Shown here piece after piece: positions 1-34,510 of a DNA stretch of 34,510 bases. Each line of letters opens with the position of its first letter. Position 1 is the stretch's first letter. The stretch is taken from NCBI GenBank assembly GCA_031284265.1, contig JAITAG010000012.1, forward strand, positions 1-34,510, given 5' to 3'. Below the pieces are notes generated by a model. That model was given only the letters and a program-made list of their open reading frames with translations. It made no database searches and was not told the DNA's origin. The stretch is from Puniceicoccales bacterium (lineage in GTDB: Bacteria; Verrucomicrobiota; Verrucomicrobiia; Opitutales; LL51). The translations under genes were made by a program, and so were the position numbers.

Positions 1-275
1 GATTACACTCTCTCCCACAAACTCTCTCATCAGATTATACTCTAAATTTTTTACTCAATTACGCACTTACTCACTTAAGCACTTCCGCACTTCCGCACTT
101 CCGCACTTCCGCACTTCCGCACTTCCGCACTTTTAAAAAAACCATGAAATAATTATTTCGAGTTCACAAATTCTGTCAAGGGAAAAACGCAAATTATTTT
201 TGTTTTTTCCGAAAAACTATTCCCGAAAAAAATTTGACAATGGTCCATTCTCCTCCAAAGCTGGAGAGTAGATTG
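1..275. other. Gene-free left edge of the window
   Basis: No convincing coding region, RNA gene or promoter is seen here. The stretch is pyrimidine-rich at first, then holds an octamer microsatellite (81-132), then an AT-rich linker with runs of A and T up to island A. One frame is open from base 2 to a TAA at 134-136. It crosses the octamer array, whose unit length is not a multiple of three, so it reads as low-complexity sequence rather than a gene end. A TTGACA at 234-239 has no -10 at a suitable distance. Confidence 0.5.
81..132. repeat. Octamer tandem repeat, about 6.5 copies of ACTTCCGC
   Basis: Six perfect copies of ACTTCCGC run from 81 to 128, followed by a half copy (ACTT). Bases 63-80 contain decayed CACTTA-like copies. 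The array is uninterrupted, with no spacers, so it is a microsatellite. Such tracts can vary in length by slippage. Here it is not inside a recognisable gene and no promoter spans it. Confidence 0.9.
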
Positions 276-592
276 TCCAGAGGGCTCTGCCCTCTGGACT
301 CCCGCCAGGGGATCCATCCTTTGGACCGGGATTCCGGGCCTGTTCCCCGGGCGTTGCCCGAGGGACAGGCCCGAATGGCCCAAAGGGCCCGCCAGCGGCG
401 AAGCCGCGGGCGGCCCTGACCTTTTGGCCGAGGCGCCGCGCATCGCGCAGCGTCTCGGCCAAGGAAAAATAAAAGTTTTAAACTAGTCCTGCGGCCAATC
501 CATTCGAAGTTTTCGCATGGATTGGCCGCAAAACAGGTCAAGGAACTGTGTTCCTTGCGGGGTATGGGGCGGAGCCCTTTGGCCAAGCCCGT
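276..592. repeat. GC-rich palindrome island A (hairpin mosaic)
   Basis: A chain of hairpins lies between AT-rich flanks. Module M1 is at 276-298 (10-bp stem, loop TCT), M2 at 305-324 (imperfect), M3 at 335-373 (long stem, loop GTT) and M4 at 377-389 (loop AAA). M5 is at about 390-413 (loop GAA, one mismatch), M6 at 424-462 (loop ATC), M7 at 490-530 (14-bp outer stem), M8 at 539-557 (loop TGT) and M9 at 567-577 (loop GGA). The same modules recur in islands B, C and D, in this order in B and in reverse order in C and D. Open frames across the island come from the high GC content and palindromy and are not taken as genes. The island ends about 50 bases before the chosen tilS start. Confidence 0.85.
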
Positions 593-640
593 CCAACAAA
601 ATATTTGACGTGTTTTCTCATTTTGACCATTATTTTTTCG

Positions 641-1984
641 ATGAATCGCATTTGGCAGGCGTATGCGCGGGTTATAAGTTGCGAAATTGGTTTACGGCTG
701 AAGTTTCCCCATGATTTTTTTTCGGACAGGAGGCAATGCATTGCCTGTTCTGGGGGTATTGATTCCGTTTGTCTAGTTCTTGCAACTGCGACGCGATTAC
801 CCGTGCAACAACTGGCAATTCTCCATTACAATCACAATACCAGGAACCAAGAAACGGATGCAGATGAAATGTTTGTACGTCAATTGGCTGACGGATTGGG
901 AATTGATTTTTTTTCCGAAAAGAGATCTAGTGGTGTGGCGACGGAGGAAGCTTTGCGCAGTGCCCGCTATGATTTTTTTTCGCGGACGATGGTCAAATTA
1001 GGAAGTCCGTATTTACTTCTTGCGCATCAGGCCGACGATGTTATCGAAACCATGTTTATGCGTCTAGCCCGGGGAAGTACAGAAATCGCAGCTCCCAAAT
1101 ATCGTCAACCTTTTGCCGATGGGAGCTGCCACCTACGCCCCCTCATTCATATTTTTAAGCAGGAAATTATTGATTTATTTATAAAAAATCAAATCCCATG
1201 GCGTGAAGATTCGAGTAATCGTGAGGATAAATATCTGCGCAATCGCATTCGGAAGCTATTGCCAGAGCTGGATCTTATTTTTGAGGGACGCGATTGGAAA
1301 CGGGGGGTTCTTTTGGCTCATCGCTATTTAGAAGAGGATGCGGCCTGTCTTCAGTCAATGGCGGAAGACCTATGCACGAATGTCCAAAAACTCGATTTGA
1401 GCGGCGTTTCTCACGATGCGATTATTCGTCGGGCCATTCAATTTTGGCTGCGCGATCATTCACTGCTTCGCCCATGCTTTGAGCAAATTTTCGATGCCGT
1501 TATCCAAAATTATTCCGCAAAAATCAGTATCTGTGCCCAAATGTTTGTTGAAATTAATCGGAAAATTTTATGTAAGGTTTCAACTTCAACAAATAATTTC
1601 AAAATTAATTTCAAAAATTGGCTATCGGGAACGCTCTATTTACCTACGGGCCATCAATTAACCCGGGAAATCGTTTCCTTTTCCGCCAAAGACCTGTGTT
1701 CAAAAACACTTAATGCCGCATGTATCTATGTTAATCATGAAAAATGCGAGAAAATTTCAATACGCAGTTGGCAACACGGCGACCGCTATCGACCGATTAA
1801 TGCCCCAACAAAATCGCTGAAAAAACTCTTCGCTGAAAAAAAAATTCCTATGGATCGGCGTTCTTTACTCCCCGTACTTTGCGACGAAGAGGGTTCTATT
1901 ATCTGGGTTCCCCATCTACCGCCCGCCGATTTTGTAAAAGTTCAAAATAATCTTGCGATAAAAATCACTTTTTCGTCGACATAA
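641..1984 (+). CDS. tilS: tRNA(Ile)-lysidine synthase TilS
   Basis: TilS modifies C34 of the CAU-anticodon tRNA-Ile with lysine, using ATP, so that the tRNA reads AUA. The protein (447 aa from this start) has the PP-loop motif SGGIDS at residues 37-42. It also has the family's N-terminal ATPase region (LAHQADDVIETMFMRLARG) and WREDSSNR, and a C-terminal TilS domain (SWQHGDRYRP, KSLKKLFAEKKIP). The ATG at 641 is preferred to an in-frame GTG at 548, because the GTG lies inside hairpin M8 of island A and adds 31 residues that precede the normal start of the family. No clear Shine-Dalgarno sequence is seen. ftsH follows after 35 bases. The same order is common in bacteria and suggests co-transcription. 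Confidence 0.93.
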   Translation: MNRIWQAYARVISCEIGLRLKFPHDFFSDRRQCIACSGGIDSVCLVLATATRLPVQQLAILHYNHNTRNQETDADEMFVRQLADGLGIDFFSEKRSSGVATEEALRSARYDFFSRTMVKLGSPYLLLAHQADDVIETMFMRLARGSTEIAAPKYRQPFADGSCHLRPLIHIFKQEIIDLFIKNQIPWREDSSNREDKYLRNRIRKLLPELDLIFEGRDWKRGVLLAHRYLEEDAACLQSMAEDLCTNVQKLDLSGVSHDAIIRRAIQFWLRDHSLLRPCFEQIFDAVIQNYSAKISICAQMFVEINRKILCKVSTSTNNFKINFKNWLSGTLYLPTGHQLTREIVSFSAKDLCSKTLNAACIYVNHEKCEKISIRSWQHGDRYRPINAPTKSLKKLFAEKKIPMDRRSLLPVLCDEEGSIIWVPHLPPADFVKVQNNLAIKITFSST

Positions 1985-2019
1985 ATAAAAAAATTCGTGG
2001 GGTATAGAGCCATCTTTTA

Positions 2020-4050
2020 ATGACTTCGTTAATTCCGAATAAAAATAATAGTCGCATTCGCTCCCTTATGATTTGGGGAGTTATCATTCTCGTCATGTGT
2101 CTCCTATGGGAGAATTATAGTACGACCATGTCTATTCAGGAGAAATGGACCATTTCCCAAGCTATTGAAGCATCCAAAGCTGGTAAAATTATCAAAGGGT
2201 TTGTCAAATCGGACTCTGCAAAAGGCGAAAAATGGCATACCCTAAGCGGTGAGGCGAAGACGGATACCCCTGTCATTCTTCTCAATGGCCAGACGCGAGA
2301 CTATATCCAATTCGAAGCCGAAGGGAAATTGACCAGTAAACGTTTCGAAGATCTCATGTCATCTTCGGATATCTGGCGCGAAGAATCAAATAACAATCTT
2401 TGGATGTCCATTTTTATCAGTGTCTTGCCCCTACTTATCCTTATCTCTTTTATTTATATTTTCCTTTTTCGTTCCCTAAAAAATGCGAATCGCAGTGCCC
2501 TTATCTTTGGCAAAAGCAAGGCAAAACTCATCGCCAAGGAAAATAATAAAAAAACTTTTAAGGATTTTGCAGGTTACGAGGAAGCAAAAGAGGAAGTGGC
2601 AGAAATCGTCGAATTTTTAAAAAATCCTCAAAAATTTAAAGATATCGGCGCGAAAATTCCCAAGGGATTTCTCATGGTCGGTCCACCGGGGACCGGTAAA
2701 ACTTTGCTTGCCCGCGCCATCGCCGGCGAAGCCAATGTACCCTTTTTTAATGTGAGCGGTTCGGATTTTGTCGAAATGTTTGTCGGTCTCGGTGCGGCCC
2801 GCGTGCGCGATACCTTTGAACAGGCCCGTAAAAATTCGCCATGTCTCGTCTTCATCGATGAAATCGATGCGGTCGGACGCAGTCGCGGAGCCGGTATCGG
2901 TGGTGGCAATGATGAGCGCGAACAAACGCTCAATTCACTACTCGTCGAAATGGATGGCTTCGAAGAAAATAACGGCGTCATTGTTATCGCCGCAACGAAT
3001 CGCCCCGATGTTCTCGATAACGCCCTACTCCGTCCGGGACGCTTCGATCGCCAGGTGGTCATCGATATGCCCGATCTCACCGGCCGCTTCGAAATTTTAA
3101 AGGTCCACGTCGTCCGTTTTAAACTCAAATCCAATATCAGTCTTAAGGAAATTGCCCGACATACTTCGGGATTTTCCGGTGCCGATCTCGAAAACCTACT
3201 CAATGAAGCGGCCATACTCTGCGCGCGCTACAACCATAGGGAAATCGATCGCTCAGAAATTGATGAGGCCTACGATAAGGTCGCCTACGGCCGTGAACGC
3301 CGCAAACTCATGGATCAAAAGGATAAAAAGATTACCGCATTCCACGAGGCCGGTCATGCCATTATTCAAGCCTTTGTCGATACCGGTGACATGCCCGTTC
3401 ATAAGGTGACGATTCTTCCCCGCGGACAAAGCCTGGGTAGCACGATGTTTATGCCCAAAAAAGATATACTCAATTATTCCAAAACGAATATTTTGAACAA
3501 CATTTGCTGTTCCATGGGTGGACGCGTAGCCGAAGAAATTACGTTCAATGAATTGACGAGTGGTGCCGCATGCGATATCAAATCGGCAACTAAATTGGCG
3601 CGAAAAATGGTCTGCGACTGGGGCATGAGTGACCTTGGAACCGTCGCCTACGGCGAAAATCAAGACCACATCTTCCTCGGAAAAGAAATTGCCCGAGATC
3701 AAAATTATAGCGAACAAACGGCCCAGAAAATTGATGCGGAAATCGCTAAAACGATCCAAAACGAATACGAGCGCGCTAAAAAGATCCTCACGGAACACTA
3801 CGCCCTCGTCCAAAAATTGGCGGAAGCACTGCTGAAATATGAGACCATCGAAGGAAAGCACGTCTATGAATTGGTCAAACATGGCGATTTTCGATCGAAA
3901 CTAACGGCCACACGGCGGCGGTCATCGGGTTCCAAAAAGGTCGAAACGGCAATACCTCCGTCCGCCGATGGGGAAAATAAAGAAGAATCAAAAAAAATTG
4001 ATAAAAAGCTTGCAACGGAAAATAAAACCCAAGAAAGAGAATTGGTGTAA
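2020..4050 (+). CDS. ftsH: ATP-dependent zinc metalloprotease FtsH
   Basis: This membrane-anchored AAA+ protease degrades misfolded and short-lived membrane and cytosolic proteins. In LPS-making bacteria it often controls lipid A synthesis. The protein is 676 aa, within the family's usual range. It has TM1 at about residues 13-30, a periplasmic segment to about 125, TM2 at about 128-150, and Walker A GPPGTGKT at about 221-228. Walker B is LVFIDEIDA, followed by the SRH region ([20 protein letters not shown]). The zinc-binding HEAGH starts at about residue 442. The C-terminus is a charged Lys/Glu-rich tail, probably disordered. The gene sits between tilS and marC, with only 6 bases before marC, so the three probably form one transcript. 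Confidence 0.97.
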
Positions 4051-4056
4051 ATCATT

Positions 4057-4701
4057 ATGGAAAATATCGGTTATATTCAAACTTTTGGTGCAATCATCGT
4101 CCAAATTTATCTCATTCTTAATCCTCCAACCGCCATCACGATCTTGTTGGGAATAAGCAAAAATAGTACAACGGCCGAACGCTTACAAGCCGCCAAGCAA
4201 ATTTGTACCATTGGCTGCATATTACTTTTTGGATTTGCCCTTTTTGGCCAAGTGATCCTCAATGATGTCTTTCACATTTCAACGGAAGCCTTCCAAGTTG
4301 GAGGAGGATTGTTTCTCCTTTTCATCGGACTCAGCATGGCTACTGCCAAAAGTTCCGATAGTAATTCCGATGGCGAAAGTAAAGGCAGTCAACAGAAGCT
4401 TTCAGATTTGGTGATTACGCCACTGGCAACACCCCTACTGGTTGGCCCCGGAACCATGACGGCCACACTCGTAAAACGCATGGAATTGCCCGATTCATGG
4501 GCATATACGATTATTTTTTATCTAGCACTTGCGGTGACGATGTTCCTCGTCTATTTCACGTTTGTTCTAGGGTGTAAATTCTCAAAGTACCTGACGCCAA
4601 TGCTTTTGAAAATTATCGAAAAATTAGTGGGTATTCTGTTACTTTGCATCGCAACTTCCTCCATCCTTAGTGGTACAAAAGCCTTCCTACAATCGCTCTG
4701 A
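4057..4701 (+). CDS. MarC family integral membrane protein
   Basis: A 214-aa polytopic membrane protein with about six hydrophobic segments. It has the MarC-family features: an N-terminal segment with LNPPTAITILLGISK, a central VITPLATPLLVGPGTM and a C-terminal KIIEKLVGILLLCIATSSIL. Members are inner-membrane proteins of unknown transport function. An early link to multiple antibiotic resistance in E. coli was not upheld, so no substrate is assigned. The start ATG is 6 bases after the ftsH stop, which implies translational coupling. Confidence 0.85.
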   Translation: MENIGYIQTFGAIIVQIYLILNPPTAITILLGISKNSTTAERLQAAKQICTIGCILLFGFALFGQVILNDVFHISTEAFQVGGGLFLLFIGLSMATAKSSDSNSDGESKGSQQKLSDLVITPLATPLLVGPGTMTATLVKRMELPDSWAYTIIFYLALAVTMFLVYFTFVLGCKFSKYLTPMLLKIIEKLVGILLLCIATSSILSGTKAFLQSL

Positions 4702-4760
4702 GTAAACTTACATCGAAGACGGGAAATGGATAGGAATTCTTGTCACAATTTTTCTACTTT

Positions 4761-4780
4761 TAAAGGCGTAAAAGCCTTTA
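4761..4780 (+). terminator. Small hairpin after marC, possible weak terminator
   Basis: TAAAGGC and GCCTTTA form a 7-bp stem around a 6-base loop, 60 bases after the marC stop. It is not followed by a T-run, so intrinsic termination is doubtful. A pause site or Rho-assisted end of the tilS-ftsH-marC transcript is equally possible. Confidence 0.25.
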
Positions 4781-4846
4781 TGCACACATTCACATGTACC
4801 ATTTTGCATTTATTCGCAATTCATTCAATCTTATACCACAATTCCC

Positions 4847-4874
4847 TTGACTATTTTATCATTTTTTTTATGAC
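4847..4874 (+). promoter_or_regulatory. Candidate sigma70-type promoter for the secretin gene
   Basis: TTGACT at 4847-4852 and TATGAC at 4869-4874 are separated by 16 bases, and the spacer contains a T8 tract. Transcription would start near 4881, leaving a leader of about 35 bases with GGGAG upstream of the ATG at 4917. This is a match by eye only. Confidence 0.4.
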
Positions 4875-4916
4875 TAAGCCCAGTCGAGCTAAAAGCTTGG
4901 CGTTGGGAGTATTGGG

Positions 4917-7655
4917 ATGTGGTTTAATTGTTTTTTATTGTTAGTTGTCATGGGTTGCTACTTTCTGAGTGGAATCTTAGGGTTACACTCCAAATCCCGG
5001 GACAGGGAAGTTATGGAGGTTGAAACGCCTCAAAATGTGGAATGGTCATTTCCCCAAAAGGATTTTGTCCCGGTAAATGGAGCTCAAGTACAACGCTCCG
5101 AATCCGCTAAAGAGGCGAAAGCAAGCGATAAAAATTTCGATGGGAACGAAAAATTCGAAGTTGTTTCTCAAAACCGGGGAAAGGATGCATTTGACGGTGA
5201 TTCCGCCAATGCTACCCCTTCTTCTTCGCCAACAATAACAGAAATTGCCCATCATAGCCCATTGGAACCCGGTGGACTACAACGGTCGCTTTTGGAGAAA
5301 ACCGCCGAGACGATTAACACATTGAAACAAGACCAATCGCCGGTCACACAACCCATGTCTCTTCAAAATTCCTCCTCAGGAAATAAGCCATCCATTGAGA
5401 TTCCACATTCTGCTCCGGATAAAGCGACGGAGAACGCTTCCAACACACTTCCTAATCCCGTAACGCGCTCAGGCGACCACGTGACGACACCTCTTCCTGA
5501 AAAAGTTCCATCCGTAGACCCGCTTTCCTCACATTCCGCCCAAGATAAAGCGACGGAGAACGCTTCCGATCCTAACCCATATATTCCAAACGACGATGCG
5601 GAAAATCTTTCGGACGATGATGCGGAAAATCTTTCGGAATCCCTACAATTATCCCAAAAACGCATTTGTTTCCTATTGCTAAAGGCACGCTCGCTCCTCC
5701 TCATGAATGATTTCGATGAAGCTCATCAAATAATTAAAGTAATCCTAAAATCGGAACCCAATAATGAAAAAGCACTCGCCATCGAAAACTATATTCAACG
5801 ATGCGCCCTCGAAAGAAATGATAAATTCCCCAGTAACGCAACCGAAACACGGGAACAGTTAATCCAAGGCATAAAAGATACCTGGGAATTGCCTCAAATC
5901 GTTACCGAAACAACCAATACACAGAATGATGACGACGATTGGGGTAACGTATTTAAACACCTCCACCAAATTGTTATCCCCAAAATCTCCTTCAATCGTA
6001 CATCGCTTACTCAGGCCATTAATACGGTTTTAGCATTGTCCGAACAATACGATATGGAAAAAAATCAACAAAAAAGTGGCATAAATATGGTAGTTATGCT
6101 CACAAATGCCGAAGCGGAACCAACGCTTACCCTCAATTTAAAAAATATGCCGCTTGATAAAATTTTAAATTTCATCGCAAAATCAACCGCGTATCAATTC
6201 GATATCGAAGATGAAGTAATCGTTTTCCGAAAGGCTGAAGGAATTTTATCGGAAAATTTAATCACCGAATTCTTTAAAATTTCACGCTCCGCCGTCGCTC
6301 GCATGACCGGTATCCAATCGACAAATTCGGATTCCAGCGGCAATAATAGTGATAGTAAAGATAGTAAAAAAACGGATTCCGGTGGCGCCGGAAATCCCCT
6401 CGCAGAAGAAGAACGACTTATTAAAGAATTTTTACAAAAAGCAGGCGTCAATTTTGCTACTATCGCCGGCAGTAATTTGGCCTTCGATGGTTCCCAACTC
6501 ATCGTTACCCAAAGCCTCCGCAATATCAAACGCGTTAAAGAAATTCTTACCCGCTACGAACAGGTCAAACAAGTCGAAATCGAAACAAAATTTATCGAAG
6601 TCCAACAGGGTAAACTCGACGAATTACAATTTGGCTGGAATTCAACATTCCAACATCTTGGTACCGGCACCGATGCAGCCGCTCATCCAAGATCATTTAC
6701 CATCGGAACAATGAACGCCGGTAATGATAGAAGTAATATCAATAACTTGCGCTCCGTTCACGATGCCTTCACCATCAGAAATGAAGCCGGCGGAAAAGGT
6801 ACAATCGCCTTCACAAATGCTACCGGTGCGGAATCAACAGTCGAAATCCCAAGCTCCACCCCTAATGCCCCAGGTGGCCTTAACCTCGGCATATCAGCTA
6901 CAAATCTCGCTAACCTTACCGGCGTGATTAGCGATAAAATTGGACTCAATTTAGCCATCCGCGCCCTAGAACAACAATCGGGCTCCGATCTCATGAGCGC
7001 ACCCAAATTAACCGTCCTCTCCGGAAAAACCGCTAAAATAACCGTCGCCCAAGAATTTATCTACCCAAAAACATACGGCGAAATTTCATCCGAAGTCGGA
7101 ACCGGTGACGCCAATTCCGCAGGCGTAACCATCACAGCCGGTACGCCAAGCGATTTCGAAACGCGTAACGTCGGCGTCGAAATGAATGTTACACCAACCG
7201 TCGAAGAAAATAATTGCATCAGCTTGCAACTCGCTCCAAAAGTTACCGAATTTGAAGGTTTTATCGAATACGGCGGACGTAGTATCGCCATCTCCGGAAG
7301 TACACGGGCCGATCTCCCCCCAGGATTCTACCAACCCATATTCTCAACACGTGAAATTCAAACGGAAGTTACAATCTATGATGGCGCTACAGTCGTAATG
7401 GGAGGCCTGACACGTGAGGAAATTAAAGAAGTTAATGATAAAGTTCCCCTGCTCGGCGATATACCACTAATCGGAAAACTATTCCGCTCAAAAGGCGAAA
7501 CAAATCAGAAAAAAAATCTGCTCATCTTCGTAACCGCCAATATTCTGTCCCCAGGCGGTACTCCAATCCGAATGCAAAATAAAACCCATAAAAAAGAACT
7601 TGTCTATCGCTCCCCTAAAGAAGGCCACTGGAACGTCTTCACCGAAATTAAATAA
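4917..7655 (+). CDS. Amuc_1098-like type IV pilus / type II secretion secretin
   Basis: An outer-membrane secretin subunit of 912 aa. A hydrophobic N-terminal segment (about residues 3-22) acts as signal or anchor. Residues 30-235 are rich in Ser, Asn, Pro and acidic residues and look disordered. Residues 238-300 resemble a TPR hairpin (MNDFDEAHQIIKVILKSEPN). An STN/N0-like fold follows (NLKNMPLDKILNFIAKSTAY), then N-domains with QVEIETKFIEVQQGKLDELQ near 551. The secretin core runs from about 670 to 885 (SDLMSAPKLTVLSG, VMGGLTREE, PLLGDIPLIGKLFRSKG). The overall form matches the Verrucomicrobiota secretins typified by Akkermansia Amuc_1098. The start at 4917 has GGGAG 8-10 bases upstream. 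No pilM/N/O-like genes are next to it, so its machine is encoded elsewhere. Island B begins 4 bases after its stop. Confidence 0.85.
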   Translation: MWFNCFLLLVVMGCYFLSGILGLHSKSRDREVMEVETPQNVEWSFPQKDFVPVNGAQVQRSESAKEAKASDKNFDGNEKFEVVSQNRGKDAFDGDSANATPSSSPTITEIAHHSPLEPGGLQRSLLEKTAETINTLKQDQSPVTQPMSLQNSSSGNKPSIEIPHSAPDKATENASNTLPNPVTRSGDHVTTPLPEKVPSVDPLSSHSAQDKATENASDPNPYIPNDDAENLSDDDAENLSESLQLSQKRICFLLLKARSLLLMNDFDEAHQIIKVILKSEPNNEKALAIENYIQRCALERNDKFPSNATETREQLIQGIKDTWELPQIVTETTNTQNDDDDWGNVFKHLHQIVIPKISFNRTSLTQAINTVLALSEQYDMEKNQQKSGINMVVMLTNAEAEPTLTLNLKNMPLDKILNFIAKSTAYQFDIEDEVIVFRKAEGILSENLITEFFKISRSAVARMTGIQSTNSDSSGNNSDSKDSKKTDSGGAGNPLAEEERLIKEFLQKAGVNFATIAGSNLAFDGSQLIVTQSLRNIKRVKEILTRYEQVKQVEIETKFIEVQQGKLDELQFGWNSTFQHLGTGTDAAAHPRSFTIGTMNAGNDRSNINNLRSVHDAFTIRNEAGGKGTIAFTNATGAESTVEIPSSTPNAPGGLNLGISATNLANLTGVISDKIGLNLAIRALEQQSGSDLMSAPKLTVLSGKTAKITVAQEFIYPKTYGEISSEVGTGDANSAGVTITAGTPSDFETRNVGVEMNVTPTVEENNCISLQLAPKVTEFEGFIEYGGRSIAISGSTRADLPPGFYQPIFSTREIQTEVTIYDGATVVMGGLTREEIKEVNDKVPLLGDIPLIGKLFRSKGETNQKKNLLIFVTANILSPGGTPIRMQNKTHKKELVYRSPKEGHWNVFTEIK
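5406..5636 (+). repeat. In-frame repeats within the secretin's disordered region
   Basis: A 36-base segment at 5406-5441 recurs with a few changes at 5532-5567, 126 bases (42 codons) later. Both encode DKATENAS. Directly downstream, a unit encoding DDAENLS occurs twice head to tail (5592-5612 and 5613-5636). Spacings are multiples of three, so the frame is kept, as expected for slippage or duplication in a linker under weak sequence constraint. Confidence 0.85.
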
Positions 7656-7659
7656 AACC

Positions 7660-7959
7660 CCAGAGGACTCCGCCCTCTGGACTCCCGCCAGGGGATCCAT
7701 CCCATGGACCGGGGTTCCGGGCCTGTTCCCCGGGCAATGCCCGGGGAACAGGCCCGAAGGGCCAAAAGGGCCCGCCCGCGGCGAAGCCGCGGGCGGGAGT
7801 TCCCGCTGCGGCCCAGCCGGGCGAAGAATTCGCCGGACTGGGCCGCAAAAGGAGGTCAAGGAACCATGTTCCTTGCGGGGGCATGGGGCGGAGCCCCATA
7901 AAAAGAGGTCAAGGAGTCTGCAACTCCTTGCGGGTTATAGGGCCCCGGAGCCCCATGGG
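7660..7959. repeat. GC-rich palindrome island B (hairpin mosaic)
   Basis: The island fills the convergent junction between the secretin and M16 peptidase genes. It has M1 at 7660-7680 (loop TCC, one mismatch), M2 at about 7688-7707 and M3 at 7718-7756 (perfect 18-bp stem, loop AAT). M4 is at 7759-7773 and M5 at 7771-7797 (perfect 12-bp stem, loop GAA). M10 is at 7808-7846 (9-bp outer stem, inner GCGAA stem with loop GAA). M8 is at 7857-7875 (perfect 8-bp stem, loop CAT) and M9 at 7883-7899 (perfect 7-bp stem, loop GGA). A second, diverged M8/M9 pair follows (M8' 7910-7930, M9' about 7939-7955). The order matches island A except that M10 replaces M6/M7. The right part forms the 3' end of the M16 gene. 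No T-run follows any hairpin, so simple intrinsic termination is not obvious. Confidence 0.88.
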
Positions 7960-10767
7960 AGAAACGATTGTGTAGATTGGGTTATTGAAGTATTTCTGTG
8001 CCGTTACTTGGAGTATTTGTGGCGTTACATTTTCATAGAAAGAACGCATGGTACGTAAATTGTCTAGACATTGCGGTCGGCGATTGGCGTGCTTAATACG
8101 GTCGAGCCAGAATCCATTTTGCTTGAATTTGTCACGGATGGAATTGCGAATAGGTAATATGCTGCGTTCGAGTTCTTCCGGTGGAATGGGATTTCTTTTG
8201 AGGTCTTCGATAATGGCTAGGATTTCATTTTTTGTATCGTAGGTTGAATCGGGATGAAGGGAAAGCACAATTTCGAATAGGCCGAAATTTTTGAAGGGAG
8301 TGGAATTGTTATCCACAATCGGCGAATAGACTTTGCCATCCATCTTGCGTATTTTGTTCCGCAGGCGATCGCTGATCACTTCGGCTAGCACAGTTAAAGC
8401 GCGATTGTCGGGAACGTTATTTTCGTCATCCGTTAGAAAGGTTAAAATCGATACCGTACGATTTTCGTCTCCCGTGAAAAAGAACGATTTTTCCGCTGTT
8501 TTCCTAGGAAAAGTAACAATCCCTGCCTGGAACGTATCATTGGACGATGGCGACCGTGAAGGCAGTGCCCCAAGAGTATCCTGGATAATTTGAATGGTCG
8601 TTTCCAGGTCGAAATCGCCGACGATGGTCAGCTCCATGGCTTCTTTTTGAAAGACGGGAAGGAGTAAATTTTTAAGGTCATCCATCTGAACGGAAAATAC
8701 CGACCCTTCATCGGGTAGACCGGCAATGGAATCATTGCCCGTGATAAATTTTGAGTATTGGTCCTCGATGACGGATGATGGCGACTTTGCGCGGTCTTCA
8801 TAGGTCGGTTTTATGGCTTCCCGTGCCTCAAAGAGAGCCCGCTCTTCAAATCCCGGATCGAAGAGGTGGGCTACCATAAGTTGTAATCCGAAGGGTAGAT
8901 TTTTTTTATCACATGTTCCGCAAAAGATGAAACTGCGACTATCGATGCCGAATGTTACTCGAACGCATTTCGATGAGACGAATTTATGAAGTTCTTTCCA
9001 CGGATTTTTTTTGAGTCCAGATTGTGAGAAAGCTTGCCCGGCAACAAAAAAAATACCCGGCTGCGGATGGGGGTAATTAGTCATTTGACCATGACCAACT
9101 GTTAAGACGAATTCAATTTGATTTTGTTTAAAATTGGTGGGTTTGAGATTAATTTTGACGCCATTGGCGAGGGTTAGTTGGCTAATGCCAAGATCTTCGA
9201 TGTGGTCCCGCTGAACGATGGCGCGGTATGGTGTGTCAAAATGCTCGTAGGCAAATTTTCCCAATACTTCGTTTTCATTCGAAACCACCGGTACCCGTTC
9301 CGATTCATCGAAAACTGCTTCGATTGCCCGTTCTCCTCCGCCAATGGCTTGATTGGATGCGACGGAAATGTATATGTTTTGCCAAATCTTAGCCAATTCA
9401 TTTCGACAATCTTCCGCTGTAATTTCGCCGTTCAGCCGCTTGATCAATTCGCAGTAATCTTCCGGAGACAGGATGTATAAATTTTCACTGTGGCAGTGGA
9501 CCAGTTTGGCGACGAGCCCACTCGAATGGCGCGTTTTAGCCGCCAACACATCACGTTCCGCAGCATTGATAAAAGATTCTTTTTGCCGTTGAAGTTCCGC
9601 TTCAGAAATGCCATATTGATACATTTTTCGCATTTCCTGTTCCAGGAGACTGAGGCATGTGGCCCAATTTTTATGTTCGCAGGTCATCGCCGCGTTAAAT
9701 ATGCTATGCTTCGTTTTTAGAAAATCTTGGGCGTAATCCGTATAAATATCCGCAAATAGCAAAGGATTTTCCGACCGTTTATCGAGGAGACGTTCCCTGA
9801 GGATGCCTAGTGCGATATTCAAAATTATCCGATGTCGACGCGCTTCGCAGCTATCATTGGCAAATTGATCGGAAAATAAAAGCGAAATCCCCACGCTTGT
9901 CTTCGAAAGATCGGAATCCGAAAAATAGAAAAATTTTTTCCGTTGGATCGCTAGGGGATTCAGTTCGAAGTGTGGCGATGCTTTTGGTTTCAAGTCTTGA
10001 AAGCTATTCCGAATGCGTTCCTCAAATGTTGGGATATCCATATTGCCTACGGCGACAAAAAACATTTTTTCAGGGGAGTACCATTTTTCGTAAAATTGGC
10101 GGATATTTCCAGACGATGCCCCTTCAATGACCTCTGTTTTTCCAATGGGAAAGCGGTGGGGCAGGATCGTACCATCCAGATAAAATTCGAAACTTTTTTC
10201 AGTAAGTCGCATCGAAACATTATCGCGGTCTCGCTTTTCGGCGAGAATAACACCCCGTTCTTGATTCACATCGTTTTCCTGGATACTGAGCCCATCGCAA
10301 AAATCGCGGAATGCAAAAAATGCCGCATTGACGGTTTCAGCTTTACCATTGGGGAGATTGAGTTCGTAGCACGTGTTGAAAAAGGAGGTGTAGGCATTCA
10401 AATTGTGGCCGAAGGCAATGCCCAATTTTTGCATGCGTTCGACGATTTCGCCATTGGGAAAATGTTTGGAGCCGCGAAAGGCCATGTGCTCCAAAAAATG
10501 TGCCAATCCCCGTTCGTTTTCTTCTTCAAAAACCGAGCCGATCTCGAAGTCAAGGGCGGTAACAATGCGCTCTTCTGGGTAATTGTTTTTCATCAGTGCG
10601 TATTGAAACCCGTTATCCAACCGCCCAAAGACAATATTTGGATCATTCCGAATTTCAAACTTTACCGGAATCGAAACTTCCTGATCTCTCTGCGATGAAG
10701 CACCATAGCCAGAAAAGTGTAACAGCCCTAAAATGGGTAATATAAATTGAATTGATCTTTTTCCCAT
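7909..10767 (-). CDS. Exported M16 family zinc peptidase (pitrilysin-like)
   Basis: A 952-aa protein with a signal peptide (MGKRSIQFILPILGLLHFSG then YGASS), so it is periplasmic or surface-exposed. The inverted zinc motif HFLEH is at residues 90-94, with the distal Glu region NQERGVILAE further on. The length fits the two tandem M16 halves (active plus inactive) of large bacterial family members, which degrade peptides or process exported proteins. The last 16 residues (MGLRGPITRKELQTP and the Pro before it) are encoded by palindrome island B, so the original stop was probably replaced by element sequence. The start ATG at 10765-10767 is clear. It is transcribed divergently from the FtsB/DivIC-like gene, with 85 bases between them. 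Confidence 0.9.
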   Translation of the reverse strand: MGKRSIQFILPILGLLHFSGYGASSQRDQEVSIPVKFEIRNDPNIVFGRLDNGFQYALMKNNYPEERIVTALDFEIGSVFEEENERGLAHFLEHMAFRGSKHFPNGEIVERMQKLGIAFGHNLNAYTSFFNTCYELNLPNGKAETVNAAFFAFRDFCDGLSIQENDVNQERGVILAEKRDRDNVSMRLTEKSFEFYLDGTILPHRFPIGKTEVIEGASSGNIRQFYEKWYSPEKMFFVAVGNMDIPTFEERIRNSFQDLKPKASPHFELNPLAIQRKKFFYFSDSDLSKTSVGISLLFSDQFANDSCEARRHRIILNIALGILRERLLDKRSENPLLFADIYTDYAQDFLKTKHSIFNAAMTCEHKNWATCLSLLEQEMRKMYQYGISEAELQRQKESFINAAERDVLAAKTRHSSGLVAKLVHCHSENLYILSPEDYCELIKRLNGEITAEDCRNELAKIWQNIYISVASNQAIGGGERAIEAVFDESERVPVVSNENEVLGKFAYEHFDTPYRAIVQRDHIEDLGISQLTLANGVKINLKPTNFKQNQIEFVLTVGHGQMTNYPHPQPGIFFVAGQAFSQSGLKKNPWKELHKFVSSKCVRVTFGIDSRSFIFCGTCDKKNLPFGLQLMVAHLFDPGFEERALFEAREAIKPTYEDRAKSPSSVIEDQYSKFITGNDSIAGLPDEGSVFSVQMDDLKNLLLPVFQKEAMELTIVGDFDLETTIQIIQDTLGALPSRSPSSNDTFQAGIVTFPRKTAEKSFFFTGDENRTVSILTFLTDDENNVPDNRALTVLAEVISDRLRNKIRKMDGKVYSPIVDNNSTPFKNFGLFEIVLSLHPDSTYDTKNEILAIIEDLKRNPIPPEELERSILPIRNSIRDKFKQNGFWLDRIKHANRRPQCLDNLRTMRSFYENVTPQILQVTAQKYFNNPIYTIVSPMGLRGPITRKELQTP

Positions 10768-10852
10768 ACCATTAGAATTAAATTAAATTTCTCCTATAGG
10801 AAGATTTTTGTTGAAAAAAGCAATCTAATTTTTCTCACTGGTGGACGACGGC

Positions 10853-11161
10853 ATGGATTTCAGTATATTGCGAATGACAAAGGAACAGCGCTACAGCGTT
10901 TTACTCTGGGGGGCAAGTTTTGTACTTCTAGCAGTCTTGGCAATGAGCGGCGTTATAGTCTACCAGTCTTATTGTCAATGTAGAGCCGTAGAAATGCAGG
11001 AATTGTGCCAATGGGAACGCTATTTACAGATAAAAGATGAAATTGAAATGCAACAGGAACATCTTAGAGAACTTATCGAAAATCCGGAATTCTTAGAGCA
11101 CGTCGCCCGAGAACATTTGCAAATGGCGGGCGAAAATGAAATACTATTCCGATTTGAATAA
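10853..11161 (+). CDS. FtsB/DivIC-like septum formation initiator
   Basis: A small bitopic membrane protein (102 aa). It has a short cytosolic N-terminus, one transmembrane helix at about residues 16-36 (LLWGASFVLLAVLAMSGVIV), and an extracytoplasmic coiled coil (QIKDEIEMQQEHLRELIE). The C-terminal motif NPEFLEHVAREHLQMAGENE is characteristic of the DivIC/FtsB family, whose members bridge FtsL and the divisome. The ATG at 10853 has GGTGG upstream and is preferred to an in-frame GTG at 10841. The next gene starts 5 bases after the stop. Confidence 0.82.
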   Translation: MDFSILRMTKEQRYSVLLWGASFVLLAVLAMSGVIVYQSYCQCRAVEMQELCQWERYLQIKDEIEMQQEHLRELIENPEFLEHVAREHLQMAGENEILFRFE

Positions 11162-11166
11162 GGTCT

Positions 11167-12600
11167 ATGGAAAAATTACGGCGAGAAGTTTTTGAAAAAC
11201 TTGAACAATACGGCCAAGAACAAGTCTTTCGTTTTTGGGATGAGTTAAATAACGATGAGCGATTAAGTTTATGTCGCCAGGCGGGACGAATGGATATCGA
11301 TCGTTTGACAGGGATTATCGATGTGCTACTGGAAAGAGAGAAAAACCAAGAAGGATCTCACCAATGGAAAGTACCATTTTCGCCCGCAAGCTATATCAGT
11401 TTACCTTTGGATGAAACGAGTCGCTGCCGCTGGGAAGATGCTTACAATTTGGGCGAACAGATTTTAAATGAGGGTTGCGTCGCCGTATTGACCGCAGCCG
11501 GAGGACAAGGAACTCGCCTAGGTTTTGAAGGGCCAAAAGGAGCATTCGCTGTAACGCCGGTAAAAGGAAAATCGCTTTTCCAAATATTTGCTGAAAAAAT
11601 TCGTTTTGCAGAAAAACGCTATGGAAATCCAATCCACTGGTTTATCATGACCAGCGATCGCAATCATAATGAAATCATTGGATTTTTTGGCAAAAACAAC
11701 TCCTTCAATCTGTCTAATGTACATTTTATTAAACAAGGATCTTTGGCAGCGGTAACAACGGAAGGTAAAATAATGTTAGAAGACAAATGGCACATCGCAA
11801 TGCATCCCGATGGCCACGGCGGAGCATTTCGAGCATTTGTAGCGAGTGGAGCAAACGCTATGCTCGAAGCGCAGAATATCGATATCATCAGTTATTCCCA
11901 AATCGATAATCCCTTGACACCGATAATCGATCCCTATTTCATCGGTTTCCATAAAAAAAACCAATCCCAGATATCGTCTCGCATGATTCTAAAAACCTAT
12001 CCCGAAGAAAAAGTCGGTGTATTTTGTCTAATTTATGGGCGCCCTGCGGTAGTGGAGTACAGCGATTTGCCAACCGATCAAGCAATCGAACGCGATCGCA
12101 GTGGAACATTGCGCTTCAAAACGGGTAATGCGGGTATTCACCTGTTCGACCGAAATTTTTTTACGCTCCTGGGAACGGAAATGAACGGGTACATATTACC
12201 ATTACACATGGCAAAGAAAAAAATTCCAACAATTGACGCACACGGAAAACCGATCGATCCGGAAATGCCGAACGGCATAAAATTTGAAACATTTATTTTC
12301 GATGCGCTACAGTTTGCAGAGCATTCGATTATTGTAGAAGGCGATCGCAAAGCAATTTTCAGTCCCATAAAAAATGCCGTGGGCCTGGATTCTCCGAAAA
12401 CTTGCCTCCAGGATCAGGTACGTCTGTTTTCAAAATGGCTAGTGGCTGCAGGTTCCGATATGCCAATCGACGCCAAAGGCCTCCCTCCATTTAATATCGA
12501 AGTTAGTCCCCTGTTCGCAGACAATGAACGCGATTTTTTAATGAAATGGATCCATTTAGAAAAGCGTCCGACAATTTCATCCGGAAGTTATATCGAATGA
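11167..12600 (+). CDS. UDPGP-family UDP-N-acetylglucosamine pyrophosphorylase-like protein
   Basis: A 477-aa nucleotidyltransferase of the eukaryote-type UDPGP family (UAP1/QRI1-like). These enzymes make UDP-GlcNAc (or UDP-Glc/GalNAc) from UTP and the sugar-1-phosphate. The nucleotide-binding signature is GGQGTRLGFEGPKGAFAV at about residues 112-130. Other family landmarks are MHPDGHGGAFRAF, SYSQIDNPLTPIIDP, the TGNAGIHLF region and PNGIKFETFIFDAL, where a conserved Lys contacts the phosphates. The reading as UAP rather than UGP rests on similarity to UAP-type motifs recalled from the family. The substrate is not proven. The product would feed peptidoglycan and lipid A. It is probably co-transcribed with the FtsB/DivIC-like gene. 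Island C starts one base after its stop. Confidence 0.85.
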   Translation: MEKLRREVFEKLEQYGQEQVFRFWDELNNDERLSLCRQAGRMDIDRLTGIIDVLLEREKNQEGSHQWKVPFSPASYISLPLDETSRCRWEDAYNLGEQILNEGCVAVLTAAGGQGTRLGFEGPKGAFAVTPVKGKSLFQIFAEKIRFAEKRYGNPIHWFIMTSDRNHNEIIGFFGKNNSFNLSNVHFIKQGSLAAVTTEGKIMLEDKWHIAMHPDGHGGAFRAFVASGANAMLEAQNIDIISYSQIDNPLTPIIDPYFIGFHKKNQSQISSRMILKTYPEEKVGVFCLIYGRPAVVEYSDLPTDQAIERDRSGTLRFKTGNAGIHLFDRNFFTLLGTEMNGYILPLHMAKKKIPTIDAHGKPIDPEMPNGIKFETFIFDALQFAEHSIIVEGDRKAIFSPIKNAVGLDSPKTCLQDQVRLFSKWLVAAGSDMPIDAKGLPPFNIEVSPLFADNERDFLMKWIHLEKRPTISSGSYIE

Positions 12601-12601
12601 A

Positions 12602-12945
12602 TCCAGAGGGCTCCGCCCTCTGGACTCCCGCAAAGAACATGGTTCCTTGACCTTTTTAACGGCCAATCCATGCGAAAGCTTCGCATGGATTGGCCGTAGG
12701 GTCAAAAACTTTATTTTTAGGGATTATTTTCCCCGCGGCCCAGCTGGATGAATCCTTCGCCCGACTGGGCCGCAGAAGGAAACTCCGCCCGGCGCTTCGC
12801 GCCGAGCTGGGATAGTTTTTTTTGGCCCTTCGGGCCTTTATTTTTCCTTGGCCAAAAAGTCAGGGCCTGCCCGGGGGACAGGTCCGGAACCCCGGTCCAG
12901 GGGATGGCATCCCCTGGCGGGGATCCAAGGGCACGCAGCCCTTAG
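12602..12945. repeat. GC-rich palindrome island C (hairpin mosaic, inverted order)
   Basis: The island fills the convergent junction between the UDP-sugar pyrophosphorylase and hprK genes. It has M1 at 12602-12624 (10-bp stem, loop TCC), M8 at 12631-12649, M7 at 12659-12697 (perfect 18-bp stem, loop AGC) and M10 at 12735-12773. M11 is at 12790-12804 (loop TTC) and M12 at 12824-12836 (loop TTC). A collapsed M6 remnant lies at about 12847-12855, then a damaged M3 (about 12863-12885), M2 at 12897-12917 (perfect 9-bp stem, loop GGC) and M13 at about 12925-12945. Past M1, the order is the reverse of islands A and B. The block 12631-12743 is nearly identical to 33925-34035 in island D, including the non-palindromic linker between M7 and M10. 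Confidence 0.88.
12824..12845 (+). terminator. Intrinsic-terminator-like hairpin within island C
   Basis: GGCCC-TTC-GGGCC (12824-12836) is followed directly by TTTATTTTT (12837-12845). On the plus strand this has the form of a Rho-independent terminator for the upstream FtsB/pyrophosphorylase operon, though it lies 220 bases past the last stop. On the minus strand no T-run follows. Confidence 0.5.
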
Positions 12946-12962
12946 GAAAATGTATTTAAGGT

Positions 12963-13925
12963 CTAAAGATGATTTCCTTGCATATGCGTAATGAGACGTT
13001 TTGTAATTTCCTCGGCAGGGTTACTGCCACTTGCCCTTAACACTTGCAGCAGTGTTGTAACTTCAATCAATCGGTAGGAATCATTTCCCGAGCAAAGGGG
13101 CAAGACGACCAATGGCAAGGTAATGCCTAAGATTTCACAGCTCGATGGTTCTTCGAGTCCGGATTTTCCCACATCGAGTGGCAATGTTTCTTCGAAGCGG
13201 ATTACGAGATCGATCGTGGATTGTTGTCGTATAGCATGCATTCCGAAGAGATCTGTCAATCGAAGTAGCCCAATTCCGCGGAATTCCATGAATCCGTAAC
13301 TAATTTTTTTACTTCGTCCGACGAGTGTTTTATGACGTCCGCAGGAAATACAGACGACATCATCGGCGATCAATGCATGGCCATGTTCGACCAATGCGAC
13401 TGTACAGATACTTTTTGAAAATGTCGGTAAGCCTTGAATGAGAACGCCGATACCATAGATTTCGATAAGGGTTCCGAAAAGGGTTGTTGTTGGGGAAAAG
13501 TACTCATCGAAAAAGAGGGTTGCTCCTTCGATAAACTCGACGGAACTGAGTGCTGTCGAAAATAACGGCAGCGCTCGGTCATCAAAAAAATCAATTAAAT
13601 GTTGCGGAATAGTAATGCGATCGGTTACGACGAAGCAGGGTACTTTCCGTTCGTCGATATTTCCTATGGCTTTTAATTGATCCTTTTGATCGAGATCGAG
13701 GAGGTAGGATAATTCGCAAAAACCGGAATACTGCAAACGTTTCTGGGCGAAATGTTTGAAGTAGCCCGTTAATGCGAGTGCGGGTCGATTGATGGCACGA
13801 TCCGCGATTTTTCGCGTATCGAGGCCATTTTCACCTGCGATGAGTTTAAGTTTTAATAGATTTTGCGTCATTTCGAAGAAACGACGAACAACTAATTCAT
13901 GATTTACTTTTATTAGTTCCTTCAT
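12963..13925 (-). CDS. hprK: HPr kinase/phosphorylase (HprK) homologue with a degenerate P-loop
   Basis: Full-length HprK fold (320 aa). The N-terminal domain spans about 1-130 and the kinase domain begins near TTLFGTLIEIYGIGVLI at 147. HprK normally phosphorylates and dephosphorylates Ser46 of HPr. Retained features are ADD at 187-189 (catalytic Asp), GHALIADD, EFRGIG at 214-219 (family signature), the DLFG segment and the TIDLVI strand. Altered features: Walker A reads GLPTFSKS at 165-172 where GxxGxGKS is expected, so the glycine before Lys is Ser and the usual third-position Ser and Gly are Pro and Thr. The usual Glu after KS is Ile173. The conserved His just before the kinase-domain GxLI strand is Phe150. 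The gene lies 21 bases downstream of the EIIA-cyclase fusion in one operon. No ptsH or ptsI is in the window. Identity by homology is firm. Kinase activity is doubtful. Confidence 0.85.
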   Translation of the reverse strand: MKELIKVNHELVVRRFFEMTQNLLKLKLIAGENGLDTRKIADRAINRPALALTGYFKHFAQKRLQYSGFCELSYLLDLDQKDQLKAIGNIDERKVPCFVVTDRITIPQHLIDFFDDRALPLFSTALSSVEFIEGATLFFDEYFSPTTTLFGTLIEIYGIGVLIQGLPTFSKSICTVALVEHGHALIADDVVCISCGRHKTLVGRSKKISYGFMEFRGIGLLRLTDLFGMHAIRQQSTIDLVIRFEETLPLDVGKSGLEEPSSCEILGITLPLVVLPLCSGNDSYRLIEVTTLLQVLRASGSNPAEEITKRLITHMQGNHL

Positions 13926-13946
13926 AGCTTATTAAGCATGATAAAA

Positions 13947-15305
13947 TTAAATGGATGGAGATGAAAAACTTTGATCGGAAAATAGCATCATTTTACCATC
14001 TTTGAATAGGGTGACCTGGTGTGTACTTTCGGAGACAGCGACGGCGATGCAGTGGGCTACCGCTGAAATAACGGCTCCCGCGGCGTGTCGTGTTCCAAAG
14101 CCACTGGGCATTTGAACCGCATGTTCACTCGAAGCCTGGATAAGTGATCCCGCAGATTCAATAACGCCGTCGCCGCGAACGATAAAGGCGCCGTCAATGG
14201 ATGAGAATTCCTTAATCGTTTCCGCCATAAATGGATTTAAGATATTGCGATCTTCTTCCTTATAGCCGTAGAATGGATTGAGGACGAGGGGTTTTGTGAA
14301 AGGTTTAATTTTAGCGATATCGCCAATAACAAATAGGCAGCCGACGGATTTTCCTTCGCGGCCTTCGACGGCGATATCCGCGGCGATGGCTAGTAGGCGC
14401 TCAAGGACTTCGGGGTGAATACCTTCTGCGAGGAGATCCTCATTATTGGAGAACGAGTTGCCGAATTCTTTACCGATATCAAAAATTGAAATGGTGTCGA
14501 AAACATTGCTTTGAGGTAATCCGGCGAAGCAACAGATTCTATCCCTTTGGGTAAGGAGACCGCGAGTTAGGCCAATAATAACGGCGCTACGGGCTTGGGA
14601 CAGTCGATAATTCGAAAAGGGATGGACGTAGATCACGTCATCAAAGTAGTTTTCCATTGTCGTATCCGTTTTATGGGTGACGAGAATAAAGGTTAGCTTG
14701 TCGGAATGTTCCTTAAAATCGAAGGTTTCTGTTAAGACGTCGCCAAAAACGAGAACCGCGTTACACTTATTGGCATGGGCAATTTTCTGAGCTTCGCGGA
14801 GCATAAATTGGTTAAGGGAGCTTTTATTGGAATTGACGCTGGATTTGTAGGTTCCGAAAAGAAGGCGTACGTGTTCGCGAAAGGCGTTAATGGATTGGTT
14901 TTCGAGGATTAGGTTAACGTTTTCCGGGTGCTGGAAAATGCGCGCGATGGCTGCGAGGACGGTAAGGTAGGATTCTTCATTTGCCGTCGAAATGATCATT
15001 AAAAAGACGATGCGCGTATCTTTATGTTCACCGGAGTTCGAAAAATTGAGGCCATTTTTACAACGTCCGATGACAAAAATATAGGGTTTACTGATGGGAC
15101 GGCGGATATAGGGCATGGCGATTCCATTGCCGAGGTAGGAGGTAATTGTTTTTTCGCGTTCCAAGATTTCATTGACAATGGAGGCGTTAACTTCGGGATC
15201 GTCGGAAATATTACAAGTTTGGAGTAATTCGGTAAGTGTATCACTAAAATCATTGCTTTTGAGTTCAATGATTCGATTTTTTGATAAATACTTTCCAAGA
15301 CGCAT
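13947..15305 (-). CDS. PTS EIIA (PtsN-like) domain fused to a DacZ-like diadenylate cyclase
   Basis: A 452-aa fusion of three parts. Residues 1-150 form an EIIA type-2 (PtsN-like) domain, starting MRLGKYLSKNRIIEL. The active-site motif reads LGNGIAMPY, with Tyr66 where the phospho-histidine normally stands. Residues about 165-285 form a pyruvate-kinase-C-terminal-like alpha/beta domain as in archaeal DacZ (AHANKCNAVLVFGDVL, QRDRICCFAG, FDIGKEFG). Residues about 295-445 form the DisA_N/DAC domain (GREGKSVGCLFVIGD, NPFYGY, DGA at 371-373, GTRHAAG at 404-410, VSEST). DAC domains condense two ATP to c-di-AMP. The RHR motif reads RHA. The ATG at 15305 has GGGAAAG upstream and begins where PtsN proteins normally begin. 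A TTG at 15380 would add 25 residues without family support. hprK follows in the same operon. EIIA and DAC identities are firm. The input signal and activity are inferred. Confidence 0.85.
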   Translation of the reverse strand: MRLGKYLSKNRIIELKSNDFSDTLTELLQTCNISDDPEVNASIVNEILEREKTITSYLGNGIAMPYIRRPISKPYIFVIGRCKNGLNFSNSGEHKDTRIVFLMIISTANEESYLTVLAAIARIFQHPENVNLILENQSINAFREHVRLLFGTYKSSVNSNKSSLNQFMLREAQKIAHANKCNAVLVFGDVLTETFDFKEHSDKLTFILVTHKTDTTMENYFDDVIYVHPFSNYRLSQARSAVIIGLTRGLLTQRDRICCFAGLPQSNVFDTISIFDIGKEFGNSFSNNEDLLAEGIHPEVLERLLAIAADIAVEGREGKSVGCLFVIGDIAKIKPFTKPLVLNPFYGYKEEDRNILNPFMAETIKEFSSIDGAFIVRGDGVIESAGSLIQASSEHAVQMPSGFGTRHAAGAVISAVAHCIAVAVSESTHQVTLFKDGKMMLFSDQSFSSPSI

Positions 15306-15445
15306 AGTTACTTTCCCATGCAAGATAGTATTGAAACTTTTCATGCCAACTATAAATTTAAAAAGATGAGAAAAATTCAAAGACAGAAAAATTTTTATGG
15401 CTTGTCATCTAGGAAGGGAGTAATAGGGTAAAGAGTGGTAGGTTT

Positions 15446-16570
15446 ATGAAATTCATACTAGAAAAGGATACATTGATCGCGGGATTGCAGCAGGTAATGA
15501 ATGTTGTTGGGACAAAATTGACCATGCCGATCCTTTCCAATGTTTTGATCGAGGCCATTGCTGATCGGGGACAAGTTACATTTTCGACGACTAATTTGGA
15601 TATGGGTATGTGTTGCAGTGTGATGGCCCAAGTCCAGCAATCGGGTCGGATTACCTTACCCGTAAAAAAATTGGCCTCCATTGTGAAAGCACTGCCGGGA
15701 AAGGAAGTGACCTGTGTGCTGGAAAATGATGTTCTCGTTCGGATCGAATCGGACGGTTCCCGTTTTAAGATTTTAGGTTTGGCGGCGAACGATTTTCCGG
15801 CACTGCCGCAGTTGGAGATAGAACAAAAAATCGAAGTTAATCAAATGCGACTGGCTCGCCTATTGAAGAGTATTTCCTATGCTCAATCGAGGGACGAGAA
15901 TCGCTTCATTTTGAATGGCATCTATTTCTTGGTGGAGGACGGTCATTTAAATCTTGTCGCGACTGATGGTCGTCGTCTGGCATTGACTTCCAGTGAAATT
16001 CCAGGCTGTGACTTTCAAAAAAGTGTCATTGTTCCCGCAAAAATGGTCGCAGAATTGGAGCGTACCTTGGGCATTGGTGAAAATGCGCGCCTCTTCATGA
16101 CCGATAGGCAAATCGCCTTTTCTATCGATGTTTCCAGCGAAAATAACCTCAGCGATTCGATTTATATCGTTTCGAAAATTGTCGAAGGTAAATATCCAAA
16201 CTATAAACAGGTCATTCCGGCTTCCTCTGACTACCACGTGCGATTGGATCGGGAACAGTTATTGTCTGTGGTGCAACGCATTGCACTCGTTGCAGACGAA
16301 AAAGACTATTCGGTTCGTTTGAAATTTGAAGATAATTTGTTAGAAATTTCGGCGCGTAGTGTAAGCTACGGAGAGGCACGGGAAGCCCTACCCATTGCCT
16401 ACGATGGAAAGGTCGTAGGGATTGCCTTTAATCCGCAATTCTTGATCGATCCCTTCAAAGTTTTGACCAATGATGAAATATTTTTTGAGTTCAAGGACGA
16501 GTTTAGCCCTGGAATGATTAAAACGAATGATACGTTTTTATGCGTAGTCATGCCCCTGCGGATTAATTAA
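15446..16570 (+). CDS. dnaN: DNA polymerase III beta subunit (sliding clamp)
   Basis: The ring-shaped processivity clamp of the replicative polymerase, 374 aa, the usual length. Three repeated clamp folds are visible. The N-terminal one starts MKFILEKDTLIAGLQQVMNV, the middle one has the hallmark ENRFILNGIYF and ATDGRRLALT (about residues 150-180), and the C-terminal one ends with the canonical CVVMPLRIN. GGTAGG lies 4-9 bases before the ATG. The gene is divergent from the EIIA-cyclase/hprK operon, with 140 bases between them. No dnaA, recF or gyrB is adjacent, so this is not a classical origin-side cluster. Confidence 0.96.
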   Translation: MKFILEKDTLIAGLQQVMNVVGTKLTMPILSNVLIEAIADRGQVTFSTTNLDMGMCCSVMAQVQQSGRITLPVKKLASIVKALPGKEVTCVLENDVLVRIESDGSRFKILGLAANDFPALPQLEIEQKIEVNQMRLARLLKSISYAQSRDENRFILNGIYFLVEDGHLNLVATDGRRLALTSSEIPGCDFQKSVIVPAKMVAELERTLGIGENARLFMTDRQIAFSIDVSSENNLSDSIYIVSKIVEGKYPNYKQVIPASSDYHVRLDREQLLSVVQRIALVADEKDYSVRLKFEDNLLEISARSVSYGEAREALPIAYDGKVVGIAFNPQFLIDPFKVLTNDEIFFEFKDEFSPGMIKTNDTFLCVVMPLRIN

Positions 16571-16585
16571 AAAATTTAAAAATCC

Positions 16586-16614
16586 TTGACTTTAAATTTT
16601 AGATATCGTACGTA
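16586..16614 (+). promoter_or_regulatory. Weak candidate promoter before the CPBP gene
   Basis: TTGACT at 16586-16591 and TACGTA at 16609-16614 are 17 bases apart. The -35 is good and the -10 poor (3 of 6). The gene starts 22 bases downstream. Confidence 0.25.
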
Positions 16615-16636
16615 ATGAATTCTCAAGGAGAAATGT

Positions 16637-17353
16637 ATGGAAGAAAAGGAAAAATTGAAGCCCATTAAATTACAATTAGATCATTTTTTTTCGGTTCTTG
16701 CGAGTATCATTTGGCTAGCGCTTTTTATTGTTTTAAGTCTGAATCATTTTAAAAGTTGGTTTGGCGATTCAATCATACAAATATGTGTTTCCGGGGGAAT
16801 GGTGAATATTGCGATAACGGTACTTTTATTTTGGTTCTATTATTCACAAAAATGGCCTTTGATGAATCCCTTAAAAATGCATCCATTGGATTGCCTCGTC
16901 AAGGGCGTCATAGGCGTAATACAGCTTTTTCCCCTATCATATATGATCGGCATTGTGTGGCAAAAAATAGTTTTATCGCTGCGGTATGCGTTAAACGTTG
17001 ATTGTGAGGAGCAACCGATGCTCGTATTCTTGCGGTCCGATTTGACCCACGAAGGACAATTTTGGGGAATTATTCTCTTGGCAGTCATTCTAGCGCCGAT
17101 CGCCGAAGAGATATTTTTCCGTTACTTTCTCTATCGTTTTGGAAAGTCGCATATGTCTTCCCGACAAATCACGCTACTGACGGCATTTATCTTTGCCCTA
17201 TTGCACTTTAATCTGGCGGCATTTGCATCGCTATGGGTGATGGGAATATTTTTAACATTTCTCTATGAGTACTATGGCAATCTGATACCTTGTATCATAG
17301 CACATAGCCTATTTAATTGCGTTTCCATCCTATCGGCGGTATTATTTTCGTAG
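16637..17353 (+). CDS. CPBP family intramembrane metalloprotease
   Basis: A 238-aa polytopic membrane protein with about six to seven hydrophobic segments. It carries the three CPBP/Abi motifs in order: EEIFFR (about residues 154-159), FALLHF (the FxxxH motif) and HSLFN (the HxxxN motif). The Glu and His residues form the metal/active site of the family, to which the CAAX protease Rce1 also belongs. Bacterial members have varied or unknown substrates, so none is assigned. A strong Shine-Dalgarno (AAGGAG) lies 8 bases before the ATG. Confidence 0.88.
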   Translation: MEEKEKLKPIKLQLDHFFSVLASIIWLALFIVLSLNHFKSWFGDSIIQICVSGGMVNIAITVLLFWFYYSQKWPLMNPLKMHPLDCLVKGVIGVIQLFPLSYMIGIVWQKIVLSLRYALNVDCEEQPMLVFLRSDLTHEGQFWGIILLAVILAPIAEEIFFRYFLYRFGKSHMSSRQITLLTAFIFALLHFNLAAFASLWVMGIFLTFLYEYYGNLIPCIIAHSLFNCVSILSAVLFS

Positions 17354-17504
17354 TGTTATTTTTTGTGTATGAGAAAGCATTTGACAAATTTATAAATGGC
17401 GTCCATGCTAGGTGGCAGAAGGTGGGAGCAAATGGCGCGTAAAAAAGGAAGCATTTATTTTCTAAGATTTCCTAGAAGTTGGTCAATATTTTATTAATTT
17501 ATTA

Positions 17505-17939
17505 ATGACATTGTTTAAAAAGTTGGAAAACGGCATAATCTGTGCGACGGCGGAGGATTTAATGGATCTCGGAGAAGCCTTTGGACGATTACTGTGTGAT
17601 GGCGATATTGTGGCGCTCCACGGCGATCTAGGGGTAGGCAAGACGACATTTACGAAAGGTATGGGTCGGGCGTTCCGCATTACGGATTCTGTGACGAGTC
17701 CGACTTTTAATATTATGGCCCAGTATTCCGGAGCGATGAATTTAATTCATGTCGATGCCTATCGATTGGATCGCCCTGAGGATTTGGGCATTTGGGAGTA
17801 TATTCAGCATCCCTGTGTCATTGCGGTCGAATGGCCGGAAAATTTGGTTGAATTGCGGGAAAGTATAACGCAGGATATCCAAATAGCGGTGCTAAAAAAT
17901 GAGGAACGTTGGGTAACCCTAGGGAAAAGTGTCAAATAA
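17505..17939 (+). CDS. tsaE: tRNA threonylcarbamoyladenosine biosynthesis ATPase TsaE
   Basis: TsaE is the ATPase that drives the TsaBDE complex making t6A37 on ANN-decoding tRNAs. The 144-aa product has Walker A GDLGVGKTT at about residues 42-50 and the TsaE hallmark SPTFNIM. It also has HVDAYRL and the C-terminal VEWPEN motif. The length is normal. About 150 bases precede it without a gene. They contain TTGACA at 17381 but no convincing -10. The other t6A genes are not in the window. Confidence 0.93.
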   Translation: MTLFKKLENGIICATAEDLMDLGEAFGRLLCDGDIVALHGDLGVGKTTFTKGMGRAFRITDSVTSPTFNIMAQYSGAMNLIHVDAYRLDRPEDLGIWEYIQHPCVIAVEWPENLVELRESITQDIQIAVLKNEERWVTLGKSVK

Positions 17940-17979
17940 AAAAATATTGTAGTCTTTTGTCGATTCGTAGAATGGAGGC

Positions 17980-18762
17980 ATGGCTGTTAAAAAAAAGTCT
18001 CCGCATTTTTTAAGAACTGTAAAAAATTGGTTTTTTACGGGCCTTTTCATTCTTCTCCCCCTAGGGATTACGGCGATTGTCGTTGGTCTTTTGCTCGATC
18101 ATTTGGGGGCGCCGGTGAGCCGATTTTTTTTAGAGAGCTTTGGCCTTGAAATTCCCGATAAGTTCTGGATGACCACGACGGTAAATCTATTTTCGACCCT
18201 ATTTGTTGTCCTCGTCATTACGGCCCTCGGTTATTTTTCGCGATATTTCCTAGGAAGAGCGGTTATTCATTTGACGGAAAGGATAATCGATGGCGTTCCA
18301 TTTGTAAATACGATATATAAAACGGTCAAGCAGGTGGTAGAAACATTCAACAAAAATCGCGAAACCCTATTTCAGACGACGGTATTGATTGAATTTCCGC
18401 ATAAAGGAATGTATGCCATTGGTTTTTTGACGAGTGACGGTCAAGGGGAGGTTCAGGTAAAGACGAAGGAGCATGTGGTCGGTGTTTTTATGCCGACGAC
18501 GCCGAATCCAACGAGCGGTTTTTTGCTACTTGTCCCTCGTGAAGACATCGTATTTTTAGATATGTCCGTGGCCGACGGAATGAAGATGATCGTTTCTGGC
18601 GGTGTTGTCAGTCCGGAATATTTACCTCGGGAAGAGCGAGAATCTCAAAAATCGGAAGAAGAAAAACCAAGAGAAAAGATTATGCATCCGCAGGGTGGAA
18701 AAAGGCCTAGAGATGTACAACAGAATTGGCGGAGGCGCAAAGGACGGAATCTGGAGAAATAA
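17980..18762 (+). CDS. DUF502 family inner-membrane protein
   Basis: A 260-aa membrane protein of the DUF502 family. It has two N-terminal transmembrane helices (about residues 14-38 and 64-92), then RAVIHLTERIIDGVPFVNTI and YKTVKQVVETF. The conserved core includes FMPTTPNPTSGFLLLVPR (about residues 170-188) and the VSGGVVSPE motif. The Lys/Arg/Glu-rich tail looks disordered. Function is unknown for the family, though plant relatives (COV1) affect membrane trafficking. The ATG at 17980 is forced by an in-frame stop at 17968. Its GGAGG lies only one base upstream, which is unusually close. Confidence 0.85.
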   Translation: MAVKKKSPHFLRTVKNWFFTGLFILLPLGITAIVVGLLLDHLGAPVSRFFLESFGLEIPDKFWMTTTVNLFSTLFVVLVITALGYFSRYFLGRAVIHLTERIIDGVPFVNTIYKTVKQVVETFNKNRETLFQTTVLIEFPHKGMYAIGFLTSDGQGEVQVKTKEHVVGVFMPTTPNPTSGFLLLVPREDIVFLDMSVADGMKMIVSGGVVSPEYLPREERESQKSEEEKPREKIMHPQGGKRPRDVQQNWRRRKGRNLEK

Positions 18763-18794
18763 AGTATATCGTGGCGATCAGCTGATTAAGTTTC

Positions 18795-19871
18795 ATGTTG
18801 GAGAATAAATTTTTTATAGCGGGGAGTGGCTATTTTAGCGTTGCTAAAAAAGGGAATGCGATTATCCAATCGTTTTTGGATTTTGACGTTGAAGTCGTCG
18901 ATAGTCATGCGGCGAAAGTCGCCGAAGTTTTGCAGGAACTGCAACAAGTTCACGATGCATTGCGCACCGTTTCCCTGTTCTCTCCGCGGAAAGTGGTTTG
19001 CTATAAAAATGTCACTTTTTTCGGCGATGACGCAGCGATGAAATCCGAAGCGGTGCAGGCATGGGTTCAAAAGATTCAGCAAGCACTGGTACAGTTCTCG
19101 GAAGTGGGATTTTTACTGACGACGGGAGCCATTGATCGGCGATTAAAAATCGTAAAGTGGTTTTTAGAAAACTGTCATTCCGAAATCTTCGACGAGCCAA
19201 AAAGAGTGGATTGCGAACGGCATATATTGGCTCGGATTGGGCATATGGGCAAGAAAATAAAACCCGATGGACTCAACCAATTGTTGCAATATACGGGCAA
19301 TAATTTGGGCATTATCGATGGCGAACTCGACAAATTATTGCTCTATGCCCATGGGAAAAACGAAATTACCCGGGAAGATATCGAAGCCGTTGGGGTTGAT
19401 CTCCATGGCGATACCTTTTTTGAAACGGTGGATTTATTTTTTGGGGATGCTTCGGAGCCATTTTTGTGTGGCATTCGGCGTTATTTTTTACACCAGGAGG
19501 AAGGTCGGCCACTCCTCGCTGCCCTACAAAATCGTACGCGTTTGTTAATTCAATTGCGTTATTTTTACGAAAATGATGGCGTAGAAAAGATCAGTAAACC
19601 CGTTTTAGAGCAGCTCAAAAATCGCTATGCTGCGGTTTACGGGAGAGTAGATGGCGGTATTTTGGCGCAAAATCCCTGGTATCTAGGAAAATTAATGGAA
19701 ATTGCCCAAAAATGTTCCCATCGAGATTGGATCCAAGTTCAGGTTGCGCTTCTCCATGCGACTGTCGATCTTGCCGAGCATTACAGCCAGCAGCGGGTTA
19801 TTTTTGAGCGACTATATTTTTATCGAAAATCATTTTCTAGCGCTCAACGATTGGAAAATGTAGGGGTATAG
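18795..19871 (+). CDS. holA: DNA polymerase III delta subunit
   Basis: HolA is the clamp-loader subunit that opens the DnaN ring. The product is 358 aa, normal length. It resembles HolA in the N-terminal domain (FSPRKVVCYKNVTFFGDD, then FLLTTGAIDRRLKIVKWF), in the middle GNNLGIIDGELDKLLLYAHGK and in EITREDIEAVGVDLHGDTFF. The C-terminal helical collar domain ends LLHATVDLAEHYSQ. HolA diverges quickly, and this call rests on the ordered motifs. It is in the same run as lpxK, whose ATG is 6 bases after this stop. Confidence 0.88.
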   Translation: MLENKFFIAGSGYFSVAKKGNAIIQSFLDFDVEVVDSHAAKVAEVLQELQQVHDALRTVSLFSPRKVVCYKNVTFFGDDAAMKSEAVQAWVQKIQQALVQFSEVGFLLTTGAIDRRLKIVKWFLENCHSEIFDEPKRVDCERHILARIGHMGKKIKPDGLNQLLQYTGNNLGIIDGELDKLLLYAHGKNEITREDIEAVGVDLHGDTFFETVDLFFGDASEPFLCGIRRYFLHQEEGRPLLAALQNRTRLLIQLRYFYENDGVEKISKPVLEQLKNRYAAVYGRVDGGILAQNPWYLGKLMEIAQKCSHRDWIQVQVALLHATVDLAEHYSQQRVIFERLYFYRKSFSSAQRLENVGV

Positions 19872-19877
19872 CGCGGC

Positions 19878-21080
19878 ATGAGGATCATTCGAAAGTTGCG
19901 CTACGGCCTACGGAAACGGATCAAGCATTGGCGACGCCTCTTTGATAAGTTTGCGCAATTTATCGCCGATGTCCTCTACGACCGAAGGACAACCCTAGTC
20001 GCAAAAGTATTGGGAGCGGTGCTACTCCCGTTTTCGTTTATGTTTTTACTTATTGTTAAAATTCGCGTGTGGTTATATCGGAAGCGTCTACTCTATTCCC
20101 AGTCGCTCGGCTGCCACGTCATTGTAGTCGGCAACATCACCATGGGCGGGACGGGTAAGACACCGGTAGCGGAATACTTGGCGAGATTACTGCTAGCGAT
20201 GGGCCGAAAACCGGCTATCATCAGTCGCGGTTATAAGAGTAAAAGTGAGTCGAGTTATAGAAAATTTTTACGTTGGCTGACCCATTCTCCGGATAAGCCT
20301 CCTAAAATTGTGAGTGATGGGGAAAGGGTTTTATTGGATTCGGAGATAGCCGGCGATGAACCTTACATGTTGGCAAAAAATTTGAAAGGCGTACCGGTGA
20401 TTGTCGACAAGGATCGGATTAAGGCGGGGCGTTACGCGATCAAGCGCTTTGGTTCGGATGTACTTATTTTAGACGATGGCTACCAATATTTGCGCCTGCG
20501 ATCGACACTGCGTATGGTTTTAATCGATCGAAATAATCCCTTTGGTAACTATCGACTCATCCCGCGAGGCATTTTACGCGAACCGCTCAGCCATCTCGAC
20601 CGCGCGTCGTGTATTTTTTTGACCAAGTCGAACGGTACGCGAAATTACGAATTAGAGCAGGAAATTCACAGCGTCAACTATGGCATACAAATTGTCGAAT
20701 GCTGCCACCAATCCTGCCATTTGGTGAGTCAGGGAGAGGCAGAAATTTTACCCCTGGAAATTTTACGGGAAAAAAAGGTCGCTATTTTTTGTGCCATCGC
20801 GTCGCCGGAAGGCTTTGAGCAATTTATCGCGAGTTTAGGGGCGAATATTATTTATAAAAAACGCTACATTGACCACCATCGATTTACAAATGCGGAACTG
20901 TCGAGTATCAATGAACGCGCTAAAAGTGCCGATTTTTTAATCGCAACGGAAAAGGATGCGGTTCGCATTGCCAGTGATTTTAAATTTAGTATTCCTTTTT
21001 TTTACATGCGTGTCAGGGTACAATTTTTGCGCAATGAGCATTGGGTGCGGCATTTACTGGGCGAAGCGCTGGCGCTGTGA
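19878..21080 (+). CDS. lpxK: Tetraacyldisaccharide 4'-kinase LpxK
   Basis: LpxK phosphorylates the lipid A precursor disaccharide-1-phosphate at the 4' position on the cytosolic face of the inner membrane. It has an N-terminal hydrophobic helix at about residues 36-60. The P-loop segment [19 protein letters not shown] is at about 83-101. Other family landmarks are [48 protein letters not shown] and the C-terminal [12 protein letters not shown]. At 400 aa it is longer than the usual 310-340. The extra length lies in the basic N-terminus (about 35 residues) and around residues 115-140 ([17 protein letters not shown]). Its presence shows that the cell makes lipid A. Confidence 0.93.
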
Positions 21081-21391
21081 ATGGTTGGAGAAAACAAAAA
21101 GTGCTTTTAGAAAACATTTGGCAATTGTTGAAAATCGTATCCCCAATTTGGATAGGGCGTTCAAAAAAAGGCAAAAAATATCCCTTTGCATCCCCTATTT
21201 TTTTATTTTTTAGAAACAGCGCTTGACAGTATCGAAAAAAACTGAAAGAATCAGGGAACGGTAGGAGTGGTTGTCTCGATTAATAATCGAGGCATCGGCT
21301 TTGGTGTTGGTGAGTATTAATGGTGGAAATTCGGAAAAATAAACTTGCCTTTCTCCTGAGACACTCTTTATTGATAAAAAGTTTATAAGTC
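21081..21391 (+). other. Gene-free gap before rplU: candidate promoter and leader
   Basis: No gene is supported in these 311 bases. The first 140 bases are A/T-rich without a strong terminator. A promoter-like site is at 21223-21251 and a leader follows. In the leader, CTCGATT and AATCGAG (21275-21291) form a 7-bp stem with loop AAT. A weaker A/T hairpin (CTTT/AAAG) lies at about 21365-21381, just before the start codon. r-protein L21 genes in some bacteria have autoregulatory leaders. I cannot match this one to a known class. Confidence 0.4.
21223..21251 (+). promoter_or_regulatory. Candidate sigma70-type promoter for rplU-rpmA
   Basis: TTGACA (perfect) at 21223-21228 and AAGAAT (4 of 6) at 21246-21251 are separated by 17 bases. 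This gives a leader of about 135 bases before rplU. It is the best sigma70-type match in the window. Confidence 0.5.
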
Positions 21392-21706
21392 ATGAAAGCG
21401 ATTATTGAAACCCAGGGGCAGCAGCTTATTGTTCACGAAGGTGATATTGTATTTGTCAATCGCTACGTCGGTTCAAAGGCGGGAGATGTGATCAATCTGG
21501 ATAAAGTGTTACTTGTCGGGGAGGGACCGGATGCGAAGATGGGCATGCCCTATGTCAATGGTGCGGTAGTTAAGGCGAAGCTCCTTGAAAATAAGCGGGG
21601 TAAAAAGGTTTTCGTTTTTAAGAAAAAGCGCCGCCAGGGTTACGAACGGCGTCGCGGTCATCGGCAGGAACTATCCGTTATTAAAATTGAATCGATTACG
21701 GTTTAG
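21392..21706 (+). CDS. rplU: 50S ribosomal protein L21
   Basis: A 104-aa large-subunit protein that binds 23S rRNA. It shows the L21 pattern: [18 protein letters not shown], the conserved [20 protein letters not shown] and the basic [16 protein letters not shown] tail that contacts rRNA. rpmA follows after 22 bases, the standard rplU-rpmA pair. The Shine-Dalgarno is weak. Confidence 0.97.
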
Positions 21707-21728
21707 GCCGTGAAGGAGGATTTGAAAA

Positions 21729-21974
21729 ATGGCACATAAAAAAGGTCAGGGTACGTCGCGCAACGGTCGCGATAGTGTGAGTAAGCGTCTCGGCGTGAAA
21801 AGATATGGCGGAGAGGTGGTCCGTGCGGGAAATATTTTGATGCGTCAGCGTGGGACAAGAATGCATCCCGGGAAAAATGTGGGTATCGGAAGAGATTTTA
21901 CGCTGTTTTCCCTCGCCGACGGAGTCGTGGAATGGGACGCTAAACATCGCCGCGTTAGCGTCGTCGTAGCATAG
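21729..21974 (+). CDS. rpmA: 50S ribosomal protein L27
   Basis: An 81-aa protein whose N-terminal tail reaches the peptidyl-transferase centre. It begins [16 protein letters not shown] with no cleavable Firmicutes-type leader. The typical [19 protein letters not shown] and the glycine-rich [15 protein letters not shown] follow. A strong GAAGGAGG precedes the ATG. Confidence 0.98.
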
Positions 21975-21978
21975 TTAA

Positions 21979-22974
21979 ATGGAGCGCGTTATTATCAAAG
22001 GCGTCGGTTCCTACATACCGGAGTGTGTACTTTCCAATGCCGACCTCGAAGGGATGGTCGATACGACCAGCGAATGGATTGTGACTCGCACGGGGATTGA
22101 GTCCCGTCGGATCTGTCTCGATACGGAGATGGCATCCGATCTGGGCTGTGAGGCAGCGCGTAGGGCATTGGAAAACGCGAATATTTCGGGTTGCGACATC
22201 GATCTGATTATTGTCGCGACGGTGACGCCCGATATGCGATTTCCTGCGACGGCGTGTATTATTCAGGAAAAGCTAGGCTGCGTAGACATTCCCTGTTTTG
22301 ACGTCAATGCGGTATGTTCCGGTTTTATCTATGCGCTCGATGTGGCGCGAAATTTTCTACTCAATAACTCGAAGATGAAAAACGTTCTCGTCATTGGGAC
22401 GGAAAAAATGTCTTCGATCGTCGATTGGGAAGATCGTTCGACCTGCGTATTATTTGGGGATGGAGCGGGTGCCGTTATCCTATCGCGGGATGTGGGTGAA
22501 GATTCCGATGCGGGCATATTGGATGTACTGGTCGGTGCCAATGGAAGTTTAGGACGATTGCTCCATTGTCCGATCCATGAATCCGCGGGACCGATAGGTG
22601 TTAGCCGTACGGATCAGAATAAATATTTTATTAGAATGGAGGGTCGGGAAGTCTTTAAGGAAGCCATCAAACGGATGTGTTCCGTAGCGGAAGACGTTTT
22701 ACTGCGGAATAATTTAACCATCGACGACATCGCCTGTGTCATCCCTCACCAAGCCAATATGCGCATTATATCGGCTATTGCGGATCGCATGGAAATTCCA
22801 ATGGAAAAAATGTTTATTAATTTGCAGCACACGGGTAATACGTCCGCGGCTTCGATACCGATTGCAATCGATGAAGCGCTACAAAATGGAAAAATTCAGT
22901 CGGAAGATTTAATACTAACCATTGCCTTTGGTGCGGGAATGACCTGGGGGGCAGCCCTAATTCGATGGAAGTGA
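21979..22974 (+). CDS. fabH: 3-oxoacyl-[ACP] synthase III (FabH)
   Basis: FabH starts fatty-acid synthesis by condensing an acyl-CoA with malonyl-ACP. The 331-aa thiolase-fold protein has Cys113 in NAVCSGFIYAL, His in CVIPHQANMRI and Asn in NLQHTGNTSAASIP, the complete Cys-His-Asn triad. The N-terminus has TTSEWIVTRTGIESRR and the C-terminus ends AFGAGMTWGAALIRW, both canonical. It begins 4 bases after rpmA, so it is probably co-transcribed with the ribosomal genes. No plsX, fabD or acpP is next to it. Confidence 0.96.
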   Translation: MERVIIKGVGSYIPECVLSNADLEGMVDTTSEWIVTRTGIESRRICLDTEMASDLGCEAARRALENANISGCDIDLIIVATVTPDMRFPATACIIQEKLGCVDIPCFDVNAVCSGFIYALDVARNFLLNNSKMKNVLVIGTEKMSSIVDWEDRSTCVLFGDGAGAVILSRDVGEDSDAGILDVLVGANGSLGRLLHCPIHESAGPIGVSRTDQNKYFIRMEGREVFKEAIKRMCSVAEDVLLRNNLTIDDIACVIPHQANMRIISAIADRMEIPMEKMFINLQHTGNTSAASIPIAIDEALQNGKIQSEDLILTIAFGAGMTWGAALIRWK

Positions 22975-23013
22975 ATATTTTTGTTGATCAAAGGCAAAAG
23001 GTTTGTTTGTTTT

Positions 23014-24159
23014 ATGGACGTGGCTCATAAATTGCGTTTAGGGGTTGTTTTTTTGTTAATTGGTGTAAATTTACCCTGTTTTTCCAATTCTTGGAATAGG
23101 AGTAGGAGAAATCGGAATGCAATCACTCAAGTGAAAGGTGTACCATTGGTCGATTTACTTAGCCAGGCACGGGATGCGGAAGCACGAAATAATTCTGGGG
23201 TAGCGTTAAAGTTATATGAGAAAATTTGTAAAGATTACAAAACAAGCGACGGAGCACCGGAGGCATATTTTTTCCGCGGAACATGGTATGAAAAGGATCA
23301 TCGGTTTTCGACTGCAACCAAAATGTTTACGAAAATCATGAAATATTACCCGGAAAGTCCATACTTTGCATCGTCAGTGGTGCATTGCTTTCAGATTGCT
23401 GAAAAGCTTCGGGCAGGCATTCGGCCCCACTATTTCGGCACAATTCCCGGATTCCGCGATTTCGATTCTGCGATAAAAAATTATGAATCAGTAGTGAGAC
23501 ATGCACCTCGCAGCTGTTATGCGCTGGAATCTTTAGAAGGAATTGCCGATTTGCAATTACGGGAAAAGCATTATGATTTAGCGATTGATGCATTGAGTCG
23601 AATCATTGATTGGTATCCCGATTCGGTTGAGGTACCTTATGCCTATTTAAAAATAGCAGAAATTTATAAAAGCCTAGTAAAAGGAGAAGAATACAATCAG
23701 GGTGGAGCGGTGGTCGCATGCCGCTATTACCAAGAATTTATAACGCTTTTTCCACAACATCCGGAGGTGAGTTTCGTAGAAAAAATGATTCGCGATCAGA
23801 AAGAATCGATTGTAAAATCGAAAATTTCAATGGGCGATTTTTATTTTAATGCCCGTTACAATGATAAAGCGGCCAAAACGTTCTATTTTTTGGCGATTTA
23901 CTTTGCGCCCTACACAGTAGCGGCGGACTTGGCACGGTCGAGAATAGCGGAAATCGATGGCGGTAAAAAGCCGAAATCGACGCCCATCGATCTTCTCTTC
24001 CCATCCTACAAACCTCAAAGTAACGATGAATTTGTTGCGGCAGCGACGGTACAGGATCGCATAATGGATCAGAAGGATGGCCGCACCGATCCTGTCAGTA
24101 AAAAAAGTGTTACACCATTCATAAAATCAGAGGATGTTTTGGGATCGGATGAAGTCTAA
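23014..24159 (+). CDS. Exported TPR protein, BamD-like
   Basis: A 381-aa exported protein with a signal peptide (about residues 1-22, LRLGVVFLLIGVNLPCFS) that lacks a proper lipobox. TPR-like helical repeats follow from about residue 40 to 310 (AYFFRGTWYEKDHRFSTATK, YDLAIDALSRIIDWYPDS, YNDKAAKTFYFLAIYFAPYT). The arrangement resembles BamD/ComL-like outer-membrane assembly proteins but is longer than E. coli BamD, and the anchoring Cys is not in a consensus context. The C-terminal 60 residues look disordered. The ATG at 23014 is preferred to a TTG at 22981 because it begins directly at the signal peptide. It overlaps the LptE-like gene by 11 bases, suggesting a joint envelope-assembly role. 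Confidence 0.7.
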   Translation: MDVAHKLRLGVVFLLIGVNLPCFSNSWNRSRRNRNAITQVKGVPLVDLLSQARDAEARNNSGVALKLYEKICKDYKTSDGAPEAYFFRGTWYEKDHRFSTATKMFTKIMKYYPESPYFASSVVHCFQIAEKLRAGIRPHYFGTIPGFRDFDSAIKNYESVVRHAPRSCYALESLEGIADLQLREKHYDLAIDALSRIIDWYPDSVEVPYAYLKIAEIYKSLVKGEEYNQGGAVVACRYYQEFITLFPQHPEVSFVEKMIRDQKESIVKSKISMGDFYFNARYNDKAAKTFYFLAIYFAPYTVAADLARSRIAEIDGGKKPKSTPIDLLFPSYKPQSNDEFVAAATVQDRIMDQKDGRTDPVSKKSVTPFIKSEDVLGSDEV

Positions 24160-24664
24160 AACGAGAAAAATTAGCTACGGTGTACTATTATTTATGAATG
24201 TATTTTCTGCGGGTTGTACCTCCTATCAAATGGGGGTGGGAATGGCGGATGGCATGCGATCCATCTACGTTGAACCGGTCAAAAATAGCTCGCTTTGTCC
24301 CCAAGCCTCCGGTACTCTTACCGCCCAATTGGCCAAGGCTATCCAACGGACTACGCCTTTGAAGCTAGCGGAAAAAAATGAGGCCGATTGCCATTTACAG
24401 GTTGAAATCGTCGACTATTCTCAACCCCATTCTGCCTATGATCCCGGGGATACTTCAATCGTTTTGTCTCTAAATCTTCGCATAGTCGTTGAATGTACCC
24501 TCGTCAATCAGAAAGGGAACTTTTTATTGGAATGTCAGCGCATTGAGGCCTGTATGGATCTGGAGAAATGTAACCATTTTCATTCCTTGCGCGATCAGGC
24601 TATTCCGCAGCTTATGGGACGTTTAGCGAGAAAGATCTGTGCGTTTTTAGTGAATATTTGGTAA
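24149..24664 (+). CDS. LptE-like LPS-assembly lipoprotein
   Basis: A 171-aa lipoprotein. The signal peptide ends in FSAGC, a plausible lipobox with the lipidated Cys at about residue 23. The mature part begins TSYQMG and contains IYVEPVKNSS and ALTAQLAKAIQ-like text (TLTAQLAKAIQRTTPLKLAE). Further on comes QVEIVDYSQ, the strand pattern typical of LptE family proteins, which plug the LptD barrel that inserts LPS in the outer membrane. ATG 24149 gives the better lipoprotein signal. An in-frame ATG at 24134 is an alternative. The call is by pattern and context (LPS genes nearby), not by strong motif. Confidence 0.65.
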   Translation: MKSKTRKISYGVLLFMNVFSAGCTSYQMGVGMADGMRSIYVEPVKNSSLCPQASGTLTAQLAKAIQRTTPLKLAEKNEADCHLQVEIVDYSQPHSAYDPGDTSIVLSLNLRIVVECTLVNQKGNFLLECQRIEACMDLEKCNHFHSLRDQAIPQLMGRLARKICAFLVNIW

Positions 24665-24676
24665 ATATATTCCCCA

Positions 24677-25318
24677 ATGAACATCACCGTAGCGCCATCG
24701 ATTTTAGGAGGAAACCTCGCGGACCTGCGATCGAGTTTAGTTCAAATTCGTGGGAGTGGGGCGCGTTGGGTACACATCGACGTCATGGACGGGTACTTTG
24801 CTCCGAACTTGACCTTCGGTCCGCAAACGGTTCAAGCGCTTGCCGATAGCAAACAAGATCTTTTTTTTGATGTCCACCTCATGCTCGAGCATCCGGAGTA
24901 CTTCGTAGGAAAATTTGCGGAAGCTGGTGCCGACCTCATTTCGATCCACATAGAGTCGCGGTGCGATGTTGCAAAGACACTGCAAATTATCCGGACACTT
25001 GATAAACGGGTAGGATTGGCCATTAATCCGGAAACGGCCATAGAAAAAATTTTCCCTCATTTAGATTTTGTGGATCTTGCGCTCGTCATGGGCGTATATC
25101 CCGGGTTTTGTGGACAAAAATTTATCGAGCATTCATGGGAAAAAGTTGAAATAATTCGCAAAAAAAATCCTATCCTCGCAATTGAAATCGATGGCGGAGT
25201 TAATGGGGATAATGCGCGGCTTTGTATCCAAAAAGGAGCCAATATTCTCGTAGTCGGGACCTCATTTTTTAAAGCACCGGATCCCAGGAAATTTGTACAA
25301 CAAATCGAACATGTATAA
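24677..25318 (+). CDS. rpe: Ribulose-phosphate 3-epimerase
   Basis: This enzyme interconverts ribulose-5-phosphate and xylulose-5-phosphate in the pentose phosphate pathway. The 213-aa TIM barrel shows APSILGGNLADL, the metal-binding HIDVMDGYFAPNLTFG and DVHLMLEHPE. GLAINPET, VYPGFCGQKF, EIDGGVN and VVGTSFF follow. The loop usually reading MSVNPGFGGQ is MGVYPGFCGQ here, a mild variation. Its end overlaps prmA by 8 bases. Confidence 0.95.
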   Translation: MNITVAPSILGGNLADLRSSLVQIRGSGARWVHIDVMDGYFAPNLTFGPQTVQALADSKQDLFFDVHLMLEHPEYFVGKFAEAGADLISIHIESRCDVAKTLQIIRTLDKRVGLAINPETAIEKIFPHLDFVDLALVMGVYPGFCGQKFIEHSWEKVEIIRKKNPILAIEIDGGVNGDNARLCIQKGANILVVGTSFFKAPDPRKFVQQIEHV

Positions 25319-26180
25319 GATATTTTTAAATTTATCGTCCGAAGAATCGAAAATCGTCGAAGTTGCGCTCGGCGAAATGGAACAAACCCACTGGACAATC
25401 GAGAAAACCGATACGCAGTGTCAATTGTGTGGCTATTTCGACGGCGATTTTCAAAATTCATGGGAGAATTTACAAAAACAAATTCCGTTACTAGTCGATA
25501 GGGTGCCAATTTGTGAAATGCTCAAGGACATCGATTGGCAAAACGAATATAAAAAATATTTGCAGCCTTTTAATATTGGCCCATTGCACATCGTTCCCGT
25601 TTGGGAGCGGAAACAGTACCTAGTTCCCGAAAATCAGCTTGCCGTCTATTTGGATGCGGAAATGGCGTTCGGGACGGGAGCGCATGAAACGACAAAATTG
25701 TGCTTAGCACGCATCGTCGAATATCGAAATTTGTTCTCAAAGGATTTGTTTTTGAAGGAAGTCATCGACGTCGGTTGTGGTTCGGGAATTCTGTCGATCG
25801 CAGCGGCAAAACTCGGCTTCAAAACGGTTTACGGCTTCGATATCGATCCCGATGCCGTGAGGATTAGCGAGAAAAATGCGGCGGAAAATGGCGTTCCGTC
25901 CATTAAATTCGAGGTTGCCGGAATTAATGAAGGTATTCTAGGCCGCCGAGCAGATCTCATCGTAGCCAATGTTTTGGCGCCAGTCTTGATTGCACATGCT
26001 TCGCTTTTAGTCAATACGGTAAAAAAATACGGTGCCCTGTCGTTGGGCGGAATTTTAACCGAGGAAGTCGAATCTGTAAAAGCTATTTTTATTCCCCTTG
26101 TTGAACATCATTGGGACTCATTTTTTACAAATGCAAAGTCATTGGGCCAGTGGGCGGAAATTGCCTATGTCCGCACCTGA
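25311..26180 (+). CDS. prmA: Ribosomal protein L11 methyltransferase PrmA
   Basis: A SAM-dependent methyltransferase that trimethylates ribosomal protein L11. The 289-aa product has the family hallmarks FGTGAHETTKLCL (about residues 120-132), SAM motif I DVGCGSGILSIAAAKLG (about 150-166) and the catalytic-loop motif NVLAPVLI. An N-terminal substrate-recognition domain (about 1-90) is present. The ATG at 25311 overlaps the rpe stop and is preferred to a TTG at 25293. A 186-base gap follows. Confidence 0.93.
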   Translation: MYKIFLNLSSEESKIVEVALGEMEQTHWTIEKTDTQCQLCGYFDGDFQNSWENLQKQIPLLVDRVPICEMLKDIDWQNEYKKYLQPFNIGPLHIVPVWERKQYLVPENQLAVYLDAEMAFGTGAHETTKLCLARIVEYRNLFSKDLFLKEVIDVGCGSGILSIAAAKLGFKTVYGFDIDPDAVRISEKNAAENGVPSIKFEVAGINEGILGRRADLIVANVLAPVLIAHASLLVNTVKKYGALSLGGILTEEVESVKAIFIPLVEHHWDSFFTNAKSLGQWAEIAYVRT

Positions 26181-26301
26181 TTGATTCGCAAATTTTGCGT
26201 GCCGGATATGATTTTTAAAAAAGTCAAGAATATTTTCTATGTAAAAATGGAGATGTGCATTGTTCCCACCCTACACTCTCGCCTTGTCGGCATTTTTAAT
26301 A

Positions 26302-26328
26302 TTGTCAATTTTTTTATAGAACTATAAT
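26302..26328 (+). promoter_or_regulatory. Candidate promoter for the solute-binding protein gene
   Basis: A perfect TATAAT lies at 26323-26328 with TTGTCA at 26302-26307, a spacing of 15 bases (short). A small hairpin (CGCAA/TTGCG) lies further upstream near 26188, past the prmA stop, but no T-run follows it. Confidence 0.4.
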
Positions 26329-26366
26329 AAATTGACTTTTTTTCGAAAAAAATAATAAGTGCCGTC

Positions 26367-27287
26367 ATGGGATGGAAGGTTTTCGGATTATTATGCTTAG
26401 GAATGGGGCAAGTGATTGCAGACGGACTCGTTGAAGAGGAAGGTCAAGGCATCTCGTTTTTGAAAGGCATTACCATTACGCAGCAACATGTCGACGTGGC
26501 GAAAGCCTTTGTCGATTATATGTTTTCCTATAAGGAACGGCATCCTGAAAATCAAATTCCTGAGACAAAGATCGAAGATACAAAAATCGAAGTGACCATT
26601 CCCGCCATTGCATCCCATGTAACGATGCGCATTGGTGTTTTGTCGGATTACTTTCCATTTACTGTGAAGCAAGGGAATAATTTTGTAGGGTTTGAGGTCG
26701 ATTTGATGAAATTAATTGCGGAAGAAGGCAATTTAAATTGCGCGTTTCAAGGTATGAGCGCAATGGAAATGAATCAAAAATTCTGCGACAAATCCATCGA
26801 TATCGGCGTAGGAGCATGGCTCAAAGATACGACGGCGGAGAAAAATTTTGAATTTAGTGTGGGATATTTGGGTACCGATCTCGGTGCCGTTGCGCCCCGA
26901 AAAAATAGGGGAAGCGTAAAACTGTCTTTTGTTGGCAAAAAAATAGGTGTTTTGAAAAATACTTACCTGGAAACTTACATGCGATCGGCCAACATTCAGG
27001 ATGCGGAAATGATTACGTTTAATACTGCCGGTGAAATGCTCGAAGTGTTACGGGATGTGCAACGGAAACAATTAGACATTGCCCTAATCGATAAAAATAC
27101 GGCGCAGCATTGGATCGCAAAAAATCCAGAACTTGAATATACTTCTCTAAATATGACCAAGGAATATGCTTTTTGTGTAGCTAAAGGTTCCCCTTTGCTG
27201 AAGACGATCAACCGCGGTATAAACAAAATACTGGGGACGCAAAAATTTCTAGAATTAAAGCGCCGTTGGTCCATTGACGGAAATTAA
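26367..27287 (+). CDS. Solute-binding protein family 3 (amino-acid-type ABC)
   Basis: A 306-aa exported binding protein with a signal peptide (MGWKVFGLLCLGMGQVIADG). A non-typical linker of about 65 residues follows, then an SBP_bac_3 domain. The domain starts TMRIGVLSDYFPFTVKQG and contains GFEVDLMKLIAEE, the DIGVGAWLKDTTAEKNFEFS segment and a second lobe with KKIGVLKNTYLETYM. It ends near NKILGTQKFLELKRRWSI. Such proteins deliver polar amino acids or similar ligands to an ABC importer, or act as sensors. No permease or ATPase gene is adjacent, so partner and ligand are unknown. It has its own promoter candidate. Confidence 0.8.
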   Translation: MGWKVFGLLCLGMGQVIADGLVEEEGQGISFLKGITITQQHVDVAKAFVDYMFSYKERHPENQIPETKIEDTKIEVTIPAIASHVTMRIGVLSDYFPFTVKQGNNFVGFEVDLMKLIAEEGNLNCAFQGMSAMEMNQKFCDKSIDIGVGAWLKDTTAEKNFEFSVGYLGTDLGAVAPRKNRGSVKLSFVGKKIGVLKNTYLETYMRSANIQDAEMITFNTAGEMLEVLRDVQRKQLDIALIDKNTAQHWIAKNPELEYTSLNMTKEYAFCVAKGSPLLKTINRGINKILGTQKFLELKRRWSIDGN

Positions 27288-27369
27288 TATTGGTGTCGGA
27301 TTTTTGTAAATTATTAATTGTTTTCCATAAATTCTTGACGTTGCAATGTGATGATCTAGGAAATGGGGT

Positions 27370-27801
27370 ATGGATACAAAGATCGTTTATTATTGTTTAT
27401 TGTGTTGTTGCTGTACCGTAGGCCATGCCGATCCCGTCGATGACTTTAGAAATCTCCAAAACGAGATTGAAAGTGGTATCGATAGAATTACGGAAATTGA
27501 AAAAGGTAATGCCATGTTACAAATAGCCTTCAGTCCGGCAGCGAAGGAGGCCGTGGGAGATTTATTGCCCATACTATTTCCCGAAGGGAATGGGGATGAG
27601 ACAAAGAAGAAAGCTGTTTTTCATATTCTTTTCCTTAAAGCTTTTCCCGATGATTCCCTAACGGCTATGCGGGCCATTGGTGAGTTATTGGATTTACACG
27701 GAGTGACCAGGGGGAATGCAAAGAATATGTTACAATCTTTAAAAGATTCCCTACATCTTTCCGATGAGTCGCCCATAGGGAGGTGGATTAAAAACAATTG
27801 A
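27370..27801 (+). CDS. Small exported protein of unknown function
   Basis: I do not recognise this 143-aa protein. It has a signal-peptide-like N-terminus with a cysteine cluster (YYCLLCCCCTVGHA), probably cut after GHA. A helical, acidic/Lys-rich body follows (FRNLQNEIESGIDRITEIEK; DSLTAMRAIGELLDLHGVTR) with no transmembrane segment or metal motif. It begins 82 bases after the solute-binding protein gene and 28 bases before the broken metallo-beta-lactamase gene. The AT-rich composition is similar to its downstream neighbour, so the two may have arrived together. Confidence 0.55.
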   Translation: MDTKIVYYCLLCCCCTVGHADPVDDFRNLQNEIESGIDRITEIEKGNAMLQIAFSPAAKEAVGDLLPILFPEGNGDETKKKAVFHILFLKAFPDDSLTAMRAIGELLDLHGVTRGNAKNMLQSLKDSLHLSDESPIGRWIKNN

Positions 27802-27829
27802 TTGCTCAATTAGTTACAGAGAAATAGAG

Positions 27830-28861
27830 ATGAAAAGATTTTTGAGAAGTTTAGTTTTTGTCTATTTGTGGGTTGGAATTATCTTTGAATCGAAAGGATT
27901 AGAGATAAGCGTTTTCAATGTCGGCTTTGGTAATTTTGTTCTCCTAAGAGAAGAGAATAACGTTTTAGTTATAGATTGTGGGAAAGCTACTTGTTTTAGT
28001 TCAAACGAAAGTAAAGGAATTTTGCGTTCTGCATTAGAGGGTTGCGAGTGCTGTACGGTTGTTATAACCCATGCACATTTTGATCACTTCTCTGCGGCAA
28101 ATGTTTTATGGAATTGTTTTCCAAAATGATGTGAACTAATGTTTTTTTATGGTTGGGTTTCTCGAGACGGTTGGCCTGGAGGCATTGGATGTTCTCCTCA
28201 TATGTAGGCGAAGGATATAAGGTTTCAGTCATTGACAGAAGAAAATTTAGCTTATTTACATACATGCTTGGGTGATCAGATTCAGGTTATTGGTATTGTT
28301 CCCGATGCTAGCGCAATAGGAAAGCATGAACATGTGAATAATTTGGTATTGGCGGTTCAATATGGAAACCGTTCTTTTATTTTTCCTGGAGATGCTAATC
28401 AGGAGTGGTTTAATAATAATTGTAAAAAACTTGAAGAATTATTGTCACAGTTAGGGGGAATAGATTTTTTACTTCTACCTCACCATGGGAGTATGGAAGA
28501 CACAGGGCTTTTGATGAAAGATGCCATTGAGCATTATAATAACAATCATGATACTGGAAAATGTATGGCATGTCTTATTTCCGGTAATCATGCCCATGGG
28601 CCATACTACATACCGCGATATGGCATACATCTTTTGTTTTCTCATGATCGAAGGATTAAACCGCATATATTACGGCTTACGGAGGTAGTTTCAGCAACTC
28701 ATCGTGAAGAGGTAACTGTATCAACAAATTGTCCCGTGTTTTCTACAGCAGATACCAATAATGGTTATAAGATTATTTGTAATGGAAATAATGTGGAAAT
28801 ATATAGGGATCTTATCATCGCAGAAGATAATAAAGTTTTTGATTCAAGTATTTTGAATTAA
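27830..28861 (+). pseudogene. ComEC-like metallo-beta-lactamase-fold gene interrupted by two in-frame stops
   Basis: Two open segments in the same frame encode the halves of one MBL-fold protein. The first (27830-28129) has a signal peptide, the strand ISVFNVGFGNFVLL, VLVIDCG and the metal motif THAHFDHFSA. It stops at TGA 28127. A TAG follows at 28205, 26 codons later, and the frame is then open to 28861. The second half has HEHVNNLVLAV, FIFPGDAN and LLLPHHGS, the expected downstream motifs, with roughly the usual distance from the first motif. The second half lacks an early ATG, so it is unlikely to be a separate gene. No indel is needed to join the halves. Codon use is visibly AT-rich compared with core genes. 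Function would be a secreted or periplasmic hydrolase. Sequencing error or stop readthrough are alternatives. Confidence 0.7.
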
Positions 28862-28879
28862 TCTTTATACATTGTTTTA

Positions 28880-30673
28880 ATGTTTGAAGATTTTGGAAAT
28901 CGTACATGCTTTTTATCCATGCGCGAATTGGGGATGCGAAATTTATTGGGCTACCTCCGTTTTTTGAAAAATACAAAGCGGGAAGTCTTGGCCGCGATCG
29001 CCAGCGGCATTGTCTATGGCCTGTCGAGTGGCTTCGGCATCCCAATGATTCTAAAATATGCTTCGGGTATTCTCTTTAGTGGTGAAAAAATTTCCGGGAT
29101 AATGCTCAGCGGAATCGTATTGTTACCCATGCTCATCATGTTTATTCGCGGCCTATCAGGCTTTTTGAGCTCCTACTATTTCGCAGCCTGTGGCCAACAT
29201 ATCGTCGAAAGCTTGCGCGTAATGATTTTTAAAAAAATTCAGCGGCTGCACCTGGGCTTTTTTAATAATTATCCCCCGTCGGAACTCATTTCGCGATCGA
29301 TTAACGCCAGTACCATCATCCAAACTAATTTGGTCGATATTTCTAGCGATATCATCACTAAAATGATGGTACTCATCGGAGCGTTGGGCTATTTGACTTA
29401 CCTCTGTCTCTGCCAATCCGAATTGTTCGTTTTACTTTTATTCCTTACGGCTTTACCCCTATTTATTTTTCCTATCCGCAGGGTCGGCCACCGCCTACGC
29501 CAAAAATCAGGACAAATGCAAGGACGTACGGCAGCCATTATCGATAACTTGAATCATAACTTGTCGGCCATTAAGGAAGTCCGCGCATTTGGCTTGGAAA
29601 ATCAGGAAATTATACGCTACCGAAATGCCTGCCACGCATTTTCCGAAGCCTTTTTAAAGGTCGTCAAATATCAACTCATCATTTCGCCAATTGTGGAAAT
29701 TCTATCGGCAGCCGGTGTCGGTTTTGCCATGTTTTATGCCTATAAACGCGGACTAAAATTGGAAATTTTTATGCCCCTGGCAACGGCACTCTATTTTAGT
29801 TACGATGCCATCAAACGCTTGGGCGATATCAGTAATAAAATACAAATGAGTATGGCGGCAGTCGATCGCATCGAGGCCATTCTAAATGAACCGGAAAAAA
29901 TTGTAGATCCGGAAAATCCAGTCTATGTCGAAAAATTGCAGGGCGATATCCAGTTTCAAAATGTTACCTTTGCCTATACACCCGATTGCAATGTACTCCA
30001 AAACATTAATGTCGCCATTAACCACGGCCAAACCTATGCCCTGGTCGGCAGTAGCGGGTCCGGAAAATCGACATTTGTCAATATGATTCTGCGCTTCTAC
30101 GATCCCGACCAAGGCAATATTAGAATTGACGGCATCGATTTACGCGAAATGATGAAATACGATTTGCGGAAAAATATCGGCTACGTGCCTCAGGATCCGG
30201 CGTTGATCAATGATACGATCTTTAATAATATTATTTGGGGGAAACCCGATGCGTCGCGGGATGAAGTGGTACAGGCAACGCGAAAAGCCTATGCCCACGA
30301 CTTTATAACAAAGATGCCCAACGACTATAATACGAGAATCGGCGAATCGGGAAATTGCTTGAGCGGAGGTCAACGACAACGTATTGCCTTGGCCCGCGTA
30401 TTTTTACGAAATTGTCCGATTCTAATCTTCGATGAGGCAACATCGGCACTCGATTCGGAAAGTCAGTGGGCAATTTATAATGCCATTAAAACCATCTCTC
30501 GCAATAAAACGGTGATCATGATTTCCCATCGCTTTAGCATGATGTCGATCGTGGATGAAGTATTGGTTTTCGAAAATGGAAAAATTGCCGAGCGGGGATC
30601 CCCTAAAAGCCTACTCCTAGGTAATACACTTTACCGCAATTTGTACGAAAAACAACAGATGGAAAAAACGTAG
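28880..30673 (+). CDS. msbA: MsbA-like lipid A / multidrug ABC exporter
   Basis: A 597-aa half-transporter with an N-terminal six-helix membrane domain (about residues 35-310) and a C-terminal ATPase domain. Walker A is VGSSGSGKST at about 389-398, the signature LSGGQRQR at about 494-501 and Walker B PILIFDEATSALD. The H-loop reads ISHRF. The length and order fit MsbA, which flips core-lipid A across the inner membrane. Proximity to hldD and the presence of lpxK in the window support that role, but other exporters share the form. No Shine-Dalgarno is seen. ATG at 28919 or 28934 could be the true start, since homology begins near GYLRFLKNTKREVL. Confidence 0.85.
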   Translation: MFEDFGNRTCFLSMRELGMRNLLGYLRFLKNTKREVLAAIASGIVYGLSSGFGIPMILKYASGILFSGEKISGIMLSGIVLLPMLIMFIRGLSGFLSSYYFAACGQHIVESLRVMIFKKIQRLHLGFFNNYPPSELISRSINASTIIQTNLVDISSDIITKMMVLIGALGYLTYLCLCQSELFVLLLFLTALPLFIFPIRRVGHRLRQKSGQMQGRTAAIIDNLNHNLSAIKEVRAFGLENQEIIRYRNACHAFSEAFLKVVKYQLIISPIVEILSAAGVGFAMFYAYKRGLKLEIFMPLATALYFSYDAIKRLGDISNKIQMSMAAVDRIEAILNEPEKIVDPENPVYVEKLQGDIQFQNVTFAYTPDCNVLQNINVAINHGQTYALVGSSGSGKSTFVNMILRFYDPDQGNIRIDGIDLREMMKYDLRKNIGYVPQDPALINDTIFNNIIWGKPDASRDEVVQATRKAYAHDFITKMPNDYNTRIGESGNCLSGGQRQRIALARVFLRNCPILIFDEATSALDSESQWAIYNAIKTISRNKTVIMISHRFSMMSIVDEVLVFENGKIAERGSPKSLLLGNTLYRNLYEKQQMEKT

Positions 30674-30728
30674 GATAAAAAAAAGTTGAGATACACTGAA
30701 ATTTATTAAAAGATCAGTGGCGTTGTTT

Positions 30729-30810
30729 GAGGCAAAAGCCAAGGCGTTGCCTTGTGGAGCATGGGACCATGTCCCATGCTCCGCGCGGGTACCCGCGCAG
30801 CTTTTGCCTC
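30729..30810. repeat. Cloverleaf-like nested palindrome between msbA and hldD
   Basis: An outer perfect 11-bp stem (30729-30739 with 30800-30810, GAGGCAAAAGC) encloses three side-by-side palindromes. These are AAGGC-GTT-GCCTT (30741-30753), a perfect 12-bp stem GGAGCATGGGAC with loop CAT (30756-30782), and the 16-base palindrome GCGCGGGTACCCGCGC (30783-30798). Nearly every base pairs, giving a four-way junction shape. It lacks tRNA invariants such as the GTTC of the T-loop or a CCA end. Three-base loops closed by C-G match the style of islands A-D, though the sequence is different. The surrounding 194-base gap is otherwise AT-rich with no gene. Confidence 0.8.
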
Positions 30811-30867
30811 CAATCGGCCTCCAATCGAGGAGAAGCGGTAGGAAATCATTTAAAAAATAATAGCGTT

Positions 30868-31869
30868 ATGAGGTTATCTGAAGGAAAGATATTAGTGACC
30901 GGTGGTGCTGGATTGATTGGCAGTGCGGTGGTATGGGCGCTCAATCGTTTAAATTTGGAGGACATCATTATTTGTGATCGGCTATCGAGCGATGATCGCT
31001 ACAAAAATCTCATTCCCATACGTTTTCGCGATTACGTCGATGCGGATGATCTTTTTACCTATTTAAGGGGTTCAGAAGGAATTAATTTGAGGACAATTTT
31101 CCATTTAGGGGCTTGTGCAAATACGGCGGAAACCGACGGTCGATTTCTAATGAAGAACAATTTTGAATTTACGAAAAATCTCGCCCAATACGCCATGGAG
31201 CGTGACATTCGTTTTGTATATGCTTCATCTGCGGCGACCTACGGTGATGGTCAACGGGGGATGGAGGACGATGAGGTCCATTTAGAGGTATTACGGCCGC
31301 TCAACATGTATGCTTATTCGAAGCAATTATTTGACCTTTATGCCCATTCGCGTGGCATGGCGTTATATGGCATGAAATATTTCAACGTATTTGGGCCGAA
31401 CGAGAATCACAAGGGACCCATGATCAGTATGGTTGCGCGGGCATATCATCAAATTCGGGTAACAGGGAAAGTACAATTGTTCAAAAGTTACCATCCTCGG
31501 TATGCCGATGGTTACCAGGAGCGCGATTTTTTGTATGTGAAGGATGCGGCTGATATGACTATTTTTTTAGGCAATATTCCGGAAAAAATTGGGGATCGAA
31601 AGACGGCTGGTATTTACAATATGGGTTCCGGTGGAGCGAGTACCTGGATTGATTTAGTGAAGCCGATTTTCGAAATTTTGGATAGGCCATGTTGCATCGA
31701 ATTTATTGAAATGCCGGAAAATTTGCGTGAAAAATACCAATATTACACCTATGCCGACATTCAGAAATTGCGTGCGGTGGGTTACGATCGGCCGCTGACG
31801 CCGCTGCGGGAAGCGGTGACGGATTATGTCACAAATTATCTCATACCGGGAAAGCGTCTAGGGATGTGA
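30868..31869 (+). CDS. hldD: ADP-glyceromanno-heptose 6-epimerase
   Basis: HldD makes ADP-L-glycero-D-manno-heptose for the LPS inner core. The 333-aa SDR-type epimerase has the nucleotide motif VTGGAGLIGS (about residues 10-19), IFHLGACANTAETDG and VYASSAATYGDG. The catalytic YxxxK is in MYAYSKQLFD, followed by KYFNVFGPNE and YADGYQERDFLYVKDA. These fit HldD rather than GalE. The ATG at 30868 begins at the fold. An in-frame TTG at 30727 would translate the cloverleaf palindrome and is rejected. ligA starts 14 bases after the stop. Confidence 0.93.
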   Translation: MRLSEGKILVTGGAGLIGSAVVWALNRLNLEDIIICDRLSSDDRYKNLIPIRFRDYVDADDLFTYLRGSEGINLRTIFHLGACANTAETDGRFLMKNNFEFTKNLAQYAMERDIRFVYASSAATYGDGQRGMEDDEVHLEVLRPLNMYAYSKQLFDLYAHSRGMALYGMKYFNVFGPNENHKGPMISMVARAYHQIRVTGKVQLFKSYHPRYADGYQERDFLYVKDAADMTIFLGNIPEKIGDRKTAGIYNMGSGGASTWIDLVKPIFEILDRPCCIEFIEMPENLREKYQYYTYADIQKLRAVGYDRPLTPLREAVTDYVTNYLIPGKRLGM

Positions 31870-31883
31870 TATGGGGGAAGGTT

Positions 31884-33881
31884 ATGGCTGAGCTAACTTC
31901 GAAGGAGAAAAGAAAGATTCAGAAAAAAATTTTGCAGCTACGGGCAGAAATTGGGCGCCATGACCGCTTATATTACAAAGATTCGCAACCTGAAATTTCG
32001 GATTTTGAGTATGACTGTTTAAAGAACGAGCTATTGTATCTCGAGTCACTTTTACCTGAAGCGGTAGGGACACTAGGTGTTGGCGATGACCGCAGCGGTA
32101 ATTTACTGACGCGCAAGCATTATACGCCCATGCTCAGTTTAGAAAATACGTATAATTTGGATGATGTTTTCAATTTTGATGCGCATATTCGCAAATTATT
32201 AGCGGTCGAAAAGGACATTGAGTATGTTATTGAGCCGAAGATCGACGGGCTTGCGGTGAATTTAATTTACGAGAAAGGCCAGTTACGATATGCGTTGACG
32301 CGTGGAGATGGGGTTGAGGGCGACGACGTAACCGATAATGTGAAAACAATCGAAGGCCTACCCCTACGCATTGGGTATGTTCCCGATTTGATCGAAATTC
32401 GCGGTGAAGTGTATATAGATTATGATGTTTTTCAGAAAATTAACATGGAGCGCGTTCAAGCTGGGGAGGCTGTATTTGCCAATGCGCGGAATTTAGCTTC
32501 GGGAACACTAAAATTGATGGATAGCGAAGCCGTTCGATTGCGGCGCTTAAAAATTTTACTCTATGGAATAGGCGGGGGCAATAATTTTGAAAAACAGAGC
32601 GAAATTTATCCGTTTTTACAAAAATTAGGCTTTGTTTCGCAAACTTATTACCATGTTATTGCAAATTTAGAGCGTATTGCTCCCACCATTCGGGAACTCG
32701 ACCGAGAGCGTAAGCGATTGCCATACACGACCGATGGCGTTGTATTTAAAGTAAATGAACGTGTGTTTCAGGAGCAATTAGGGGCAACGGCAAAGGCACC
32801 GCGCTGGGCATTTGCCTATAAATTTAAACCCGAATGCGCAGAAACAATTTTGCGCAATGTTACATTTCAAGTGGGGCGGACCGGTATCATCACACCGGTT
32901 GCGGAACTGGAGCCCGTAAATTTATCGGGATCCTGTGTAGCGCGTGCAACCTTACACAATGCCGACGATGTTGCGAAAAAGGACATCCGCATCGGTGATA
33001 CGGTCATCGTTGAAAAGTCGGGCGAAATTATTCCGGCCATCGTGGGTGTGCGATTGGAGAATCGCCCCGAAAGTGGATTAGAAAAATTAAATTTTCCCAC
33101 AGATTGTCCCCATTGCGGCACACGACTCATCCGTTTACCAGGGGAGGTTGCTTGGCGTTGTCCCAATGTGAATTGTCCGGAACAAGTGATTCAAAAAATC
33201 ATTTACTTTACTTCCAAGACGGCAATAGATATCGATGGGTTCGGCGAAACAGTTGTACGCAAATTGGTCGAGTTTGATAAAATAAAAACCACTGCGGATA
33301 TCTATGCGCTCAAAAGAGAGGATTTGTACCTCTTGAAAAATTTTGGCGATAAATCAGTGAATCGCCTGCTCTCAAATATTGAACGCAGTAAAAAAACAGA
33401 ACTTTGGCGATTTATTAATGGATTGGGTATTCCGTCGATTGGTGAGAAAATGGCCAAAGACTTGGCAAATTATTTCCACCATTGGGATGCGTTAGCGACG
33501 GCTTCCGTTGAGGATTTGGAACGTATCCATGGGGTAGGACAAAAAGTTGCCCAAGGTATTTTCGACTACTTTCGCGATTCAAAAAATTTGAAATTGTTAC
33601 AAAAATTTCATGAAATTGATTTCGAATTTGAAAAAATTACGGCGCAATATAATCCATACTTCGAAAAGAAAATGTTTGTACTCACCGGAACAATGCAGCA
33701 ATTTACACGTAATCAGGCGAAAGCACTGATCGAAAAAAATGGCGGCTCCGTTGCCAATGCCTTGTCCGCAACTGTAGATGTCCTCATCGCCGGTTCCCAT
33801 GCAGGTCAAAAATTGGATGCCGCCCGAAAAAAAAATGTCCCAGTCTGGACGGAAGCCGATTTCATCGAAAAATTGTCGTAA
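31884..33881 (+). CDS. ligA: NAD-dependent DNA ligase LigA
   Basis: LigA seals nicks in replication and repair using NAD. The 665-aa product has all domains. The Ia domain is N-terminal (DRLYYKDSQPEISDFEYD). The adenylation domain has KIDG (Lys near residue 118) and GDGVEGDDVTDNVKTI. The OB fold includes FQVGRTGIITPVAELEPV. The four-Cys zinc finger has CPHCG and RCPNVNCPEQ (about 408-435), followed by helix-hairpin-helix repeats. The BRCT domain runs from about 590 to the end (FVLTGTMQQFTRNQAKALIE). The ATG at 31884 has GGGGGAAGG upstream and is preferred to a GTG at 31866. It is co-directional with hldD. Island D follows the stop. Confidence 0.97.
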   Translation: MAELTSKEKRKIQKKILQLRAEIGRHDRLYYKDSQPEISDFEYDCLKNELLYLESLLPEAVGTLGVGDDRSGNLLTRKHYTPMLSLENTYNLDDVFNFDAHIRKLLAVEKDIEYVIEPKIDGLAVNLIYEKGQLRYALTRGDGVEGDDVTDNVKTIEGLPLRIGYVPDLIEIRGEVYIDYDVFQKINMERVQAGEAVFANARNLASGTLKLMDSEAVRLRRLKILLYGIGGGNNFEKQSEIYPFLQKLGFVSQTYYHVIANLERIAPTIRELDRERKRLPYTTDGVVFKVNERVFQEQLGATAKAPRWAFAYKFKPECAETILRNVTFQVGRTGIITPVAELEPVNLSGSCVARATLHNADDVAKKDIRIGDTVIVEKSGEIIPAIVGVRLENRPESGLEKLNFPTDCPHCGTRLIRLPGEVAWRCPNVNCPEQVIQKIIYFTSKTAIDIDGFGETVVRKLVEFDKIKTTADIYALKREDLYLLKNFGDKSVNRLLSNIERSKKTELWRFINGLGIPSIGEKMAKDLANYFHHWDALATASVEDLERIHGVGQKVAQGIFDYFRDSKNLKLLQKFHEIDFEFEKITAQYNPYFEKKMFVLTGTMQQFTRNQAKALIEKNGGSVANALSATVDVLIAGSHAGQKLDAARKKNVPVWTEADFIEKLS

Positions 33882-33884
33882 CCG

Positions 33885-34312
33885 CAAGGAGGCTTACAAG
33901 AGGGCTCTGCCCTCTGGACTCCCGCAAGGAACATGGCTCCTTGACCTTTTTAACGGCCAATCCATGCGAAATTTTCGCATGAATTGGCCGTAAGGTCAAA
34001 GACTTTTATTTTAGGGATTATTCCCCGCGGCCCAGCCCGGCGAATTCTTCGCCGGACTGAGCCGCAGGGCAAGTTTAAATTTTACCCTGGCCGAAGTGCT
34101 GCGCATCGCGCAGCGCCTCGGCAAAAGTCAGCCCGCCCGCGGCTTCGCCGCGAGCGGGCCCTTTGGGTCCTTCGGGCCCGCTCCCCGGGCGTTGCCTGGG
34201 GCAAGGCCCGCAATCCCGGTCCAGTGGATGGATCCCCTGGCGAGAGTCCAGAGGGCAGAGCCCTCTGGATAACCATCCCCTGGTGGGGATCCAAGGGCGA
34301 GTAGCCCTTGGA
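33885..34312. repeat. GC-rich palindrome island D (hairpin mosaic, inverted order)
   Basis: The island fills the convergent junction between ligA and the next minus-strand gene. It has M1 at 33899-33915 (loop TCT), M8 at 33925-33943, M7 at 33953-33991 and M10 at 34027-34065 (inner 8-bp stem, loop TTC). M6 is at 34090-34122 (loop ATC), M5 at about 34132-34158 (loop TTC), M4-like repeats at about 34157-34178 and M3 at about 34173-34209 (loop GTT). M2 is at about 34220-34240, a second M1 at 34247-34269 (10-bp stem, loop CAG), a partial M2 at about 34273-34290 and M13 at 34290-34312. This is close to the reverse complement of island A in module order. Confidence 0.88.
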
Positions 34313-34327
34313 CAGATTTTATTTTTC
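34290..34327 (+). terminator. Hairpin plus T-tract at the end of island D
   Basis: TCCAAGGGC and GCCCTTGGA form a perfect 9-bp stem with loop GAGTA (34290-34312). TTTTATTTTT follows at 34317-34326. On the plus strand it has intrinsic-terminator form, about 410 bases after the ligA stop. The T-tract overlaps the last codons of the opposing gene. Confidence 0.45.
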
Positions 34328-34510
34328 CAGGAGTAGGTGGCGATTGACGATGGATATGCCGCTCAGCATCGAGCCAATGATCCCTAAAAAGCCCTGATCC
34401 GTACCGCATAGAAATAAATTTTTAATCGGTAAAACGCCGTCATAGATTTTTTCCGGGGAGCCGTAGATGGCACCGTTAACGCGTCCCGTAAAGCGTTCGA
34501 TGGTCAGTGG
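34319..34510 (-). CDS. Carotenoid-desaturase-like FAD oxidoreductase, C-terminal fragment
   Basis: Only the last 63 residues are in the window. The gene continues beyond 34510. The frame runs open from the window edge to TAA at 34319-34321. It reads RVNGAIYGSPEKIYDG, then NLFLCGTDQGFLGIIGSMLS and GISIVNRHLL. This is the C-terminal FAD-binding end of phytoene-desaturase/CrtI- or CrtISO-like amine oxidoreductases, where NLFLCG followed by a Gly-rich helix contacts the flavin. Substrate cannot be judged from this part. Its stop lies 7 bases from island D. Confidence 0.7.
   Translation of the reverse strand, partial: PLTIERFTGRVNGAIYGSPEKIYDGVLPIKNLFLCGTDQGFLGIIGSMLSGISIVNRHLLLEK

Follow-up and report, generated by a model that had tools for sequence, protein, structure and literature searches.

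For most diadenylate cyclases, it is not known which signals feed into the enzyme; the architectures of these enzymes are reportedly reviewed in Galperin's 2023 "All DACs in a Row." DacZ/CdaZ enzymes such as Haloferax volcanii DacZ (PMC6741144) carry a PK_C-like N-terminal domain and a C-terminal DAC domain, while CdaA (DacA) is membrane-anchored (PMC8573169). The product, c-di-AMP, binds the RCK_C domains of KtrA and CpaA (PMC5575661). Unphosphorylated PtsN (EIIA-Ntr) also docks on K+ transporters, binding TrkA and YcgO in Escherichia coli (PMC13104625, PMC11808508). Here we describe a gene that joins a PtsN-like EIIA domain to DacZ_P and DAC domains. It lies in a 34,510-nucleotide stretch of DNA (the window) from a Puniceicoccales bacterium.

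Results

A single gene encodes EIIA, DacZ_P, and DAC domains

The following features were located in the window.

12963 to 13925, minus strand: HprK homologue (HPr kinase/phosphorylase), 21 bp downstream of dac on the same strand
13947 to 15305, minus strand: dac, the EIIA-DacZ_P-DAC fusion gene (452 aa plus stop), from the translated frame, Pfam, and a DAC search of the genome
13989 to 14372, minus strand: DAC (diadenylate cyclase) domain, residues 312 to 439 (Pfam E value 1.1e-20; 73.9 bits versus a cut-off of 27)
14466 to 14810, minus strand: DacZ_P (PF21755), a PK_C-like probable sensor domain, residues 166 to 280 (Pfam E value 4.1e-9; 36.6 bits versus a cut-off of 27.4)
14874 to 15260, minus strand: PTS_EIIA_2 domain, residues 16 to 144 (Pfam E value 1.2e-17; 64.7 bits versus a cut-off of 27)
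15108 to 15110, minus strand: codon 66, TAT (Tyr), at the phospho-His site, from the alignment of homologues
15446 to 16570, plus strand: dnaN-like gene (DNA polymerase III beta subunit), recognized by eye from the sequence

The initial annotation had described a type-2 EIIA, a pyruvate-kinase-C-like domain, and a DAC domain in one 452-residue chain, with Tyr66 in place of the phospho-histidine. Both descriptions were borne out, since all three domains exceed their curated Pfam cut-offs and the TAT codon supplies the tyrosine of the motif GNGIAMPYIRR. DacZ_P, which Pfam already labels "Probable sensor domain DacZ_P," lies directly N-terminal of DAC. Homologues share the ATG start at 15305 and give no support to a longer, TTG-initiated version of the frame beginning at 15380, which was rejected. 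The fusion was the sole DAC-domain gene detected in the window's genome (0.96 Mb, 82.5% complete).

An AlphaFold2 model built on a 34-row alignment had a mean pLDDT of 76 and a pTM of 0.53, so it does not fix how the domains pack. When Foldseek was run with the predicted structure, an EIIA-Ntr structure was the top match, and the matches included EIIA-Ntr (2a0j) as well as DisA and CdaA structures. The DAC motifs read DGA at residues 371 to 373 and GTRHA at 404 to 408, with D371, G372, R406, and H407 invariant across 100 homologues. The canonical RHR motif reads RHA in the window protein, with Ala likewise in 91% of homologues, so catalysis is presumed, and the fusion would make c-di-AMP.

The architecture is standard in the Opitutales

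We compared 53 genomes, 12 from the window's genus (g1) and 41 others. The frame was kept in 11 of the 12 congeners, and in the twelfth (G005) the contig breaks off beside hprK, at the expected place of dac. Counting the genus, the fusion was matched in 47 of the 53 genomes, nearly always as a complete three-domain protein; this conservation confirms that the frame in the window is a real gene and not a chance reading frame. GTDB contigs with titles such as Puniceicoccales, Opitutales, and Opitutaceae yielded the protein as well (135 loci, 80 retained). In a phylum-wide search, DacZ_P marked the order, and 8 genomes matched beyond it. One of these eight, G425, carries the full architecture with the motif LALPHAR, His included; G391, also outside the order, carries DacZ_P-DAC without EIIA. 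Among the Opitutales, an order assigned here from contig titles, EIIA-DacZ_P-DAC is the standard form of diadenylate cyclase, and it turns up only here and there in the rest of the phylum, so it is not unique to the window. Outside the order, most sampled members of the phylum had frames of ~250 to 340 aa with strong DAC matches (about 120 to 149 bits), and these short proteins appear CdaA-like, a class assigned by length and score only. In the literature collection searched, no paper came up on DacZ_P/DacZ_N or on Opitutales with diadenylate cyclase.

Individual genomes departed from the common form. G038 (L144) has lost the EIIA domain and retains DacZ_P-DAC, G046 (L145) has lost the EIIA motif and has Cys at site 66, and G050 (L148) has Ser at site 66 plus a separate His-bearing EIIA. 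G024 was considered as a natural split between EIIA and DacZ and set aside, since both pieces stop at contig edges and the split is probably an assembly break.

Tyr66 is derived and arose at least twice

Among 140 distinct homologues, residue 66 was His in 122, Tyr in 16, Ser in 1, and Cys in 1. Tyr66 was confined to the window's genus (11/11), where both TAT and TAC encode it, and to a large-genome family, f4 (5/5). On a maximum-likelihood tree built from DacZ_P-DAC, Tyr66 requires two separate origins; by this sequence evidence, His66 is ancestral and Tyr66 is derived, having arisen at least twice. The initial annotation had stated that homologues of the same architecture with His would make Tyr66 a lineage-specific loss. 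Aligning the EIIA active site across homologues found them in a large majority, so Tyr66 is a lineage-specific loss. The other EIIA motif residues (LG-G--P-R and Y113-L114) are still conserved in the genus.

Family f4 (L202 to L205) replaced His66 with Tyr independently and retains EI; in the two members checked (G016 and G042), HPr and HprK have intact motifs. We rejected a rule by which EI loss causes Tyr66, since f4 has Tyr66 with EI, and the sister genus g2, G019, and G039 have His66 without it. Family f4 is the cleanest counterexample to a simple story in which EI was lost first.

The phosphorelay is disarmed in the genus

EI (PF05524) had no match in any of the 12 genomes of the genus (64 to 93% complete) and was present in 31 of the 41 outside it, so that 22 of the 53 lacked it overall. 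The EI-less genomes beyond the genus include g2 and the small genomes G019, G038, G039, and G046; g2, G019, and G039 lack EI yet keep His66. HPr was found in 9 of the 12 congeners, and all nine proteins keep His15 and Ser46. Arg17, one of the main residues through which HPr contacts EI (PMC8509676, PMC3724859), is replaced in all nine by Thr, Ile, or Ala and is present in all 16 HPr proteins examined outside the genus. HPr in the genus could have been kept for some other partner.

The window's HprK homologue passes the NCBIfam HprK cut-off (245.5 versus 240) but has the P-loop GLPTFSKS instead of GxSGxGKS. The P-loop glycines are lost in 9 of 9 proteins in the genus, whereas all 10 relatives examined outside it retain GxSG[VI]GKS, and the window protein is probably without kinase activity. 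The gene was detected in 9 of the 12 congeners; since three gave no match, the module can do without HprK. The catalytic His of HprK was tried as a second marker and dropped, as it is also missing in two relatives, G025 and G033. Judged by these residues and genes, the phosphorelay is disarmed in the genus, and its remaining proteins are still conserved.

Of 27 relatives encoding EI together with the fusion, 17 have no PTS_EIIA_2 match besides the fused domain, and 16 of those 17 have His66. The search covered two EIIA classes, type 2 and the mannose type; EIIA-man (PF03610) had no match in any of the 53 genomes, and a route from HPr to a mannose-type EIIA was rejected on that ground. Since the fused domain is so often the sole EIIA_2 match and EIIA-man was not found, gene content makes the c-di-AMP synthase a plausible terminal acceptor of the EI-HPr chain in relatives.

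The neighbourhood of dac differs between the genus and its relatives

Wherever a genus locus contains the two genes, hprK comes immediately after dac on the same strand. This adjacency was absent from the loci examined outside the genus, where only L107 has hprK near dac, 5.3 kb away and on the opposite strand. The dnaN-like gene is the divergent neighbour of dac and also adjoins it in congeners without hprK. In 70 of 70 non-genus GTDB loci (L111 and 69 more), dac is preceded on its own strand by nuoA (complex I chain 3, PF00507), with a median gap of about 75 bp; nuoA was not found in the ten genus loci.

Near dac in one congener (L068), a TLC ATP/ADP transporter (PF03219; 3562 to 5082, minus strand) and a CesT-type secretion chaperone (2803 to 3282, minus strand) were observed, and these genes point to an intracellular, host-dependent lifestyle. 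The window's genus is a gut genus, and the window comes from a shrunken, probably symbiotic verrucomicrobial genome. Dispersed G+C-rich, palindrome-bearing repeats occur in the window at 273 to 561, 7660 to 7848, 12605 to 12932, and 33899 to 34272; they are about 73 to 91% alike, occur in both orientations, and are mostly intergenic. Another contig (L162, judged by its open reading frames) holds a sequence resembling them. A tandem array of the 8-base unit TTCCGCAC and its variants occupies 51 to 138.

Candidate partners of c-di-AMP were present elsewhere. The window's genome encodes a protein of the Na_H_Exchanger type that carries two TrkA_C (RCK_C) domains (L238) and a DHH/DHHA1 protein (L239) that is a candidate phosphodiesterase or nanoRNase; TrkA_C matches were found in all genomes of the genus.

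The remaining proteins are under purifying selection

Pairwise Nei-Gojobori dN/dS ratios were calculated within the genus with our own script and are approximate, since few pairs per domain (2 to 7) fell below synonymous saturation. The medians were 0.08 for EIIA, 0.055 for DacZ_P, 0.02 for DAC, 0.09 for HprK, and, for HPr, 0.11 (0.20 among the few close pairs). DAC is thus the most constrained domain of the fusion and EIIA the least constrained of the three. Since all the ratios are far below 1, as expected of purifying selection, the fusion gene is not decaying, and the alternative of a decayed gene raised in the initial annotation is contradicted.

Discussion

From what was observed directly, namely, the architecture, the residue losses, the loss of EI, the new adjacency, and purifying selection, we consider it reasonably probable that a DacZ-type diadenylate cyclase with a PtsN-like EIIA once ended a phosphorelay and, in this genus, came to have its c-di-AMP output set by phosphorylation-free docking. 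In the ancestral state, EI and HPr would carry phosphate from PEP to His66 of the fused EIIA, and the PEP/carbon and energy state sensed through EIIA would tune DAC and so c-di-AMP. The losses of EI, HPr Arg17, the HprK P-loop glycines, and EIIA His66 indicate that phosphorylation was abandoned in the genus. EIIA would persist there as a fixed, dephospho-like module for binding proteins or ligands, possibly still contacting HPr and the HprK-derived protein encoded just downstream, and would determine how active the sole c-di-AMP synthase is, or its oligomeric state. By analogy, the likeliest output is K+/osmotic balance through the RCK_C-bearing cation/H+ antiporter, given that such an antiporter is present, that c-di-AMP binds RCK_C domains, and that dephospho-PtsN binds K+ transporters.

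Phosphorylation-independent docking or sensing is the best reading of an EIIA that is under selection yet non-phosphorylatable, beside intact DGA and GTRH motifs and without EI. The phosphorylation-independent role proposed in the initial annotation therefore suits the window's genus, where the EIIA domain is kept by selection, and does not extend to the whole architecture, most members of which keep His66. That the genus turned a PTS branch (HPr, HprK, and EIIA) into a phosphorylation-free c-di-AMP circuit, while free-living relatives run an EI-HPr relay that has the c-di-AMP synthase as its sole type-2 acceptor and ties PEP status directly to c-di-AMP, we put forward only tentatively.

The EIIA domain might instead serve the DacZ core only as a structural or oligomerization spacer, retained for folding and receiving no signal. 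G038, which lacks EI and HPr as well as the EIIA domain, shows that the DacZ_P-DAC core can stand alone, and EIIA is the domain under least constraint (dN/dS 0.08 versus 0.02 for DAC). A spacer, however, would not account for the conserved EIIA motif residues besides His66, nor for the retention of EIIA in several EI-less small genomes (the genus, g2, G019, and G039), and we judge this reading rather unlikely. Drift is a further candidate explanation: the module could be decaying slowly in a reduced symbiont genome and have become functionless, as the combined loss of EI, Arg17, the P-loop, and His66 and the missing hprK in three congeners might suggest. Yet the frames are open, dN/dS is well below 1 for EIIA, DAC, HprK, and HPr, and 11 of 12 genomes carry an intact gene, with the contig edge in G005 falling where the twelfth would lie; we therefore give decay very little credence.

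Tyr66 might also be a switch in itself, either as the target of a tyrosine kinase or as a permanent mimic of one phospho-state. Tyr replaced His on at least two occasions and became fixed in both clades, and TAT and TAC are both used in the genus. However, a single transition (CAY to TAY) suffices for the change, so that its repetition is cheap, and a switch at Tyr66 seems to us very unlikely. The noteworthy feature is the pattern as a whole: EI, Arg17, the P-loop, and His66 are lost, while the remaining proteins are selected and two of them are newly adjacent. The genus is in effect a natural mutant set in which EIIA persists under selection after the phosphate chemistry is lost, and it separates docking from phosphorylation in EIIA function. 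For relatives, an EIIA carried on the cyclase, often the only type-2 EIIA beside EI and HPr, offers an input that can be tested directly, running from PEP through EI and HPr to EIIA.

The fusion unites two regulators, PtsN and c-di-AMP, that act on K+ transport elsewhere. With PtsN, its EIIA shares fold and profile, but it is fused to a cyclase and, in the window's genus, has Tyr for the phospho-His and occurs in genomes in which no EI was found. With DacZ/CdaZ, the protein shares the PK_C-like and DAC domains, and the NCBIfam DacZ model is its best NCBIfam match (E value 7.7e-31); it differs in the added N-terminal EIIA and is not an equivalog of haloarchaeal DacZ (NF041371), scoring 107.4 bits versus a cut-off of 430. 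With CdaA it has the DAC domain in common, whereas CdaA lacks EIIA and DacZ_P; CdaA-type-like genes occur in most other sampled members of the phylum, and the order carries this DacZ-type gene instead.
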